NCBI RefSeq assembly: GCF_900111455.1
Contig: NZ_FOIE01000003.1
Coordinates: 62,001-126,000 of the forward strand
Source of the DNA: Geodermatophilus poikilotrophus
GTDB lineage: Bacteria > Actinomycetota > Actinomycetes > Mycobacteriales > Geodermatophilaceae
Length of the DNA: 64,000 nucleotides
Direction: 5' to 3'
This document shows, in pieces, positions 1 to 64,000 of this stretch; the stretch's first letter is position 1; every line of letters starts with the position of its first letter. The notes below the pieces were generated by a model, which saw only the letters and a program-made list of their open reading frames with translations, was not told the DNA's origin and made no database searches. The translations under genes and the position numbers were made by a program.

Positions 1-69
1 CCGGACGTCGTCCTCGACGACCGGGAGGCCACGGTCGGAAGGGCCGGCCACGGATGGGACAGTGCCGGG

Positions 70-462
70 GTGAGCACCGGCGACCTCGACGTCCTGCTGG
101 CCCGGCTCGCGCCCGGCGTCGCCGACCTGGTGCGGGCGGCCGACGAGCTGGTCCGGGAGGTGGACCCGGACGTCGTCCGGGTCCTCTGGCCGCACCAGGG
201 CACCGTCGGCTACGGCGTCGGCCCGGCCAAGAACAGCGAGCACTACGCCTACCTGGCGACGTTCGCCCGGCACCTGAACCTCGGCTTCAACCACGGCGCG
301 TCCCTCGAGCACGGCGGCCTGCTCGACGGCGCCGGCAAGGCGTTCCGCAAGCTCACCGTCCGCCGCTCCGAGGACCTCGGCGACCCCCGGCTGGCGCCGC
401 TGCTGCGCACCGCTCGCGCGGAGCGGCTGGCCGCCCTCGGCCGCGGCGGCCCGGGCGGCTGA
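70..462 (+). CDS. DUF1801 (YdhG-like) small protein
   Basis: A 130-residue protein. The central segment (YGVGPAKNSEHYAYLATF, then NLGFNHGASLEHGGLLDGAGKAF) has the conserved pattern of the DUF1801/YdhG fold: an aromatic-rich strand, then 'NLGF..GA.L....LL.G.GK'. The biochemical role of the family is not established and I do not assign one. The GTG at 70 is chosen because a -10-like GACAGT (58-63) lies exactly 6 nt upstream and no Shine-Dalgarno is visible, so the message is probably leaderless. The frame is also open back to the window edge, so a longer product cannot be excluded. Confidence 0.8.
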   Translation: MSTGDLDVLLARLAPGVADLVRAADELVREVDPDVVRVLWPHQGTVGYGVGPAKNSEHYAYLATFARHLNLGFNHGASLEHGGLLDGAGKAFRKLTVRRSEDLGDPRLAPLLRTARAERLAALGRGGPGG

Positions 463-550
463 GCCGCCGCGCCCGTGCGTCGGTGGACGTCACCGGTGCG
501 GGGTGTCCCGGCCTGCACCGGGTGCGGTTCGCACCGACCCGGCAGGGCGG

Positions 551-1483
551 TCAGCTGCCCGGGTACCGCTCCCGCAGCTCGTCGACGTAGCGGGCGGTGA
601 CCGGGGCGGCGATCCCGTGCCGGGTCGCGGCCCGCACCACCGCGCGGCCGATTGCGTCGAGCTCGATCGGCCGGCCGGCGGCGGCGTCCCGCTGCATCGA
701 CGAGCGCATGCCCGCGGGCACGCTGTCGAAGAAGTCGACGACCTGCTGCTCGTCGGCGGGCGCGCCCTCGGCGCGGGCGACGGCGGCGACCTCGCCGACG
801 ATCGCGACCAGGTCCTCCCGCCGGGACTCGCGGACCTCGCCGGCGGTCGCCTGCGCCGCGGTGGTGAGGAGGGCCAGGGGCGCCAGGAAGTTCAGCTTGC
901 CCCACAGCGCGGCCTGCTCGTCGTCCCCGACCCGGGTGGTGACGCCGGCCTGCTGCAGGGCGTCGGCCAGCCGCTGCACCCGCTGCCCGAGCCCGTCCAC
1001 GGCGACGAGGTCGACGGTCACGAACGGACTCCCGTGCCGGACGACGCCCGGTGCGGTGCGGGTGCTCTCGACGCGGATCGTCGCCGGGACGACGCCGGCC
1101 TCCGGGTAGCGGCGGCGCAGCAGGTCGACGTGCTCGACACCGTTGAGCAGCGGCACGACCAGCGCGTCGCCCAGGACGTCCGCGGGCACGCGCTCCAGGG
1201 CGTCGTCCAGGTGGGTGGCCTTGACGCACACGAGGACGGCGTCGACCGGGGTGCTCAGCCGCTCGGCGGCGTGGACCGGGGTGGTGAAGTCGCCGAAGTG
1301 CGCGCTCTGCACCCGCACGCCCGCCGTCCGCAGCCGATCCGCCGTCCCCGCGCTCGCCAGGCAGGTGACCGACGCGCCGGCGCGGGCCAGCAGGGCCGCC
1401 AGCAGACCGCCGACCCCGCCGGGGCCGAGCACCGCCACGCGCAATCCGGTCGGGACGTCCTGTTCGTCGGTCACGGCAGACAT
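551..1483 (-). CDS. PanE/ApbA-type 2-dehydropantoate 2-reductase
   Basis: About 310 residues. Reduces ketopantoate to pantoate with NADPH in pantothenate/CoA synthesis, or acts on a related 2-keto acid. The N-terminal Rossmann motif GPGGVGG is at residues 20-26. Conserved polar residues in VCVKAT (K88), PLLNG (N114) and LWGKLNF (K196) match the cofactor and substrate positions of ketopantoate reductases. The family's second Asn after K196 (usual pattern NAxxNPLTA) is replaced here (NFLAPLALLTTA), so a different substrate is possible. Start choice is open: ATG 1483 follows a GAGG, ATG 1486 and 1507 are in frame, and GTG 1471 has a -10-like GATGAT 7 nt upstream. No panB, panC or panD is nearby, so it is not in a pantothenate operon. 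Confidence 0.85.
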   Translation of the reverse strand: MSAVTDEQDVPTGLRVAVLGPGGVGGLLAALLARAGASVTCLASAGTADRLRTAGVRVQSAHFGDFTTPVHAAERLSTPVDAVLVCVKATHLDDALERVPADVLGDALVVPLLNGVEHVDLLRRRYPEAGVVPATIRVESTRTAPGVVRHGSPFVTVDLVAVDGLGQRVQRLADALQQAGVTTRVGDDEQAALWGKLNFLAPLALLTTAAQATAGEVRESRREDLVAIVGEVAAVARAEGAPADEQQVVDFFDSVPAGMRSSMQRDAAAGRPIELDAIGRAVVRAATRHGIAAPVTARYVDELRERYPGS

Positions 1484-1554
1484 CATCGCCTCGCAGCAGG
1501 GACCCATCGCCCCGGGTCAGCCGGGCGTACGGGGCGATGGGGCCCCGCGCACCC

Positions 1555-2004
1555 TCAGCCGGCAGCGGCCTCCCGGAGCAGCCGCTCGTAGCGTCGCTCG
1601 GTCGGGGACGGTTGCAGGTCGCCCAGGAAGACTGCGACGACGTGTGCTCCCGGCCGGTCCGCGGCCTCGGCGCGGACCTGGCGCCAGACGGCGAGGTTGG
1701 GGTGGTCGTAGGCGGTGCACGCCTCGGCCGGGCTGAGCAGGTCGATGGCCTCCTGCAGGCGCTGCTCGTCGAGGAGGTACGTCGCCGTCCCGCGGACGTG
1801 ACCGCACACCGACGCCAGCACCACCGCGGGCAGGAAGTTCTCGCCGCGGTCGACGCGCGGGAAGACCTCCTCGGCCGCGGCGTCGCCGTCCACGGTCAGG
1901 CCGACCGCGTAGGCCGCCGGGCGCTCGTATCCCTCGATCGCGTCCTCCAGCCGCTCGCGGGCCGCCGCGATCTCCTCGGTCGTCGTCCACCGCTCGTCCG
2001 TCAC
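1555..2004 (-). CDS. hypothetical protein, 149 aa
   Basis: I do not recognise this family. The sequence is soluble, acidic and Trp/Ala-rich, with no signal peptide or membrane segment. It contains a helical N-terminus (EEIAAARERLEDAIEGYERP) and ends in Arg/Leu-rich helix. Its GTG start overlaps the TGA stop of the upstream MFS gene in a GTGA tetranucleotide, so it is probably translationally coupled to that transporter and transcribed with it from the TetR-controlled region. No function is assigned. Confidence 0.7.
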   Translation of the reverse strand: MTDERWTTTEEIAAARERLEDAIEGYERPAAYAVGLTVDGDAAAEEVFPRVDRGENFLPAVVLASVCGHVRGTATYLLDEQRLQEAIDLLSPAEACTAYDHPNLAVWRQVRAEAADRPGAHVVAVFLGDLQPSPTERRYERLLREAAAG

Positions 2005-3257
2005 GGTGTGCAGTCTCGCGCCCGTCGGCCGGCGGCGTCCCGCGGAGTGCGGTGACTCCTCGACGGTCGAGGCGGCACCTGCTCACCCACGTGGACGGCC
2101 GGGGCCCCGCCGGAGGTCGCGGTGGCCGCCAGTCCCAGGAGCCCGGCCGCGACCACGAACGCCACCGGGACGCCGGTGGTCCCGGCGAGCGCCCCGAGGA
2201 GGACGGCACCGCACGCCTGCCCCGCGGTCAACCCGATGAAGACCACGGCCGCTGCCTGTCCCGCCGCGTGCGGCGCGGTGCCGGCGCCCCAGGCGATGAG
2301 CACACCGGTGAGCGCGACGAAGCCCGCGCCGAAGCAGGTGAGCGACACGGCCGAGGCCGGCAGGGAGCCGGGCGCGGCGGCGAGCAGCACCACCGCGGCA
2401 GCGCAGAGGCCGACGCTCACCGGCCAGGCGACGCGCACACCGAACCGGTCCACCAGGTGGCCGCTCAGCCCGCCCACGAGGCCGGCGGCCCCGAGCAGGC
2501 ACCACAGGAGACCCGTGACCGCGGAGGAGAGCCCGGCCTCGGTCAGCAGGTCGCGGCCGAAGGTCCACACCGAGGCCGACCCGACCCCCGCGACCGCGGC
2601 AGCCGCCAGGGGACGCCGGAGGGCCAGCACCCGGACACCACCGGGTCCGGGTGCCGGCCGGTGGGGTCCTGGCGGCCACGCCGTGCAGCGGTCGGCCCAC
2701 CACGTGGCGAGCAGCGCCACGACCGCGAAGCCCGCCCAGACCTCCCGCCACGTCCCCGGTGCCGCGAGGACGACCAGCCCCCCGAGGACGATGCCGGCTC
2801 CGGTCCCGCTGTTGACGACGCCCTGCGCCTGCGGCTCGCCCTCGGCCGGCACCGTGGCCGCGACCGCCGCCACGAGTGCCGGGGTGGCGAAGCCGGCCCC
2901 GCTCCCGGCGACGAGGACCCCCACGGCCAGCACCTGCCACGACCAGGCGGTGGCCACCACCGCCGAGCCGAGTGCCGCGCTGCCGCCGGCCAGCCACAGC
3001 GCCCGACGGGCACGTCCGCGGACGACGAGGTGTCCGGCGAGGGCCGCGGTTCCGCAGTAAGCCAGGAAGCTGCCCGACGCGACGACGCCGGCCCCCGTGG
3101 TGGAGAGCGGGAAGGCGGCGCGGAAGTCGGGCAGGTACAGCCCGTACCCGTAGCGCGCGAGGCCGTACGTCACGCCGATGACCGACAGCCCGGCCGGGAC
3201 GAGCAGCGGTACGGCCGGTGCGGAGGGGAGACGGGTCTGTAACGATCGTTTCGCCAT
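2001..3257 (-). CDS. MFS transporter, divergent from TetR regulator
   Basis: About 418 residues with roughly 12 hydrophobic helices. A glycine-rich first half (SFLAYCGTAALAGHLVVRGRARR is a loop 2-3 type turn) and a second half with GGLSGHLVDRFGVR give the paired pattern of major facilitator carriers (YbfB/YjiJ-like general shape). The substrate is unknown. The start is ATG 3257 and not the upstream in-frame ATG at 3473, which lies inside the divergent tetR gene. The start codon sits inside the inverted repeat 3238-3270, so binding of the neighbouring TetR protein would block this gene directly. The C-terminus is Arg-rich and overlaps the next gene by 4 nt. Confidence 0.85.
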   Translation of the reverse strand: MAKRSLQTRLPSAPAVPLLVPAGLSVIGVTYGLARYGYGLYLPDFRAAFPLSTTGAGVVASGSFLAYCGTAALAGHLVVRGRARRALWLAGGSAALGSAVVATAWSWQVLAVGVLVAGSGAGFATPALVAAVAATVPAEGEPQAQGVVNSGTGAGIVLGGLVVLAAPGTWREVWAGFAVVALLATWWADRCTAWPPGPHRPAPGPGGVRVLALRRPLAAAAVAGVGSASVWTFGRDLLTEAGLSSAVTGLLWCLLGAAGLVGGLSGHLVDRFGVRVAWPVSVGLCAAAVVLLAAAPGSLPASAVSLTCFGAGFVALTGVLIAWGAGTAPHAAGQAAAVVFIGLTAGQACGAVLLGALAGTTGVPVAFVVAAGLLGLAATATSGGAPAVHVGEQVPPRPSRSHRTPRDAAGRRARDCTP

Positions 3258-3270
3258 AACGCTCGTTACA
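3238..3270. promoter_or_regulatory. TetR-type operator between MFS and tetR genes
   Basis: Inverted repeat with 11-bp arms, TGTAACGATCG (3238-3248) and CGCTCGTTACA (3260-3270), matching at 10 of 11 positions around an 11-bp spacer. It covers the MFS start codon and the -10-like TACACT (3267-3272) of tetR. Its size and symmetry suit a TetR dimer repressing both genes. Confidence 0.8.
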
Positions 3271-3278
3271 CTAGCGTG

Positions 3279-3881
3279 GTGCCCAGCCAGTCCGCGACTC
3301 CTCCGGCGCGCGAGCGCCTCCTCGCTGCCGCAGCCGAGCTGTTCTACGAGCGGGGGATCGCCGCGACGGGGGTCGACGCCGTGCTGGCCCGTGCCGGCGT
3401 GTCGCCGTCCACGCTGTACGCGCACTTCCCGGGCAAGGACGCGCTGGTGGCGGCCTACCTGGAGGAACGGCACCGGGCGTGGGTCGAGACCTGGGACGAG
3501 GTGCTGGCCGGGCTCACCGACCCCGTCGAGCGGCTGCTGTCGGTCTTCGACGCCGTGGCGCTCTACCGCGCCCGGGAGGGGAACCGGCGGGGGTGTGCGT
3601 TCCTCGCCGCGGCCACCGAACTACCGGTCGGACACCCGGGTCAGCGGTGGCTGGAGGCCGACTCCCGCGTGCTCGCCGACCGGCTGCGGGGACTGGCGGT
3701 CGCCGCCGGCCTCGACGACGCCGACGAGGTCGCCGCCGGACTGCTGCTCCTCTACGACGGGGCGCTGGCGCGGGAGGCGCGCAACGCGACCACCGCCGAC
3801 CTCGCACGTGGGAACCCGCTGGACCAGGCCCGCTCCCTCGCGGCCTCGTTCCTGGCGGTCCGCATCCCCGAGCGGCACTGA
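3279..3881 (+). CDS. TetR/AcrR family transcriptional regulator
   Basis: 200 residues, typical for the family. The helix-turn-helix covers about residues 20-55 (ERGIAATGVDAVLARAGVSPSTLYAHFPGKDALV). The C-terminal ligand domain is of the type found in regulators of efflux or detoxification genes. The GTG at 3279 is preferred over GTG 3276 because the -10-like TACACT ends 6 nt before it, which implies a leaderless mRNA. Divergent from the MFS gene and sharing its operator, so it probably represses itself and the transporter until an unknown ligand binds. Confidence 0.9.
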   Translation: MPSQSATPPARERLLAAAAELFYERGIAATGVDAVLARAGVSPSTLYAHFPGKDALVAAYLEERHRAWVETWDEVLAGLTDPVERLLSVFDAVALYRAREGNRRGCAFLAAATELPVGHPGQRWLEADSRVLADRLRGLAVAAGLDDADEVAAGLLLLYDGALAREARNATTADLARGNPLDQARSLAASFLAVRIPERH

Positions 3882-3992
3882 CGCCGGGCGGCCACCGGCC
3901 GGACGGTCCGACGACGCGGCCGAGCCGCCCGACCGCCTGCCGCACTCCTCACCGCGGGGACGGCGGGAGGTCCGCCCGGTCGCCGGCACGCG

Positions 3993-4106
3993 CTCCCGGA
4001 CCTGACGGAGCTGCAGGGCTCGCCGCCGCTCGTGCTGGAGGAGTCCTGCGTCGAGGAGGCCGGCGCGCGCACCTGCCTGCGGTTCCGCGTGGTGCGCGGA
4101 CCGGCC
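3993..4106 (+). pseudogene. possible gene remnant, V4R-like C-terminus
   Basis: The 225-nt gap between tetR and the next hydrolase holds a short open stretch with coding-like third positions. It reads LPDLTELQGSPPLVLEESC, then VEEAGARTCLRFRVVRGP. The spacing E-x-x-C-x5-6-C-x-F resembles the C-terminal end of 4-vinyl-reductase (V4R)-type ligand domains. There is no start codon with a ribosome site and no stop before the frame runs into the antisense of the neighbouring hydrolase, so if real it is a truncated relic. The similarity is from memory of the motif only. Confidence 0.25.
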
Positions 4107-4853
4107 TCAGAGCGTCGCCCAGAACCGCTCGAGCACGGCGGCCGAGCGCTGCGGGTCCTCGACCATCCACCAGTGCCCGAGGCCGTCGAGCACCTCGACG
4201 CGGGCACCGGCGCGCTCGGCCGCGCGACGCCGCTGCGCGTCGGTGCCGACGAAGGTGTCCTCGGAGGGGAGCAGCGCCAGCCCCGGGCGGGCGGCGGCGG
4301 CCTCCAGCGACCGGCCCGCGTCCGCCATGGCCGGCTGGGCGGCCGAGCGGTAGAGCGCCAGGACGGCCCGGCCCATGTCCTCGTCCTGGCCGGCGGCCAC
4401 CTGCTCCGCGGTGTCCGGCGGGAAGCCGAAGGAGACCAACCGCGCGGCCTTGTCGGCGGTGCTGCCGCCCAGCATCTGCGCGACCGCCTCCTCGCCCACG
4501 CCCGGCTGCTGCCACGCTTGCGCCAGGTCGTGCCAGACGTAGTCCGCGTCGAAGACGCCGATCGCGTCGCTGCCCCAGCTGCGCAGCAGGTCCGGGCGGG
4601 CCATCGCCACGTTGACCACGTGAGCGCCGCCCCAGTCGTGGCCGACGAGGTCGACCGGCTCGCCGATCCGCTCGAGCTCGCCGACCAGCCAGTCGCGGTA
4701 GTCGGACATCGTCGCGCCGAAGCCCGCGGGGAGCGGTGCCCCGAAGCCGGGCGGGACCGGCCGGACGACGTCCCGCTGCAACGAGGCGACGAGCGGGTCC
4801 CACAGCGCCGGGGTCTCGGGGTTGCCGTGCACGAGGACGGTGGGTGGGGTCAC
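4107..4853 (-). CDS. alpha/beta hydrolase, haloalkane dehalogenase/epoxide hydrolase-like
   Basis: 248 residues. Oxyanion-hole motif HGNP at residues 9-12, nucleophile elbow GHDWGG with Asp73 as nucleophile, and a C-terminal GLGHWW with His227 as the base. An Asp nucleophile is typical of haloalkane dehalogenases, epoxide hydrolases and fluoroacetate dehalogenases and differs from the Ser of ordinary esterases. HGNP fits the dehalogenase side slightly better, but the cap-domain residues that decide substrate cannot be judged by eye. The start is GTG 4853 with AGGAGG about 6 nt upstream; the longer upstream reading is antisense to the MFS gene. No signal peptide, so cytoplasmic. Confidence 0.85.
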   Translation of the reverse strand: MTPPTVLVHGNPETPALWDPLVASLQRDVVRPVPPGFGAPLPAGFGATMSDYRDWLVGELERIGEPVDLVGHDWGGAHVVNVAMARPDLLRSWGSDAIGVFDADYVWHDLAQAWQQPGVGEEAVAQMLGGSTADKAARLVSFGFPPDTAEQVAAGQDEDMGRAVLALYRSAAQPAMADAGRSLEAAAARPGLALLPSEDTFVGTDAQRRRAAERAGARVEVLDGLGHWWMVEDPQRSAAVLERFWATL

Positions 4854-5025
4854 GGGGACCTCCTCTGCGGTGCCGGGACGGATCCGCAGCCTGCACCAGG
4901 CCGGGGCCGGTCGCCCGGACTCCGGACGGGGACGCGGCCCGGCCGGCGGAGGCGGGGCTCCCCGGGGGGAGGGCCGTCGGACCGATCCGGGACAGTGGGG
5001 GACCGCCCTGTGACGAGAGGACCTG

Positions 5026-6219
5026 ATGGTGCGCCCGACCTCGACCGCCGTTCCCACCGAGCGGGCGCGCGTCGCCGTCGCCGTGGCCTTCGTGGTCAAC
5101 GGGTTCGCCTTCGCGTCGTGGATCTCCCGGGTCCCGGCCGCCCGCGACGCCCTCGGGCTGTCGTCGGCCGGACTCGGCCTGCTCCTGCTCTGCCTGGCCG
5201 TCGGCTCGGTGGTGGCGCTGCCGCTGACCGGGCCGGTGGTGCACCGCACCGGCCCGGCCCGCGGCGTGCTGGGGGGAGCGGCGTTGGTGGTGGCGGGGCT
5301 GCTCCTGCTGGCCCTCGGCCTGAGCGCCGGTCAGGTCGTCGCAGCGGGAGCGGGGCTGACCCTGGTGGGCATGGGCGTCGGCGGCTGGGACGTCGCCATG
5401 AACATCGAGGGTGCGGCGGTGGAGCAGCGGCTGGGCCGGGTCCTGATGCCACGGCTGCACGCCGGCTTCAGCCTCGGCACCGTCGCAGGAGCGCTGCTGG
5501 GGGCCGGGGCCGCCGCGCTGGGCTTCCCGCTGCCGGCCCAGCTGGTGCTGACGGCGGCGCTCGCGCTGGTCGCGGTCGCGGTCGCGACCCGCTCGTTCCT
5601 GCCCGCCGAGCCGGCGGTGGAGGGCGCGCACCGGGGCGGGTCCGGCGTCGGACGGGCCTGGCGTGAGCCGCGCACGCTGCTGGTCGGCGTCCTCACCCTC
5701 GCGTTCGCCTTCACCGAGGGCAGCGCCAACGACTGGCTGGCGGTCGCCCTCGTCGACGGGCACGGCATCGCCCAGTCGACCGCCGCCGTGGGCTTCGCCG
5801 TCTTCGTCGCCGCGATGACCGCCTTCCGGTTGGTCGGCGGCGCCCTGCTCGACCGGTTCGGGCGGGTGACCGTCCTGCGCGCGGGCGGGGTCACCGCGCT
5901 GCTCGGGCTACTGCTGTTCGTCACCGCTCCCGGGCTGCCGTTCGCTCTCGCCGGGGCGGTGCTGTGGGGCGCCGGCGCCGCGCTCGGCTTCCCGGTGGGC
6001 ATGAGCGCGGCCGCCGACGACCCGGCGTGGGCCGCCGCCCGGGTGTCGGTGGTCAGCTCGATCGCCTACACCGCGTTCCTCGCCGGGCCCCCGTTGATCG
6101 GGTTCGTCGCGGAGGTGACCGGTGTGCTGCAGGCGCTGCTCGTGGTGCTCGTCGTCCTCGCCGTCGGCCTGCTCGCCGCCGGGGCGACCCGGCCGCTGCG
6201 CACTGCCGCGGCCGGGTAG
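5026..6219 (+). CDS. MFS transporter, YbjJ-like
   Basis: 397 residues with about 12 membrane helices. The N-terminal half carries FVVNGFAFASWISRVPAARDAL and GWDVAMNIEGAAVEQRLGR, both characteristic of the YbjJ-like MFS branch, whose substrates are largely unknown. AGAGG stands about 6 nt before ATG 5026. It is divergent from the Asp-nucleophile hydrolase with a 172-nt gap, so the two may share control, but no clear palindrome was found there. It is followed by a 245-nt gap (6220-6464) in which I see nothing besides high-GC sequence. Confidence 0.85.
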   Translation: MVRPTSTAVPTERARVAVAVAFVVNGFAFASWISRVPAARDALGLSSAGLGLLLLCLAVGSVVALPLTGPVVHRTGPARGVLGGAALVVAGLLLLALGLSAGQVVAAGAGLTLVGMGVGGWDVAMNIEGAAVEQRLGRVLMPRLHAGFSLGTVAGALLGAGAAALGFPLPAQLVLTAALALVAVAVATRSFLPAEPAVEGAHRGGSGVGRAWREPRTLLVGVLTLAFAFTEGSANDWLAVALVDGHGIAQSTAAVGFAVFVAAMTAFRLVGGALLDRFGRVTVLRAGGVTALLGLLLFVTAPGLPFALAGAVLWGAGAALGFPVGMSAAADDPAWAAARVSVVSSIAYTAFLAGPPLIGFVAEVTGVLQALLVVLVVLAVGLLAAGATRPLRTAAAG

Positions 6220-6464
6220 CCGGTCGGCCGGCGGTCTCCGGGATGATTGCGGCAGCCGCCGCCCTGCCCCCGGCGCCGGCACGAGCGGGTGGTCGTGGAC
6301 GGCTCCCGGGCGGAGTCGCCCCGACGGCGGCGGCCTCGGCGGGGCCGCGGCCGTGCGGGCGCAGCGCGGCGGGCCGGGGTGGCTCGGCCAGGTCCGGCCA
6401 GGGGGCACGAACAGCCGCCGGGGATGTGGCAGCCGTGCAGCGGGCGCGAGCCAGGAGCTCCGGC

Positions 6465-7283
6465 TCAGGTGCGGGCGGCGGCCGGGCTGACCTGGGCGAG
6501 CACGAACTCGGCCACGACGTCGTGCACCGCGTCGCGGTCGTGCTCGTTGAGGACGTCGTGCAGGTCGCCGGGGAAGGTGCGCAGGGTCGCCCGGGGGAGT
6601 CGGGCGACCAGCGTCCGCGAGACCTCGACCGGCACCACCGGGTCCGCCTCGCCGTGCAGGAACAGGGTCGGGATGGACGGCCGGCCCTCGGCGACCCCCG
6701 CCGCCACCGCTGACCAGGTGGCCACCACCGCCTCCATGGTCGTCCGGGGGACGGGGCCGCGGTGGACGAGCGGGTCGTGTCGCAGCGCGTCCAGGTACTC
6801 GGGGTGGGTGCTGAACATCTCGGCGGGGTCGGGGTCCTCGACGTCCTCGGCGTCCCCGGCCATCAGCGCCTCCACCCAGGGCAGGGGCTGGGCGGGTGGC
6901 GCGGAGACCACCAGCGCCCGTGCCAGGTCGGGGGACCGCTGGGCCAGCAGCAGTGCGGCCACGCCTCCGCCGGAGTGCCCCATGAGCACCAGCGGACGGC
7001 CGGGGTGCTGCGCCTGGGCGAGGCCGGCCAGGGTGCGGGCGTCGTCGACGTAGTCGTCCCAGGAGTGCATCAGGTCGCGCTCGCCGTCGCTGCGGCCGTG
7101 GCCGAAGGCGTCCAGGGCGTGCACCGCGATGCCGTCGGCGGCCAGCCGACGGCCCAGGGGTGCATAGAGCCCCAGGTGCTCACCGAAGCCGCCGTGGCAG
7201 AACACGGCGACGGCGCGCACCTCGCCGTCGGGCAGCCAGGCGTCGTGGTGGATGCGGCCACGGGAGCCGTCGAAGAAGGGCAT
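6465..7283 (-). CDS. alpha/beta hydrolase, monoacylglycerol-lipase-like
   Basis: 272 residues. Motifs in order: oxyanion HGG (30-32), HGRSDGERDLM after the first strands (the loop typical of monoacylglycerol lipases and lysophospholipases), nucleophile GHSGGG with Ser104, acid Asp in LHGEADPVVP, and base His in FPGDLHDVL. The family cleaves monoglycerides or similar esters. No signal peptide is present, so it probably acts in the cytoplasm on lipid turnover. ATG 7283 has GGAGGG about 8 nt upstream and is chosen over the upstream in-frame ATG 7376, which has none. Divergent from the marR gene. Confidence 0.85.
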   Translation of the reverse strand: MPFFDGSRGRIHHDAWLPDGEVRAVAVFCHGGFGEHLGLYAPLGRRLAADGIAVHALDAFGHGRSDGERDLMHSWDDYVDDARTLAGLAQAQHPGRPLVLMGHSGGGVAALLLAQRSPDLARALVVSAPPAQPLPWVEALMAGDAEDVEDPDPAEMFSTHPEYLDALRHDPLVHRGPVPRTTMEAVVATWSAVAAGVAEGRPSIPTLFLHGEADPVVPVEVSRTLVARLPRATLRTFPGDLHDVLNEHDRDAVHDVVAEFVLAQVSPAAART

Positions 7284-7349
7284 CGCGACCCCTCCCTCCG
7301 AGTCGGGCGGACGGGCCCCCGCTGCGGCGATCCTCCTCGCCGGCGACAC

Positions 7350-7372
7350 GGGTCGGAGGGGTCCTCCGACCC
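7350..7372. promoter_or_regulatory. perfect 10-bp inverted repeat in divergent region
   Basis: GGGTCGGAGG and CCTCCGACCC flank a 3-nt centre. It lies in the 262-nt gap between the divergent hydrolase (start 7283) and marR (start 7546), about 70 nt upstream of the hydrolase start. A transcription terminator has no obvious use in that position, so a protein-binding site or leader hairpin for the hydrolase is more likely. The role is inferred. Confidence 0.45.
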
Positions 7373-7483
7373 TCACCGGCGGCAGCGCCCGACGCCGCGC
7401 CGCACGCCCGTCGCCGCCATCGGACGGATCGCGGTCGACGCCGGCCCGGGACGGCCCGGGTCCTCGTGACCCCTGGCAGAGGC

Positions 7484-7532
7484 TTGACGGACTCGCCCCG
7501 TTGGGTCGTAAACTCGCTCATCGGCTAAGCGA
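7484..7532 (+). promoter_or_regulatory. marR promoter with operator-like repeat
   Basis: A TTGACG (7484-7489) and TAAACT (7509-7514) pair with a 19-nt spacer forms a plausible housekeeping promoter. Immediately downstream TCGCTCA (7514-7520) and TAAGCGA (7526-7532) form a 7-bp inverted repeat (6 of 7 matches) around 5 nt. It sits across the likely start of transcription, which suits autorepression by the MarR protein encoded 14 nt further on. Confidence 0.55.
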
Positions 7533-7545
7533 TCGGGAGGATCGG

Positions 7546-8076
7546 ATGCACCACGGTGGTGGCTCCGGGCGCGAGCAGCTGGCGCGGGCCGCGCGCAGAC
7601 ACAGCACGGCGACCGTCCTGTACCACCACGCCGTCGCCGAGCGGCTCGGCCTCGGGCCCTCCGACCACAAGTGCCTCGACCTGCTGCTGCAGCACGGCGA
7701 GCTCACCGGCAGCCGGCTCGCCGCGATGACCGGTCTCACCACCGGCGCGGTGACCGGTGTCGTCGCCCGGTTGGAGGCGGCCGGCTTCCTGCACCGCCGT
7801 CCGGACCCGGCCGACGGGCGACGGCAGCTGCTCCGGCCCGTGCCGGAGCGGGTCGAGGAGGTCGCCGCCGTCTTCGCCGAGGACGGGCCGGACCCCGACC
7901 GCCTCACCGCCGGGATGACCCGCGAGCAGGTCGACGCGGTGCTCACGTTCCTGTCCCGTGCGACCGACGAGCTGGAGGCGTGCGCGACCCGGCTCCGGGC
8001 CCGGGCGCTCCTCGTCGGCGCAGCCCGCGCCTCCAGGCGCGCACCCACCCACCCGGAACGAGCGGAGGACACCTGA
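7546..8076 (+). CDS. MarR family transcriptional regulator
   Basis: 176 residues. The winged helix covers about residues 38-100: recognition region TGSRLAAMTGLTTGAVTGVVARLEAAGFLHRR, followed by the DGRR wing (90-93) typical of MarR proteins. A C-terminal helical segment would form the dimer interface. ATG 7546 has GGGAGG 5 nt upstream. Its stop overlaps the next start (TGATG), so the SnoaL-like protein is co-translated and is the probable target or partner. The inverted repeat at 7514-7532 suggests autoregulation. Confidence 0.9.
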   Translation: MHHGGGSGREQLARAARRHSTATVLYHHAVAERLGLGPSDHKCLDLLLQHGELTGSRLAAMTGLTTGAVTGVVARLEAAGFLHRRPDPADGRRQLLRPVPERVEEVAAVFAEDGPDPDRLTAGMTREQVDAVLTFLSRATDELEACATRLRARALLVGAARASRRAPTHPERAEDT

Positions 8077-8579
8077 TGACGATCGTCGACAGCAGCGCGG
8101 ACGCGGCGCTGCACGAGCTGTTCAACCGCATGTGCACGGCATGGACGGCCGGAGACGCGGCTGCCTACGGGGACTGCTTCACCGAGGACAGCGACTACGT
8201 CTCCTACGACGGCACGCACGCGCGCGGTCGCCGAGCGGTGGTCGACAACCACCAGCAGCTGTTCACGGGCGTGCTGAGCGGCTCGGCCCTCGTCGGCGGC
8301 GTCGAGTCGGTCCATCACCTGCGACCCGGCGTCGCCGTCCTGCACGCGACCGGCTCCGTGCTGATGCCCTGGCGCTCGAGCCTGCCGGAGCGGCGGCTCT
8401 CGCGTCAGACACTGGTCGCCGTGGAGGAGGTCGGCGCGTGGCGGATCGCTGCGTTGCACAACGGTCGGGTCCGGCCGGTCACCATCCCGGGGCCGGCGTC
8501 CGTGCCGTCCCGGGTGTCCCGTGCGCTGACCGCGGTGGCCCGCGCACTGGGCGTCGGTCACCCGCTCGGCGGGGGGTGA
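8076..8579 (+). CDS. SnoaL-like/DUF4440 (SgcJ/EcaC-type) protein
   Basis: 167 residues. The N-terminal 130 residues match the NTF2-like cone of the SgcJ/EcaC group (TIGR02246 type): LHELFNRMCTAWTAGDAAAY, then F.EDSDYVSYDG, and a C-terminal strand WRIAALHNGRV. Members include small isomerases, polyketide-tailoring proteins and many of unknown role, so no reaction is assigned. The last 35 residues form a basic amphipathic extension. It overlaps the marR stop by one base, showing co-translation. Confidence 0.8.
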   Translation: MTIVDSSADAALHELFNRMCTAWTAGDAAAYGDCFTEDSDYVSYDGTHARGRRAVVDNHQQLFTGVLSGSALVGGVESVHHLRPGVAVLHATGSVLMPWRSSLPERRLSRQTLVAVEEVGAWRIAALHNGRVRPVTIPGPASVPSRVSRALTAVARALGVGHPLGGG

Positions 8580-8612
8580 GCGAGCGCTGCGGCCATGAGC
8601 TGCTCTGCGGGC

Positions 8613-8768
8613 TCAGACCCGGGTGTCCCGCTTGGTCCAGCCGATGACCGCGGTGACGACGAAGAGGAGCAGGCCCACCACGGCCAGCCAGAACAGTCCT
8701 TCGAGGACCGCGCCGACGACGGTGACCACCACCCACACCAGCAGCAGGAACCCAATGAGTCGCAGCAC
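8613..8768 (-). CDS. 51-residue membrane protein
   Basis: GTG 8768 to TGA 8613-8615 encodes a 51-residue peptide starting VLRLIGFLLLVWVVVTVVGA and ending in GWTKRDTRV. It has two hydrophobic segments (about residues 4-20 and 25-43) and a short basic tail, with GGAGG 6 nt before the start. The good ribosome site and near-complete hydrophobicity support a real gene even though it is very short. It lies alone between the SnoaL-like gene and the aldo/keto reductase. Function unknown; the shape suits a small inner-membrane protein. Confidence 0.7.
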   Translation of the reverse strand: MLRLIGFLLLVWVVVTVVGAVLEGLFWLAVVGLLLFVVTAVIGWTKRDTRV

Positions 8769-8860
8769 GGCGCACCTCCGGTGCAGTCGGACCAGGTCCG
8801 TCGAGCGTAGGTCCGGGGGAGCCCGGTTCGGGCGACCGTGCCCCGGGCAGGACAGCGGCC

Positions 8861-9892
8861 ATGGCCTACACCGCAGCGCAGGACCGCTACGACTCGATGA
8901 CCTACCGGCGCACCGGCCGCAGCGGCCTGGACCTCCCGGCGGTCAGCCTGGGTCTGTGGCACAACTTCGGTGACGACGTCCCGTTCGACCGGCAGCGCGC
9001 CATCCTGCGCCGCGCCTTCGACCTCGGCGTCACCCACTTCGACCTGGCCAACAACTACGGACCGCCCTACGGCAGCGCCGAGGTCAACTTCGGCCGGCAC
9101 CTCGCCGACGACCTCCGCCCCTACCGCGACGAGCTGGTCATCTCCACCAAGGCCGGTTACGACATGTGGCCCGGCCCGTACGGCCAGGGCGGCGGCGGGC
9201 GGAAGTACGTGCTGTCCAGCCTCGACCAGTCGCTGGCCCGGATGGGCCTGGAGTACGTCGACGTCTTCTACTCCCACCGGCCCGACCCGACCACGCCGCT
9301 CGCGGAGACGATGGGCGCGCTGCACAGCGCCGTCCGGGCCGGCAAGGCGCTCTACGCCGGCATCTCGTCGTACTCGCCCAAGGACACCGCCAAGGCGGCG
9401 GAGATCCTCGCCGACCTGGGGACGCCGCTGCTGATCCACCAGCCGTCGTACTCGATGCTCAACCGCTGGATCGAGACCGAGGGGCTGCTCGACACGCTGG
9501 AGGACGTCGGCGCCGGCTGCATCGCCTTCTCCCCGCTGGCCCAGGGGATGCTCACCAGCAAGTACCTGGACGGCGTCCCGGAGGGCTCGCGCGCCAGCCA
9601 GGGCAAGTCGCTGTCCACCGACCTGCTCACCGACGAGGCCCTCGAGCACGTCCGCGCGCTCAACGACATCGCCGAGAAGCGCGGGCAGAGCCTGGCCCAG
9701 ATGGCGCTGGCCTGGGCGCTGCGCGACCCGCGGGTGACCAGCGTGCTCGTCGGCGCCAGCAGCGTCGGCCAGCTGGAGCAGAACGTCGGCGCGCTGGAGC
9801 GGCTGGACTTCTCCGACGACGAGCTGGCCGCGATCGAGCAGCACGCCGTCGACTCCGGCATCGACCTCTGGGAGGCCCCGCGGACGGCCTGA
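8861..9892 (+). CDS. aldo/keto reductase, YghZ/L-glyceraldehyde-3-phosphate reductase type
   Basis: 343 residues. It has the aldo/keto reductase tetrad Asp61 and Tyr66 (FDLANNYG), Lys97 (ISTKAGYDMW) and His139 (FYSHRPD), and the NADPH-binding end VLVGASSVGQLEQNV. The long insertion GPYGQGGGGRKYVLSSLDQS and the block SYSMLNRWIETEGLLDT are typical of the YghZ (AKR14) branch, which reduces methylglyoxal and L-glyceraldehyde 3-phosphate. It is single-cistron: a converging gene ends within 100 nt and a repeat element lies between. Confidence 0.9.
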   Translation: MAYTAAQDRYDSMTYRRTGRSGLDLPAVSLGLWHNFGDDVPFDRQRAILRRAFDLGVTHFDLANNYGPPYGSAEVNFGRHLADDLRPYRDELVISTKAGYDMWPGPYGQGGGGRKYVLSSLDQSLARMGLEYVDVFYSHRPDPTTPLAETMGALHSAVRAGKALYAGISSYSPKDTAKAAEILADLGTPLLIHQPSYSMLNRWIETEGLLDTLEDVGAGCIAFSPLAQGMLTSKYLDGVPEGSRASQGKSLSTDLLTDEALEHVRALNDIAEKRGQSLAQMALAWALRDPRVTSVLVGASSVGQLEQNVGALERLDFSDDELAAIEQHAVDSGIDLWEAPRTA

Positions 9893-9983
9893 GCGGCCTC
9901 CTGCAGGTAGCAGGATCCCGACCTCCCCGCCCGTCGCGAGCTCAGGGCGGTGCCCTGGACGGGGCCGGGGCAGGGGGCCTTCC
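9893..9983. repeat. dispersed GC-rich intergenic repeat (copy a)
   Basis: The 91-nt gap between converging genes contains the family pattern: CTCCTGCAGG, then CGCGAGCTCAGGGC, then a G-run block ending CTTCCTCAGG at the next stop codon. Similar arrangements recur in at least eight other gaps of this window. It probably folds as a bidirectional terminator-like hairpin. Confidence 0.5.
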
Positions 9984-10457
9984 TCAGGCGTCGCGTTCGA
10001 CGAGCGCGGCGAGCCGGTCCAGCGCCATCCGCCAGCCGAGCTCGTTGTCCGCCGGTGCGACGCCGTCGGGCACGCCCTCGTGCACCGCGGTCAGCTCGGT
10101 GCCGCCGTCGCCGGCGTCGGCCAGGGCGATGGTGCTGGTCATCTCGCCCCCGAACACCGGGTCGGCGGTCTCGAAGACGTCGACCTCCACGACCAGCTCG
10201 TCGGGCACCAGGCGGACGAAGCGGCCGCGGTAGGTGTCGGTGTGCGCGGTCGACTTCCCCTGCGGTCCCGGCTCGTCGTAGGTGAGCGAGACGCGCAGCG
10301 TGCCGCCCTCGCGGGCGTCGAACTCGTGCACCTCGCACGTCATGCCCTCGGGCACCTTCCAGCGGGCGACGGCGGCGGGGTCCAGCAGGGCGCGGTAGAC
10401 GGCGGCGCGTGGCGCCCGCAGGGAGCGGCTCACCCGGGTCGTGGTCACGGCCGCCAT
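9984..10457 (-). CDS. SRPBCC/AHSA1-type START-fold protein
   Basis: 157 residues. It begins TTTRVSRSLRAPRAAVYRAL with DPAAVARWKVPEGM, the opening of AHSA1 (activator of Hsp90 ATPase homologue 1)-like proteins, and ends GWRMALDRLAALVE, the typical C-terminal helix over the ligand cavity. In bacteria these are usually free-standing ligand-binding proteins of unknown ligand, often next to ArsR regulators; none is adjacent here. ATG 10457 is used; the longer upstream reading is antisense to the neighbour. Divergent from the coiled-coil gene across the 57-bp palindrome. Confidence 0.85.
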   Translation of the reverse strand: MAAVTTTRVSRSLRAPRAAVYRALLDPAAVARWKVPEGMTCEVHEFDAREGGTLRVSLTYDEPGPQGKSTAHTDTYRGRFVRLVPDELVVEVDVFETADPVFGGEMTSTIALADAGDGGTELTAVHEGVPDGVAPADNELGWRMALDRLAALVERDA

Positions 10458-10479
10458 GGTGCCGCGCCGCCCGACCCGT

Positions 10480-10536
10480 CGAGTGCTACGAACTCGTGGT
10501 GATCGCGCCGCGATCACCACGAGTTCGCAGCACTCG
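10480..10536. repeat. 57-bp near-perfect palindrome in divergent promoter
   Basis: Two 28-nt arms (10480-10507 and 10509-10536) pair around a single central base with one mismatch (10488/10528). The core of the left arm reads CGAACTCGTGGTGATCGCG. It fills most of the 96-nt gap between the divergent genes starting at 10457 and 10554. It is far longer than a normal operator, so a cruciform-forming or mobile REP/MITE-like element is as likely as a binding site. Confidence 0.8.
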
Positions 10537-10553
10537 GCAGCGAGGAGGCGCCC

Positions 10554-11528
10554 GTGGACCTCGACGAGGTGGCCGACGAGCTGTACGCGGTGCTGCCCGA
10601 CGAGTTCGTCGCGGTGCGCGGGCAGCGCCAGGACGACGCCCGGGCCGCGGGGAACCGGACCCTGGCCCGGGAGATCGGCGCGCTCCCCAAGCCGACCGCG
10701 GCGGCCTGGGTGTGCAACCTGCTGGTGCGCGAGCAGCGTGCGGAGATCGAGGGCCTCGTCGAGCTCGGCGACCTGCTGCGGCAGGCGCAGGAGAGCCTGG
10801 CCGGGGACCAGCTGCGGGCCCTGGACCGCCAGCGCTCCCAGCTGCTGACCGCGCTCACCAGGCAGGCGACCGCGCTGGCCCGGGAGCACGGCATGCGGGT
10901 GGGCAGCACGGTGGAGACCCAGGTCGCGGACACGCTGCGCGCCGCGATGGCCGATCCGGCGGCCGGCGAGGCGCTGCTGTCCGGCCGGCTCACCGCGGCG
11001 ATGTCCTACAGCGGCCTGGGGACGACGGGGACCCGGCCGGCGCTGCGGCTGGTGCGGCCGCGACCGGAGCAGCGCGAGGCCCCCGCGACGCGGGGCGGCA
11101 CCGCGGGCACCCGCCGGCGTTCCGCCGGGGAGGCCCAGCGGGCTGCCGAGGAGGGGGCCCGGCGCCGTGAGGAGGCGCGACGCCGCGAGGAGGAGGCGCG
11201 GCGGGCGGCCGAGGAGCGCCGACGGCGCGAGCTCGAGGAGGCGCGCGCCGCGGCGGAGGAGGCGACCGCGCTGGCCGCCGAGGCCGTCGCCGCGGCCGAG
11301 GAGGAGCGGCACCGCGTCGACGACCTCGATGCGCGCCGGGCCGACCTGCAGGCGCGGGTCGAGGAGCTGGCCGACGAGCTCGCCCGCACGGAGGAGGAGG
11401 CCGCGCGGACCGCCGAGGAGCTCCAGCGGGCCGAGCGGCACCGGCGCACCGCCGAGCGGCGAGCCACCGAGGCCGCCGCGGCCCGCGACCGGGTGCTGGC
11501 CGCGCTCCGCGCGCTCGAGGAGGGCTGA
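10554..11528 (+). CDS. coiled-coil protein, unknown function
   Basis: 324 residues. Residues 1-150 form a soluble helical domain (AREIGALPKPTAAAWVCNLL is a distinctive motif). Residues about 190-324 are a long Arg/Glu/Ala-rich coiled coil with repeated (R)REEARR and AAEE blocks. No signal or membrane segment. I recognise this as a kind of protein seen in actinobacteria but know no function; the head-plus-coil shape suggests a structural or nucleic-acid-associated role, which is inference. GTG 10554 has GAGGAGG about 6 nt upstream. The charged repeats of the coil have low-complexity GAG/CGG codons. Confidence 0.75.
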   Translation: MDLDEVADELYAVLPDEFVAVRGQRQDDARAAGNRTLAREIGALPKPTAAAWVCNLLVREQRAEIEGLVELGDLLRQAQESLAGDQLRALDRQRSQLLTALTRQATALAREHGMRVGSTVETQVADTLRAAMADPAAGEALLSGRLTAAMSYSGLGTTGTRPALRLVRPRPEQREAPATRGGTAGTRRRSAGEAQRAAEEGARRREEARRREEEARRAAEERRRRELEEARAAAEEATALAAEAVAAAEEERHRVDDLDARRADLQARVEELADELARTEEEAARTAEELQRAERHRRTAERRATEAAAARDRVLAALRALEEG

Positions 11529-11537
11529 CCCGCCCGC

Positions 11538-12056
11538 TCAGCCCATCGACTTCTGGCCGTCGATGGTCTCCCGCAGGATGTCGGCGTGACCGGCGTGCTG
11601 GGCGGTCTCGGCGACGATGTGCAGGAACACCCGGCGCGCCGAGCGGTGCGCGCCCGGCTCGAACCACGGCGCCTCCGGCAGCGGGTGCGACGCGTCGAGG
11701 TCGGGGAGGGTGCGCACCACCTCGTCGGTGCGCCGTGCGACCTCCTCGTAGTGGGCCAGCACGCCGTCCAGCGTCTCGTCGGGGCCCAGCCGGAACTCCT
11801 CGGCCCACCTCGCCATCTGCTCCGGGTCGGTGGCCGAGGCCATGGCGCCCGGCCCGTTCAGGACGAAGTCCACCCAGCCGGCCTCCTGGGAGGCGACGTG
11901 CTTGACCAGCCCGCCGAGCGTCAGCTCGCTGGCCGTCGGCCGCAGCCGGGCCTGCTCCTCGGTGAGGCCCTGGACGGTGTACCGGAGGAAGTGCCGGTGC
12001 GCGGCCAGCGCCTCCAACAGGTCCGCCCGCTCGCCGGTGAGGGTCGTGGTGTCCAT
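11538..12056 (-). CDS. DinB family protein (DUF664-like)
   Basis: 172 residues. The four-helix DinB fold is suggested by HRHFLRYTVQGLTEEQARLRPTASELTLGGLVKHVASQEAGW near the N-terminus and VFLHIVAETAQHAGHADILRE near the C-terminus. The His residues in KHVAS and QHAGHAD are the usual metal ligands. Members include thiol transferases for bacillithiol or mycothiol, so a mycothiol-dependent role is possible in this actinobacterium. ATG 12056 is chosen (AAAGG upstream). Divergent from a WYL regulator across a perfect palindrome, so it is the probable regulated gene. Confidence 0.85.
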   Translation of the reverse strand: MDTTTLTGERADLLEALAAHRHFLRYTVQGLTEEQARLRPTASELTLGGLVKHVASQEAGWVDFVLNGPGAMASATDPEQMARWAEEFRLGPDETLDGVLAHYEEVARRTDEVVRTLPDLDASHPLPEAPWFEPGAHRSARRVFLHIVAETAQHAGHADILRETIDGQKSMG

Positions 12057-12116
12057 GGTGTCCGCCTTTCCGGGTCCCGTTCCTGTCGAGGACGACGCTA
12101 GGAGGTACAAGTGTCA

Positions 12117-12144
12117 GATCCTGACCGCAGTGTCGGTCAGGATC
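12117..12144. promoter_or_regulatory. operator-like palindrome between dinB-like and WYL genes
   Basis: Perfect 10-bp arms GATCCTGACC (12117-12126) and GGTCAGGATC (12135-12144) around 8 nt. The right arm overlaps a -10-like CAGGAT (12138-12143) placed 6 nt before the WYL start. It is the likely binding site of the WYL regulator, controlling itself and the DinB gene. Confidence 0.75.
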
Positions 12145-12149
12145 ACGGC

Positions 12150-13157
12150 ATGACCGATCCCGGCGCCCGCATACTCCGGCTGCTCTCGCTGCTGCAGCAG
12201 CGCCGCTACTGGGCCGGCGCCGACCTCGCCGACCGGCTCGGCGTCTCGGTCCGCACGCTGCGCCGGGACGTCGACCGGCTGCGCGAGCTCGGCTACCCGG
12301 TGGAGGCGCAGCGCGGCGTCGACGGCGGCTACCAGCTGGCCCCCGGCGCCGCGCTGCCGCCGTTGGTCCTCGACGACGAGGAGGCGGTCGCCTTGACCGT
12401 CGGCCTGCAGACCGCCGCGCAGAGCGCCGTCGCCGGGACGGCGGAGTCGTCGGTGCGGGCGCTGGCCAAGGTCGTGCAGGTGATGCCCGCACGGCTGCGG
12501 CGCCGGGTCGAGGCGCTGCGGGCGGTGACCGACCCCGCGCCGTGGGCCGCCCCGCGGCAGCTCGTCGACCCGGAGGCGCTGGCCGTCGTGGCCCAGGCCT
12601 GCCGCGACTGCGAACGGCTGCACTTCGCCTACACCGCCGCCGACGCCACCCCGTCGGACCGGAGGGTCGAGCCGCACCGGCTGGTCACCCTCGGCCGGCG
12701 CTGGTACCTGGTCGGCTACGACCTCGACCGCGGCGACTGGCGCAGCTTCCGCCTCGACCGGCTGGCCCGGCCGCAGCCGACCGGGGCGCGGTTCGCACCG
12801 CGGCGGCTGCCGGCCGAGGACGCCGTCGCGTTCGTCCGGGCCGGCACGGCGGCGCTGAGCGCCCCGACCGCCGTCGAGTTCCTCGCCGACGCCCCCGCCG
12901 ACCGCGTGCGGGCGCGGATCGGGCGGTGGGCGCGCGTCGAGGACGACGGTCCCGGCCGCTGCCGGGTGCGCATGGAGGCCGACGGCCTGGACTGGCCGGC
13001 GTTCGCCATCGGCACCCTGGGCGCCGAGGTCACCGTCGTCTCGCCGCCGGAGTTGCTGTATCTGCTGCACGAGTGGGGGCATCGGTTCAGCAGGGCCGGT
13101 TCCGTCGTACCCCCGGACGAGCATGGGGACCGTCCCACCGAGGGGAGGCCGCCATGA
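12150..13157 (+). CDS. WYL-domain transcriptional regulator (YafY-like)
   Basis: 335 residues. An N-terminal HTH (ARILRLLSLLQQRRYWAGADLADRLGVSVRTLRRDVDRLRELGYPVEA, about residues 5-55) is followed by a WYL ligand-sensing domain with RRWYLVGYDLDRGDWRSFRLDRL around residues 190-212 and a C-terminal WCX-like region. WYL regulators sense nucleic acids or small ligands; the ligand here is unknown. ATG 12150 is favoured over the upstream in-frame start at 12111 because that would run through the palindrome and a -10 is placed 6 nt before 12150. Overlaps the next small gene by ATGA. Confidence 0.9.
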   Translation: MTDPGARILRLLSLLQQRRYWAGADLADRLGVSVRTLRRDVDRLRELGYPVEAQRGVDGGYQLAPGAALPPLVLDDEEAVALTVGLQTAAQSAVAGTAESSVRALAKVVQVMPARLRRRVEALRAVTDPAPWAAPRQLVDPEALAVVAQACRDCERLHFAYTAADATPSDRRVEPHRLVTLGRRWYLVGYDLDRGDWRSFRLDRLARPQPTGARFAPRRLPAEDAVAFVRAGTAALSAPTAVEFLADAPADRVRARIGRWARVEDDGPGRCRVRMEADGLDWPAFAIGTLGAEVTVVSPPELLYLLHEWGHRFSRAGSVVPPDEHGDRPTEGRPP

Positions 13158-13333
13158 CCCGCACCGTCACCAGCATCGAGGCCCTCGACCTGGAGATCGC
13201 CGTCGCCTACATCGCGCTCGGCGTCGCCCGCAGCGCCGCGGCCCACAGTCCGTCGGCCGAGAACCAGCGGCAGGTCGCCGAAGCCGAGGCCGACGTCGAC
13301 GCCCTGCTCGACCGGCGCCTCGCCGCCGCCTGA
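13154..13333 (+). CDS. 59-residue hypothetical protein coupled to WYL regulator
   Basis: ATG 13154 overlaps the regulator's TGA in ATGA, with GGGGAGG 6 nt upstream, so co-translation is likely. The peptide is helical, starting with TRTVTSIEALDLEIAVAYIAL, and carries AENQRQVAEAEADVDALLDRRL. No membrane segment. I do not recognise it. Its size and coupling suggest a small partner of the regulator, which is inference only. Confidence 0.6.
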   Translation: MTRTVTSIEALDLEIAVAYIALGVARSAAAHSPSAENQRQVAEAEADVDALLDRRLAAA

Positions 13334-13449
13334 AGCCCGTCGCCGGCCCCTCAGGGGCCTGCGCCGAGCCTGGTGACGTGCTGGAACGGCCACCCTTCAG
13401 GGGCCCGCGCCGAGCTTGCGAGGCGCGGGGGGAAGGGTGGTCCTCCGAC
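13334..13449. repeat. dispersed GC-rich intergenic repeat (copy b)
   Basis: Contains two tandem, diverged copies of CAGGGGCC(T/C)GCGCCGAGC (13352-13369 and 13396-13413). The second is followed by TTGCGAGGCGCGGGGGGAAG and flanked by complementary CCACCCTT and AAGGGTGG, giving a hairpin. It belongs to the repeat family seen at other gene ends in the window. Confidence 0.5.
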
Positions 13450-13461
13450 TAGCGTCGGGCC

Positions 13462-14268
13462 ATGACCGGCCCCGCACCCCGCGTCGCCATCGTCACCGGC
13501 TCCGAGTCGGGCATCGGCCGGGCCACCGCCGTCGCGCTCGCCGGACAGGGGTGCGACATCGGCATCACCTGGTACCGGGAGGAGGAGGCCGCCGAGGCCA
13601 CCGCCGCCGAGGTGCGCGCGCTCGGATGTCGCGCGGAGGTCCGGTACGTCGACCTCACCCGGCTCCCGCAGGCCGCCGACGTGGTCGACGACCTGGCCGA
13701 GGCCCTCGGCGGGATCGACGTCCTGGTCAACGACGCCGGCACCGGGCACGCGTCGACGGTGCTCGACACCGACTTCGCCACCTGGCGGGAGGTGCTGGCG
13801 ACCGACCTCGACGCGGCGTTCCTGTGCCTGCAGCGAGCCGCCCGCCGGATGGTCGCAGCCGGCCGCGGCGGGCGGATCGTCAACGTCACCAGCGTCCACG
13901 AGCACCAGCCCCGGGTCGGCGCCGCCGCCTACTGCGCGGCCAAGGGCGGCCTGGGGCTGCTCACCCGGGTCGCCGCGATCGAGCTGGCCGAGCACGGCAT
14001 CACGGTCAACGCCGTCGCGCCCGGCGAGATCGCCACGCCCATGACCGGCCAGGAGGACGAGGACCCGACCGCTCCGGGGCACGAGCGGCCCGGCATCCCG
14101 CTGCGCCGTCCCGGCGACGCCCGCGAGGTGGCCGCCGTGGTCGCCTTCCTCGCCTCGCCGGAGGCGTCCTACGTGACCGGGTCCTCCTACGCCGTCGACG
14201 GTGGGATGCTGCAGATGGGCCCGATGGCCGGATCGCACCTGGACTCCGACGACTGGCGGCGTCCCTGA
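13462..14268 (+). CDS. short-chain dehydrogenase/reductase
   Basis: 268 residues. Cofactor motif TGSESGIG at 12-19, catalytic Ser144 (NVTSVH), Tyr157 and Lys161 (YCAAK), and the classical PGEIATPM segment after strand six. The structural NNAG motif is NDAG here (90-93), an uncommon change. Overall it resembles glucose-1-dehydrogenase or 3-oxoacyl-ACP-reductase-type SDRs; the substrate is unknown. Leaderless start is likely: TAGCGT (13450-13455) lies 6 nt before ATG. It converges with the next gene with only 10 nt between stops. Confidence 0.88.
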   Translation: MTGPAPRVAIVTGSESGIGRATAVALAGQGCDIGITWYREEEAAEATAAEVRALGCRAEVRYVDLTRLPQAADVVDDLAEALGGIDVLVNDAGTGHASTVLDTDFATWREVLATDLDAAFLCLQRAARRMVAAGRGGRIVNVTSVHEHQPRVGAAAYCAAKGGLGLLTRVAAIELAEHGITVNAVAPGEIATPMTGQEDEDPTAPGHERPGIPLRRPGDAREVAAVVAFLASPEASYVTGSSYAVDGGMLQMGPMAGSHLDSDDWRRP

Positions 14269-14278
14269 CCGGAGCCGG

Positions 14279-15676
14279 TCAGCCGGCGAGCAGGTCCAGC
14301 AGCTGCCTCCGGTCCGGACCGGGCGTTCCCGGCGGCGGCTCGCCGGCGTGGGCCGCCAGCCGCTCGGCCATCCCGGGACGCGCCAGCACGTCCCCGGGCA
14401 GCGCGAGGCAGGTGACCGTCTCCAGCAGCGCGCGGTAGGCGTCGGCGTCGTGCACGGCAGCGGCCAGCAGCGCGGCGCGCACCGGGTCCGGCGGCGGGGG
14501 CTCGCGGCCGGCACGGAGGGCGTCCATCTCGGCGATCCGCGCCCGGTCGGCGGTCAGCTGGCCCCGGTAGAAGGGCGTGACCTCCCGCTCGGTGGCCTCG
14601 TCGAATGTTCGGGCCAGCTCACCCGGGTCGTCGAGCGAGGTGCGCACCGCGGCCCGCAGCAGCTGCGCGTGCAGCGCCCCGACCGAGATGCCGCGACCGG
14701 CCGAGGGGTTGGTGCAGGCCCAGGCGTCGCCCACCGCGACGAAGCCGGTCACCACCGGGACGCCGTCCACCACCAGACGCCGGTAGCGGTCCAGCACCCC
14801 GGCCATCGCCAGCACCCCGGTGATCGGCCGGCCGTCCAGCCAGTGCGCCTGCCGCGGGCAGGCGGCCACCACCCGGTCGAACACCTCCGCCTCGCGCAGC
14901 GCCTTGAGCGGGGCGTCGCGGGTCGGCCCGAAGACGGTCACCGACCAGGTGTCGTTGTCCCCTCCCAGCGTGATCAGCGAGATGCTGCCCACGGGCGCCA
15001 GTTGCGGACCGATCCGCCGCGGCTGCTCGGGGCCGGTGAAGTAGCGGGTGTAGTACACGAAGCCGCTGGCCGAGCTCTCCGCCCGGCCGGGGCGGGCGTC
15101 CAGCTCGGCCAGCCAGTCCGCGCTCGGCGACCGGCGTCCCGTCGCGTCGACGACCAGGTCGGCGGTGACCTCCTCGCCGGTGCCGGTGCGCACCCCGGCG
15201 ACGTGCGGGACTCCGGGCAGCGACGAGGGGCCGCGCAGGAGCCCCGCGACCCGCACCCCGCGGCGGACCGAGAGCCGCGGGTGCTCCTCCGCGGCCGCCG
15301 CCACGACCGCCTCGGTGACCGGGCGCCGACCGGTGACGAAGCGGAAGCGGTCGTCGCCCGGCCGGGGCGCGCGGTCCTCGATCGACGGCGGCAGGGACTC
15401 CAGGTAGTCGACCCCGACGCACCCGCCGTCGGCGAGCCGCTCGGTCAGCCCGGGCAGCTCCCGGTCGACCACCTGCCGGAAGCGGGGGAGGAGGGTGTGC
15501 GGCTGGCGGAACTGGGCCACGCCGGTGCGCCGCCAGCCGTCCCACGCCTCGCGGGACGTCCCGGGAGGGTCGGCCGCGTCGGGTTCCAGGACGGTGACCT
15601 CGTGCCCGTCCTCGGCCAGCATCAGGCCCGCGCACAGGCCGACCACCCCGCCGCCGCACACCACGATCGTCGCCAT
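14279..15676 (-). CDS. FAD-dependent oxidoreductase (monooxygenase/halogenase-like)
   Basis: 465 residues. An N-terminal FAD motif reads CGGGVVGLCAGLMLAEDGHEVTVLE (about 7-31). A second FAD contact region GFVAVGDAWACTNPSAGRGISVG resembles the GD motif of class A flavin monooxygenases and geranylgeranyl-reductase-like enzymes. There is no membrane anchor. The long C-terminal helical extension is unusual. The substrate cannot be told from sequence. ATG 15676 has GGGAGG 5 nt upstream. No partner genes are adjacent, so it appears monocistronic. Confidence 0.8.
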   Translation of the reverse strand: MATIVVCGGGVVGLCAGLMLAEDGHEVTVLEPDAADPPGTSREAWDGWRRTGVAQFRQPHTLLPRFRQVVDRELPGLTERLADGGCVGVDYLESLPPSIEDRAPRPGDDRFRFVTGRRPVTEAVVAAAAEEHPRLSVRRGVRVAGLLRGPSSLPGVPHVAGVRTGTGEEVTADLVVDATGRRSPSADWLAELDARPGRAESSASGFVYYTRYFTGPEQPRRIGPQLAPVGSISLITLGGDNDTWSVTVFGPTRDAPLKALREAEVFDRVVAACPRQAHWLDGRPITGVLAMAGVLDRYRRLVVDGVPVVTGFVAVGDAWACTNPSAGRGISVGALHAQLLRAAVRTSLDDPGELARTFDEATEREVTPFYRGQLTADRARIAEMDALRAGREPPPPDPVRAALLAAAVHDADAYRALLETVTCLALPGDVLARPGMAERLAAHAGEPPPGTPGPDRRQLLDLLAG

Positions 15677-15939
15677 GCCGCCTCCCGGGTCCGCCGGGGA
15701 CGCTGCCACCGCGCCGGGGGACCGGACAGTGCCGGAAGCCCCCGTGGTCCCGTCGCCGTCCCGGGAGCCCCGCGGTCGTCGCCGTCCCGGTGCCCGGCCC
15801 GGCCACCAGCATGGTGATCATGGGCTCGGTGCGCCCTCGGCCGGCGTGTCGGCGCGTGTAGCCGGCAACAGCCCCATGACCACCTGCGGGACGGCGTCCG
15901 GGGCGGGTCGCCGGGTGGGAGCGTGCCGGACCGGCGCCG
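15677..15939. other. 263-nt non-coding gap upstream of FAD oxidoreductase
   Basis: No gene seen on either strand. It contains two imperfectly complementary segments, ATGGTGATCATGGGCT (about 15811-15826) and AGCCCCATGACCACC (about 15870-15884), that could pair into a long-range hairpin in the leader or terminator region. Otherwise it is high-GC sequence. Confidence 0.3.
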
Positions 15940-16869
15940 TCAGCCGCGGCGCCTGCCGCGCTTGTTCCGGTAGAGGTCGGCGTCGGCCCGCACGAGCAGC
16001 TCGGCGAGGGTGTCCCCGGGACGGGCGGTCGCGGTCCCGGCCGACCAGGCCGCGGGGTGGGCGGCCCGCAGCCGGGCCAGCAGGTCCTCGGTGCGGGCGG
16101 CGTCGGTGGAGGGCAGGCTGAGCACGAACTCGTCGCCGCCGTAGCGGCCGAGCAGGTCCGACAGCCGCAGCTGCGCGCTCCACCCGGTGGCCAGCGCCTG
16201 CAGCAGCGCGTCGCCGGCGCGGTGGCCGGCCTGGTCGTTGACCGCCTTGAAGTCGTCGAGGTCGATGAGCACCACCGTGAACGGCTCGCCGCTGCGCAGC
16301 GCGTGCGCCAGGCCGCGGTCGGCGGCCGCCTGCCAGGCGCGCCGGTTCGCCAGCCCGGTGAGCGGGTCGGTGCCGGCGGCCCGGTACAGGTCGCCGGACA
16401 GGCGGGACTGCACCTCGGTGAGGACGACGACGGTGACGACCGTGGTGAGCCACTGCGGGAGGAAGCCCGACGGGGCCGCGGCCACGGCCCCGACCGTCGT
16501 GAGCGCCAGCAGCAGGCCGACGTGCAGCCGGGCGGCACGCCGGGAGGAGAAGTGCGCGCTGAAGACCGCGACGGCCACCATCGCCGGACCCAGACCGACG
16601 ACCGCCACCGCGGTCGCCGACCGCCAGCACAGCACGCCGAGCACCGCCGAGAGCAGGACCACGGCCGCGTGCAGCGAACGGGGACCCAACCGGTCGCGGC
16701 GCAGCCCCAGCACGGCCGCCCCGGCGAGACCGAGTCCCACCAGGCCCCACAGCAGGAGGACCGGTGAGCGCCCGGACGACGGCGCGAGCGCGCCCACGGC
16801 GCACAGCGCCGCCCCCACCGCGTACAGCAGTGAGAGCAGCGCGAAGCCGCCTGGCCGCAGCGTCTGCAT
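15940..16869 (-). CDS. membrane diguanylate cyclase (GGDEF)
   Basis: 309 residues. Five to six hydrophobic helices cover residues 8-150, with no recognisable extracellular sensor. A GGDEF domain follows (about 160-305), with active-site GGDEF at 244-248 and an intact inhibitory I-site RLSD at 235-238, the correct five residues upstream. It should make cyclic di-GMP from GTP and be feedback-inhibited. No EAL domain is attached or adjacent. The N-terminal membrane block is like that of other actinobacterial GGDEF proteins of unknown input. ATG 16869 follows a G-run. Downstream of the S1C protease on the same strand, 145 nt apart. Confidence 0.92.
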   Translation of the reverse strand: MQTLRPGGFALLSLLYAVGAALCAVGALAPSSGRSPVLLLWGLVGLGLAGAAVLGLRRDRLGPRSLHAAVVLLSAVLGVLCWRSATAVAVVGLGPAMVAVAVFSAHFSSRRAARLHVGLLLALTTVGAVAAAPSGFLPQWLTTVVTVVVLTEVQSRLSGDLYRAAGTDPLTGLANRRAWQAAADRGLAHALRSGEPFTVVLIDLDDFKAVNDQAGHRAGDALLQALATGWSAQLRLSDLLGRYGGDEFVLSLPSTDAARTEDLLARLRAAHPAAWSAGTATARPGDTLAELLVRADADLYRNKRGRRRG

Positions 16870-17014
16870 GGACCCCCCGTTCGTCGGGGCCAGGATCAGC
16901 CGCCCCGACGACGCTCCGCAGCGTTGCGGAACCGGCCCGACCCCATAGGGGGACTCCCCGCCGCCCGACCGGGGGAGGCCGGGCTCACTCGCTGTCACTC
17001 CTCCGTGGCGGCGG

Positions 17015-17983
17015 TCACCCGCCGGTGAGCTCGGTCGGCACGGTGATGACGTCGACCATCGCGCCGCGGCGGTGCACCGTGACCGGCAGCGGCCGGCCGA
17101 TCGCCTCGTCGAACAGCAGCCGCTGCAGGCTCTGCGCCTCGGCGACCGGTCGCCGCCCGGCCTCGAGCACCAGGTCGCCGGGCTTGAGCCCGGACCGGTC
17201 GGCCGGCGAGCCGGGGACGACGTCGACGACGCGCAGCCCCCGCCGCCGCCCGGTGCGCTCGGCCAGCGCCGCGGGCAGCGGGGCCGGCGTGCTGACCAGG
17301 CCCAGGTAGGCGCGGCGCACCCGGCCGTCGCGCACCAGCGCGTCGACGATCCGCCGGGTGGTGTCGTTGACCGGCACCGCCAGGCCCAGCCCCCAGCCGG
17401 CGACGGCTGTGTTGACCCCGACCACCCGGCCGGCGGAGTCGGCCAGCGCCCCGCCGGAGTTGCCGGGGTTGAGCGCGGCGTCGGTCTGGATGACGTCTTC
17501 CACCACCCGGGCGGTGCGCCCGTCCCGGGTGGGCAGCGACCGGCCCAGGCCGCTGACCACACCGGCGGTCACCGAGCCGGCCAACCCGAGCGGGTTGCCG
17601 ACCGCGACCACCAGCTGGCCGACCCGCAGGGTCGCGGCGTCGCCGAGCCGGGCCGGTGGGGGAGTGGCGCCCCGGGCCCGGACGACGGCGAGGTCGGACA
17701 GCGGGTCGGCGCCCACGACGTCGACCGCGGTCTCGCTCCCGTCGGCGAAGACCGCCCGGCCCGTGCGGGACCGGCCGACGACGTGGGCGTTGGTCAGCAT
17801 CAGCCCCCCGCCCGGGACGACGACCGCCGAGCCCGCGCCACCGCGGCCGTCGGGCCCGGTGACCTGCAGTGCCGCGACGTGCGGGGTGAGCTCGGCGGCG
17901 ACCGCGGTGACGACCTGCGAGTAGGCGTCGAGGGCCGGCTCGCCGATGGAGCCCGAGGGGTCCGGCTCGTGCAGCACTCCCAT
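17015..17983 (-). CDS. S1C (HtrA/Deg-like) serine protease with PDZ domain, no export signal
   Basis: 322 residues. The trypsin-like domain has a complete triad: His67 (LTNAHVV), Asp97 (LSDLAVV) and Ser176 in NPGNSGG. One PDZ domain (about 225-315) contains RGLRVVDVVPGSPADRSGLKPGD. Family members degrade misfolded proteins in the periplasm or cell envelope and usually start with a signal peptide or membrane anchor. Here the N-terminus (GVLHEPDPSGSIGEPALDAY) is soluble, so the protein should be cytosolic unless the start is wrong; GGAGG 6-8 nt before ATG 17983 supports this start. Confidence 0.9.
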   Translation of the reverse strand: MGVLHEPDPSGSIGEPALDAYSQVVTAVAAELTPHVAALQVTGPDGRGGAGSAVVVPGGGLMLTNAHVVGRSRTGRAVFADGSETAVDVVGADPLSDLAVVRARGATPPPARLGDAATLRVGQLVVAVGNPLGLAGSVTAGVVSGLGRSLPTRDGRTARVVEDVIQTDAALNPGNSGGALADSAGRVVGVNTAVAGWGLGLAVPVNDTTRRIVDALVRDGRVRRAYLGLVSTPAPLPAALAERTGRRRGLRVVDVVPGSPADRSGLKPGDLVLEAGRRPVAEAQSLQRLLFDEAIGRPLPVTVHRRGAMVDVITVPTELTGG

Positions 17984-17999
17984 GGCGCGCCTCCTTCGA

Positions 18000-18013
18000 T
18001 TACACGCTTACAC
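18000..18013. promoter_or_regulatory. TTACAC direct repeat in divergent promoter
   Basis: TTACAC-GC-TTACAC (18000-18013) occupies the short gap between the protease start and the divergent amylosucrase gene. On the minus strand it reads GTGTAAGCGTGTAA, and TGTAAT (17999-18004) could serve as the protease -10. The tandem 8-nt-period repeat suggests an activator or repressor site. Confidence 0.45.
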
Positions 18014-18084
18014 CAGTGAACGCCGAACCGGCCCGGTGCGGCAGCGGTCATGCCGTGGGCGAACAGCGGCCCGATACTGGCGCG

Positions 18085-20058
18085 GTGACGATCCCGGCGA
18101 CCGCTCGCCGAGCAGCGGCGGAGCAGGCGTGGAGGCAGCTGCGGCCGGAGCTGGAGGCAGCCGCGGTCGCCGCGCTCGGCCCGGCCGAGGGCGACGCCTT
18201 CCTCGCCCGCGCCGACCTCGCGCTCTACGACGTCCACGAGCCGCTGGCCACCCTCTACGGAGACGCCGCCGACGAGCTCTTCGCCCGCGCGCTGCGCAGC
18301 GCACTGGCCGCCGCCGTCGAGCGCCCGGAGGCCCTGCAGCGCATCGACCGGCGCCGGGAGGTCGACCCGGGGTGGTTCCTGCGGTCCCGGGTGCAGGGGT
18401 ACGTCTGCTACGTCGACCGGTTCTGCGGCACCCTCGACCGGCTCCCCGGCCGGCTGGACCACCTCGCCGGGCTCGGCACGACCTACCTGCACCTCATGCC
18501 GCTGCTGCAGCCGCGGCCGGGCGAGAACGACGGCGGCTACGCGGTGCTGGACTACCGCGCGGTCGACCCGCGGCTGGGCACGATGAGCGACCTCGAGGAC
18601 GTCGCCGGCGCACTGCACGACCGCGGCATGGCGCTGTGCATCGACCTGGTGCTCAACCACACCGCCCGCGAGCACGCCTGGGCGCGGGGCTGGCTGGCCG
18701 GCGACCCCGCGTACGCCGGCTTCTACACCGCCTTCCCCGACCGCACGCTGCCCGACGCCTACGACGCGACGATCCCCGAGGTCTTCCCCGACCGGGCGCC
18801 GGGCTCGTTCAGCTGGGTGCCGGAGGCCTGCGGCGGCGCCGGCGGCTGGGTGTGGACGACGTTCTGGCCGTACCAGTGGGACCTGGACTACTCGAACCCC
18901 GAGGTCACCCTGGCGATGCTGGGCGAGATCACCTGGCTGGCCAACCGCGGCGTCGACGTCTTCCGGATGGACGCCGTCCCCTTCATGTGGAAGCGGCTGG
19001 GCACCAGCTGCCAGAACCAGCCCGAGGGGCACAGCCTGCTGCAGCTGCTGCACGCGCTGACCCGGCTGGCCGCCCCGGGCGTCGTCTTCAAGGCCGAGGC
19101 GATCGTCTCGCCCGACGACCTGGTCGGGTACCTGGGCGGGCACGACCGCTACCGGCCCGAGTGCGAGCTGGCCTACCACAACCAGCTCATGGTGCTGCTG
19201 TGGAGCAGCCTGGCCACCCAGGACGTCCGGCTGGCCCGCCAGGCGCTGCGCAGGATGCGGCCGGTGCCGCCGAGCGCCACGTGGTGCACCTACGTGCGCG
19301 GCCACGACGACATCGGCTGGGCCGTGGCCGACGCCGACGCCGCCGCGGTGGGCCTCGACGGGTTCGCCCACCGCCGCTTCCTCAACGACTTCTACGCCGG
19401 CCGCTTCCCCGGCTCCTTCGCCCGCGGCGCCCTGTTCCAGGAGAACGAGGTCACCGGCGATGCCCGCGTCTCCGGCTCGGCCGCGTCGCTGTGCGGCATC
19501 GAGGCCGCGCTCGAGGCCGGGGACGACGCCGCGCTGGACGCCGGGGTCCGCCGGCTGGTGCTGCTGTACTCGGTCGCCTACGCGTACGGCGGCATCCCGC
19601 TGCTCTACATGGGCGACGAGCTGGCCCTGCGCAATGATCCCGGCTACCTCGCCGATCCCGCGCTGGCCCCGGACAACCGCTGGATGCACCGCCCGCCGAT
19701 GGACTGGGACGCCGCGGCCCGCACCACCGACCCCGCGACGATCGAGGGCCGGGTGTGGCGGGAGATCCACCGGCTGGGCGAGGTGCGCCGCGCGCTGCTG
19801 GCGCTGCGCGGCGGCGTCGAGTCCACGGTCGTGGACGCCGGCAGCGACGCGGTGCTGGTCTGGCGGCGCAAGCACCCGCGCAGCGGCACGTTCGTCGGGC
19901 TGGCCAACTTCTCGCCGCGCCCTCAGGGCGTGGACGCCGACACCGTCACCGGTTTCGGCGACTTCGAGCAGGTGCACGGCAGCGACGGCGTCCTCCCGGT
20001 GCGCGACGGGCAGGTCGTCGTCCCGGGCCTCGGCTTCGCCTGGTTCGCCGAGCCGTGA
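18085..20058 (+). CDS. amylosucrase-type GH13 glucosyltransferase
   Basis: 657 residues, close to characterised amylosucrases (about 630-650). These enzymes transfer glucose from sucrose to alpha-glucans, or make trehalulose and turanose. Features: an all-helical N-domain (1-90), then a GH13 barrel with DRFCGTL, DLVLNH, nucleophile Asp296 (DVFRMDAVPF), acid Glu338 (FKAEAIVSPD) and transition-state Asp408 (RGHDDIGW). The C-terminal beta domain ends PGLGFAWFAEP. GTG 18085 is favoured because GATACT lies 6 nt upstream; GTG 18016 is also in frame. Probably cytoplasmic, as no signal peptide is seen. First gene of a tight five-gene run. Confidence 0.9.
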   Translation: MTIPATARRAAAEQAWRQLRPELEAAAVAALGPAEGDAFLARADLALYDVHEPLATLYGDAADELFARALRSALAAAVERPEALQRIDRRREVDPGWFLRSRVQGYVCYVDRFCGTLDRLPGRLDHLAGLGTTYLHLMPLLQPRPGENDGGYAVLDYRAVDPRLGTMSDLEDVAGALHDRGMALCIDLVLNHTAREHAWARGWLAGDPAYAGFYTAFPDRTLPDAYDATIPEVFPDRAPGSFSWVPEACGGAGGWVWTTFWPYQWDLDYSNPEVTLAMLGEITWLANRGVDVFRMDAVPFMWKRLGTSCQNQPEGHSLLQLLHALTRLAAPGVVFKAEAIVSPDDLVGYLGGHDRYRPECELAYHNQLMVLLWSSLATQDVRLARQALRRMRPVPPSATWCTYVRGHDDIGWAVADADAAAVGLDGFAHRRFLNDFYAGRFPGSFARGALFQENEVTGDARVSGSAASLCGIEAALEAGDDAALDAGVRRLVLLYSVAYAYGGIPLLYMGDELALRNDPGYLADPALAPDNRWMHRPPMDWDAAARTTDPATIEGRVWREIHRLGEVRRALLALRGGVESTVVDAGSDAVLVWRRKHPRSGTFVGLANFSPRPQGVDADTVTGFGDFEQVHGSDGVLPVRDGQVVVPGLGFAWFAEP

Positions 20059-21218
20059 GCCGGGGAGGCGGCCCGGGGACGGAGCCGGGGGCCACGGTCG
20101 GCGTCGAGGAGGAGTTCCACCTGGTCGACCCCGACACCCTCGCGCTCACCCCGGGCGTCACGGCCGTGGCGGCCGCGCTGGCCGGCGACGCGGGGGAGCA
20201 CGTGCACCCGGAGATCGTCAGCACGCAGCTGGAGACCGCGACCGGCGTCTGCACGACCCTCGCCGAGCTGCGCACCCAGCTGACCGCCACCCGTGCGGAG
20301 GCCGCGGCCGCCGCGGCCCGCGACGGGCTGGCCCTGCTGGCCTCCTCCACCCACCCGTTCGGCACCTGGCGGGAGCAGCGGCTCACCGCCGCGCCGCGGT
20401 ACCGGGACATGGCGCAGCGGTGGGGCGCGCTGGCCCACCGGCAGGACATCTGCGGCTGCCACGTGCACGTCGGCGTCCCCGACGTCGGGACGGCGGTCGC
20501 GGTCATGGACCGGCTCCGCGCGTACCTGCCGGTGCTGCTGGCGATGACCGGCAGCTCGCCGTTCCACGACGGCGCGGACACCGGCTACGAGTCCTGGCGC
20601 ACGGTGTGGTGGTCGCACTGGCCCAACGCCGGGCCGCCCGAGCCGATGGGCAGCGAGCAGCGGTTCCGCGAGGTCGTCGACGGGCTGGTCCGCTCCGGGG
20701 TGGTGCAGGACGGCCGGCACCTGTACTGGGACGTGCGGCCCTCGGCGCGCTGGCCGACGCTGGAGTTCCGGCTGGCCGACGTCTGCACCGACCTCGACGC
20801 CGCCGTCCTGCACGCCGCGCTGGCCCGCTCGCTGGTGCGGGTGCTGGCCGGCCGCGCCGAGCACGGCGAACCGTTCGACGAGCCGCGTCCGGAGCTGCTG
20901 CGGGCGGCCCGCTGGCGGGCGGCCCGCGACGGCCTCGGCGGGGAGCTGTTCGACCCGGTGCGCGGCGAGCCGGTGCCCGCGCGGGACGCCGTCGCCGCGC
21001 TTGTCACCGAGCTCGCCGACGACCTGCGCGCGCACGGCGAGGAGGACGACGTCGCCGCGCTGCTCGACCGGCTCTGGGAGCGCGGCACCTCGGCCGCGCG
21101 GCAGCGGGCCACCTGGTCACGCACCGGCGACCCGCGGGCGGTGGCCGCCGAGGTGGTGCGGGACGGCGTCCCCGGCGCCGGGATAGACCGGAGCCCGCGG
21201 GGTAGGAGGCGACCATGA
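20055..21218 (+). CDS. YbdK-type carboxylate-amine ligase (glutamate-cysteine ligase 2 family)
   Basis: 387 residues. The GCS2 signature GVEEEFHLVDPDT opens the fold, followed by STQLETATGVC, the HVHVGVPD metal/ATP segment and RPSARWPTLEFRLADV near the C-terminus. Characterised relatives have weak gamma-glutamylcysteine ligase activity or ligate other carboxylate-amine pairs. Actinobacteria use mycothiol and lack glutathione, so the physiological substrate is open. The GTG start overlaps the amylosucrase stop as GTGA without a ribosome site, showing translational coupling. Its stop overlaps the next ATG. Confidence 0.88.
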   Translation: MSRGGGPGTEPGATVGVEEEFHLVDPDTLALTPGVTAVAAALAGDAGEHVHPEIVSTQLETATGVCTTLAELRTQLTATRAEAAAAAARDGLALLASSTHPFGTWREQRLTAAPRYRDMAQRWGALAHRQDICGCHVHVGVPDVGTAVAVMDRLRAYLPVLLAMTGSSPFHDGADTGYESWRTVWWSHWPNAGPPEPMGSEQRFREVVDGLVRSGVVQDGRHLYWDVRPSARWPTLEFRLADVCTDLDAAVLHAALARSLVRVLAGRAEHGEPFDEPRPELLRAARWRAARDGLGGELFDPVRGEPVPARDAVAALVTELADDLRAHGEEDDVAALLDRLWERGTSAARQRATWSRTGDPRAVAAEVVRDGVPGAGIDRSPRGRRRP

Positions 21219-22006
21219 CAGAGCCGCGTCCCCTCGCCCTGGTCACCGGCGCCTCGAGCGGCATCGGCCTCGAGCTGGCCCGCCAGTTCGCCGAGCACGG
21301 CTTCGACCTGGTGGTGAACGCCGAGGACGCCGAGCTCACCACCGCGGCCGAGCAGCTGCGCGCGGCCGGCACCGCGGTCCAGGCGGTGCAGGCCGACCTG
21401 CGGTCGCGGACGGGGATCGACGACCTCTGGGCCGCGGTGCAGGCGACCGGGCGCCCGCTGGCCGCCGCCGCGCTCAACGCGGGTGTCGGGAAGGGCGGGC
21501 CGTTCACCGAGAACGACCTGGCGGACGAGCTCGCGATCATCGACCTGAACGTCGTCTCCACCGTCGTCCTGGCAAAGTACGCGCTCCGCGACATGGCCGC
21601 GCGCGGCGAGGGCCGGGTGCTGATCACCTCGTCGATCGCCTCGACGATGCCCGGGCCCCACCAGGCGGTCTACAACGCCTCCAAGTCCTTCGTCCAGTCG
21701 CTGGCCGAGGCCCTGGCGACCGAGCTGCGCGACACCGGGGTCACGGTCACCTCGCTCATGCCCGGCCCCACCGACACCGAGTTCTTCGAGCGCGGCGACC
21801 TGATGGACACCAAGCTCGGCCAGGGCCCCAAGGACGACCCGGCGCAGGTCGCGAGGCAGGGGTTCGAGGCGATGATGGCCGGCAAGGACAAGGTGCTGGG
21901 CGGCTCGGTGATGAGCAAGGCGCAGGCGGTGGTCAACTCGGTGCTGCCGGACCGGCTCAAGTCCGCCGGCCACGCGAAGATGGCCGAGCCGGGCAGCGCG
22001 GGGTAG
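21215..22006 (+). CDS. short-chain dehydrogenase (DltE-like SDR)
   Basis: 263 residues. TGASSGIGLELARQFAEHGFDLVV at the N-terminus, LNAGVG, ITSSIAST with catalytic Ser, and YNASK with Tyr/Lys. The general shape (SSIASTMPGPHQAVYNASKSFV) is that of the DltE/YqjQ-like SDR branch with unspecified carbonyl or lipid substrates. GGTAGGAGG lies 5-6 nt upstream of ATG 21215, which overlaps the ligase stop by 4 nt. Co-transcribed with amylosucrase and YbdK-like genes. Confidence 0.88.
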   Translation: MTEPRPLALVTGASSGIGLELARQFAEHGFDLVVNAEDAELTTAAEQLRAAGTAVQAVQADLRSRTGIDDLWAAVQATGRPLAAAALNAGVGKGGPFTENDLADELAIIDLNVVSTVVLAKYALRDMAARGEGRVLITSSIASTMPGPHQAVYNASKSFVQSLAEALATELRDTGVTVTSLMPGPTDTEFFERGDLMDTKLGQGPKDDPAQVARQGFEAMMAGKDKVLGGSVMSKAQAVVNSVLPDRLKSAGHAKMAEPGSAG

Positions 22007-22010
22007 TCCC

Positions 22011-23309
22011 GTGGCGGGCATCCACGACCTGGCGCGGCCGCTGCGGGACCCGGCCGACCTCGACCCGCTGCTGGAGCGGATCGGCGACGCGCCCGTCGTG
22101 GCCATCGGCGAGGCCAGCCACGGCACGCACGAGTACTACGCCTGGCGGGCCGCGCTGACCCGCCGGCTCGTCACCGAGCGCGGCTTCGGCCTCGTCGCCG
22201 TCGAGGGCGACTGGCCGGACTGCTACCGCGTCAACCGCTCGGTCAAGCTCCGTCCCGGTGCCGACGCCGACCCGCGCGACGCCCTGGACGCCTTCTCCCG
22301 CTGGCCGACCTGGATGTGGGCCAACGACGACCTCGTGGACTTCTGCCGGTGGCTGCGCGACGTCAACGCCGAGCGCGTCGAGGGCGAGCGGGTCGGCTTC
22401 TACGGCCTGGACGTCTACAGCCTCTGGGACTCGGTGCACGAGCTCGTCGGCTGGCTGCGCGACAACGAGCCCGAGCACGTGGACACGGCCGTCCGGGCGC
22501 TGCGCTGCTTCGAGCCGTTCGGGGAGGACGGCGCCGAATACGCCTTCGCCAGCCGCTTCGCGCCGACCAGCTGCGAGCAGGCCGCCGTCGAGCTGCTGCA
22601 CTCCCTGTGCGAGGGGCGCGGCCGGGCCGAGGCCGGGACCGACCCGGAGGCCCGCTTCTCCGCCGAGCAGAACGCGGCCGTGGTCGTCGACGCGGAGCGC
22701 TACTACCGGGCGATGGTGCAGGGCTCGGCGGAGTCGTGGAACGTCCGGGACGTGCACATGGTCGACACCGTCGACCGGTTGCTGGCGCACCCGGAGAGCG
22801 GGACCCACCCGGCCAAGGCCGTCGTCTGGGAGCACAACACGCACATCGGCGACGCCCGCGCCACCGACATGGCCGACGCCGGGATGACCAACGTCGGGCA
22901 GCTGCTGCGCGAGCGGCACGGCACCGACGGCGTCGTCCTCATCGGCTTCGGCGGGTACCGCGGCGGCGTGATCGCCGGCAGCGGGTGGGGTGCCCAGATG
23001 CAGCGGATGCCGGTGCCCGAGGCCCGGTCCGGCAGCCTGGAGGCGCTGCTGCACGAGGAGCTGGGCCGCGACGCACTGCTGGTCTGGGACCGCGACGGCG
23101 CCCGGCCGGCCGAGCTGGACCGCCGGCTGGACCACCGGGCGATCGGCGTCGTCTACCGGCCCGAGCGGGAGAAGTGGGGCAACTACGTGCCGACCGTGCT
23201 CGGCGAGCGCTACGACGCCTTCCTGTACCTGGAGGACACCTCGCCGCTGCAGCCGCTGCACCTGGAGCGGGCCGACGAGCACGTACCGCCGCTGGCGCAC
23301 GCGGTCTAG
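22011..23309 (+). CDS. erythromycin-esterase-like protein
   Basis: 432 residues. Diagnostic motifs: IGEASHGTHEYYAWR (about 32-46, with the family's reactive His), VEGDWPDCYRVNR, FYGLDVYSLWDS, VVWEHNTHIGDARATDM and GFGGYRGGVIAG. The family includes true macrolide esterases (EreA/B) and many chromosomal proteins of unknown role; this one belongs to the latter by context and should not be called a resistance gene. GTG 22011 lies 4 nt after the SDR stop, continuing the operon. Confidence 0.88.
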   Translation: MAGIHDLARPLRDPADLDPLLERIGDAPVVAIGEASHGTHEYYAWRAALTRRLVTERGFGLVAVEGDWPDCYRVNRSVKLRPGADADPRDALDAFSRWPTWMWANDDLVDFCRWLRDVNAERVEGERVGFYGLDVYSLWDSVHELVGWLRDNEPEHVDTAVRALRCFEPFGEDGAEYAFASRFAPTSCEQAAVELLHSLCEGRGRAEAGTDPEARFSAEQNAAVVVDAERYYRAMVQGSAESWNVRDVHMVDTVDRLLAHPESGTHPAKAVVWEHNTHIGDARATDMADAGMTNVGQLLRERHGTDGVVLIGFGGYRGGVIAGSGWGAQMQRMPVPEARSGSLEALLHEELGRDALLVWDRDGARPAELDRRLDHRAIGVVYRPEREKWGNYVPTVLGERYDAFLYLEDTSPLQPLHLERADEHVPPLAHAV

Positions 23310-23318
23310 GGCCCGGTC

Positions 23319-23999
23319 ATGGCGCTCCCGCACGCCGCGGAGGGACGGCTCGCCGCTCGCCCACCGGCCGCGCCGGCCGCACTGCCGTACCCGCCGGGGG
23401 TCCGCACGCTGGAGCTGGGGCCGCACGCGCAGGCGCAGCTCGTCGTGCCCGAGGGGCCGCCCCGGCCGCGGCCGCTGCTGGTGTTCTTCCACGGCGCGGG
23501 GGGGATGGCGGCGCAGTCCGTGGCCCTGGTCGGCGACCCGGCCACCGCGCGGGACGCCCTGGTGCTGGCCCCGTCGTCGGTCTCCTCGACCTGGGACCTC
23601 ATCGCCGGCGGCCTCGGCCGGGACGTCGCGGTGCTCGACGCCGCCCTGGCGCAGGTCTTCGCCCGCCAGCCGGTCAGCCGCGTGGCGCTGGGCGGCTTCT
23701 CCGACGGCGCCTCGTACGCGCTCAGCCTCGGGCTGGCCAACGGCGACCTCGCCGAGGCGGTGCTCGCCTTCTCCCCGGGGTTGGCCGTCCCGCCACGGCT
23801 GGTGGGCCGGCCGCGGATCTGGATCTCCCACGGCACCGACGACCGGGTGCTGCCCGTCGCCCGGTGCGGACGGCGGCTGGCCCGCGAGCTGGGCACCAGC
23901 GGGTACGACGTCACCTACGAGGAGTTCGACGGCGGCCACGTCGTCCGGCCCGGCGACGTGACCGCCGCCCTCACCACCTGGCTGGGCGAGCCCGGCTGA
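23319..23999 (+). CDS. alpha/beta hydrolase (phospholipase/carboxylesterase-like)
   Basis: 226 residues. Oxyanion VFFHGAGG (about 54-61), nucleophile elbow GGFSDGASYAL, acid Asp in SHGTDDRVLPV and base His in EFDGGHVV, the full Ser-Asp-His set of the small carboxylesterase/phospholipase (LpqC or YpfH-like) group. No signal peptide is visible. It is the last gene of the amylosucrase run, 9 nt after the esterase-like gene, and ends at a repeat element that likely terminates transcription. Substrate unknown. Confidence 0.85.
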   Translation: MALPHAAEGRLAARPPAAPAALPYPPGVRTLELGPHAQAQLVVPEGPPRPRPLLVFFHGAGGMAAQSVALVGDPATARDALVLAPSSVSSTWDLIAGGLGRDVAVLDAALAQVFARQPVSRVALGGFSDGASYALSLGLANGDLAEAVLAFSPGLAVPPRLVGRPRIWISHGTDDRVLPVARCGRRLARELGTSGYDVTYEEFDGGHVVRPGDVTAALTTWLGEPG

Positions 24000-24116
24000 G
24001 CCGTGAGCGCCGATGGCCCCGTCCCGGGCAGGCTCCGTCGAGGGGCTCGCCGGGGCCCTTCTACGGTGAGGAGGACGGGGTCCTGCTCCGGAGGGTGGGG
24101 AGGACGGGGTCCTCCC
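24000..24116. repeat. dispersed GC-rich intergenic repeat (copy c)
   Basis: The gap between two converging genes contains GAGGACGGGGTCCT twice (24070-24083 and 24101-24114), each a GAGGAC/GTCCT-type hairpin, plus CTCCGTCGAGGGGCTCG. The block ends CCTCAGG at the facing gene's stop, as in copies a and e. Probably a bidirectional terminator. Confidence 0.55.
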
Positions 24117-25541
24117 TCAGGCGGACCGGCGCTCGGTCATGTCCGTCGGCGGTGCCTGCGGGTCCTTGCGGCCGCCGGTCTTGCCGACCGCGAACCCCGG
24201 CCCGAGCTCCTCCAGCGCCAGCCGCCCGTACACCTGCTGCTGGGTGGCCACCCGCTCGGCGCGGCCGCGGCCCAGGAAGCTGACCATCCAGTGCAGCACC
24301 GCGGTGACCCGGCTCTTGAAGCCCACGATGTACATCAGGTGCACGACCAGCCAGAGCACCCAGGCGAAGAAGCCCTCGAACTTGAGGTTCTTGATGTCGG
24401 CGACGGCGGAGAAGCGGGAGATCGTCGCCATGTTGCCCTTGTCGCGGTAGTGGAACGGACCGCGCGCCTCGCGCCCGGCGATCCGCCGCGTGATCTGGTC
24501 GGCGGCGTACCGCCCGCCCTGGATGGCGACCTGGGCCACGCCGGGCAACTTGTCCAGCGCCATCATGTCGCCGACGACGTGCACCTCGGGGTGCCCGGGC
24601 AGCGTGAGGTCGGGCAGCACGTTGATGCGTCCGGCGCGGTCGATCTCGGCGCCGGACTGCTCGGCGAGGAGCCGCCCGAGCGGGCTGGCCTGCACGCCCG
24701 CCGCCCACACCTTGGTGGCCGCCTGGATGCGGCGGACCTGCCCGTCGCGGTCCTTGACCGCCAGGCCGTCGGCGTCGAGGTCGGTGACCATCGCGCCGAG
24801 CTGGACCTCGACGCCGATCTCGTTGAGGTGCCGGCGGGCGCGCTCGCCGAGCTTCTCGCCGAACGGCGGCAGGACCTGCGGGGCGGCGTCGAGCAGGATG
24901 ATCCGGGCCTGGGTCGGGTCGATGCTGCGGAAGTCGCGGCGCAGGGTGCGGTGGGCCAGCTCGGCGATCTGCCCGGCCATCTCGACACCGGTCGGACCGG
25001 CGCCCACCACCACGAAGGTGAGCAGCCGGTCGCGCTCGGCCGGGTCCGTGGCGAGCTCGGCCAGCTCGAAGGCGCCGAAGATGCGCCCGCGCAGCTCCAG
25101 GGCGTCGTCGATGCTCTTCATGCCGGGCGCGAACACGGCGAAGCGGTCGTTGCCGAAGTAGGACTGCCCGGCGCCGGCGGCGACGATCAGCTCGTCGTAG
25201 GGGTGCACCGTGGTGCGGCCCAGGATGGTCGAGGTGACCGTGCGGGCGGCCAGGTCGACGCCGGTGACCTCGCCGAGGACGACCCGGGCGTTCTGCTGGT
25301 GCCGCAGGATCTCCCGGGTGGCCGGTGCGACCTCGCCCTCGGACAGGATGCCGGTGGCCACTTGGTACAGCAGCGGCTGGAACAGGTGGTGGCTGGTCTT
25401 GCCGATGACGGTGACGTCGACCGGGGCCCGCTTGAGCGCCTTGGCGGCGAACAGCCCGCCGAAGCCGGAGCCGACGATGACGACCCTGGGCCGGCCGGAC
25501 GGTGAGGTGCCGGCGGGGCCGGCCACAGGTGATGTCGTCAT
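24117..25541 (-). CDS. ndh: type II NADH dehydrogenase (NDH-2)
   Basis: 474 residues. Non-proton-pumping NADH:quinone oxidoreductase on the inner face of the membrane. The FAD motif VVIVGSGFGGLFAAKAL is at about 20-36, and the NADH motif VVVGAGPTGVEMAGQIAEL lies near the middle. The conserved quinone-side block VHVVGDMMALDKLPGVAQVAIQGGRYAA follows. The C-terminal FFAWVLWLVVHLMYIVGF is the membrane-binding helix of NDH-2 enzymes. Monocistronic; divergent from a small hydrolase gene. Confidence 0.93.
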   Translation of the reverse strand: MTTSPVAGPAGTSPSGRPRVVIVGSGFGGLFAAKALKRAPVDVTVIGKTSHHLFQPLLYQVATGILSEGEVAPATREILRHQQNARVVLGEVTGVDLAARTVTSTILGRTTVHPYDELIVAAGAGQSYFGNDRFAVFAPGMKSIDDALELRGRIFGAFELAELATDPAERDRLLTFVVVGAGPTGVEMAGQIAELAHRTLRRDFRSIDPTQARIILLDAAPQVLPPFGEKLGERARRHLNEIGVEVQLGAMVTDLDADGLAVKDRDGQVRRIQAATKVWAAGVQASPLGRLLAEQSGAEIDRAGRINVLPDLTLPGHPEVHVVGDMMALDKLPGVAQVAIQGGRYAADQITRRIAGREARGPFHYRDKGNMATISRFSAVADIKNLKFEGFFAWVLWLVVHLMYIVGFKSRVTAVLHWMVSFLGRGRAERVATQQQVYGRLALEELGPGFAVGKTGGRKDPQAPPTDMTERRSA

Positions 25542-25659
25542 GATGAATCAGTCTCCCACCTCGGTGTCCCGGGACGCGGACGCCCGGGAGCGATCCAGGT
25601 CACTGTCCGCCGTCCTACCCGCTGGTGAGCGGGTCACGCGGGCGCGGTAGACCGGTTCG

Positions 25660-26319
25660 GTGCCGAATCCCGCGACCCGGCCGGTCCTCGTCCCCGGCCT
25701 CGGGCTCGACGGGCGCTCGTCGGCCCGGCTCCGGGAGCTGGTGCCGGCCGACGTCGTCCTGCTGCCGGGGATGGGGCTGCCGGGCCCGGTGCCGTCGCTC
25801 GAGGAGCTCACCGTCCTGCTGCGGGACCGGCTCGGTGGCGGGCCGGTGCTGCTGGTCGGCCACTCCCAGAGCTGTCAGGTGGTCGCCGCCCTGGCCGGTG
25901 ACCCGCGCGTCACCGGGCTGGTGCTGTTGGGGCCGACCACCGATCCCCGCCTGCGGTCGGGGGGAGGACTGCTCCGGCGGTGGGTGGCGACGGCGGTCGG
26001 GGAGCGGTGGCCGCACGCGCTGCTGGCGCTGCCGCAGTGGCTGCGCACCGGGCCGCGGGCGATGCGGCAGCTGTGGGCCGTGGCCTCACCCGACCGGATC
26101 GACGTCCGGCTGCGGACCGTCGGCGTCCCGGTGACCGTCGTCCGCGGCACTCGCGACCGGCTCTGCGCGCACGACTGGGCCGCCGCCGTGGCCGCGGCCG
26201 CGCCCCGCGGCCGGCTGGTCGAGCTGCCGGGCGCGGCGCACCTGACCCCGATGACCCACCCGGGGGAGGTCGCGGCCCTCGTGCGGGAGTCCGCGGCGGA
26301 GCGGCGCCCGGGCGCCTGA
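25660..26319 (+). CDS. alpha/beta hydrolase
   Basis: 219 residues. Nucleophile elbow VGHSQSCQVV with Ser at about residue 69, PGLGLDGRSS near the N-terminus, acid Asp probably in VRGTRDRLCA and base His in PGAAHLTPMTHP. It belongs to the small alpha/beta hydrolase group without a large cap, so substrate prediction is not justified. A TAGACC 6 nt before GTG 25660 suggests a leaderless start. It is followed after 57-63 nt by the ROK regulator. Confidence 0.75.
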   Translation: MPNPATRPVLVPGLGLDGRSSARLRELVPADVVLLPGMGLPGPVPSLEELTVLLRDRLGGGPVLLVGHSQSCQVVAALAGDPRVTGLVLLGPTTDPRLRSGGGLLRRWVATAVGERWPHALLALPQWLRTGPRAMRQLWAVASPDRIDVRLRTVGVPVTVVRGTRDRLCAHDWAAAVAAAAPRGRLVELPGAAHLTPMTHPGEVAALVRESAAERRPGA

Positions 26320-26382
26320 CGACGGGGAACGCGGGCGGCCCGGGCGCTCGGGTGGGTGGCCGCTGCGTGACACGATGTGCTC

Positions 26383-27549
26383 GTGGCCTCCTCCTCCGCC
26401 TCGGCCGGCGCGCTGCTGCGGCACGTCCGCACCGGCCGCGCGCGCAGCCGGGCCGAGCTGGTGGCGCTGACCGGCGCCTCGCGGAACACCGTCAGCGCCC
26501 GGGTCGACCAGCTGATCGCGGCCAACCTCCTCGCCGAGGGCGGCCGCGGCTGGAGCACCGGCGGGCGCCCGCCGACGCTCCTGCAGTTCAACAGCCGCGC
26601 GGGCTGCGTGCTCGCCGTCGACCTGGGCGTCACGAGCGTCGACGTCGCCGTCACCGACCTCTCGGCGCAGGTCCTGGCCACCGTCGGCCACTCCATCGAC
26701 ATCGCCGACGGCCCCCGGCCGGTGCTGGCCGAGGTCGACCGGCTGGCCCAGCTGGTCCTCGCCGACGCGGGCCTGGAGCCGGCCGACGTGTGCGCCGTGG
26801 GGGTCGGCGTCCCCGGCCCGGTGGAGCACTCCAGCGGGCGCCCGTTCCACCCGCCGATCATGCCCGGCTGGCACGACTTCCCGATCCCCAGCGCCTTCGG
26901 CCGCTACGAGTGCCCGGTCTACGTCGACAACGACGTGAACGTCATGGCGCTGGGGGAGATGGGCGCCGCCGGGTCGGTGCAGGACGTGCTGGTCGTCAAG
27001 GTCGGCACCGGCATCGGCTGCGGCGTCATCGTCGACGGGCGGGTCTACCGCGGGGCGCAGGGCAGCGCCGGGGACATCGGGCACATCCACGTGACGACGC
27101 CCGACGGGCGGCTGGTGACCTGCCGCTGCGGCCAGGAGAACTGCCTGGAGGCGCTCGCCGGCGGAGGTGCGCTGCTCACTGACGCCGTCGCGGCGGGGCT
27201 CCCGGTCCGCACCACCCGCGAGGTCGTGGAGCGAGCCGCCCAGGGCGACGGTGCGGCGATCGAGCTGGTCCGCGAGGCCGGGCGGACGATCGGCACGGTG
27301 CTCGCGGCGCTGGTCAACTTCTTCAACCCGCACCGCATCGTGGTGACCGGCGGCGTGGCCCAGGCCGGCGTCCCGCTGCTCGCGGGCATCCGGGAGTCGG
27401 TGTACCGGCGGTCCATGCCGCTGGCCGCCCGCGCGCTGGAGATTACCGTCAGCGCGGCTCCGGAGCTGTCCGGCCGGATCGGCGCCGCCCTGATGGCCAT
27501 CGAGGGCTTCCTCGACGAGGAGTCGGTCGAGCAGGCCCTCGCGCGGTGA
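26383..27549 (+). CDS. ROK family sugar-responsive regulator
   Basis: 388 residues. A winged helix (about 18-60: SRAELVALTGASRNTVSARVDQLIAANLL) precedes a ROK domain. The domain has ATP-like motif DLGVTSVDVAVTDL, GVGVPGPVE, sugar-contact DNDVNVMALGE, and zinc site GHIHV...CRCGQENCLEALAGG. It probably represses the adjacent ABC transporter/dehydrogenase operon and releases DNA on binding a sugar. The catalytic-type Asp is retained in NDVN, so residual kinase activity cannot be excluded. GTG 26383 is chosen (CACGAT 6 nt upstream); GTG 26377 is the alternative. Confidence 0.9.
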   Translation: MASSSASAGALLRHVRTGRARSRAELVALTGASRNTVSARVDQLIAANLLAEGGRGWSTGGRPPTLLQFNSRAGCVLAVDLGVTSVDVAVTDLSAQVLATVGHSIDIADGPRPVLAEVDRLAQLVLADAGLEPADVCAVGVGVPGPVEHSSGRPFHPPIMPGWHDFPIPSAFGRYECPVYVDNDVNVMALGEMGAAGSVQDVLVVKVGTGIGCGVIVDGRVYRGAQGSAGDIGHIHVTTPDGRLVTCRCGQENCLEALAGGGALLTDAVAAGLPVRTTREVVERAAQGDGAAIELVREAGRTIGTVLAALVNFFNPHRIVVTGGVAQAGVPLLAGIRESVYRRSMPLAARALEITVSAAPELSGRIGAALMAIEGFLDEESVEQALAR

Positions 27550-27577
27550 CGCGGTCGGCCCACCGGCCGAGACCGCG
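27550..27577 (+). terminator. hairpin after ROK gene
   Basis: CGCGGTCGGCC (27550-27560), loop CACC, then GGCC-GA-GACCGCG (27565-27577) form a strong stem with a 2-nt bulge directly at the ROK stop codon. No U-tract follows, as is usual in high-GC actinobacteria. It would isolate the regulator from the transport operon. Confidence 0.6.
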
Positions 27578-27744
27578 ACCACTGTCGTTCCCTGCCCGGT
27601 GAGCCCTCCCGTCGGACCCGCCGGGGACGCTGCGGCCCTGCCGACGGGCACGACACCGCGGCCACGTCCGGACACGCCCGGCGCGGCAGCTGGGGTCCGG
27701 AGCACCGTCACGCCATCGGGTCTCGTTTCGGCAACCCCCGTTCA

Positions 27745-27779
27745 GTGGTCTTGACCACGTCCGGCACGGCCCCTTATGT
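27745..27779 (+). promoter_or_regulatory. promoter and operator of sugar transport operon
   Basis: TTGACC (27751-27756) and TTATGT (27774-27779) are spaced by exactly 17 nt, the best sigma-70-like promoter in the window. A perfect inverted repeat GTGGTC-TT-GACCAC (27745-27758) overlaps the -35, so a bound regulator would block RNA polymerase. The neighbouring ROK protein is the obvious candidate. Confidence 0.7.
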
Positions 27780-27804
27780 TCTCGCTTCAGCCGACTAATG
27801 GTCA

Positions 27805-29423
<1,619 letters not shown>

Positions 29424-29427
<4 letters not shown>

Positions 29428-30590
29428 GCAGCACGACCGCGACGACGGGGACCGACGCCCCGCAGCAGCCGTCCGGCGCCGCAGCGCGCCGCGGCGGCTC
29501 GGGGTTCCTCGCCGGGCCCATCGGCCGCAACCTCGGCCTGGTCGTCGCCCTGGCGGTGCTCTGCATCGTCGGCACCGCCACCGCCCCCGACCGGTTCCTC
29601 GCCATCGACAACGTGCTCACCATCCTGCGGCTGGCCGCCGTGATCGGCGTGGTGAGCATCGGGATGACGTTCGTGATCATCGGCGGTGGCATCGACCTGT
29701 CGGTCGGCGCGATCGTGGCGCTGTCCTCGGTGTGGGCGACGACGCTGGCCACCCAGGCGATGGCGGCGGACGTCCACTGGATCGTCATGGTGGTCACCGC
29801 GCTCCTGGTGGGCGCCGGGTGCGGGCTGGTCAACGGGATAGTCATCGCCTACGGCAAGCTCGTCGCCTTCATCGCCACGCTGGCCATGCTCGCGGCCGCC
29901 CGCGGCCTGGCCGAGATCATCGCCAACCGGCGCACCCAGATCGTGCAGGACCGCGACTTCCTCGCCTTCTTCTCCGGCGACGTCCTCGGGGTCCCCACGC
30001 TGGTGGTCATCTTCGCGCTGGTCGCCGTCGCCGGGTGGGTGCTGCTCAACCGGACGACGTTCGGCCGGCGCACCTTCGCCGTCGGCGGCAACGCCGAGGC
30101 CGCGCGGCTGGCCGGCATCCGGGTGCAGCGGCACACCATGTGGCTCTACGTGCTCTCCGGCGTCACCTGCGGCATCGCCGCGGTCATGCTCATGGCCCGC
30201 ACGACGACCGGCAGCTCCACCCACGGCACGCTCTACGAGCTGGACGCGATCGCCGCGGTGGTGATCGGCGGCACGCTGCTCATCGGCGGCCGCGGGACCA
30301 TCGTCGGCACCGTCCTGGGCGTGCTCATCTTCACCACGCTCGGCAACGTCTTCACGCTGAACAACCTGTCCAGCTCCGCCCAGGCGGTCGCCCGCGGCGT
30401 GATCATCGTCGTCGCCGTCCTGCTGCAGATGCGGCTGGCGACCGGCTCGTTCAGCCTCGGTCGGCTCGGCCGCGGCGCCGGCACCGGCAGCCCGCCCGCC
30501 CCGGCCGGCGCGGCCGGCACGGTCTCCGGCGGCGCGACGCCCGGCGGCCCCGGCGGCCCCGCGCCCGGCGCGACGACCGACCGCCCCTGA
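29424..30590 (+). CDS. sugar ABC transporter permease (RbsC/CUT2 type)
   Basis: 388 residues with 8-10 membrane helices. GMTFVIIGGGIDLSVGAIVAL is the hallmark segment of CUT2 permeases, followed by NGIVIAYGKLVAFIATLAML and the cytoplasmic coupling loop FGRRTFAVGGNAEAARLAGI, and IGGTLLIGGRGTIVGTVLGV near the end. The C-terminal 35 residues are a Gly/Pro/Ala-rich tail, longer than usual. The ATG overlaps the ATPase stop (ATGA). A hairpin starts 4 nt after the stop. Confidence 0.92.
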
Positions 30591-30593
30591 CGC

Positions 30594-30620
30594 GGTCCGG
30601 GGCGGCACCGTCCCCGGACC
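30594..30620 (+). terminator. intercistronic hairpin, permease to binding-protein gene
   Basis: GGTCCGGGG (30594-30602) pairs perfectly with CCCCGGACC (30612-30620) across a 9-nt loop, 4 nt after the permease stop. It probably acts as a partial terminator or a 3'-end stabiliser within the operon. Confidence 0.55.
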
Positions 30621-30687
30621 GGCACCACCGCACCACCCCGACCACCTGGCCGACGACAGCCAGGGAGGCGATACCCGAGGAGAGAAC

Positions 30688-31746
30688 ATGTCTGCAGCGA
30701 GGCAGCGCCCGTTCCGTCGTGTCACGTCGACCGCGCTCGCCGTCCTCGGCGCCGGCGTCCTGGTCGCCGGCTGCACGAGCAACACCCCTGAGGCCTCCGG
30801 CGGCGGTGGCGGGGGCGGCGGCGAGGCCGCCAGCCCCAACGACGAGGCCGGCGAGACGGTGCGCATCGGCTTCTCCGCGCCCGCCGCCGACCACGGCTGG
30901 ATGGCCGGCATCAGCCAGGCCGCGCAGGCCGAGGCCGACCGCTACGAGGACGTCGAGCTCTCGATCGCCGAGGGCACCAACGACGTCAGCACCCAGATCA
31001 GCCAGGTCGAGACCTTCATCAACGAGGGCGTCGACGCGATCGTGCTGCTGCCCTTCGACGGGGCCGCGCTGACCCCCGTCGCACTGCGGGCCATGGAGGC
31101 CGGCATCCCGGTCATCAACGTCGACCGCGAGTTCAACAGCCCGTTCGCCGCCCGGGCCACCGTCCTCGGCGACAACTACGGCATGGGTGTCTCGGCCGGC
31201 CAGTACATCTGCACGCAGCTGGGCGACCAGCCCGACGCGGTCGTCGCGGAGATCGCCGGCATCGACTCGCTGCCGCTGACGCAGGACCGCAGCCGGGGCT
31301 TCGCCGACGCACTGGCCGAGTGCGGCCTCAACGTGGACAACCGCGTGGCGGCGGACTTCACCGTCGAGGGCGGGGAGCGGACCGCGGCGAACCTGCTGCA
31401 GGCCGCGCCGCAGATCGACGCTGTCTGGAACCACGACGACGACCAGGGCGTCGGCGTCCTGGCCGCCATCAACAACGCCGGCCGCAGCGAGTTCTTCATG
31501 GTCGGCGGCGCGGGCTCGGCCAACGCGATGCGCGAGATCCAGTCCGGCCAGTCGGTGCTCGACGCCACGGTCATCTACCCGCACACCCAGGCCGCGGACG
31601 GCATCGCGCTCGCCCGGCTGATCGCGCAGGACAAGAGCCTGTCCGACCTCACCTCCCAGGGGGTGCCGCAGCGGATCGTGCTCGACGCGCCCGTCGTGAC
31701 CGCCGAGAACGTCGACCAGTACATCGACGCCGCGTTCGAGTCCTGA
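30688..31746 (+). CDS. sugar-binding lipoprotein of ABC transporter
   Basis: 352 residues. A type II signal peptide ends in lipobox LVAGC (Cys about 29), followed by an eight-glycine tether and then a periplasmic-binding-protein fold of the Peripla_BP_4 class: RIGFSAPAADHGWMAGIS, GVDAIVLLPFDGAALTPV, IPVINVDREFNS, GGERTAANLLQA, and DAVWNHDDDQGVGVLAAI. DREF and NHDDD are positions that contact sugar in ribose/galactose-type proteins. It delivers substrate to the permease/ATPase encoded upstream. A good leader (GAGGAGA) precedes ATG 30688. Flanked by two hairpins. Confidence 0.92.
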   Translation: MSAARQRPFRRVTSTALAVLGAGVLVAGCTSNTPEASGGGGGGGGEAASPNDEAGETVRIGFSAPAADHGWMAGISQAAQAEADRYEDVELSIAEGTNDVSTQISQVETFINEGVDAIVLLPFDGAALTPVALRAMEAGIPVINVDREFNSPFAARATVLGDNYGMGVSAGQYICTQLGDQPDAVVAEIAGIDSLPLTQDRSRGFADALAECGLNVDNRVAADFTVEGGERTAANLLQAAPQIDAVWNHDDDQGVGVLAAINNAGRSEFFMVGGAGSANAMREIQSGQSVLDATVIYPHTQAADGIALARLIAQDKSLSDLTSQGVPQRIVLDAPVVTAENVDQYIDAAFES

Positions 31747-31760
31747 CCCGCTGATGCGGA

Positions 31761-31795
31761 GTCGCCGGGTGCCGCGACGAGCGGCACCCGGCGAC
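31761..31795 (+). terminator. strong intercistronic hairpin after binding-protein gene
   Basis: GTCGCCGGGTGCCGC (31761-31775), loop GACGA, and GCGGCACCCGGCGAC (31781-31795) form a perfect 15-bp stem, 15 nt after the stop and 17 nt before the dehydrogenase start. It may cut read-through into the catabolic genes and protect the upstream message. Confidence 0.7.
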
Positions 31796-31812
31796 CCGAC
31801 CGAGGAGCCCGC

Positions 31813-32976
31813 ATGACCCCGACCCTCGGCGTCGGCCTGATCGGCTACGCCTTCATGGGCGCCGCGCACTCGCAGGCCTGGCGCACCGCCCCCCACTTCT
31901 TCGACCTGCCGCTGCGTCCCGAGCTGACCGTGCTCGCCGGCCGGGACGCCGTCCGCGTCGCCGACGCCGCCGAGCGGCTGGGCTGGACGTCGACCGAGAC
32001 CGACTGGCGCCGCGTGCTCGAGCGCGACGACGTCAGCCTCGTGGACGTGTGCACGCCCGGTGACACCCACGCCGAGATCGCGATCGCCGCGCTCGAGGCG
32101 GGCAAGCACGTGCTCTGCGAGAAGCCCCTGGCCAACACGGTCGCCGAGGCCGAGGCGATGGCCGACGCCGCCGCCCGCGCCGCCGCCCGCGGAGTGCGGT
32201 CGATGGTCGGCTTCACCTACCGCCGCGTCCCGGCCATCGGCCTGGCCCGGCAGCTGGTCGCCGACGGCCGCCTCGGCGAGATCCGGCACGTGCGCGCCCA
32301 GTACCTGCAGGACTGGATCGCCGACCCGACCGCGCCGATGTCGTGGCGGCTGGACAAGGACAAGGCCGGCTCGGGCGCGCTCGGCGACATCGGCGCGCAC
32401 ATCGTCGACCTGACCCAGCACATCACCGGGCAGCGGCTCACCGGCGTCAGCGCGCTGCTGGAGACCTTCGTCGAGGAGCGCCCGCTGCCGGCGTCGGCCG
32501 GGTCGCTGTCCGGCGTCGCGGGCGAGGGCATGGGCACGGTCACCGTCGACGACGCCGCGGTGTTCCTCGGCCGGTTCAACGGGGGGGCGCTGGCCAGCTT
32601 CGAGGCCACCCGGTTCGCCCTCGGCCGGAAGAACGCCATCCGGATCGAGGTCAACGGCTCGCGCGGCAGCCTGGCCTTCGACTTCGAGGACATGAACGTC
32701 CTGCAGTTCTTCGACGGCGACGAGCCGGCCGCGACCGCGGGCTTCCGGCGCATCCTCGTCACCGAGCCCGAGCACCCCTACGTCGGCGCCTGGTGGCCGG
32801 CGGGGCACGGCCTGGGCTACGAGCACGGCTTCACCCACCAGGTCGTCGACCTGGTGACCGCCATCGCCAAGGGCGAGGACCCGAGGCCGTCCTTCGCCGA
32901 CGGGCTGCAGGTGCAGCGGGTGCTCGACGCCGTCGAGCGCAGCGCCGCCGCCCGTTCCGTGTGGACCGACATCTGA
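31813..32976 (+). CDS. Gfo/Idh/MocA family sugar dehydrogenase
   Basis: 387 residues. N-terminal Rossmann domain with [18 protein letters not shown] (about 7-24), conserved [14 protein letters not shown] (about 100-113) where Lys is the catalytic-type residue, and a C-terminal beta domain with [22 protein letters not shown] and [17 protein letters not shown] (His region for substrate). Family enzymes oxidise or reduce sugar hydroxyls with NAD(P), including inositol and glycoside C3 positions. Its place after a sugar ABC transporter and before a TIM-barrel enzyme marks it as the first catabolic step of the imported compound. Confidence 0.9.
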
Positions 32977-33090
32977 GAAAGGACCCCCCTGCCCCCCGCC
33001 GCGCGCAGGCTCGCGGCGGGGCCCTGCAGGGGAGCCGCTCGTCCACTCCCCGCGAGCTCGCGGCGGGGCCCGGGACGAGGCCGACCAAGA
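32977..33090. repeat. dispersed GC-rich intergenic repeat (copy d)
   Basis: Two related blocks: GCGCAGGCTCGCGGCGGGGCCCT (about 33003-33025) and GCGAGCTCGCGGCGGGGCCCG (about 33052-33072), preceded by a run AAGGACCCCCC. The shared core is CGCGGCGGGGCCC. It lies within the operon between dehydrogenase and TIM-barrel genes; a ribosome site AGAGGAGA follows at about 33090. It may create another hairpin between operon segments. Confidence 0.55.
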
Positions 33091-33100
33091 GGAGACCACG

Positions 33101-34108
33101 ATGCCCCGTCCCGTCACCCTGTTCACCGGCCAGTGGGCCGACCTGCCGTTCGAGGAGGTGGCCCGGCTCGCCTCCGAGTGGGGCTACGACGGCCTGGAGA
33201 TCGCCTGCTGGGGCGACCACCTCGACGTCGAGCGCGCGGCGAACGACGACTCCTACGTGCAGGAGCGCCTGGAGATCCTGAAGCGGCACGACCTGCAGGT
33301 CTTCGCGATCTCCAACCACCTCAACGGCCAGGCCGTCTGCGACGACCCGATCGATGAACGGCACCGCGGCATGGTGCACCCCCGCGTGTGGGGCGACGGC
33401 GATCCCGAGGGCGTCCGGCAGCGGGCGGCCGAGGAGATGAAGACGACCGCCCGCGCGGCGGCGAAGCTGGGCGTGAAGACCGTCGTCGGGTTCACCGGGT
33501 CGAAGATCTGGAAGACCGTGGCGATGTTCCCGCCGGTGCCCGAGTCGATGGTCGAGGACGGCTACCGCGACTTCGCCGACCGCTGGAACCCGATCCTCGA
33601 CGTCTTCGACGAGGTCGGGGTGCGGTTCGCGCACGAGGTGCACCCGTCGGAGATCGCCTACGACTACTGGACGACGGTCCGCACGATGGAGGCCATCGGC
33701 CACCGGGAGGCCTTCGGGCTCAACTGGGACCCCAGCCACTTCGTGTGGCAGGACCTCGACCCGGTCTCGTTCATCTGGGACTTCAAGGACCGGATCTACC
33801 ACGTCGACTGCAAGGACGCGAAGAAGCAGGTCGGGAACGGGCGGAACGGCCGGATGGGTTCGCACCTGCCGTGGGCCGACCCGCGGCGCGGCTGGGACTT
33901 CGTCTCCACCGGCCACGGCGACGTCCCGTGGGAGGCCTGCTTCCGGATGCTGAACACCATCGGCTACGACGGGCCGATCTCGGTCGAGTGGGAGGACGCC
34001 GGCATGGACCGCCTGGTCGGCGCCCCCGAGGCGCTGGCGTTCGTGCGCCGGCTGGCCTTCGACCCGCCCGCGGCCGCCTTCGACGCGGCCTTCGCCAGCG
34101 GCAACTGA
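33101..34108 (+). CDS. TIM-barrel sugar isomerase/epimerase-type enzyme (AP-endonuclease-2 superfamily)
   Basis: 335 residues. A xylose-isomerase-like barrel with strands [57 protein letters not shown] (metal Glu/His), [13 protein letters not shown] (Asp/His), [10 protein letters not shown] and [11 protein letters not shown] (final Glu). The metal-binding set Glu-Asp-His-Glu is intact. Functions in this superfamily include epimerases, isomerases, dehydratases and, with Gfo/Idh/MocA partners, 3-ketoglycoside-cleaving enzymes. Its exact reaction is not readable from sequence. Last gene of the sugar module; AGAGGAGA precedes ATG 33101. Confidence 0.88.
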
Positions 34109-34139
34109 CGGCCGGGAGGTGGACGGCGGTCGGGGGTCC

Positions 34140-34270
34140 CGCCGCCCACCTCCCGGAGGTCGCGACCCCGTCCCGGGCCGGCCCCGTCCAGAGCCTCGCC
34201 GCGAGCCTGCGAGCGGTGCGGGGGACGGGGTCCTCCTCCTCCGGAGGGCGCGGGCAGGCGGGGTCCTCCC
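34140..34270. repeat. dispersed GC-rich intergenic repeat (copy e)
   Basis: Between the converging sugar-module and cupredoxin genes: ACCCCGTCCC, GCCTCGCCGCGAGCCTGCGAGC, ACGGGGTCCTCCTCC and GGGGTCCTCCCTCAGG, the last touching the facing stop codon. Layout matches copies a and c. Likely bidirectional termination. Confidence 0.55.
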
Positions 34271-34762
34271 TCAGGCGGCGACGGTGACCGGCAACTCCAT
34301 GCCGGCCGCACGGTGCGCGCCGACGGAGCAGTAGAAGACGTAGTCGCCGGGCGCGAGCTCGACCTCGAGCGTGGCCGACTCACCCGGCTGCAGCACCTCG
34401 GTGGCTGCGACGTCGCTGCCGCCCTGCTCGACGACGAAGTCGTGCGGCATGCGGCCGCTGTTGGTGACCTCGAAGGAGTACGTGCCGGCCGAGAGCGAGT
34501 CCTCGGAGAGCTCGATGTACATCTCGCCCTCGTCGACCGACACCGTCTGGCTCTCGGCCTGCGCCGGAGCGCTCGACGAGGAGGAGGTCGGAGCCGCGGT
34601 CGAGGTGGTGGCCTCCGCGCTGGTCGAGGGTGCGCTGCTGGTGGCTGCGGCGTCGGCGGCGTCGTCCTCCGCGGAGCAGCCGGTCACCAGGCCGATCCCG
34701 AGGGCCAGGACGAGCGGCGCGACGCGGCGGGCAGGGCGGGCAGAACCGGTCGCGTGGGGCAC
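34271..34762 (-). CDS. cupredoxin-domain lipoprotein
   Basis: 163 residues. Signal peptide ending in lipobox LVTGC (25-29), a Ser/Thr/Ala linker of about 40 residues, and a plastocyanin-like domain (about 72-163). All four type-1 copper ligands are present: His107 (RMPHDFVVE), Cys145 (YVFYCSVGAH), His150 and Met155. It is probably a membrane-tethered blue copper protein or copper carrier on the outside of the cell. GTG 34762 has AGGAGG about 6 nt upstream and is preferred to the upstream in-frame ATG 34837. No redox partner gene is adjacent. Confidence 0.88.
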   Translation of the reverse strand: MPHATGSARPARRVAPLVLALGIGLVTGCSAEDDAADAAATSSAPSTSAEATTSTAAPTSSSSSAPAQAESQTVSVDEGEMYIELSEDSLSAGTYSFEVTNSGRMPHDFVVEQGGSDVAATEVLQPGESATLEVELAPGDYVFYCSVGAHRAAGMELPVTVAA

Positions 34763-34867
34763 GCGGGACCTCCTGGGAGCCGACGGGACCCCGCCCCGAC
34801 GGCGGCTCCCCGTAGCCGGGGATGCTGCAACGCTCACGCACCCGCGCGGAAGCCCCCGACCCGTGCA

Positions 34868-35794
34868 TCAGGACGGCGCGGGCACTCCCGTCACTCTCCG
34901 GCACCAGGCGACGACGGAGGCGCACACCTCCGGATCGACCGGACGGCGCAGCTCCTCCCGGTAGTGGCGCAACGAGGCCGCCCCCGGCTGCCGGCGCAGC
35001 GTGTGCGTCAGGTCGGGGACACGCCGGACCTCGACCGGCCCGGGCACGGTCGCGGCCAGGACGGCGAGGTCGTCCGCCGGCACCTGGAGGTCCTTGGCGC
35101 CCGTGACGGCCAGGACCGGGACGGTGAGCCGGGCGAGGTCGGCCCGTGGGTCGTGCCGCAGGAACTCGCGGTGCCACCGGGCGTTGGTGCGGACGCCGTC
35201 GATCCGTGCCATGTCCGTCGTGGTCGCGAGGATCTTCCGGTGGTTGGCCACGACCTTCGCCTCCAGGTCGGTGCGCAGCAGCCGGAGCAGGCCGCGCACC
35301 GGTGCCGGGAGCGTGGGCGCGATCTGCCGCGCCTGCCAGCGGAGCAGCTCCACCCCCGGGGTCGCGCTCATGGCCAGCAGGACCACGCCGGCCACCGGAG
35401 CGCCCCGGCCGGCCAGCGCGGCGGCCAGGATGGCGCCCTCGCTGTGCCCGGCCAGCACGATCCGGTCCGGGTCCACCTCCGGCCGGGCGGCCAGCGCGTC
35501 GCGCGCCCGGGCCAGGTCGTCGACGTTGTCGTACAGGCCGGCGGCCCGCCAGTCGCCGGGGCTGCCGCCGACGCCGCGCTTGTCGTAGCGCAGCGAGGCG
35601 AGCCCGCCCTCGGCCAGGGCCTGCGCCAGCGCGCGGGTGACGTCGAAGCGCAGGCGGCGGTGGTTCGAGTCGCGGTCGAGCGGACCGGACCCGGCGGCCA
35701 GCAGCACCGCGGGCACCGGCGTCGGGACGTCGGGGAGGGTGAGGGTCCCGGCGAGCGAGGGGTGGCCGGGCACCTGCACCGGCAGTTCGCGCAC
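34868..35794 (-). CDS. alpha/beta hydrolase (dienelactone/S9-like)
   Basis: 308 residues. Features: LLAAGSGPLDRDSN (oxyanion GSGP type), YDKRGVGGSPGD, nucleophile elbow LAGHSEGAILAA (Ser about 118), VTGAKDLQVPADD with acid Asp and VPDLTHTLRR with base His. The GSGP and KRG(V/I)G motifs are typical of the YtmA/'alpha-beta hydrolase fold-5' group of uncertain substrate. No signal peptide. GTG 35794 lies 1 nt after the stop of the upstream small gene, so they form an operon under the divergent ArsR-like regulator. Confidence 0.85.
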   Translation of the reverse strand: MRELPVQVPGHPSLAGTLTLPDVPTPVPAVLLAAGSGPLDRDSNHRRLRFDVTRALAQALAEGGLASLRYDKRGVGGSPGDWRAAGLYDNVDDLARARDALAARPEVDPDRIVLAGHSEGAILAAALAGRGAPVAGVVLLAMSATPGVELLRWQARQIAPTLPAPVRGLLRLLRTDLEAKVVANHRKILATTTDMARIDGVRTNARWHREFLRHDPRADLARLTVPVLAVTGAKDLQVPADDLAVLAATVPGPVEVRRVPDLTHTLRRQPGAASLRHYREELRRPVDPEVCASVVAWCRRVTGVPAPS

Positions 35795-35795
35795 C

Positions 35796-36143
35796 TCAGC
35801 GCGCCGGGGGGAGGGCGCCGGCGACCGCGGCCGGGTCGTCCACGCCGAGCAGCAGGGTGTCGAAGCGCTGCCCCGTCAGGCGCACCCGCACGGCCGGCTG
35901 GCCACGCCGCACCGACACCAGGCTCTTCCCCCCGCGCCCGCGCCAGGTGCCGATCAGGCGCAGGCCCGGGAGCCCGAGGCCGGGTGCGCGCACCCCGCGG
36001 GCCGCGGCCGGCCCGTCGGGGACGACGTCGACCGACCGCACGGCGGACAGGGGGACCTCGAGGTCGCGGAGCAGGCCGAGGACGCGCTCGGCCCGGGTGG
36101 GGGAGACGTGCAGGGTCCGGGGTGTCGTGGTCACGGTCGCCAT
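35796..36143 (-). CDS. hypothetical PH-like small protein, 115 aa
   Basis: 115 residues, predicted mostly beta with a helical C-terminus. Notable segments: SPTRAERVLGLLRDLEVPLSAVRSVDVV and GKSLVSVRRGQPAVRVRL with GVDDPAAVAGAL. The order of strands resembles bacterial PH-like folds that sit next to hydrolases, but I cannot name the family with certainty. ATG 36143 sits just below the palindrome 36149-36174 on the minus strand. Forms an operon with the hydrolase. Confidence 0.65.
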   Translation of the reverse strand: MATVTTTPRTLHVSPTRAERVLGLLRDLEVPLSAVRSVDVVPDGPAAARGVRAPGLGLPGLRLIGTWRGRGGKSLVSVRRGQPAVRVRLTGQRFDTLLLGVDDPAAVAGALPPAR

Positions 36144-36148
36144 GGCAT

Positions 36149-36174
36149 CATCGTTACCGAATTCGAGAACGATG
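36149..36174. promoter_or_regulatory. operator palindrome of ArsR-like regulator
   Basis: CATCGTT (36149-36155) and AACGATG (36168-36174) are perfect 7-bp arms around a central GAATTC (36159-36164), all sharing one dyad axis. It lies between the divergent small-protein/hydrolase operon and the regulator gene, and is AT-richer than anything nearby. A classic dimer-binding site. Confidence 0.75.
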
Positions 36175-36197
36175 TCAATCATGAGAACGGTGGCGTC

Positions 36198-36728
36198 ATG
36201 GCGACGGCGGACCTGCTCCTCCACCCGGTTCGGCTGCGGATCGTGCAGGCCTTCCTCGGGGACCGCGCGCTGACGACGGCCGATCTGCGCGGCGAGCTAC
36301 CCGACGTCCCCCCGGCGACGCTGTACCGGCACGTCGGGGTGTTGGCCGAGGCGGGCGTGCTGACCGTGGCGGGGGAGCGGAGGGTCCGCGGCGCGACCGA
36401 GCGCAGCTACCGGCTGGTGACCGAGGCGGCGTCGGTCGACGCCGCGGACGCCGCGGCGATGTCGGTCGACGAGCACCGGCGGGCCTTCGCCACCTTCGTC
36501 GCCGCGCTGCTCGCGGACTTCGACCGGTACGCCGATGCCGCGGCCGGCCCGGGCCTGGACCCGGCGGCCGACGGGGTCGGCTACCGCCAGGTGGCGCTGT
36601 GGTTGGACGACGAAGAGTTCACCGGGCTGGTGACCGAGCTGCGCGCGGTGCTGACCGCGCGGCTGGCGCTCGAGCCCGACGGCGCCCGCCGGCGCCGGAT
36701 CGTCAGCCAGGTGTTCCTGCCAGGGTGA
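36198..36728 (+). CDS. ArsR/HTH_20-type transcriptional regulator
   Basis: 176 residues. N-terminal winged helix LLLHPVRLRIVQAFLGDRALTTADLRGELPDVPPATLYRHVGVLAEAGVLTVAGERR (about 6-62), then a helical effector/dimer domain with WLDDEEFTGLVTELRAVL. No Cys pair for metal sensing, so it is more likely the group that senses small organic molecules or works as a simple repressor. The divergent hydrolase operon and shared palindrome point to its regulon. ATG 36198 used. Confidence 0.88.
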   Translation: MATADLLLHPVRLRIVQAFLGDRALTTADLRGELPDVPPATLYRHVGVLAEAGVLTVAGERRVRGATERSYRLVTEAASVDAADAAAMSVDEHRRAFATFVAALLADFDRYADAAAGPGLDPAADGVGYRQVALWLDDEEFTGLVTELRAVLTARLALEPDGARRRRIVSQVFLPG

Positions 36729-36730
36729 CG

Positions 36731-36759
36731 CACGGGGCCGGGGGTCTTCCGGCCCCGTG
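36731..36759. terminator. bidirectional terminator between converging genes
   Basis: CACGGGGCCGG (36731-36741), loop GGGTCTT and CCGGCCCCGTG (36749-36759) form a perfect 11-bp stem in the 36-nt gap between the ArsR-like and DoxX genes. Confidence 0.75.
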
Positions 36760-36764
36760 TCGTG

Positions 36765-37265
36765 TCACTCGGCGCGTGCGGCGGCCCTCGCGACCTTCCT
36801 GTTGGCCTTGGCCAGCGTCTTGGCGGCCTTGCGCACCCGGCGCGGCTCCCGGTCGATCGTCCCGCGGGTGAGCAGGCCGACGCCGATGCCGAGCAGCCAC
36901 ACGTCCTTGGCCACCGCCAGTCCCTCCTGGGTCGGCGCCAGGCTGCCCGGCTTCCGCATGCCGGGGGTGTTCAGGTAGAGCCCGAGCAGCCCGCCGGAGA
37001 AACCGGTCAGCACCGCACCGGCCACGGCGGTGGGCACGAACGGCGTCAGCAGCGCCGCCCCGACGGCGATCTCGCTGTAGGACAGCACCCGGACGAACGT
37101 CGCCGGGTCGACGCCCTTGAGGAACGGGTAGGTGCCCGACGCGAACCCGTGCAGCCCGGCCGCGGTGCCCTCGTCGGCGCCGCGCTTGCCCAGGCCGCTG
37201 TTGAGGATGAACGCGCCGGCCGAGATGCGCGGCGCGATCTCGGACAGGGTGATGGGCAGTGCCAT
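36765..37265 (-). CDS. DoxX family membrane protein
   Basis: 166 residues with about four membrane helices (RISAGAFILNSGLG, VLSYSEIAVGAALLTPFV, AVAGAVLTGFSGGLLGLYL, VWLLGIGVGLL), the DoxX/DoxD-like arrangement. A basic cytoplasmic tail of about 35 residues (REPRRVRKAAKTLAKANRKVARAAARAE) follows. Characterised DoxX members take part in thiosulfate:quinone oxidation or protection against redox stress, but most are unknown. ATG 37265 follows a GAGGAGC. Monocistronic. Confidence 0.8.
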   Translation of the reverse strand: MALPITLSEIAPRISAGAFILNSGLGKRGADEGTAAGLHGFASGTYPFLKGVDPATFVRVLSYSEIAVGAALLTPFVPTAVAGAVLTGFSGGLLGLYLNTPGMRKPGSLAPTQEGLAVAKDVWLLGIGVGLLTRGTIDREPRRVRKAAKTLAKANRKVARAAARAE

Positions 37266-37360
37266 GGTGCTCCTCGCTGGTCGCGGGCGGTCAGGGCCCG
37301 GTCTGACCCTGGTCGAGGGGACCAGTGCCCACCACCCGGGGCGTCAACCCTGGGTCCCGG

Positions 37361-38944
37361 TCAGCGGCCGCCGCGGCGGGCCCGGCCGCTGAACGACGCC
37401 GCCGAGTGCGTCCCGGCGCGGGCGGCGAGCTCGGCCCGGGTGCGCGCCGGACCCGGTGCGCGGCCCGAGCCGCGGGAGGAGGACGTCGTCCCGCCGCCGG
37501 ACGCGGTGCCCGGCTGGCCGCCGGAGCGACCGGACCCGCCCGCCGGACGGCGGCGCCGGCCGCCGCCCTGGCCCTGCGGCTGGGGCTCCGGCGCGGGCGC
37601 CGGCTCGACGTGCGGGGCGGCCGGCCCGGTCAGCGCGCCGATCTCCGCGGCGCCGGGCCGGACGGCGCTCACCGTCGGGGTGATGCCGGCCTGCCGGGCG
37701 AGGGTGCGCACCTCGCCGGCCTGGTCGGGGGTGGAGACGGTGACCACGGTGCCGCCGGCACCGGCCCGGGCGGTGCGGCCCGAGCGGTGCAGGTAGGCCT
37801 TGTGCTCGGCCGGCGGGTCGACGTGGACGACGAGCGCGACGTCGTCGACGTGGATGCCGCGCGCGGCGATGTCGGTGGCGACCAGCACGCGGGTGCTGCC
37901 GTTGCTGAACGCCTCGAGGTTGCGCTCCCGGGCGTTCTGGCTGAGGTTGCCGTGCAGGTCGACGGCGGGGACGCCGGCCGCGGTCAGCTGCTTGGCCAGC
38001 TTCTTGGCCTGGTGCTTGGTGCGGGTGAACAGCACGCTGCGGCCCAGCCCCGAGGCCAGCTCCCGGACGACGGCCGGCTTGTCGGCGGCCTCCACCCGGA
38101 ACACGTGGTGGGTCATCGTGGAGACCGGCGCCACCGCGGGGTCGACCGAGTGCGTCGTGGGGGTGTGCAGGTAGCGCTTGACCAGCACGTCGACGCCGTT
38201 GTCCAGCGTCGCGGAGAACAGCAGCCGCTGGCCGGTCGCCGGGGTGCGGTCCATCAGCCGCTTGACGCCGGGCAGGAAGCCGAGGTCGGCCATGTGGTCG
38301 GCCTCGTCCAGGACGGTGATCTCGACGGCGGAGAGGTCGCAGTGGCCCTGGCCGATGAGGTCCTCCAGCCGGCCGGGGCAGGCGATGAGCACGTCGATGC
38401 CGCCGGCCAGCGCCTGCACCTGCGGGTTCTGGCCGACACCGCCGAAGACGGTGGTCGCCTTCATCCCCAGCGCGCGGGCCAGCGGGTCGACGACGGCGAA
38501 CACCTGGTTGGCCAGCTCGCGGGTCGGCACCAGCACGAGCGCGCGCGGCCGCTTCGGCTGCCGGCGGCTGTCGGAGGCGGCCAGCCGGGCGACCAGCGGC
38601 AGGCTGAAGGCCAGCGTCTTGCCCGAGCCGGTGCGGCCGCGGCCGAGCACGTCGCGTCCGGTGAGGGTGTCCGGCAGCGTGGCCACCTGGATCGGGAACG
38701 GCGCGGTGATGCCGCTGGCGGCGAGCACCTCGACCAGCGGAGCCGGGACGCCGAGGTCGGCGAAGGTGGCGTCGGTGGGCAGCACGGTGGCGTCGCCCCC
38801 GACGGGGACGACGGGCGCCGCGGCCTCGGCGGTCGGCTGCTGCGCGGTGCGCTGGCCGGTCGCGGGGCGGCTGCTCCCGCCGCGGCCGCCGCGGCGGCGG
38901 CGGGTGCCCGCGGCGGCAGGGGTGGACTGGTCGTGCGTGGTCAT
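37361..38944 (-). CDS. DEAD-box ATP-dependent RNA helicase (RhlE-like)
   Basis: 527 residues. Motif I GRTGSGKT (103-110), Ia PTREL, II DEAD (213-216), III SAT (244-246), V ATDIAARGI and VI HRSGRTARAG, all intact. An Arg/Gly-rich N-terminus and an Arg/Gly/Pro-rich C-terminal tail (about 450-527) suit RNA binding. The tail is typical of actinobacterial RhlE/DeaD-type helicases in RNA decay or cold adaptation. The gap upstream to the next gene is 222 nt (38945-39166), leaving room for a long 5' leader, which such helicase genes often use for control. Confidence 0.93.
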   Translation of the reverse strand: MTTHDQSTPAAAGTRRRRGGRGGSSRPATGQRTAQQPTAEAAAPVVPVGGDATVLPTDATFADLGVPAPLVEVLAASGITAPFPIQVATLPDTLTGRDVLGRGRTGSGKTLAFSLPLVARLAASDSRRQPKRPRALVLVPTRELANQVFAVVDPLARALGMKATTVFGGVGQNPQVQALAGGIDVLIACPGRLEDLIGQGHCDLSAVEITVLDEADHMADLGFLPGVKRLMDRTPATGQRLLFSATLDNGVDVLVKRYLHTPTTHSVDPAVAPVSTMTHHVFRVEAADKPAVVRELASGLGRSVLFTRTKHQAKKLAKQLTAAGVPAVDLHGNLSQNARERNLEAFSNGSTRVLVATDIAARGIHVDDVALVVHVDPPAEHKAYLHRSGRTARAGAGGTVVTVSTPDQAGEVRTLARQAGITPTVSAVRPGAAEIGALTGPAAPHVEPAPAPEPQPQGQGGGRRRRPAGGSGRSGGQPGTASGGGTTSSSRGSGRAPGPARTRAELAARAGTHSAASFSGRARRGGR

Positions 38945-39166
38945 GGGTGGTCCTCGGTGCTCGGTTCGCCGTCGGGCGACCCGGCACGAGCGCACCGGCG
39001 GCCCTGCACGGGGCAGGGCCGGGTACCGCGTCGTCGGCGGGACGTCGGACAGCCGGGCGCGCCCGGGTGGCGCTGCCGCAGCCCGACGTCCGGCCCTGCA
39101 CCCCGGATGGGCAGCAGGGCAACGCCGGTACTGCTACTCAACCAGACGCAGCGCCGACCTGTGCCC

Positions 39167-40162
39167 TCAGACGGGGGAGGGGCCGGTCACACCGCGGCCG
39201 CGGTAGCTGCGCCGGTAGGAGCCCGGCGCCACCCCGATGGTGGCCCGCAGGTGCTGGCGCAGGGACGCCGGCGTGCCGAAGCCGGCCTCGTCGGCGACCC
39301 GGTCGATCGGCGCGTCGGTGGACTCCAGCAGCTGCCGGGCGAGCGCCAGCCGCTGCCCGGCCAACCAGCGCAGCGGTGACAGGCCGGTCTCGTCGCGGAA
39401 GCGGCGGGTGAAGGTCCGCACGCTCATCCGCGCGTGCGCGGCGAGGTCGGCCAGCGTCAGCGGCTCGCCCAGCCGCTCGACGGCCCAGGCGCGGGTCGCC
39501 GCCGTCCCGACGTCCCCGACCTCGGGCAGCGGCCGCTCGACGAACTGCGCCTGGCCGCCCTCCCGCCAGGGGGCGACGACGTTGCGCCGCGCCACCCGGT
39601 TGGCCACCTCGCAGCCGTGGTCGCGGCGGATGAGGTGCAGCAGCAGGTCGATGCCGGCGGCGTTGCCGGCGGAGGTCAGCACGTCGCCGTCGTCGACGAA
39701 GAGCACGCCGGGGTCGACCCGGACGGCCGGGAACAGCCGCTGCAGCGTCTCGGCGTGCATCCAGTGCGTGGTGGCCGGGCGCCGCTCGAGCAGGCCGGCG
39801 GCGGCGAGCACGAAGGCGCCGGTGCAGATGGACACCAGCCGCGCGTGCCCGGCGGCGGTGCGCAGCGCGTCGGCGAGCCCGTCGGGGATCGTGCCGTCGG
39901 TCATCGCCGGCCCCCCGTGCACCCCCGGGACGACGACCGTCCCGGCGGAGGCCAGCAGCGAGGCGTCGTGCTCGGGTGTGACCGAGTACCCGGCCGAGGT
40001 GCGGACCGGCCCCCCGTCGAGGGTGGCGACCCGCACGCGGTAGAGCCGGTGCCCGTCGGCGTCGACCGCGGACTCCAGCAGCCGGTGGGGGAGGCCGAGC
40101 TCGAAGGCGATGGAGCCGGGCAGCGCCAGGACGGCGACGTCGTGGACCGGACCGGTAGGCAT
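39167..40162 (-). CDS. GlxA-type regulator: DJ-1/PfpI domain plus AraC HTH
   Basis: 331 residues. Residues 5-190 form a DJ-1/PfpI fold (VAVLALPGSIAFELGLPHRLLE; SICTGAFVLAAAGLLERRPATTHW with the nucleophile-elbow Cys). Residues about 225-325 are an AraC HTH pair (LTLADLAAHARMSVRTFTRRFRDETGLSPLRWLAGQRLALARQLLE). Members control carnitine, arginine or other nitrogen catabolism. It is divergent from an MFS carrier with 60 nt between, so that gene is the likely target. Confidence 0.9.
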   Translation of the reverse strand: MPTGPVHDVAVLALPGSIAFELGLPHRLLESAVDADGHRLYRVRVATLDGGPVRTSAGYSVTPEHDASLLASAGTVVVPGVHGGPAMTDGTIPDGLADALRTAAGHARLVSICTGAFVLAAAGLLERRPATTHWMHAETLQRLFPAVRVDPGVLFVDDGDVLTSAGNAAGIDLLLHLIRRDHGCEVANRVARRNVVAPWREGGQAQFVERPLPEVGDVGTAATRAWAVERLGEPLTLADLAAHARMSVRTFTRRFRDETGLSPLRWLAGQRLALARQLLESTDAPIDRVADEAGFGTPASLRQHLRATIGVAPGSYRRSYRGRGVTGPSPV

Positions 40163-40222
40163 GGCCGGATCCTTGCACGTGTTGGCCGCCGGGCCACTGT
40201 CCGCCCGCCCGCGGCGTCCGCC

Positions 40223-41551
40223 ATGCTCTCGGTCGTGACGAGCACCGCCGCGCCGCGCACGCACCGGGTCCACCCCGCCTGGTGGGTCGCCGGGGTGACC
40301 TTCCTGGCCCTGGTCGGCGCCGCGGCGTTCCGGGCGGTGCCCGGGGTCCTCATCGAGCCGCTGCGCGCGGAGTTCGGCTGGTCGGTCACGACCATCTCCG
40401 CCGCGGTCGCGGTCAACATGGCGCTCTACGGGCTGACGGCGCCGTTCGCCGCCGCGCTGATGGAGCGCTTCGGCATCCGCCGGGTCGTGGTCGGGGCGCT
40501 GCTGCTGACCGCCACCGGCAGCGGCCTCACCGTCTTCATGACCGCGAGCTGGCAGCTGGTGCTGCTGTGGGGCTTCCTCGTGGGCCTCGGCACCGGGTCG
40601 ATGGCGCTGTCGCTGGTCGCCACGGTGACCGGCCGCTGGTTCGTGGCCCGCCGCGGCCTGGTGTCCGGCATCCTCACCGCCGGCGGGGCGACCGGGCAGC
40701 TGGTGTTCCTCCCGCTGGTCGCCTGGGCCGACGCGACGTGGGGCTGGCGGTCGGCGTCGCTGGGCACGACCGCGGCCGCGCTGGCCGTCGTCCCCCTGGT
40801 GCTGTGGCTGCTGCGCGACCGGCCGCGCGACGTCGGTGCCGTGCCCTACGGCGGAACGGCGGCCGACGACGTCGACCCGGTCCGCACCGGCGCGGCGCGG
40901 ACGGCGGTGCGCGGGCTGGTGTCGGCCGCACGCACGACGCCGTTCTGGCTGCTGGCCGGGGGCTTCTTCATCTGCGGCCTGTCGACCAACGGGCTGGTCC
41001 AGCCGCACTTCATCCCGGCCGCGCACGACCACGGTATGCCGATCACCACCGCGGCCGGGCTGCTCGCCGTCGTCGGGGTCTTCGACATCGCCGGCACGGT
41101 GCTCTCCGGCTGGCTGACCGACCGCGTCGACCCACGGGTGCTGCTGCTGGCCTACTACGGGCTGCGCGGCCTGTCGCTGTTCCTGCTGCCGACCCTGTTC
41201 GGGCCCGACCTGCACGTCAGCATGGTGGCGTTCATCGTGTTCTACGGCCTGGACTGGGTGGCCACCGTGCCGCCGACGCTGGCGCTGTGCCGCGAGTTCT
41301 TCGGTCCGCGGGCGCCGGTGGTGTTCGGGTGGGTCTTCGCCTCGCACCAGGTGGGCTCGGCGTTCGCCGCCTTCGGCGGCGGCGTGATCCGCGACGTGAC
41401 CGGTTCCTACGACCCCGCGTGGCTGGTGGCCGGGGCGCTCTGCATCGCCGCGGCGGCCATGTCGTTCCTGATCCCCCGTCGGCCGGCCGCGGCGGGGACG
41501 GCGCTGCCGACGGATCCCGAGGAGGCCGCGGCCGCCCAGGCCCACGGCTGA
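40223..41551 (+). CDS. MFS transporter, oxalate/formate- or monocarboxylate-type
   Basis: 442 residues with 12 predicted helices. EPLRAEFGWSVTTISAAVAVN after helix 1, LMERFGIRRVV (loop 2-3) and GLVSGILTAGGATGQLVFLPL resemble the OFA/MCT-like carboxylate carriers. Substrate unknown. ATG 40223 is used; GTG 40235 with a CATGCT 7 nt upstream is an alternative that gives 438 residues. Divergent from the GlxA-type regulator, which probably activates or represses it. Confidence 0.87.
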   Translation: MLSVVTSTAAPRTHRVHPAWWVAGVTFLALVGAAAFRAVPGVLIEPLRAEFGWSVTTISAAVAVNMALYGLTAPFAAALMERFGIRRVVVGALLLTATGSGLTVFMTASWQLVLLWGFLVGLGTGSMALSLVATVTGRWFVARRGLVSGILTAGGATGQLVFLPLVAWADATWGWRSASLGTTAAALAVVPLVLWLLRDRPRDVGAVPYGGTAADDVDPVRTGAARTAVRGLVSAARTTPFWLLAGGFFICGLSTNGLVQPHFIPAAHDHGMPITTAAGLLAVVGVFDIAGTVLSGWLTDRVDPRVLLLAYYGLRGLSLFLLPTLFGPDLHVSMVAFIVFYGLDWVATVPPTLALCREFFGPRAPVVFGWVFASHQVGSAFAAFGGGVIRDVTGSYDPAWLVAGALCIAAAAMSFLIPRRPAAAGTALPTDPEEAAAAQAHG

Positions 41552-41567
41552 GCCCGGGGCCGGCGCC

Positions 41568-41900
41568 TCAGCGGGTGTGCCGGGGGGAGCCCGTCCCGGC
41601 CGCGGCGACCGTCCGCCGGCGGTCGGCCCAGCGCCGCTCGGCGGCCAGGCCCTCGGCGAAGCCCCGGGCGTACCAGAGGGGTGCGTTCGCCTCGAGGCCG
41701 CTCGGTGGGTCGCCGGGCCGGTCCCTCCAGAGCAGGCGCGCGAACGCCGCGGGGTCGCGGCCGCGGCAGTGCGTCGAGGGCGGGTCGACCGGGCCGTGCG
41801 GCTCGAACCGCGCGGCGGCGTGGCCGTCCCTGCGGCCGAAGGTGTGGGCGGTCTCGAGCAGGGCCCAGTAGGGCGGCTCACGGAGGTGTCCGGTGCTCAC
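41568..41900 (-). CDS. hypothetical protein, 110 aa
   Basis: 110 residues. Contains HLREPPYWALLETAHTFGRRDGHAAARFEP and ALLWRDRP-like and WYARGFAEGLAAERRW segments, helical and Trp/Arg-rich. No signal peptide or membrane segment. I do not recognise it. GTG 41900 is chosen because the conserved-looking part starts there; no strong ribosome site is seen. It converges with the MFS gene with 16 nt between stops. Confidence 0.55.
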   Translation of the reverse strand: MSTGHLREPPYWALLETAHTFGRRDGHAAARFEPHGPVDPPSTHCRGRDPAAFARLLWRDRPGDPPSGLEANAPLWYARGFAEGLAAERRWADRRRTVAAAGTGSPRHTR

Positions 41901-41944
41901 GCCCGTCGGAGCACCGGCGCGGGCCGACGGATACACCGGGCGCG

Positions 41945-42036
41945 GAGTCCCCCGGCCCGTCCCGTTGCCGGTCCCGCCGGCCTCCTGCAGGGCCGCGACG
42001 CGAGCCTGCGGGCGGCGGCGAGCAGGAGGTCCCCGG
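41945..42036. repeat. dispersed GC-rich intergenic repeat (copy f)
   Basis: GGCCTCCTGCAGGGCC, then GACGCGAGCCTGCGGGCGGC, then AGCAGGAGGTCCCCGGTCAGG, ending at the stop of the GMC gene. Complementary CCTCCTGC and GCAGGAGG give a stem across the element. Probably ends the PPK2 operon. Confidence 0.55.
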
Positions 42037-43671
42037 TCAGGCCGCCCCGGTGAGGGCCGGGTCGACGCTGCGGCCGGTGATGAGGTCGGCCGCCCGCTCG
42101 GCGATCATGATCGTCGGCGTGTTGGTGTCGCCGCGCACCAGCGTCGGCATGACCGAGGCGTCGACCACCCGCAGCCCCTCGACGCCGTGCACCCGCAGCT
42201 GCGCGTCGACCACCGCGTCGTCGTCGCTGCCCATCCGGCACGACGAGACCGGGTGGTACAGCGACTCGAGGCTGTCGCGCACCACCCGCCGCAGGCCGTC
42301 GCGGGTGCGCACCGCGCCGCCGGGGGACCACTCCTCGGCGAGGACGTCGGCCAGCGGGCCGCAGCCGGCGACCTCCCGGGCCTTCTCGACGCCGCAGACC
42401 AGCGCGTCCAGGTCGCGCTCGTCGGTGAGGTAGCCGGCGTCGATGGCCGGTGCCCACGTGGGGTCGGCCGAGCGGAGCCGCACCGAGCCGCGCGAGTGCA
42501 CCCGGACCAGGACGGCGGCGGCGGTGAACGCGTCGACGTCTGGGTCGACCCGCGCCTGTTGCCAGAACTTCACCGGTAGGAAGTGGTACTGCAGGTCGGG
42601 CTCGGGCAGGTCCGGCCGGGAGCGGGTGAACAGCCCCGCCTCGGCCAGGTTGGAGGTCAGCGGGCCGCGGCGGGCACCGAACCAGCGCGCGTAGCCCGAC
42701 GGCGACTCCGCCCGGGACAGCGACCTCCCCGACCGGGTGTGCCAGACGACCGGCACCAGGGGGTGGTCCTGCAGCCCGCCGCCGACGCCGGGCAGGTCGG
42801 AGACGACGTCGAGGCCGACGTCGCGCAGGTGCGCGCCCGGGCCGATGCCCGAGAGCATCAGCAGCTGCGGCGAGTTCACCGCGCCGCCGGCCAGCACGAC
42901 CTCGGCCGCGGCGTGCGCGGTGCGCGTCCGCCCGCCCGACCGGTACTCGACGCCGGTGGCCCGCCCGCCGGACACCAGCACCCGGGTGGTCAGCGCGCCG
43001 GTGCGCACGGTGAGGTTGGGCCGGGCCGTCGCGGGGTGCAGGTAGGCGTCGGCCGCCGACCAGCGGCGGCCGCGGCGCTGGGTGAGCTGGTAGAGCCCGA
43101 CGCCCTCCTGTCCGGCGCCGTTGAAGTCGTCGTTGCGCGGGTACCCGGCCGCGACCGCGGACGCCACGGCCGCTCGTGACCAGGCGTGCGGGGAGCGCGG
43201 GTCCTCGACGCGCAGCGGCCCGCCGACGCCGTGGAAGCGGTCCGCGCCGCGGGCGTTGTCCTCCATCCGGCGGAACAGCGGCAGCACGTGCCGGTAGGAC
43301 CACGAGCGGTCGCCGGTGAGCTCGGCCCACTCGTCGTAGTCGGCCGCCGCGCCGCGGACGTAGATCATCGCGTTGATCGACGACGACCCGCCCAGCAGCT
43401 TGCCCTGCGGCCAGAACAGCCGCCGCCCGCCCAGGGCCGGCTGCGGCACGGTCGTGTAGTTCCAGTCCCGGCGGGTGCGCCACGTCTTGTGCAGCGCCGC
43501 CGGGACCCGCACCTCCAGGACGTCGTCCGAGCCGCCGGCCTCCAGCAGCAGCACCCGCAGCGACGGGTCCTCCGACAGCCGCCCGGCCAGCGCGCAGCCG
43601 GCCGAGCCCGCGCCGACGACGACGACGTCGTGCTCCTCGGTGCCCGCGTGTGCCGGGTCCGGCACGGTCAC
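42037..43671 (-). CDS. GMC-family FAD oxidoreductase (choline-dehydrogenase-like)
   Basis: 544 residues. FAD motif DVVVVGAGSAGCALAGRLSEDP (about 15-36), GMC signature 1 WPQGKLLGGSSSINAMIYVRG, signature 2 GGAVNSPQLLMLSGIGP, and the active-site block YHPVSSCRMGSDDDAVVD with catalytic His. It oxidises a primary or secondary alcohol, and choline-, PEG- or alkyl-alcohol-dehydrogenase functions are all possible. The GTG start overlaps the aldehyde dehydrogenase stop as GTGA, so alcohol and aldehyde oxidation are likely consecutive steps. Third gene of the PPK2 operon. Confidence 0.92.
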   Translation of the reverse strand: MTVPDPAHAGTEEHDVVVVGAGSAGCALAGRLSEDPSLRVLLLEAGGSDDVLEVRVPAALHKTWRTRRDWNYTTVPQPALGGRRLFWPQGKLLGGSSSINAMIYVRGAAADYDEWAELTGDRSWSYRHVLPLFRRMEDNARGADRFHGVGGPLRVEDPRSPHAWSRAAVASAVAAGYPRNDDFNGAGQEGVGLYQLTQRRGRRWSAADAYLHPATARPNLTVRTGALTTRVLVSGGRATGVEYRSGGRTRTAHAAAEVVLAGGAVNSPQLLMLSGIGPGAHLRDVGLDVVSDLPGVGGGLQDHPLVPVVWHTRSGRSLSRAESPSGYARWFGARRGPLTSNLAEAGLFTRSRPDLPEPDLQYHFLPVKFWQQARVDPDVDAFTAAAVLVRVHSRGSVRLRSADPTWAPAIDAGYLTDERDLDALVCGVEKAREVAGCGPLADVLAEEWSPGGAVRTRDGLRRVVRDSLESLYHPVSSCRMGSDDDAVVDAQLRVHGVEGLRVVDASVMPTLVRGDTNTPTIMIAERAADLITGRSVDPALTGAA

Positions 43672-45230
43672 CGGTGCCGCCCGTGGACCAGTCCCACCAC
43701 GCGGGCGAGCGCGTCGGCGGCAGCGGCGGGCCGGGTGAAGCTCATCAGGTCGACGGGGAGGGCGACCCGCCGGCGGGTGATGGCCTTGGCGCGGGTGAAC
43801 TCGCGCAGCCCGTCCTCGCCGTGGATGCGGCCGAAGCCGCTCTCGCCCACACCGCCGAAGGGCAGCGCCGGCACCGAGGCGAAGGTGAGCACCGAGTTCA
43901 CCGACGTCATGCCGCTCCTCATCCGGCGGGCGAGGTCCATGGCCCGCGCCCTCGACCGGGAGAACACCGCGCCGGCCAGGCCGTGCGCGTTGGCGTTGGT
44001 GCGCTCCAGCGCCTCCTCGGCGTCGCGCACCCGCGTGATGGTCAGCGTCGGGCCGAAGGTCTCCTCGCGCACGGCGGCCGAGGTCTCGGGCACGTCGAGC
44101 AGCACGGTGGGCGCGACCAGCCGCCCCTCGACGGTCCCACCGGCCGCGATCCGGCCACCGGAGGCGACCGCGTCGTCCACGTGCCGGCGGACGACGTCGG
44201 TCTGCGCGGCCATCGTCATCGGGCCGTACGCGGCGTCGTCGTCGGTGCCCGGCCGCAGCCCGCGGACCCTCTCGGTCACCTCGGCGACGAAGGCGTCGTA
44301 GACCCGCTCGGTGGCGTAGACCCGCTCGATGCCGATGCAGGTCTGCCCCGCGTTGCTCATCGCGCCCCACACCGCGGCGTCGGCCGCGGCGGCCACGTCG
44401 GCGTCGTCGTCGACGATCATCGCGTCCTTGCCGCCGAGCTCCATGAGCACCGGCGTCAGGGTCTCCGCGCAGGCGGCCATGACCTCGCGGCCCGTGGGGG
44501 CGGAGCCGGTGAAGGCCAGCTTGCCCACACCGGCGCGGCACAGTGCCGCGCCGGTGTCACCGAGACCGGTGACGACCTGCAGGGCGTCCGGGACGTCGGG
44601 GACGGCGGCCCGCCAGGCCTCGGCCAGCCACACGCCCACCGCCGGTGTGTGCTCCGAGGGCTTGAAGACGACGGCGTTGCCGGCGGCCAGGGCGTAGGCG
44701 ATCGAGCCCATCGGCGTGAACACCGGGTAGTTCCACGGGCCGATCACGCCGACGACGCCGAGCGGCTGGTACTCCAGCCACGCCGCGTGGTTGGCCGCCA
44801 GCAGGCCCGGGCGGACCCGGCGCGGGCCGAGCACCTTGCGTGCGTGGGTGGCCGCCCAGGCGAGGTGGTCGACGGTGAGGGTGATCTCGAGGATCGCGTC
44901 GGCGTGCGGCTTGCCGTTCTCCCGGTGCACCAGGTCGGCCAGCTCGTGCACCCGGCGGGCGAGGTGGCCGCGGTAGGCCGCCAGCCGCGTCCGGCGGCCG
45001 TCGAAGCCGAGGTCGGCCCACGCCCGGGCGGCGGCGCGGGCCCGGTCCACGGCGGCGCGGACGTCCTCGGCGTCCTGGACGGGGAACACCCCGACGACCG
45101 CGCCCGACGCGGGTGCGGTCGACTCGAACGTCTCGGCGGCGCGGCGCCCGGCGCCGTCCCCCTGCTCGGCGAGCGACACGGGAACGCAGGTCACTGGCCG
45201 GTAGGACCCGTCGGCGGCAGGCCGGCTCAC
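43668..45230 (-). CDS. aldehyde dehydrogenase (SSADH/BADH-like)
   Basis: 520 residues. Catalytic Cys298 (MSNAGQTCIGIERVY) and Glu264 (PVLMELGGKDA), NAD-contact PWNYP and FTGSAPTGREV, and the C-terminal ETFGPTLTITRV and FGGVGESGFGR blocks. Catalyses NAD(P)-dependent oxidation of an aldehyde to acid, plausibly the product of the adjacent GMC enzyme. The first 40 residues are a poorly conserved extension; GTG 45230 overlaps the PPK2 stop as GTGA. Its specificity cannot be fixed from these motifs. Confidence 0.92.
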   Translation of the reverse strand: MSRPAADGSYRPVTCVPVSLAEQGDGAGRRAAETFESTAPASGAVVGVFPVQDAEDVRAAVDRARAAARAWADLGFDGRRTRLAAYRGHLARRVHELADLVHRENGKPHADAILEITLTVDHLAWAATHARKVLGPRRVRPGLLAANHAAWLEYQPLGVVGVIGPWNYPVFTPMGSIAYALAAGNAVVFKPSEHTPAVGVWLAEAWRAAVPDVPDALQVVTGLGDTGAALCRAGVGKLAFTGSAPTGREVMAACAETLTPVLMELGGKDAMIVDDDADVAAAADAAVWGAMSNAGQTCIGIERVYATERVYDAFVAEVTERVRGLRPGTDDDAAYGPMTMAAQTDVVRRHVDDAVASGGRIAAGGTVEGRLVAPTVLLDVPETSAAVREETFGPTLTITRVRDAEEALERTNANAHGLAGAVFSRSRARAMDLARRMRSGMTSVNSVLTFASVPALPFGGVGESGFGRIHGEDGLREFTRAKAITRRRVALPVDLMSFTRPAAAADALARVVGLVHGRHR

Positions 45231-46159
45231 CGGGCCGCGGCCAGCTCGCCCCGTTCGAGCGCCTCGCGGTCGGACTCCAGCACGTCGGCCGCGGCCACGA
45301 CGATGTTCGGGTCCGGCCGGCCGACGACCGCCTCGTCCTTGCCCTCGTAGGGCAGGGAGTACAGGACGTGGCGCAGCGCCTCGAGCCGGGCCCGCTTCTT
45401 GTCGTTGCTCTTGATGACGGTCCACGGGGCGTGGTCGGTGTCGGTGGCCGCGAACATCGCCTCCTTGGCCGCGGTGTAGTCGTCCCAGCGGTCCAGCGAG
45501 GCGAGGTCGGTGGGGGAGAGCTTCCACTGCCGCACCGGGTCGATCCGCCGCACGATGAAGCGGGTGCGCTGCTCGCGCCGGGACACCGAGAACCAGAACT
45601 TGACCAACCGGATGCCGCTGTCGACGAGCATCCGCTCGAACTCCGGTGCCTGGCGCATGAAGCGCTCGTACTGCTCGTCGGTGCAGTAGCCCATCACCCG
45701 CTCGACGCCGGCGCGGTTGTACCAGGACCGGTCGAACAGCACGATCTCCCCGGCGGCGGGCAGGTGGGCCACGTAGCGCTGGAAGTACCACTGGGTCTGC
45801 TCGCGCTCCGAGGGCTTGTCCAGCGCGACGACCCGGGTGCCGCGCGGGTTGAGGTGCTCGGTGAAGCGCTTGATGGTGCCGCCCTTGCCCGCGGCGTCGC
45901 GCCCCTCGAAGAGGACGACGAGCTGCTGGCCGGTGTCCTTGACCCAGCCCTGCAGCCGCAGCAGCTGGATCTGCAGCCGGCGCTTCTCCCGCTCGTACTC
46001 CGACCGCGGCAGCCGCCGGTCGTAGGGATAGCCCTCCCGCCAGGTCTCGATCCGCTTGCCGTCCGGGCCGAAGAGCTCGCCGTCGTCGTCCCAGTCCTCG
46101 TCGGAGTCGTCCGCGGGGAGGGCCTGCAACCGGTACTGGGACACGTCGATCTCGGACAC
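45227..46159 (-). CDS. ppk2: polyphosphate kinase 2
   Basis: 310 residues, the one-domain PPK2 size. Walker A-like GRDAAGKGG (86-94), conserved PSEREQTQWYFQRYV and the lid/Walker B DRSWYNRAGVERVMG (143-157), then EFERMLVDSGIRLVKFWFSVS. The enzyme moves phosphate between polyphosphate and nucleotides (usually making GTP or ATP from polyP). An acidic N-terminus (DDSDEDWDDDGELFGPDG) is typical. The start GTG 46159 lacks a strong ribosome site. It is the first gene of a chained operon with two oxidoreductases and is divergent from the sacsin-like ATPase. Confidence 0.94.
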   Translation of the reverse strand: MSEIDVSQYRLQALPADDSDEDWDDDGELFGPDGKRIETWREGYPYDRRLPRSEYEREKRRLQIQLLRLQGWVKDTGQQLVVLFEGRDAAGKGGTIKRFTEHLNPRGTRVVALDKPSEREQTQWYFQRYVAHLPAAGEIVLFDRSWYNRAGVERVMGYCTDEQYERFMRQAPEFERMLVDSGIRLVKFWFSVSRREQRTRFIVRRIDPVRQWKLSPTDLASLDRWDDYTAAKEAMFAATDTDHAPWTVIKSNDKKRARLEALRHVLYSLPYEGKDEAVVGRPDPNIVVAAADVLESDREALERGELAAAR

Positions 46160-46230
46160 GCAGCGGGGGTTACCCCGCGGAGCGCCCCGGTGCACGCGCC
46201 GCCCCGGCGTGCCGCTGCGATGCTGGCCCC

Positions 46231-49200
46231 GTGCCCGGTTCCCCCGACGCCCCGGGCGTGCCCCGTCCGAGCGGTGCCGCGACAGCGGCCGACACCTTCG
46301 ACACCGCGGAGCTGCGGCGGCGGGTGCTCGCCGCCTGGGCCGACTCCCCGGCCCGCTTCCGCGAGGACGCCAACGCCGAGGAGGACCTCGTCCGCGGCGG
46401 CTACCGCGACCGGCTGCTGGTGGAGCTGGCGCAGAACGCCGCCGACGCCGCCGCCCGGGCAGGGGAGACGGGGCGGCTGCGGCTGGAGCTGACCGGTGAC
46501 GGCGCCGGGGGAGAGGTGCTGCGGGCGGCCAACACCGGCGCCCCCCTCGACGCCGCCGGGGTGCAGGGCCTGGCCTCGCTGCGTGCCTCGGCCAAGCGTG
46601 ACCAGCCGGGGTCCGGGGTCCCGGGCGGACCGCGGATCGAGACGGTCGGCAGGTTCGGGGTCGGTTTCGCCGCCGTCCTCGCGGTCACCGACGAGCCGGC
46701 GGTGCACTCGACCGCCGGCGGGGTCGCGTTCAGCGCCGACCGCACCCGCGCCGAGGTCGCCGCCGTCCCCGCGCTGGCCGAGGAGGTGGCCCGCCGGGAC
46801 GGCGCCGTCCCCGTGCTGCGGCTGCCCTGGCCGGCCGGGGGGACGCCGCCCGAGGGCTTCGCCACCGAGGTGGTGCTGCCGCTGCGCGCCGGGTCGCGGG
46901 CCGCCGTGCGCACCGCCCTGGAGGAGCTGGCTCCCGAGCTGCTGCTGGCGCTGCCCGGGCTCGCGGCGGTCGACGTCGTCCTCGACGGGACGGTCCGCTC
47001 GCTCGCGGTGCGCCGGCGCGGCGCGGAGGCCGAGCTGACCGACGGCGACCGGACGACCGTCTGGCGGCTGGAGCGGCGCGACGGCGAGCTGCCCGAGGCG
47101 CTGCTCGCCGAGCGGCCGGTCGAGGAGCGGGCACGTCGCGCGTGGACGTTGACCTGGGCGGTGCCGCTGGACGACGACGGGCGCCCGGCGCCCCTGCCGC
47201 TGCCCCAGCGGGTGCACGCGCCGACCCCCAGCGACGAGCCGCTCACCCTGCCCGCCCGCCTGGTCGCGCCCTTCCCGCTGGGCCCCGACCGGCGGCACGT
47301 GCTGCCCGGGCCGGTCACCGACGAGCTGGTCGCCGCGGCCGCCGGCGCCTACGCCGACCTCCTCGCGGGGCTGACCGAGGGCCCGGGGAGGGACGGCGCG
47401 GTGCTGGCGCTGGTGCCGCGCATCGGGCTGGCCGGTGCCGAGCTGGACGCCGCGCTGTGCACCGCGGCGCTGGAGCGGCTGCGCGGGTCCGCCTGGCTGC
47501 CGGTCGCCGGCGCCGACCGCGACCGGCAGCCGCCCGGCCGCGCCGCGGTGCTCGCCGAGCCCACCGAGGAGCGGGTGGCCGCGCTGACCGGCGTGCTCCC
47601 CGGGCTGCTGCCGGCAGGCTGGTCGGCCCGCACCGACCTGCCCGCGCTGGCCGCTCTCGGGGTGCGCCGGGTCGGCACCGCCGAGGCCGTGGAGGCGGTC
47701 CGCGGCGTCGCCCGGCCGCCGTCGTGGTGGGCGCGGCTGTACGCGGCCCTCGACGGCGCCGAGCGCGAGGAGCTGGCCGCACTGCCGGTCCCGCTCGCCG
47801 ACGGCCGCACCGCCCACGGCCCGGCGGGGGTGCTGCTGCCCGACGAGGGACTGCCGGTGGCGCGGCTGGGTCCGCTCGGGCTGCGGGTGGCCGACCCGGA
47901 CGCGGTCGCCCCCGCCGCCGCCCGCCGGCTGCTGGAACGGCTCGGGGCGCGCCCGGCCACCGCCGCCGCGGTGCTCGCCGACCCGGAGGTGCGCGCGGCG
48001 GTCGAGACCTCGGTCGACGCGGCCGACGACGGCTGGGAGCCCGACCGGGACCCGGCCGCCTTCGCCGACGCGGTCCTGGCGCTGGTCGCCGCGGCGGGGA
48101 CCGGGCCGGGGGAGCTGCCCTGGCTGTCGGAGCTGGCGCTGCCCGACGCCGACGGTGGCTGGGCGCCGGCCGGGGAGCTGGTGCTGCCCGGGTCCCGCTT
48201 CGCCGGCGTGCTGCTCGACGGCGCGCTGGGCACCCTGGCACCCGGGCTGGACGCCGACCCGGACGTGCTGCGGGCGGTGGGTGTGCTCGACGGCTTCGCG
48301 CTGGTGCGCGCCGAGGACCCCGACGGCCTCGACGTCGACGCGGCGCAGGACTGGGCCGACGCCGTCCTCGACCGGCTGCCCGCCGACGCGCCGGCTCCGT
48401 CGTGGCCGCCGCTGACCGCCGTCCGGGACCTGGAGCTGGTCGCCGACTGGGCCGGCGCGCTGCCGCTGCTGGCCGCGCTGCCCGCGGACGCGTGGGCCGA
48501 CGTCGTCCTCGACGGGGTGACGGTGCCCGGCTACCTGCGGTGGTGGCTGGGCGGGCACCCGGTGCTCGGCGGGCGGCGCCCCGACCGGCTGCGGCACCCG
48601 GCGGCGGCGGAGCTGCAGGGGCTGTACGAACCGGCCGACGCCGATCCGCGGCTGCTGGACCTGCTGCGCCCGCCTGCGTCGGTCGACGACGTGCTCGCCG
48701 ACGTCGACGGCGCGCTGGACCTGCTCGACCGGCTGGGCGACGACCGCCGCACCGTCTCGCCCGCCGTGCTGCGCACCGTGCACGCCCGCCTGGCCGCGGC
48801 GCTCGACGGCGTCGACGTGGACCCGCCGGACCGGGTGCGCGTGGCGCCGGACCGGGTGGTCGCAGCCGAGCGGGCCGTCGTCCTGGACGCCCCGTGGTTG
48901 CAGCCACTCGTCGACTCCCCGCTCGTGCCGGCCGGTGGTGCCCCAGGGCCGGTGGCCGACCTGCTGGACCTCCCGCTGGCCGGTGAGGCGGTGCGCGCCC
49001 GGGTGGAGAGCCGTCCGGTGCGGCGGGTGCGCTGGGCCGACGTCCCGGGAGCGCAGCTGGCCGCGGCCCGGCTCGAGATGGCGGAGCTCCCCGGCGAGGT
49101 CGCCGTCCACGAGCCGCTGCGGGCCGGTGGCCGGACCGTCCCGTGGTGGCCGGGGAGCGGGGTCGACCACGTGGACGGGACCCCGGGTGCGCTGGGGCGG

Positions 49201-49311
49201 GCGCTGGCCTGGCGGACGGGGGCGTGGCCGCTGCGCCAGGCGCTGGCCGAGGCCTTCGCCGATCCGGAGCACGCCGACGTGCTCGCCGCCGAGGACGCCG
49301 TCGGCCCGTGA
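46231..49311 (+). CDS. sacsin/Hsp90-like GHKL ATPase, 1026 aa
   Basis: The N-terminal 250 residues have the GHKL/Hsp90 ATP site in the sacsin-type arrangement: DRLLVELAQNAADA (Glu65, Asn69), a degenerate ANTGAPLD at 100-107 in place of the DxGxG Mg loop, and GRFGVGFAAVLAVTDEP (140-156). The remaining 770 residues are an Ala/Leu/Asp-rich repeat-like region without known domains and no membrane segment. Related actinobacterial proteins are annotated only as chaperone-like ATPases. GTG 46231 is probably leaderless (GATGCT 6 nt upstream). Monocistronic, divergent from ppk2, ending at a repeat element. Confidence 0.85.
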   Translation: MPGSPDAPGVPRPSGAATAADTFDTAELRRRVLAAWADSPARFREDANAEEDLVRGGYRDRLLVELAQNAADAAARAGETGRLRLELTGDGAGGEVLRAANTGAPLDAAGVQGLASLRASAKRDQPGSGVPGGPRIETVGRFGVGFAAVLAVTDEPAVHSTAGGVAFSADRTRAEVAAVPALAEEVARRDGAVPVLRLPWPAGGTPPEGFATEVVLPLRAGSRAAVRTALEELAPELLLALPGLAAVDVVLDGTVRSLAVRRRGAEAELTDGDRTTVWRLERRDGELPEALLAERPVEERARRAWTLTWAVPLDDDGRPAPLPLPQRVHAPTPSDEPLTLPARLVAPFPLGPDRRHVLPGPVTDELVAAAAGAYADLLAGLTEGPGRDGAVLALVPRIGLAGAELDAALCTAALERLRGSAWLPVAGADRDRQPPGRAAVLAEPTEERVAALTGVLPGLLPAGWSARTDLPALAALGVRRVGTAEAVEAVRGVARPPSWWARLYAALDGAEREELAALPVPLADGRTAHGPAGVLLPDEGLPVARLGPLGLRVADPDAVAPAAARRLLERLGARPATAAAVLADPEVRAAVETSVDAADDGWEPDRDPAAFADAVLALVAAAGTGPGELPWLSELALPDADGGWAPAGELVLPGSRFAGVLLDGALGTLAPGLDADPDVLRAVGVLDGFALVRAEDPDGLDVDAAQDWADAVLDRLPADAPAPSWPPLTAVRDLELVADWAGALPLLAALPADAWADVVLDGVTVPGYLRWWLGGHPVLGGRRPDRLRHPAAAELQGLYEPADADPRLLDLLRPPASVDDVLADVDGALDLLDRLGDDRRTVSPAVLRTVHARLAAALDGVDVDPPDRVRVAPDRVVAAERAVVLDAPWLQPLVDSPLVPAGGAPGPVADLLDLPLAGEAVRARVESRPVRRVRWADVPGAQLAAARLEMAELPGEVAVHEPLRAGGRTVPWWPGSGVDHVDGTPGALGRALAWRTGAWPLRQALAEAFADPEHADVLAAEDAVGP

Positions 49312-49317
49312 GTCGGG

Positions 49318-49500
49318 GCCGACGGCGCCTCCCGTCGGCCCCGTTGCAGGGAGGAGGACCCCGTCCCCCTCACCGTGGAAGGACCCCGTCCTCCCCACCC
49401 TTCGCAGGCTCAGGGCGGGACCCGAGACGGGGCCTCGCGGCGAGCCTCTGTACGGGGCCTGGCGCGAGCTCACGAGCGGCGGGGGCGAGGGGGTCCCTCC
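49318..49500. repeat. dispersed GC-rich intergenic repeat (copy g), longest example
   Basis: A 183-nt block between converging genes with several family units: GGAGGACCCCGTCC, AAGGACCCCGTCCTCC, TCGCAGGCTCAGGGCGGGACCC, TCGCGGCGAGCCTC and GGCGCGAGCTCACGAGCGG. Several segments are mutually complementary. It looks like two copies back to back. No gene is seen in it. Confidence 0.6.
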
Positions 49501-49869
49501 TCACTGGCCCCAGCGCGGGATGGCGTGCGCGCCCGAGGCACGGCCGTGGGCGGAGCTGGGCCGTCCGCTCCACCCGGCCGGCGCGCCGGGCGCGGGGGCG
49601 CGCCCGGCCTCGGCGCAGCAGCGGTACAGCGACAGCCACTGCTCGGCGGTCAGGTCGGCGGCGCGGGTGGTGGGCGGCAGGCCCGCCGAGCGCAGCCACC
49701 GGGGACCGGCCGGGCCGGGCAGGACGGCGCGCAGCGTGGCGCCGAGGGCGGCGCCGGGCCGGGCGAGGACGGCGTGCGCCAGGCGGTCGAAGGCGGCCGC
49801 CTCGGTCCCGGGGAGGGCGGCGCGGGCGGTGGCGGGTGCGCCGTCGAGGGCGCGGTGGGGGCGGGACAC
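49501..49869 (-). CDS. stand-alone RsmA/KsgA C-terminal-domain-like protein
   Basis: 122 residues. Residues 23-90 match the small C-terminal domain of rRNA adenine dimethyltransferases (RsmA/KsgA/Erm): AFDRLAHAVLARPGAALGATLRAVL, then WLRSAGLPPTTRAADLTAEQWLSLYRCC, equivalent to the RsmA 'F....R..LRN.L....... GIDP..RAE.LS...F..L' pattern. The methyltransferase domain with its SAM motif is absent, and no remnant is seen upstream in this frame. GTG 49869 has GGAGG 6 nt upstream, so the gene looks translated. Either a truncated relic with a new start or an rRNA-binding domain used alone. The tail after residue 92 is low-complexity. Confidence 0.5.
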   Translation of the reverse strand: MSRPHRALDGAPATARAALPGTEAAAFDRLAHAVLARPGAALGATLRAVLPGPAGPRWLRSAGLPPTTRAADLTAEQWLSLYRCCAEAGRAPAPGAPAGWSGRPSSAHGRASGAHAIPRWGQ

Positions 49870-50053
49870 GGTGGCCTCCGGAGAGGGGAGGGCTGCGCGA
49901 CCGGCAGCCGGTCAGCGAGGAGCGAGGTGCGCCCGGCCGGAGCGGAGCGCGGACGGCGGGGAGCAGGACTCGACCCGCGGCACGTCACGGAGAGGACGGA
50001 TCAGGAGCGCACGGCAGCGACGCTACGGATTGTGCCGGGGGGCGTCGAGCGGA

Positions 50054-50347
50054 TTACCGGCCGGAGGAGCGGTCGGCCTTGCGCTGCTGGTGGGCCTCCC
50101 AGCGGGCGCGGTCGCGGGCGCGGGCGTCCTTGGTCCGCTCCCGGCGGTCGGCGCGCCGGCGGGCCCGGTCGAGCTCGCGCTGCTCGAAGGAGGAGTGCTG
50201 CTCCCAGTCGCTGGCCAGCACCGCGACGCCCCAGAGACAGAGGCCGACGATGGCGACGAACGAGGCGAGGATCGGGTCGAGCACCAGGAAGGCCCCGACC
50301 GAGCCGGCCAGCCAGATCCCGCCCCACACCGCCAGCCACCTCGACAC
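50054..50347 (-). CDS. small two-helix membrane protein with basic tail
   Basis: 97 residues from GTG 50347, which has GATACT (50355-50360 on the minus strand) 7 nt upstream, so a leaderless start is likely; ATG 50419 would add 24 residues. Two hydrophobic helices (WLAVWGGIWLAGSVGAFLVL; ILASFVAIVGLCLWGVAVL) are followed by a charged, Arg/Glu-rich helix (SSFEQRELDRARRRADRRERTKDARARDRARW), probably cytoplasmic. Resembles actinobacterial 2TM-domain proteins of unknown function. Confidence 0.65.
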   Translation of the reverse strand: MSRWLAVWGGIWLAGSVGAFLVLDPILASFVAIVGLCLWGVAVLASDWEQHSSFEQRELDRARRRADRRERTKDARARDRARWEAHQQRKADRSSGR

Positions 50348-50434
50348 GCCGTCCAGTATCCCCGCGCGGTGGGCGTCCGGCCGCCGCGCCCGCTCCCGGC
50401 GCGATGCGGCCGTGATCACGTCCGCCGTCGCCTC

Positions 50435-50463
50435 TTGAACATCGGGGGAGAGGTCCCTACGGT
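50435..50463 (+). promoter_or_regulatory. promoter of STAS gene
   Basis: TTGAAC (50435-50440) and TACGGT (50458-50463) with exactly 17 nt between them. Transcription from here would give a leader of about 100 nt before GTG 50576. I see no hallmark of a SigB-type promoter. Confidence 0.55.
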
Positions 50464-50575
50464 CAGGGGCAGCGGTTCAGCAGTCAGCCGCGGCACCAGT
50501 TGCCGGACTCCGCGTCGTGCCACGGCTGGTCCCGTGGTCGTCCGTACGGGTTCGCTTCCTCGAGAGAGGCGCACC

Positions 50576-50941
50576 GTGACCGCTGTCCCCACCACCGACC
50601 TCGTCTCGATCGACGTGACCGGCTCTCCCGCCACCGGCGTCCTGCTCACCGTCAGCGGCGAGGTCGACTCCTCCACCGCCCCACGGCTGCGCGAGGTCGT
50701 CGACGCGGTCTTCGCCGACCGCGTCCCGGCGCTCACCGTCGACCTCGACGGCGTGACCTTCCTCGACTCCGCCGGGCTGTGCGTCCTGGCCGGCGCCCAC
50801 CGGCGGGCCGCAGAGGGCGGCGTCCTGCTGCGCGTGGTCGCCTCGTGCCGGGCGGTGGTCCGGCCGCTGCAGATCACCGGCCTCTACGACCTGCTGGCCG
50901 TCGAGCACGTCGAGCCCCGCGCCGGAGCCGGCGCCGCCTGA
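50576..50941 (+). CDS. STAS-domain anti-sigma factor antagonist
   Basis: 121 residues, a single STAS domain. The conserved phosphorylation loop VDLDGVTFLDSAGLCVLAGA puts Ser65 where SpoIIAA/RsbV-type proteins are phosphorylated. It would free a sigma factor by binding an anti-sigma kinase in its unphosphorylated state. No anti-sigma kinase (HATPase), phosphatase or sigma gene is adjacent, so its partner is elsewhere. GAGAGAGGC precedes GTG 50576. A good 17-nt-spaced promoter lies about 110 nt upstream. Confidence 0.9.
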   Translation: MTAVPTTDLVSIDVTGSPATGVLLTVSGEVDSSTAPRLREVVDAVFADRVPALTVDLDGVTFLDSAGLCVLAGAHRRAAEGGVLLRVVASCRAVVRPLQITGLYDLLAVEHVEPRAGAGAA

Positions 50942-51302
50942 GGGAGGACTCCCCCCGCCCCGCACGCTCGGGGCGTGGTGTGGGACGGAGCCAGGGCGGG
51001 CTCTGCAGGGGGCCGCCCCGGCGGCGTTCGAGGCCATCCCTCCATGTGACTTCCCCACACGTGGCCGGTCAGCGGCGTGTGACCGCCGCACATTGCTGGT
51101 CCCCGGTTCCCGTCGGGTCACCCCCGACGCTCGTGCGCAGGTCACCTGCAGGTCACGATCGTCCGCGCCTGTGGCGTACTCGGCGCGTCGTGGCTTTACA
51201 GTCTCCGGCCATGTGCCCTGAATCACAGGCCGATGTCGTTCCGCGACACGGCGACCCACGGACGCCGGCCGGCTCGCCGGGGACAGCCGCGGTGCGGCCC
51301 GC
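50942..51302. other. 361-nt gap upstream of branched-chain ABC operon
   Basis: Starts with a member of the dispersed repeat family (about 50942-51035: GAGGACTCCCCCC, GGGACGGAGCCAGGGCGGG, TGCAGGGGGCC). Further on, CAGGTCAC occurs twice (51138-51145, 51149-51156) with an 11-bp period, one helical turn. Between them the palindrome ACCTGCAGGT suggests a regulator site. A weak TACAGT (51197-51202) could be the -10 for livF. No gene seen. Confidence 0.45.
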
Positions 51303-52087
<785 letters not shown>

Positions 52088-52091
<4 letters not shown>

Positions 52092-52945
52092 CGGCGGCCG
52101 GCGTGGACACGCGCTCGGACGTCTCGCCGGTGGAGGTCGAGCACGTCAGCGTCCGGTTCGGCGCCATCAAGGCGCTGTCCGACGTCTCGTTCACCGTCGC
52201 TCCCGGGACGATCCACGCGGTCATCGGCCCCAACGGCGCCGGCAAGTCGACGATGTTCAACGTCCTCTCCGGCGTCTACCAGGCCGCTGAGGGCGAGGTC
52301 CGCTTCGGCGAGGCGCGGCTCGACCGCATGCGCCCGTTCCAGATCGCCGGGGTCGGCGTGGCCCGCGCGTTCCAGAACATCGCGCTGTCCGGCGCCCAGT
52401 CGGTGGCCGAGAACCTCATGCTCGGCCGGCACCACCTGACGAAGGCCGGGTTCCTCTCCTCCGGGCTGCGGCTGCCCCGCGCCACCCGCGAGGGGAAGGT
52501 GCACGGCGAGCGGATCCGGGAGATCGCCGAGTTCCTCGACCTGGGCGACAAGCTGCAGACCCCGGTCGGCGTGCTGTCCTACGGCGACCAGAAGCGGGTC
52601 GAGGTGGCCCGGGCGCTGTGCACCGAGCCGCGGCTCCTGCTGCTCGACGAGCCGGTGGCCGGGATGAACGCCGAGGAGACCGGCCGGATGGCCGAGGCGA
52701 TCCGGGAGATCCGCTCGGCGCTCGGCATCTCGATCGTCCTGGTCGAGCACGACATGGGGATGGTCATGTCCCTGGCCGACCGGGTCACCGTCCTGGACTT
52801 CGGACGCCGGATCGCCGACGGGACCCCGGCCGAGGTGCAGGCCGACCCCGAGGTCATCCGCGCCTACCTGGGCTCCGGCGACGACGACACGCCCGCCGAG
52901 GCCGCCGCCCACCACACCACCGAGACGCCAGGGACCACCTCGTGA
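52088..52945 (+). CDS. livG: branched-chain amino-acid-type ABC transporter ATPase (LivG)
   Basis: 285 residues. Walker A GPNGAGKST, VGVARAFQNIALSGAQSVAENLMLG (the LivG-specific Q-loop region), LSYGDQKRVEVARALC as signature, LLLDEPVAGMN as Walker B, and the LivG hallmark VLVEHDMGMVMSLADRVTVLDFG. GTG 52088 overlaps the livF stop (GTGA). The C-terminal 25 residues form a polar Asp/Ala/His tail. Partner of LivF. Confidence 0.92.
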
Positions 52946-53832
52946 CCCAGTTCCTCTCGCTCCTGCTCAACGGGTTGTCGCTCGGCGCCATCTACGCGCT
53001 GATCGCGCTCGGCTTCGTGATCATCTTCAAGGCCAGCGAGGTGGTGAGCTTCACCCACGGCTCGCTGCTGCTGCTCGGCGCCTACTCCATCGCGCGGCTG
53101 TCCGAGCCGCTGGGCTTCCTGCTCGCCGTGCTCGTCGGCCTGGTGTTCACCGCGCTGGCCGCGTTCCTGATCGAGCGCTTCATCATCAACCGGCTGCGCG
53201 GCGCGCCCGTGATCAGCCTGGCGATCGTCACCATCGGCGTCGACATCATCCTGCTGACCGAGCTGATCCGGCGGATCGGCCCGGACATCCTCAACGTGCC
53301 GCACCCGTGGGGCGGGGAGTCGGTGCGCATCGGCGGCATCGGGATCACCCAGAACCGGCTGATCGCCATGGTCGTCGCCGGCGTCCTCATCGCGCTGTTC
53401 TTCGTCGCGTTCAAGTACTCGAGCTGGGGCGTGGCCATGCGCGCGTCGGCCGAGGACGGCGAGACCGCGGCGCTGATGGGCATCCGGCAGGGCCGGGTCT
53501 CCGCGCTGGCCTGGGTCGTCGCCGGCGTCCTCGCCGGGGTGGCCGCCCTGTTCCTGGTCGGCAGCCCGACACCCGGGGTCAGCTCGGCCGTCTACGCCAC
53601 GGCGCTGCGGGCCTTCCCGGCGGCCATCCTGGGCGGCCTGGACTCCACCGGCGGTGCGCTGGTGGGCGGCCTGCTCATCGGGGTCGCCGAGTCCCTGGCC
53701 GCCGGTTACCAGGAGAACCTGCTCTTCCTGGGCCGGGGCTTCGGCGAGGTCGTCCCCTACGTCGTCATGATCGCCGTCCTGCTCGTCCGGCCCTCGGGGC
53801 TCTTCGGCACCAAGGAGCTGACCCGTGTCTGA
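52942..53832 (+). CDS. livH: branched-chain amino-acid-type ABC permease (LivH)
   Basis: 296 residues with about eight membrane helices. LLLNGLSLGAIYALIALGFVIIFKASEVVSFTHGSLLLLGAY is the classic LivH start, and FKYSSWGVAMRASAEDGETAALMGI is the coupling loop for the ATPases. GGLDSTGGALVGGLLIGVAESLAAGY is the C-terminal signature. The GTG overlaps the livG stop (GTGA) with no separate ribosome site, so translation is coupled. Confidence 0.92.
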   Translation: MTQFLSLLLNGLSLGAIYALIALGFVIIFKASEVVSFTHGSLLLLGAYSIARLSEPLGFLLAVLVGLVFTALAAFLIERFIINRLRGAPVISLAIVTIGVDIILLTELIRRIGPDILNVPHPWGGESVRIGGIGITQNRLIAMVVAGVLIALFFVAFKYSSWGVAMRASAEDGETAALMGIRQGRVSALAWVVAGVLAGVAALFLVGSPTPGVSSAVYATALRAFPAAILGGLDSTGGALVGGLLIGVAESLAAGYQENLLFLGRGFGEVVPYVVMIAVLLVRPSGLFGTKELTRV

Positions 53833-55078
53833 GCAGACCGTCTCGCGCCAGGCGGGGGCCTCCCGCGCGACGTCCGCCACCCCCACCCGGCCGGGCCGGG
53901 CCGGCCGCCGTCCCGGCACCGTGGTCAAGTGGGTGCTGGTCGCCGCGCTGTTGCTCTTCCTGCTGGTCTTCCCGCTGTACTTCGACGAGTTCTGGCTGCG
54001 CACCGGCTTCGCGGTGTTCGGCGCGGCGATCGGCGCCATCGGGCTGAACCTGCTCGTGGGCACCACCGGCCAGCTGTCCCTGGCGCACGCCTTCTTCCTC
54101 GCCGTCGGCGCGGTCAGCTACACCTACATCTCCGGGGAGTCCGGCGGACTCGGCACCCGGGCCGCGCTGCAGGGGCTGGGCCTGCCGCCGATCGTCGGCA
54201 TGGTCGTCGGCGTGCTGCTCGCCGGGCTGGCCGGACTGGTCTTCAGCCCGATCGCGGCGCGGCTGCGGGGCATCTACCTCGGTGTCGCCTCGCTGGGGCT
54301 GGTCTTCATCGGCGTCCACGTGATCAACACCTGGACGCCGGTGACCGGTGGCTTCAACGGCCGCGCGGCGCCGGAGTTCTCGCTGTTCGGCTTCACCTTC
54401 GGCAACAGCGACCCGCAGCTGTGGGTGCTTGGCGTGCCGTTCCGGGAGGCCGAGCGGTTGTGGTACCTCGGGCTGGTCCTGGCGCTGGCCGCCTACGTGT
54501 TCGCCCGCAACCTGCTGCGCAGCCGGCCCGGCCGGGCGCTGCAGACGCTGCGCGACAGCGAGGTCGCCGCGTCGGTCATGGGCGTCAACGTGCAGGCCTA
54601 CAAGGCGCGGGTGTTCCTGGTCAGCTCGATGTACGCGGGCCTGTCCGGGGTGCTCTACGCGCTGTCCATCGGCAGCATCGCCCCGGAGTCCTTCACGCTC
54701 GTCGTCTCCATCCAGTACCTGGCGATGATCGTGCTGGGCGGGCTGGGCTCGGTGGGCGGCGCGGCGCTGGGCGCGCTGTTCGTCACGGCGCTCCCGCTGC
54801 TGTTCCAGCAGTACGCCGACGTCCTGCCGCTGGTGAGCGCGCCGGGCCAGGGCGGCATCTCCGCGGGCTTCGCCGCCCGGTTCCTCTACGGCGCCGCGAT
54901 CATCCTCATCGTCCTGTTCGAGCCCGCGGGTCTCGCGGGGATCGCGCAGCGCCTCACCTCACGCTTCCGCCGGGGCCGTGCGCCCGCCCGCGGCGGAGTC
55001 TCCACACCACCCCCGGAGCAACCCGGCTCCGCACCGACCCCCTCCGACCGACCAGCACAAGGGAGCGAGACCAGATGA
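53825..55078 (+). CDS. livM: branched-chain amino-acid-type ABC permease (LivM)
   Basis: 417 residues with about ten membrane helices. GLNLLVGTTGQLSLAHAFFLAVGA is the LivM signature, RPGRALQTLRDSEVAASVMGVNVQAYKARVFLVSSMYAGLSGVLYA the ATPase-coupling region, and LGGLGSVGGAALGALFVTALP follows. A polar 30-residue N-terminus and a 45-residue Pro/Ser-rich C-terminal tail are longer than in well-studied members. GTG 53825 overlaps the livH end by 8 nt. Confidence 0.92.
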   Translation: MSEQTVSRQAGASRATSATPTRPGRAGRRPGTVVKWVLVAALLLFLLVFPLYFDEFWLRTGFAVFGAAIGAIGLNLLVGTTGQLSLAHAFFLAVGAVSYTYISGESGGLGTRAALQGLGLPPIVGMVVGVLLAGLAGLVFSPIAARLRGIYLGVASLGLVFIGVHVINTWTPVTGGFNGRAAPEFSLFGFTFGNSDPQLWVLGVPFREAERLWYLGLVLALAAYVFARNLLRSRPGRALQTLRDSEVAASVMGVNVQAYKARVFLVSSMYAGLSGVLYALSIGSIAPESFTLVVSIQYLAMIVLGGLGSVGGAALGALFVTALPLLFQQYADVLPLVSAPGQGGISAGFAARFLYGAAIILIVLFEPAGLAGIAQRLTSRFRRGRAPARGGVSTPPPEQPGSAPTPSDRPAQGSETR

Positions 55079-56322
55079 GAACAGGCAAGACTCTGCGCAC
55101 GACCACCGCGGTCGCCGCGGCCGTCGTCGTGGCGACCGCCGGCTGCAGCACCAGGGCACCGGAGGCCGGTGGAGGGGGCGGAGGAGGAGAGGGCGGCGCG
55201 GGCGGCGAGGTCACCACCGACTTCGGCGTGGAGGGGACGACGATCACGCTCGGCGTCCTCACCGACCTGACCGGCGTGTTCGCCGCGCTCGGCCAGGACA
55301 TCACCAACGCCAACCAGCTGTTCTGGCAGGACAACCAGGTCTGCGACACCTACACAGTCGAGCTCGACGTCCAGGACACCACCTACGTCCCGCAGACGGG
55401 TGTGCAGCTCTACAGCGGCATGGAGCCCAACATCCTGGCGATGCAGCAGACCATCGGCTCGCCGATCAACACCGCGCTGGCCCCGGAGTACGAGGCCGAC
55501 CAGATCGTCAACTTCCCGTCGGCCTGGGCGCGCACCCTCACCGAGATCCCCGGCACCGGCGTCGTCGGCGCCACCTATGACGTCGAGCTGGCCAACGGGT
55601 ACGCCTACCTCTTCGAGCAGGGCCTGCTGCAGGACGGGGCCACCGTCGGGCACATCTACTTCGAGGGCGAGTACGGCGAGAACGGCCTGGCCGGCAGCGA
55701 GGCGGTGGCCGAGGAGCGCGGGCTGACGATCATCCCCGCGCAGATTAAGTCCGCCGACCAGGACATGACCGCGCAGATCACCCAATTCGCCGCGGCCGGC
55801 GTCGACGCGATCGCGCTCACCGTCGCGCCCACGCAGACGGCCTCCGCGGCCGGCGTGGCGGCGGCCCAGGGCCTCAACGTCCCGATCATCGGCAGCAACC
55901 CGGTCTTCGCGCCGGGCCTGCTGCAGGGGCCGGCCGCGCAGGCGCTCAAGGACAACCTCTACGTGTCCAGCCCGGTCTCGGCCTTCGACGCCCAGCCCGA
56001 GCTGCTCGCGCAGTACCAGGAGGCCTACCCGAACGTGCAGCCGAGCCTCGGCGTGCTCGTCGGCTACGGCATGAGCGCGATCATGAAGCAGGTCCTCGAC
56101 GCGGCCTGCGAGAACGGTGACCTCACCCGAGCGGGTGTGGTCAACGCCTTCAACGAGCTGCAGAACGTCGACACCGGCGGCCTTGTCGTCCCGATCGACG
56201 GCTTCGAGACCGGACGCTCGCCCAGCCTGCAGAGCTTCATCCTGCGGCCGGCCGACGTCCCGGGTGGCGCCACCGTCGTCCAGGAGGCGTTCGAGGGCGA
56301 GTTCGCGGAGGGCCTCCGCTGA
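55075..56322 (+). CDS. branched-chain amino-acid-type ABC substrate-binding lipoprotein (LivK-like)
   Basis: 415 residues. Signal peptide with lipobox VATAGC (Cys about 24), a Gly/Glu-rich tether, then a Peripla_BP_6 fold: TITLGVLTDLTGVFAALGQDITNANQLFWQDNQVCDTYTVELDVQDTTYVPQTG, SAWARTLTEIPGTG and GVDAIALTVAPTQTASAAGVAAAQGLNVPIIGSNPVF. Binding-pocket residues cannot be matched confidently to leucine, so specificity is open. GGGAGCGAGA lies upstream of ATG 55075, which overlaps the livM stop (ATGA). Last gene of the operon. Confidence 0.9.
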   Translation: MRTGKTLRTTTAVAAAVVVATAGCSTRAPEAGGGGGGGEGGAGGEVTTDFGVEGTTITLGVLTDLTGVFAALGQDITNANQLFWQDNQVCDTYTVELDVQDTTYVPQTGVQLYSGMEPNILAMQQTIGSPINTALAPEYEADQIVNFPSAWARTLTEIPGTGVVGATYDVELANGYAYLFEQGLLQDGATVGHIYFEGEYGENGLAGSEAVAEERGLTIIPAQIKSADQDMTAQITQFAAAGVDAIALTVAPTQTASAAGVAAAQGLNVPIIGSNPVFAPGLLQGPAAQALKDNLYVSSPVSAFDAQPELLAQYQEAYPNVQPSLGVLVGYGMSAIMKQVLDAACENGDLTRAGVVNAFNELQNVDTGGLVVPIDGFETGRSPSLQSFILRPADVPGGATVVQEAFEGEFAEGLR

Positions 56323-56342
56323 CCCTGCGGTGAACCACTGGC

Positions 56343-56372
56343 GGCGCCCCCTCCCGGTCGGGAGGGGGCGCC
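56343..56372 (+). terminator. strong terminator of liv-type operon
   Basis: GGCGCCCCCTCCC (56343-56355), loop GGTC, GGGAGGGGGCGCC (56360-56372): a perfect 13-bp stem 20 nt after the binding-protein stop. No U-tract, as usual in actinobacteria. It lies just before the end of the converging MFS gene and can serve both. Confidence 0.9.
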
Positions 56373-56426
56373 GTCGCGTTCGGCGGACGGCACCTGGCCG
56401 CGGTGTCGTCCGGCAGGACGACGGTG

Positions 56427-57581
56427 TCACAGCCGACCGCGGCGGGCGACCGGGAGCAGCCGGAGGGCGAGGAGTGCCGTCAGCACCGCGGCGACCTGCA
56501 GCGGCAGCCAGGCCGGTGCCGACCGGGCCGCGGTCGCCATGAGGAACGGCACGGCGAAGCCGAGGTAGGCGCACGCGAGGAACACCGACGTCAGCTCGCC
56601 CCGGCGCGTGGGCGCGGCCAGCCGGCCGGTGACCGTGAGCCCGGCCGCCAGGCACAGCCCGCCGCCGGACCCCAGCAGGGGCGCTGCGGCCAGCAGCCAC
56701 GGCCAGGCGCCGGTGGCCACGAAGGCCGCCGCTGCACCGAACCCGACCGCGCCGAGGGCGGCACCGGTGACGGCGGTCCACGACTCCAGCCGGCGCTGGA
56801 GACCGGCCACGAGCGTCCCTGCGCCGAGCGTCACCCCGGCGAGCACCCCGGTGACCGCGACCCCGCCGGCCGGCAGCTCGCCCAGCAGCGGCACGGCCGA
56901 GATGACCGACGAGGGGAAGGCGTAGACGCAGATCGCGACCGGGGCCAGCACGGTCGCGGCGAGCAGCGCGCTGCCCGGGGGCAGCAGCGGGACGGCGGGA
57001 CTGCCGGTGGTGCGCCGTCCGCCGGGGGACGGCACGACGGTCTCGGGCACCGGCAGCGCCAACACCAGTCCCACGCCGACCAGCACCGTGTGCAGGAGGT
57101 ACGGCAGGACCGTGGGCGCCGGCGCGAACTGACCCAGCAGCCCGCTGGTGAGCGGCCCGAGGGAGAACCCCGCCGTCATGGCGACCGCGGCTCGCCGTCC
57201 CCCCGCACCCTCCCCGGAGGCGACGGACAGCTCGGCGACCCACGCGCTCGCGACGCTGAACACGACGCCGCTGACGACGCCCTGCAGGAAGCGGGCGGCG
57301 AAGAGCAGGGTCAGCGAGTCGCCGGCCGCGGCGAAGGCCAGTGACGCCACCCCGGCGAGGACCACGCCGGGGATGGCCACGCGGCGACGACCCAGCCGGT
57401 CCGACAGCGGGCCGGCCAGGAACAGCGCGGGCACCAGGCCGGCGGCGTAGCAGCCGAAGAGCGCGGTCAGCACCTCGGGGGAGAGGCCGAGCCGCTCCTG
57501 GTAGACCAGCAGCAGCGGCGTGGGGACGTTCGTACCGGCCGCGACCGCGAACAACGTGAACACCGCTCGCCTCCAGGCCAC
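56427..57581 (-). CDS. MFS transporter
   Basis: 384 residues with about 12 helices. FGCYAAGLVPALFLAGPLSDRLGRRRVAIPGV (loop 2-3 signature GPLSDRLGRR), FAARFLQGVVSGVVFSVASAWVAEL and a second-half ALGAVGFGAAAAFVATG. The general pattern is of drug/proton antiporter-like carriers with no identifiable substrate. GTG 57581 used. Converges with the liv-type operon and is divergent from the thiolase gene; the gap 57582-57703 holds no clear palindrome. Confidence 0.85.
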   Translation of the reverse strand: MAWRRAVFTLFAVAAGTNVPTPLLLVYQERLGLSPEVLTALFGCYAAGLVPALFLAGPLSDRLGRRRVAIPGVVLAGVASLAFAAAGDSLTLLFAARFLQGVVSGVVFSVASAWVAELSVASGEGAGGRRAAVAMTAGFSLGPLTSGLLGQFAPAPTVLPYLLHTVLVGVGLVLALPVPETVVPSPGGRRTTGSPAVPLLPPGSALLAATVLAPVAICVYAFPSSVISAVPLLGELPAGGVAVTGVLAGVTLGAGTLVAGLQRRLESWTAVTGAALGAVGFGAAAAFVATGAWPWLLAAAPLLGSGGGLCLAAGLTVTGRLAAPTRRGELTSVFLACAYLGFAVPFLMATAARSAPAWLPLQVAAVLTALLALRLLPVARRGRL

Positions 57582-57703
57582 CGCGGCACCCTACGGAGGC
57601 GCCGCCGACTCCGCGCGCGACGTGCGGAGAGGCCACTGCGGCACGACCGGTCGCACGGGGGCAGACTCACGGGTGCCCGACGGTGACGAACGAGGAGGAC
57701 CCC

Positions 57704-58915
57704 GTGCGCGATGCGGTCATCTGCGAGCCCCTGCGGACCCCGGTCGGTGGCTTCGGCGGCTCCCTGCGCGACGTGCCGGTGCAGGAGCTCGCGGCCACGG
57801 TGGTCCGTGCGGTGGTGGAGCGCACCGGGCTGCCGCCGGAGTCGGTGGACGACGTCCTGCTCGGGCACTGCTACCCGACGATGGAGGCCCCGGCGCTCGG
57901 CCGGGTCGCCGCGCTGGACGCCGGGCTGCCGGTGACCGCCTCGGGCATCCAGCTCGACCGCCGCTGCGGCTCGGGCCTGCAGGCGGTGCTGTACGCGGCG
58001 ATGGCGGTGCAGTCGGGCAGCTCGGACGTCGTGCTGGCCGGTGGCGCGGAGTCGATGAGCAACGCGCCGTTCTACTCCACCGCCATGCGCTGGGGCGTCA
58101 AGGCCGGGCCGGGTGTGCTGCTGCAGGACGGCCTGGCCCGCGGCCGGGTGACCGCCGGAGGTCAGCACCACCCGGTGCCCGGCGGGATGCTGGAGACGGC
58201 GGAGAACCTGCGCCGGGAGTACCGGATCAGCCGCGAGGAGCAGGACGAGTACGCCGTCCGCAGCCACCAGCGGGCCGCCGCCGCGGCCGAGGCGGGCCGG
58301 TTCGCCGACGAGATCGTGCCGGTGACGGTCAAGCAGCGGAAGACCGAGGTCGTCGTCGACCGCGACGAGCACATCCGCCCGGACTCCAACGTCGAGACCC
58401 TCGCCAAGCTGCGCCCGATCATGGGCCGGGACGACCCGGAGGCCACCGTCACCGCGGGCAACGCCAGCGGGCAGAACGACGGCGCCGCGGTCTGCGTGGT
58501 CACCTCGCCGGAGAAGGCCGCCGAGCTCGGCCTGCGCCCGCTGGCCCGGCTGGTGTCCTGGGCGGTGGCCGGCGTCCCGCCGAAGACCATGGGCATCGGC
58601 CCGGTGCCGGCCACCGCCAAGGCGCTCGCGCTGGCCGACGTCAAGCTCGCCGAGGTCGACCTCATCGAGCTCAACGAGGCGTTCGCCAGCCAGGTGCTGG
58701 CGGTGACCCGCGAGTGGGGCTTCACCGACGCCGACTTCGAGCGGACCAACGTCAACGGCTCGGGTATCTCGCTGGGCCACCCGGTGGGGGCCACCGGCGG
58801 GCGCATCCTGGCGACGCTCACCCGCGAGATGGCCCGCCGCGACGCCCGCTACGGGCTGGAGACGATGTGCATCGGCGGCGGCCAGGGCCTCGCCGCCCTG
58901 TTCGAGCGGGTCTGA
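57704..58915 (+). CDS. acetyl-CoA C-acyltransferase (thiolase)
   Basis: 403 residues. Active-site Cys88 in LDRRCGSGLQ, the GGAESMSNAPF block, and NVNGSGISLGHPVGATGGR with catalytic His, plus METMCIGGGQGLAALFE with the second Cys near the C-terminus. Condenses or cleaves acyl-CoA (acetoacetyl-CoA formation or beta-oxidation). GTG 57704 is preferred because GAGGAGG stands 6 nt upstream; the in-frame GTG 57683 lies before that site. It is followed by an SDR of the acetoacetyl/3-oxoacyl reductase type. Confidence 0.92.
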   Translation: MRDAVICEPLRTPVGGFGGSLRDVPVQELAATVVRAVVERTGLPPESVDDVLLGHCYPTMEAPALGRVAALDAGLPVTASGIQLDRRCGSGLQAVLYAAMAVQSGSSDVVLAGGAESMSNAPFYSTAMRWGVKAGPGVLLQDGLARGRVTAGGQHHPVPGGMLETAENLRREYRISREEQDEYAVRSHQRAAAAAEAGRFADEIVPVTVKQRKTEVVVDRDEHIRPDSNVETLAKLRPIMGRDDPEATVTAGNASGQNDGAAVCVVTSPEKAAELGLRPLARLVSWAVAGVPPKTMGIGPVPATAKALALADVKLAEVDLIELNEAFASQVLAVTREWGFTDADFERTNVNGSGISLGHPVGATGGRILATLTREMARRDARYGLETMCIGGGQGLAALFERV

Positions 58916-58985
58916 AGAGGACCCCCTACCCCCCACCGCTCGCGAGCTCGCGGCGGGACCCTCCAGGGGGCCAGCCTTCCCTTCG
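58916..58985. repeat. dispersed GC-rich intergenic repeat (copy i)
   Basis: A compact copy within the thiolase-SDR pair: GAAGAGGACCCCCTACCCCC, then CGCTCGCGAGCTCGCGGCGG with a central CGCGAGCTCGCG palindrome, then GGACCCTCCAGGGGGCC and AAGG-type flank. Same order of blocks as copy d. Confidence 0.6.
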
Positions 58986-59002
58986 AGTAGAGGAGCTGCC
59001 GC

Positions 59003-59770
59003 ATGTCCAACCCCAGCGACCAGCAGCGCGTCGCGATCGTCACCGGCGCGGCCCGCGGCATCGGCGCCGCCACTGCGCAGCGGCTGGCCGAGGACGGCTT
59101 CGCGGTGGCGGTGGTCGACCTCGACGAGTCCTCGACCGCCGCCACGGTCCAGGCGATCGAGGCCGCCGGCGGCCGGGCCCTCGGGGTGGGCGCCGACGTC
59201 GGAGATGCCGACCAGGTGCAGGCCGCCGTCGAGCGGGTCGCCACGGAGCTCGGCCCGCCGTTGGTGCTGGTGAACAACGCCGGCGTCACGCGCGACAACC
59301 TGCTGTTCAAGATGACCGACGCCGACTGGGACCTGGTCATGCACGTGCACCTGCGCGGCTCGTTCCTCATGACCCGGGCGGTGCAGCCGCACATGGTCCA
59401 GGCCGGCTGGGGCCGGGTGGTCAACCTGTCGAGCACCTCGGCACTGGGCAACCGCGGCCAGGCCAACTACGCCACCGCCAAGGCCGGTCTGCAGGGGTTC
59501 ACGAAGACCCTGGCGATCGAGCTGGGCAAGTTCGGCGTCACCGCCAACGCGATCGCGCCGGGCTTCATCCAGACCGAGATGACCAAGGCGACTGCCGAGC
59601 GCATCGGCCGCGACTGGGAGGAGTACGTCGCCGAGCGGGCCGCGGCGATCCCGGTGCAGCGGGGAGGCGTGCCTGCGGACATCGCGCACACCGTCTCGTT
59701 CTTCGTCAGCGAGGGCGCCGGGTTCGTCTCCGGGCAGGTCGTCTACGTCGCCGGGGGCCCGCGGGGCTGA
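59003..59770 (+). CDS. 3-oxoacyl/acetoacetyl-CoA-type SDR (FabG-like)
   Basis: 255 residues. TGAARGIG (14-21), NNAG (91-94), Ser143 (NLSSTSALGNRGQ), Tyr156 and Lys160 (NYATAK), and PGFIQTEMT after strand six. SSTSALGNRGQANYATAKAG is typical of FabG/PhaB-type reductases that act on 3-oxoacyl-ACP or -CoA. Next to a thiolase it could reduce the thiolase product (acetoacetyl-CoA) or act in beta-oxidation. No PHA synthase is nearby. GAGGAGC precedes ATG 59003. It meets the DUF2254 gene tail to tail with 3 nt between. Confidence 0.9.
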   Translation: MSNPSDQQRVAIVTGAARGIGAATAQRLAEDGFAVAVVDLDESSTAATVQAIEAAGGRALGVGADVGDADQVQAAVERVATELGPPLVLVNNAGVTRDNLLFKMTDADWDLVMHVHLRGSFLMTRAVQPHMVQAGWGRVVNLSSTSALGNRGQANYATAKAGLQGFTKTLAIELGKFGVTANAIAPGFIQTEMTKATAERIGRDWEEYVAERAAAIPVQRGGVPADIAHTVSFFVSEGAGFVSGQVVYVAGGPRG

Positions 59771-59773
59771 GCG

Positions 59774-61141
59774 TCAACCCGCCGGTCGCAGCCACTGCCC
59801 GGCCAGGGCCGCGTCGACCGTCCGGGCCCACCGCTGCACGTCTTCGGCCGTGCGCCCCGGCGGCGGGCTGGCGCAGCTCTGCTCGACCAGTGCGTCCCGT
59901 TCGTGCCGGAGGGCCTCACGCTGCAGTGGCGTGTGGGCCCGCCACGCCACCTCGGCCAGCAACCCGAACAACCGGTCGACGACGGTGAGGTCCTCCCGGC
60001 CGTAGTGGCGGACCTGGGTCACCCCGAGGTCCAGCAGCTCGGGGAAGGTCCAGGACCGCAGGACCAGCCGCTCGGCGCCGTCCTCGTCGGTCAGCCGGCG
60101 GTGCCAGGTGTCCCGCACGGCCGCATCGCCCAGCAGTGCCGAGACGTGCGAAAGCGCGTGCCCGGCGGTCGTCGGGTCGTTGATGCCGGGGGAGAGGGCC
60201 CGGGCGGCGATGTCCACCAGTTTGCGCAGCCCGTAGCTGGGATCGGCGACGTCGCCCCGCTCGTGGCCCAGGTCGACCGAGCGTTGCAGCGCCCCCTCCA
60301 GCTCATCCACCGGGACGGCGTCCCCGGCGCCCTGCGGCCACGCCCAGGCCATCGGGGCGCCGGCGACGACCGGGTCCCCGGGGCGCCGGTCGAGCAGCAG
60401 CACGGCGCCGCAGCCGGTGACCGCCTCGAGCAGCGGACCGTCGGCGACCTGTACGAGGAAGCCGCTCGACCGCGCGCACAGCGGGCGGGCGCTGCCGGGG
60501 ACCTCCGGGAGCGGACCGTCGGGCTGGTCCCCCTGGCGCTCCTGCAACCGCGCCCGCGTGCGGGAGGACTCGTCGTGGACGTCGCGCATCATCGTCTCGA
60601 CGCGGAGCTGGCGGGTCTGGTGGCTCAGGAAGGTCACCAGGGCCGCCACGGACGCCAGCATCAGCAGGAACGCGACGGTGACCGAGATCCGCGGGACGAA
60701 CGAGCTGCCCTGGGCCTCGTCGGCCGAGCGGACGGTGCGCAGCACCACCAGCGCGTAGACGAAGGTGCCCAGCAGCACGCCCAGACAGGTCTGCACCACC
60801 CGATCGCGGACGAAGGTCTGCAGGAGCCGGGGCGAGTACTGGCTGCTGGCCAGCTGCAGGGTGACGATCGTCAGCGAGAAGAGCAGCGTCGTCGCCGAGA
60901 TCAGCGACGAGGCGATCGCCGAGAGGAGGGTGCGGGCAGCCGACGGTCCGCCGGTGAACACGAAGCGGATCGGGTCGTCGCCGAAGGCCAGCTCCTGGTC
61001 CAGCTCGGTGAGCCCGATGCCGAGCCCCACGGCGGCGAGGATCGCGGCGGCGGGCAGCGGCCACAGCGCCCCGCTGACTGCTCCCCGCAGCGCCTCTACG
61101 CGTCCCCCGCGCGGCCTCGACGTCACAGGGCCCCACCTCAC
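59774..61141 (-). CDS. DUF2254 membrane protein
   Basis: 455 residues. Four membrane helices in the first 200 residues (WPLPAAAILAAVGLGIGLTEL; SAIASSLISATTLLFSLTIVTLQLASSQYSPRLLQTFVRDRVVQ; LGVLLGTFVYALVVLRTV; ISVTVAFLLMLASVAALVTF) contain the DUF2254 hallmark SQYSPRLL..F. The C-terminal half is soluble with KLVDIAARALSPGINDPTTA, also diagnostic. Function unknown. GTG 61141 overlaps the upstream DUF1206 stop (GTGA), so it is the last gene of a three-gene membrane-protein operon. Confidence 0.88.
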   Translation of the reverse strand: MRWGPVTSRPRGGRVEALRGAVSGALWPLPAAAILAAVGLGIGLTELDQELAFGDDPIRFVFTGGPSAARTLLSAIASSLISATTLLFSLTIVTLQLASSQYSPRLLQTFVRDRVVQTCLGVLLGTFVYALVVLRTVRSADEAQGSSFVPRISVTVAFLLMLASVAALVTFLSHQTRQLRVETMMRDVHDESSRTRARLQERQGDQPDGPLPEVPGSARPLCARSSGFLVQVADGPLLEAVTGCGAVLLLDRRPGDPVVAGAPMAWAWPQGAGDAVPVDELEGALQRSVDLGHERGDVADPSYGLRKLVDIAARALSPGINDPTTAGHALSHVSALLGDAAVRDTWHRRLTDEDGAERLVLRSWTFPELLDLGVTQVRHYGREDLTVVDRLFGLLAEVAWRAHTPLQREALRHERDALVEQSCASPPPGRTAEDVQRWARTVDAALAGQWLRPAG

Positions 61142-62079
61142 GTCGACGGGTCGCGGTCGGGGTAGCGGGCGCGGGCCAGCGCGTACACGCCGAACGCGGC
61201 GAAGCCGGCGGCGACCGCGCCCAGCAGCCAGGGCCCGGCGTCGACCGATGCTATGGCGGTCATCGCGCCGTCCAGGCCGGTGGCGGTGGAGACGTCGGCG
61301 GTGGCAGCCGCCTGCCACAGCAGCACTCCCACCAGGCCGAACGCGACGCCCTTGGCGACGTAGCCGACCCGCCCGACCGCCTCGATCACCGGCTCCCAGC
61401 GGTCGGGGGCGGTGGGCAGGTCGATGTCCTTCATGAAGCCGCCGGTCAGCCCCCGCACCAGCGTGTAGAGCCCAACGGCGACCACGCCGGCCGCGACGAG
61501 GAGGACCAGCGCCGCCCCTCCCGGCACCTCCAGCGTCTCACCGGTGAGCTCGCGCAGCCGCTCGTCGGCCTCGTACTCCAGGCCGAGGGCGAACAGCAGC
61601 CCGGTCGCCCCGAGGACGGCGTAGACGGCCGCCTTGGCCAGGCACTTCGCGCAGACGAACGCCGTCCGCAGGACGTGCCGGCGGTCGAGCAGCCCCCGCC
61701 ACCACAGCAGCACCTCCCCGGCCTGCCACAGCGCCAGGCCCAGCATCCCCAGGCCGATCAGCCAGAGCAGCACCGTGCCGCCCGGCGTGCCGGCGACCGC
61801 CTGCAGCGCGCCGGTCTGGTCGGCGTCGGTGCGGGCGCTGCCGCGCGCCAGCTGCGCCGCCAGCCAGCCGATGAGCAGGTGCAGGACGCCGTAGGCGATC
61901 AGGCCGACCCGGGCGACCGCCTCGAGCACCGGGTGGTCGGTGACACCACGGGCGGACTCGACCAGCCGGTGGATCCAGCCCCGTTGCAGGAGGAGGACCC
62001 CGTCCTCCGCGCCGTTCGCGGGCTCACGGTGAGCCACTGGACGGGACCGCGAGGGGCGGGGGGCAGGGGGGTCCTCCAT
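61138..62079 (-). CDS. DUF1206 membrane protein (second paralogue)
   Basis: 313 residues with about six membrane helices in three similar hairpins, each opened by an 'R-V-G-(Y/L)-(I/V)-A-Y/K-G' unit (VARVGLIAYGVLHLLIGWLA; VGRVGYVAKGVAFGLVGVLLW), the DUF1206 signature. The start ATG 62079 overlaps the stop of the first paralogue by one base. The first 35 residues (MEDPPAPRPSRSRPVAHREP...) are encoded by a copy of the dispersed repeat and are absent from the paralogue. GTG 62037 is an alternative start. Function unknown. Confidence 0.85.
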   Translation of the reverse strand: MEDPPAPRPSRSRPVAHREPANGAEDGVLLLQRGWIHRLVESARGVTDHPVLEAVARVGLIAYGVLHLLIGWLAAQLARGSARTDADQTGALQAVAGTPGGTVLLWLIGLGMLGLALWQAGEVLLWWRGLLDRRHVLRTAFVCAKCLAKAAVYAVLGATGLLFALGLEYEADERLRELTGETLEVPGGAALVLLVAAGVVAVGLYTLVRGLTGGFMKDIDLPTAPDRWEPVIEAVGRVGYVAKGVAFGLVGVLLWQAAATADVSTATGLDGAMTAIASVDAGPWLLGAVAAGFAAFGVYALARARYPDRDPST

Positions 62080-62915
62080 CAGGTGCGCTCGGGATAGCGG
62101 GCGCGGACGAAGCAGTAGGCGCCGAACGCGGCGATGCCGACGGCAACCAGCGTCAGCAGCACCCGGCCGAAGGGGGCGCCGAGGATGGTGCGCAGCGCAC
62201 CGTCCAGCCCGGTGGCCCGGGCCGGGTCGAAGGTGACGGCGGCGTAGACCAGCAGCCCGCCCACCACGCCCAGCGCCACGCCCTTGGCGGGGAAGCCGAC
62301 CTGTCCCAGTCGGGTGACCAGCCGGGTCGTCTGCGGGGAGGCCGAGCCCAGCTCGACCTCCTCGAGGAACCGCTTCGACACGCCCTTGTGCACCAGGTAG
62401 GCGCCGACGCCGATGACGACGAGGCCGACGAGCGCCACGAGCCAGCGTCCGGCCGGCCAGCCGAAGACGCCGGCCGCCGACTGCTGGCCCCCGCTCGAGC
62501 CTCCGCTGGTCGCGGTGCGGACGGCCAGCACGGCGAGCACCAGGTAGAGGACGGCCTTGGCGACCGACTTGACGGTCTTCTCCAGGGCCTTCTTCCGGGC
62601 GTCCCCGGACGACGACAGCGGGCTCCGCCAGCGCAGCACCTCGGCCGCCTGCCAGGCCGCGAGCGCGACCAGCCCGACGGCGAGCAGCCACAGCAGCGGC
62701 CGGCCCAGCGGCTGCTCGGCCAGCGTGGCCAGTGCGCCGGCCTGGTCGGCGGACTCGCCACTGCCCCCACCCCAGGCCAGCTGGAGTGCCAGCCAGGCGA
62801 GCAGCAGGTGGACCACGCCGTAGGCGATCAGCCCGACGCGGGCCAGGTGCTCGAGGGCGTCGCTGTCGCCCGCCCGGCCCGCGGCTCCCGCGGCGCGCCC
62901 CGTCGTCCCGCTCAT
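62079..62915 (-). CDS. DUF1206 membrane protein (first paralogue)
   Basis: 278 residues with about six membrane helices. ARVGLIAYGVVHLLLAWLALQLAWG and LGQVGFPAKGVALGVVGGLLVYAAV mark the repeated DUF1206 units, ending with FGAYCFVRARYPERT, nearly the same end as the second paralogue (FGVYALARARYPDRDPST). Both thus arose by tandem duplication. ATG 62915 has GGAGGAG about 7 nt upstream. Function unknown; probably an integral membrane protein acting with the DUF2254 product. Confidence 0.88.
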   Translation of the reverse strand: MSGTTGRAAGAAGRAGDSDALEHLARVGLIAYGVVHLLLAWLALQLAWGGGSGESADQAGALATLAEQPLGRPLLWLLAVGLVALAAWQAAEVLRWRSPLSSSGDARKKALEKTVKSVAKAVLYLVLAVLAVRTATSGGSSGGQQSAAGVFGWPAGRWLVALVGLVVIGVGAYLVHKGVSKRFLEEVELGSASPQTTRLVTRLGQVGFPAKGVALGVVGGLLVYAAVTFDPARATGLDGALRTILGAPFGRVLLTLVAVGIAAFGAYCFVRARYPERT

Positions 62916-63093
62916 GGCCGGCTCCTCCCCGAACGCTGCACCGTCCCCCGCGAGATGATCAGCGTGGCACAGCGCGGAGTCGGCCGCTCCCGGCGAGATC
63001 GGCGACTGGCCCCGACACGACTGGCTCGGCGACGACGGGGCCGGCCTGCGGCGGGCCGCGGCCGCCGTCGGCCGGTGAGGGACACTCTGTGTC

Positions 63094-63723
63094 GTGGCGA
63101 GCGGTGCAGCGGTGACGGCGGGGGAGCGGACGAGTCCGGAGCAGGCCCGGCGGGCGTGGCCCCGGTGGCTGGTCGGCGGGGTCGCGCTGCTGGTGGTCGC
63201 CGCGGTCGCGGTCTTCTGGGCAGACGGCGGCGCGCGGCTGGTCCTGGGGGCGGGCGGCGCGCTCCTGGCCTGGCGCGGCGGGCAGCTGGCGGCCGGGGCC
63301 GCCGGCCGGGGACGGGCGGTGGGCTGGGCGGTGGCCGCCGCCGGCGTGCTCGCCCTGACGTTCGCGTTCGGCTCCGCGGGCGTCGCGGGCTGGGTGCTCC
63401 TGGTGGCCGTTCCGGCCGGGCTGCTCGCCGGGGCGCTGACGCTGCTCGGCAGGGGCGGTGCGGTGCGCCGCAGCGGCCAGGCCGCCCTCATCTGGTGGGC
63501 GCTGGTCACCGGCCTGCTGGTCGTCACCGGGCTGCTGGCCGACTGGGAGCGCGCGGCCGACGGTGCCACCCTCGTCGGGGCGCTGGGCCTGGGCCTGCTG
63601 GGCGTCGTCCTGCTCGTCGGTGCCTCGAGCCTGCGGGCCATCGCCGCACAGCCGGCGCCGGCCCGGCCCGCGGCCTGCGCCGGGTGCGCGTGCGGCGCCG
63701 GCGGCTGCGGCATCCCGCGCTGA
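63094..63723 (+). CDS. polytopic membrane protein with Cys-rich tail
   Basis: 209 residues. About six membrane helices (WLVGGVALLVVAAVAVFWA; LVLGAGGALLAWRGGQLAAG; AVGWAVAAAGVLALTFAFG; AGWVLLVAVPAGLLAGALTLL; AALIWWALVTGLLVVTGLLA; ATLVGALGLGLLGVVLLVGA), then ACAGCACGAGGCG with four cysteines in 13 residues at the C-terminus. The clustered Cys could bind a metal or form disulfides. I do not recognise the family. GTG 63094 is probably leaderless (CACTCT 5 nt upstream). Divergent from the DUF1206 operon. Confidence 0.75.
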   Translation: MASGAAVTAGERTSPEQARRAWPRWLVGGVALLVVAAVAVFWADGGARLVLGAGGALLAWRGGQLAAGAAGRGRAVGWAVAAAGVLALTFAFGSAGVAGWVLLVAVPAGLLAGALTLLGRGGAVRRSGQAALIWWALVTGLLVVTGLLADWERAADGATLVGALGLGLLGVVLLVGASSLRAIAAQPAPARPAACAGCACGAGGCGIPR

Positions 63724-63795
63724 GCGTCCGACCCGGCCAGGCAACGCCGGTTGCGTGCCGGTTCACCCCCGGCCCGGCGGGGCACCCCTCCGACC

Positions 63796-64000
63796 GTGAC
63801 CGGACACGTCTTCGTCGTCGGCGCCGACCTGCGCCGGCTGGTGTGCGACGACGTCCTGGTGCCCACCGACCGGTCGTTGCGGGTCACTCCCTCGTGGCGC
63901 GGCATGCTGCCCGACGACGTCGTGACCAGCGAGGACCGCGGCGGCGTCTGCCTCGACCTCCGCTGGCGCGGGGACGAGCGGGTGCTGGAGCTGCCCGGCG
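63796..64000 (+). CDS. hypothetical protein, 3' end beyond window
   Basis: GTG 63796 opens a frame that stays open to the window edge (68 complete codons). It begins TGHVFVVGADLRRLVCDDV and continues with LVPTDRSLRVTPSWRGMLPDDVV. The VFVVGADLRRL start looks like the first strand and loop of a nucleotide- or NAD-binding domain, but too little is visible to name a family. Third positions are G/C-rich as in real genes here. No ribosome site or clear -10 was found. Confidence 0.5.
   Translation, partial: MTGHVFVVGADLRRLVCDDVLVPTDRSLRVTPSWRGMLPDDVVTSEDRGGVCLDLRWRGDERVLELPG

Follow-up and report, generated by a model that had tools for sequence, protein, structure and literature searches.

A hairpin repeat of the Geodermatophilaceae probably read as the N-terminus of a DUF1206 protein in Geodermatophilus poikilotrophus

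The DUF1206 gene pair and its junction

The window, by which we mean the whole 64,000-nucleotide stretch of G. poikilotrophus DNA analysed here, contains two neighbouring DUF1206 genes on the reverse strand. The downstream gene (61138–62079, reverse strand) specifies a 313 amino acid protein from an ATG at 62079–62077, which overlaps the TGA (62081–62079) of its upstream paralogue (62079–62915, reverse strand) in the sequence TGATG. The protein is an ordinary member of the DUF1206 family (PF06724; 159.8 bits against a gathering score of 26.2; E-value=1.7e-47), with three matched stretches. It departs from the family in its N-terminal 34 residues, which precede the best matched stretch (residues 58–120) and derive from a repeat.

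The centre of this repeat is a 54-bp hairpin core of type 1 at 61995–62048 on the forward strand, inverted relative to the genes. It is matched by our covariance model R1 with 66.8 bits (E-value=3e-11 in the window), this copy being one of the 44 from which the model was built; a 20-mer of the repeat matches exactly at 61988–62007. From comparison with a related genome (G022), the core appears to be flanked by the arms of a type-2 element, giving a composite at 61978–62076 (reverse strand; outer arms read by eye) that looks like one element copy nested within another. The 34 codons from the ATG through the element (MEDPPAPRPSRSRPVAHREPANGAEDGVLLLQRG) occupy 61978–62079 (reverse strand), the right-hand limit again being placed by eye. 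An alternative GTG start at 62035–62037 (reverse strand) lies within the element, and is the one preferred for the downstream gene by a simple codon-usage gene caller.

A preliminary description of this DNA had placed three repeat-family blocks between the coupled ATG and the conserved DUF1206 part, and had noted that the paralogue lacks the extension. The blocks were found at those positions and comparison bore out both observations; the extent then given, 61981–62078, was refined to approximately 61978–62076. Elsewhere in the window a further copy was located at 58919–58972 (forward strand), 3 nt after the stop of a called gene (57683–58915), and additional tandem or nested copies are found at 24015–24112 and 49356–49496.

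The repeat family

Searching the genome of this strain with the 20-mer, allowing up to three mismatches, revealed 96 forward and 100 reverse sites, against 8 and 6 for a reversed control pattern. Copies were sampled from 864 kb, comprising 40 stretches of 20 kb and the window; since many of these stretches were picked because they held pattern hits, densities from this sample are not unbiased. Forty-four copies of 54 nt were aligned for structure, after removal of one chance coding match (L068:8917) before the alignment (A2). The element begins GGACC, contains a conserved loop (TCGCRRGCTC) and ends GGCC, with an outer and an inner stem.

The family is real and structured, and its core covaries in both stems. 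Stem cells were paired in 96.7% of cases, against 86.6% in shuffles, and structures slid along the alignment paired in only 34.5–55.9%. Changes on both sides of a pair were seen in 71 stem cells, against 17.2 in shuffles. Because outer-stem pairing was the rule by which copies were chosen, the outer-stem counts are biased; the inner stem, which played no part in the selection, is the unbiased portion, and five of its seven pairs show both-side changes. The fold energy of the window copy was no better than that of shuffles (z=−0.88), and among five junction elements, including this core, z ranged from −2.61 to +0.55.

Model R1 located 127 copies in the 864 kb at an E-value of 0.001 or less, 67 of them 54 nt long and most others 52–58 nt. 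It also matched in all 26 genomes of the genus set (the window genome, G000, and 25 others), with at least 150 matches in G000, and at E-values up to 1e-4 in 101 of 112 Geodermatophilaceae genomes, representing nine of 12 genus codes. All three forward frames are open in 113 of the 127 copies, mostly an effect of GC content; forward frames were slightly more open than in shuffles (366 versus 358.4, sd 3.2) and reverse frames less so (326 versus 336.1, sd 5.4), differences that again mostly reflect GC content. No description of a hairpin repeat of the Geodermatophilaceae was recognised in the open-access literature searched.

Position of the copies relative to genes

Gene context was taken from 808 genes called by simple codon usage in the 864 kb. 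Five of the 127 copies fall within called genes; 106 follow a gene on the same strand. Fifty-three are situated between convergent genes, 61 between co-directional genes (52 in the gene direction, nine against it), six between divergent genes and two at stretch ends; for comparison, all gene pairs divide into 362 co-directional, 136 convergent and 129 divergent. The position is sharp: 68 copies have an upstream stop no more than 8 nt away, and 43 of these start precisely 4 nt behind it. The base before the stop is C in 56 of the 68 genes with an adjacent element, against 488 of all 808 (Fisher p=8e-5), and CTGA occurs within 8 nt upstream of 54 of the 127 copies. This context suggests that the element may choose its target, though nested and internal copies in other contexts argue against a strict CTGA rule.

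The DUF1206 junction in related genomes

The downstream gene is present and adjoins its paralogue in 23 of the 26 genus genomes, and the element occupies the junction in ten of these. Four more element-bearing junctions occur among another 42 distinct ones, mostly from Blastococcus and Modestobacter, so that 14 of 65 distinct orthologous junctions carry it (17 duplicate rows having been dropped). The comparison of filled and empty junctions suggested in the preliminary description finds both states.

Offsets are given below in nucleotides from a reference codon of the downstream gene. Of the 13 genus junctions without the element, nine have a GTG at −54 and three a GTG at −39 to −48; in the remaining one, that of G019, no standard start follows the upstream stop, and an in-frame CTG lies at −69. 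In the element-bearing junctions, G014 excepted, the old GTG start outside the element is gone and a start lies at the edge of the element or inside it. The edge ATG or GTG is at −129 in G000, G023 and G012, −87 in G022, −102 in G004, G002 and G008, −108 in G025, −93 in G011, and −90 in L106 and L108. Within the element these last two have further starts, at −54 and −51; L114 and L132 have one at −84 inside it, plus later ones. G014 retains GTG −54 behind its elements; this junction (L021/L124) holds tandem copies of half an element. Another genome has a third DUF1206 paralogue, which contains an in-frame TAG (G001:C23:130716-131504).

G022 has a single type-2 element, and G000, G023 and G012 have a second element within it, making them 42 nt longer. 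On the gene tree the presence state changes 13 times, a figure that is not an insertion count, since the tree comes from two genes only and is partly weak (18 of 62 inner branches open) and the composite shared by separate branches may reflect recombination. Gain of the element at the junction appears the likelier direction, as the common spacer and GTG −54 are retained in several neighbours that lack the element.

The element in other reading frames

Comparisons at other loci indicate that the repeat family is translated there as well. In a gene at L061 6331–8265, whose product has PF01261 and glyoxalase matches and which we take to be a dehydroshikimate dehydratase, the element specifies residues 7–24. 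In element-free genomes this protein begins at a GTG overlapping the end of the upstream gene, or at a start nearby; where the element is present, in nine genomes, it separates that start from the protein body. The distance from stop to body was 1 mod 3 in all 18 loci, even though the nine element-bearing loci have eight different lengths (64, 67, 79, 82, 85, 91, 118 and 181); the chance of such frame retention would be (1/3)^8=1.5e-4 if the lengths were independent, which is optimistic given shared descent. These counts cover one locus in each of 18 genomes, leaving out a second copy in G013 and weak matches in other genomes; the G009 gene was matched in two pieces and that of G017 has one internal stop.

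The second case is a membrane-protein-like gene (L053:14725–15708) that has no Pfam match; a nested element adds approximately 50 residues to its product. The segment from KVAGIG..L to AVLTTG was found by the search pattern in 17 of 24 loci, being 10 or 13 residues long in eight of them and 29, 29, 30, 30, 31, 43, 62, 62 and 94 residues in the other nine. The model finds the element in eight of these nine (G000, G001, G009, G018, G004, G025, G015 and G012), and E-values fall below 0.001 in eight genomes; it has no match at this site in G023 (31 residues), and in G008 one with an E-value of only 0.076. The step from G009 (43 residues) to G000 (62) looks like nesting. Both flanks are conserved and coding here, so the element stays within this protein whichever start codon is used.

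The frame used differs from gene to gene (GAC-CCC, GGA-CCC, AGC-ACC). By our reading eight of the 127 copies lie in open reading frames, some as candidates only. Further candidates are the N-terminus of a Tad protein (L089) and a NuoE-like protein (L067, PF01257). Two other genes of this genome, one for a pentapeptide protein (L065:7553) and one that is by our own reading regulator-like (L050), begin at TGATGG, and are ambiguous because each also has a start just behind the element. Two called genes, L069 8889–9563 and L087 2622–3305, are candidates at the opposite end of the protein: their last 19–20 residues would be read from an element on the opposite strand, at whose edge the stop is situated.

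Substitutions and predicted structure of the tail

Differences at the first, second and third codon positions of the element region were counted in six pairs of sequences that share the insertion, giving 7, 6, 7 (G000 and G023); 7, 10, 13; 6, 9, 14 (G023 and G012); 4, 6, 6; 3, 6, 7; and 5, 0, 1. The downstream gene displays a clear third-position excess (17, 22, 48 and similar). Since there is little or no such excess in the element, its codons do not independently point to translation. These comparisons show the frame and length of the element to be kept and the peptide not, the latter showing little purifying selection.

An AlphaFold model built with 37 sequences (mean pLDDT 87.7) predicts no secondary structure in residues 1–26, with pLDDT block means of 58–66 across residues 1–30, and a helix from residue 27. 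Residues 1–26 would thus be a tolerated, unstructured tail. As the model and our reading of the alignment have it, the last residues of the element, VLLLQRG, replace the native LLDR turn before HRLVE.

Origin of the N-terminal extension

We propose, with a probability of about 0.8, that a post-stop hairpin came between the two DUF1206 genes, that the old GTG start was lost, and that the ATG at TGATG is now used, the 34 element-encoded residues being translated as a tolerated, unstructured tail. The hairpin would have inserted between the neighbouring genes, and a second copy would then have nested in the first. A T follows the TGA, and the left edge of the element therefore reads TGATGG, with an ATG that overlaps the stop; ribosomes finishing the first gene may re-initiate there and, the element being open in the ATG frame, would translate it entirely. 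Judging from the substitution pattern, the element is probably tolerated because it fits the frame and not for a selected peptide. Comparison of the genomes showed the presence or absence of the element in relatives, its position behind stops, its frame compatibility and the absence of the old start (G014 excepted).

Two other proposals place the start codon elsewhere. The stretch separating the element from codon +21, which lies within the conserved RxVTDxP motif, is free of ATG, GTG and TTG in six of 14 element-bearing junctions, G000 included, against one of 51 element-free junctions, in which 140 nt were searched (Fisher p=2e-4). With no standard start available there, the element most likely supplies both the start codon and the 34 residues, and the view in the preliminary description that the repeat is read as the DUF1206 N-terminus is thereby supported. 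We consider it improbable that the hairpin is untranslated intergenic DNA, with translation starting downstream of it or right at its end, from CTG −39 or −15, ATC −24 or GTG +21. The weak or absent coding signature of the element would suit that explanation, as would the in-frame CTG codons at −39 and −15, which follow the core in G000 and G023, and the CTG of the element-free G019; in G012, however, the core is followed by an ATC and by no CTG. A GTG at +21 is present in G000, G012, G022 and L108, but absent in G023 and G011, where the next starts are at +42 and +66, and it is an unlikely start because it lies just behind invariant residues of RxVTDxP: its use would drop R44, V46, T47, D48 and P50, none of which varies among the 37 aligned sequences. 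A GTG at −24 is usable in seven other element-bearing junctions. Against an untranslated hairpin also stand the in-frame copies of the same family at two other loci and the retention of the stop-overlapping ATG in G000, G023 and G012 while GTG −54 was lost; over the 129 nt from this ATG to the reference codon (approximately 27 of them native) these three genomes have no indel or stop. A start at GTG 62037, with only part of the element coding, seems slightly less probable still. It was chosen by the codon-usage caller, but G023 and G012, two genomes with the same composite, retain the ATG and have no equivalent GTG. The preliminary description had named this codon as a downstream start that would speak against its interpretation; being itself inside the element, it would still have part of the element translated.

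An explanation compatible with translation of the repeat, to which we give somewhat less than even odds, is that the element is kept for a role in RNA, the hairpin behind the stop slowing ribosome release or protecting the upstream message, with coding as a by-product. The start of 43 of the 68 near-stop elements exactly 4 nt after the stop, the preference for the rear of same-strand genes with so few copies between divergent ones, and the covariation in the stems would agree with such a role; for E. coli, PMC12306157 reports lowered translation where a REP is fewer than 16 nt from a stop. The patchy occurrence of the element at the DUF1206 junction, where close relatives are without it, speaks against this role. 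An error of assembly or annotation is hardly conceivable: no point in its favour was found, and the same composite occurs in the separate genomes G023 and G012.

Relationship to known repeats

The Rickettsia palindromic elements, described in PMC10969869 as short palindromic repeats found in frame in unrelated genes, with Rickettsia named as a striking case of such elements inside proteins and nearly half of them in open reading frames, offer the nearest parallel. The present element likewise occurs in frame in unrelated genes (the dehydratase and the membrane protein by comparison, the DUF1206 gene likely), but it is typically 54–56 bp against approximately 150 bp, has a far smaller share of copies in open reading frames (8/127) than the portion cited for Rickettsia, uses several frames without one open reading frame or conserved peptide, and is hosted by a GC-rich actinobacterial family. 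REP sequences, as outlined in PMC12306157, are stem-loops with a common consensus, mostly extragenic near gene ends and 14–40 nt long in E. coli. Our family resembles them in its many copies, its palindromic stem-loop with a consensus and its mostly extragenic location, and differs in being longer than the E. coli elements and in having some copies in reading frames. A GTAG tag is the mark of REP sequences; GTAG was found within 8 nt upstream of only eight of the 127 copies, and membership of the GTAG-tagged REPs was rejected. A GC-rich hairpin at gene ends also recalls intrinsic terminators, but no T run follows it (TTTT within 12 nt in none of the 127 copies, at least four T among the first 8 nt in one), and this assignment too was rejected. 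A known Rfam family was likewise discarded, there being no match over the gathering score in the window or to the copies in four 20-kb copy-holding stretches. The sole Rfam match in those stretches was a c-di-AMP riboswitch (RF00379, 60.1 bits) at L088 19629–19777 (reverse strand) of this genome. The closest known kind are the protein-coding palindromes of Rickettsia, which the element resembles in how it works and from which it differs in size and in lacking a conserved peptide; most copies behave like post-stop REPs.

A bolder picture, which we offer as speculation and consider doubtful, is that of a mobile hairpin inserting behind CTGA and so landing on stops, whose edge, NGGAGGACC, carries a latent start codon (TGA + TGGA = TGATGGA). 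At tight junctions it would regularly turn spacers into N-terminal extensions, lengthened stepwise by nesting, and so act as a frame-compatible selfish element adding peptides across a whole bacterial family.

Implications

What emerges in this GC-rich actinobacterial family is a hairpin repeat that is sharply positioned after stop codons and has entered reading frames repeatedly. For gene calling, predicted extensions starting MEDP or VKDP in Geodermatophilaceae may be element-derived. Two junctions and one internal site occur in empty, filled and partly nested states in close relatives, which makes the birth of N-termini, the turnover of start codons and the tolerance of element peptides directly testable.
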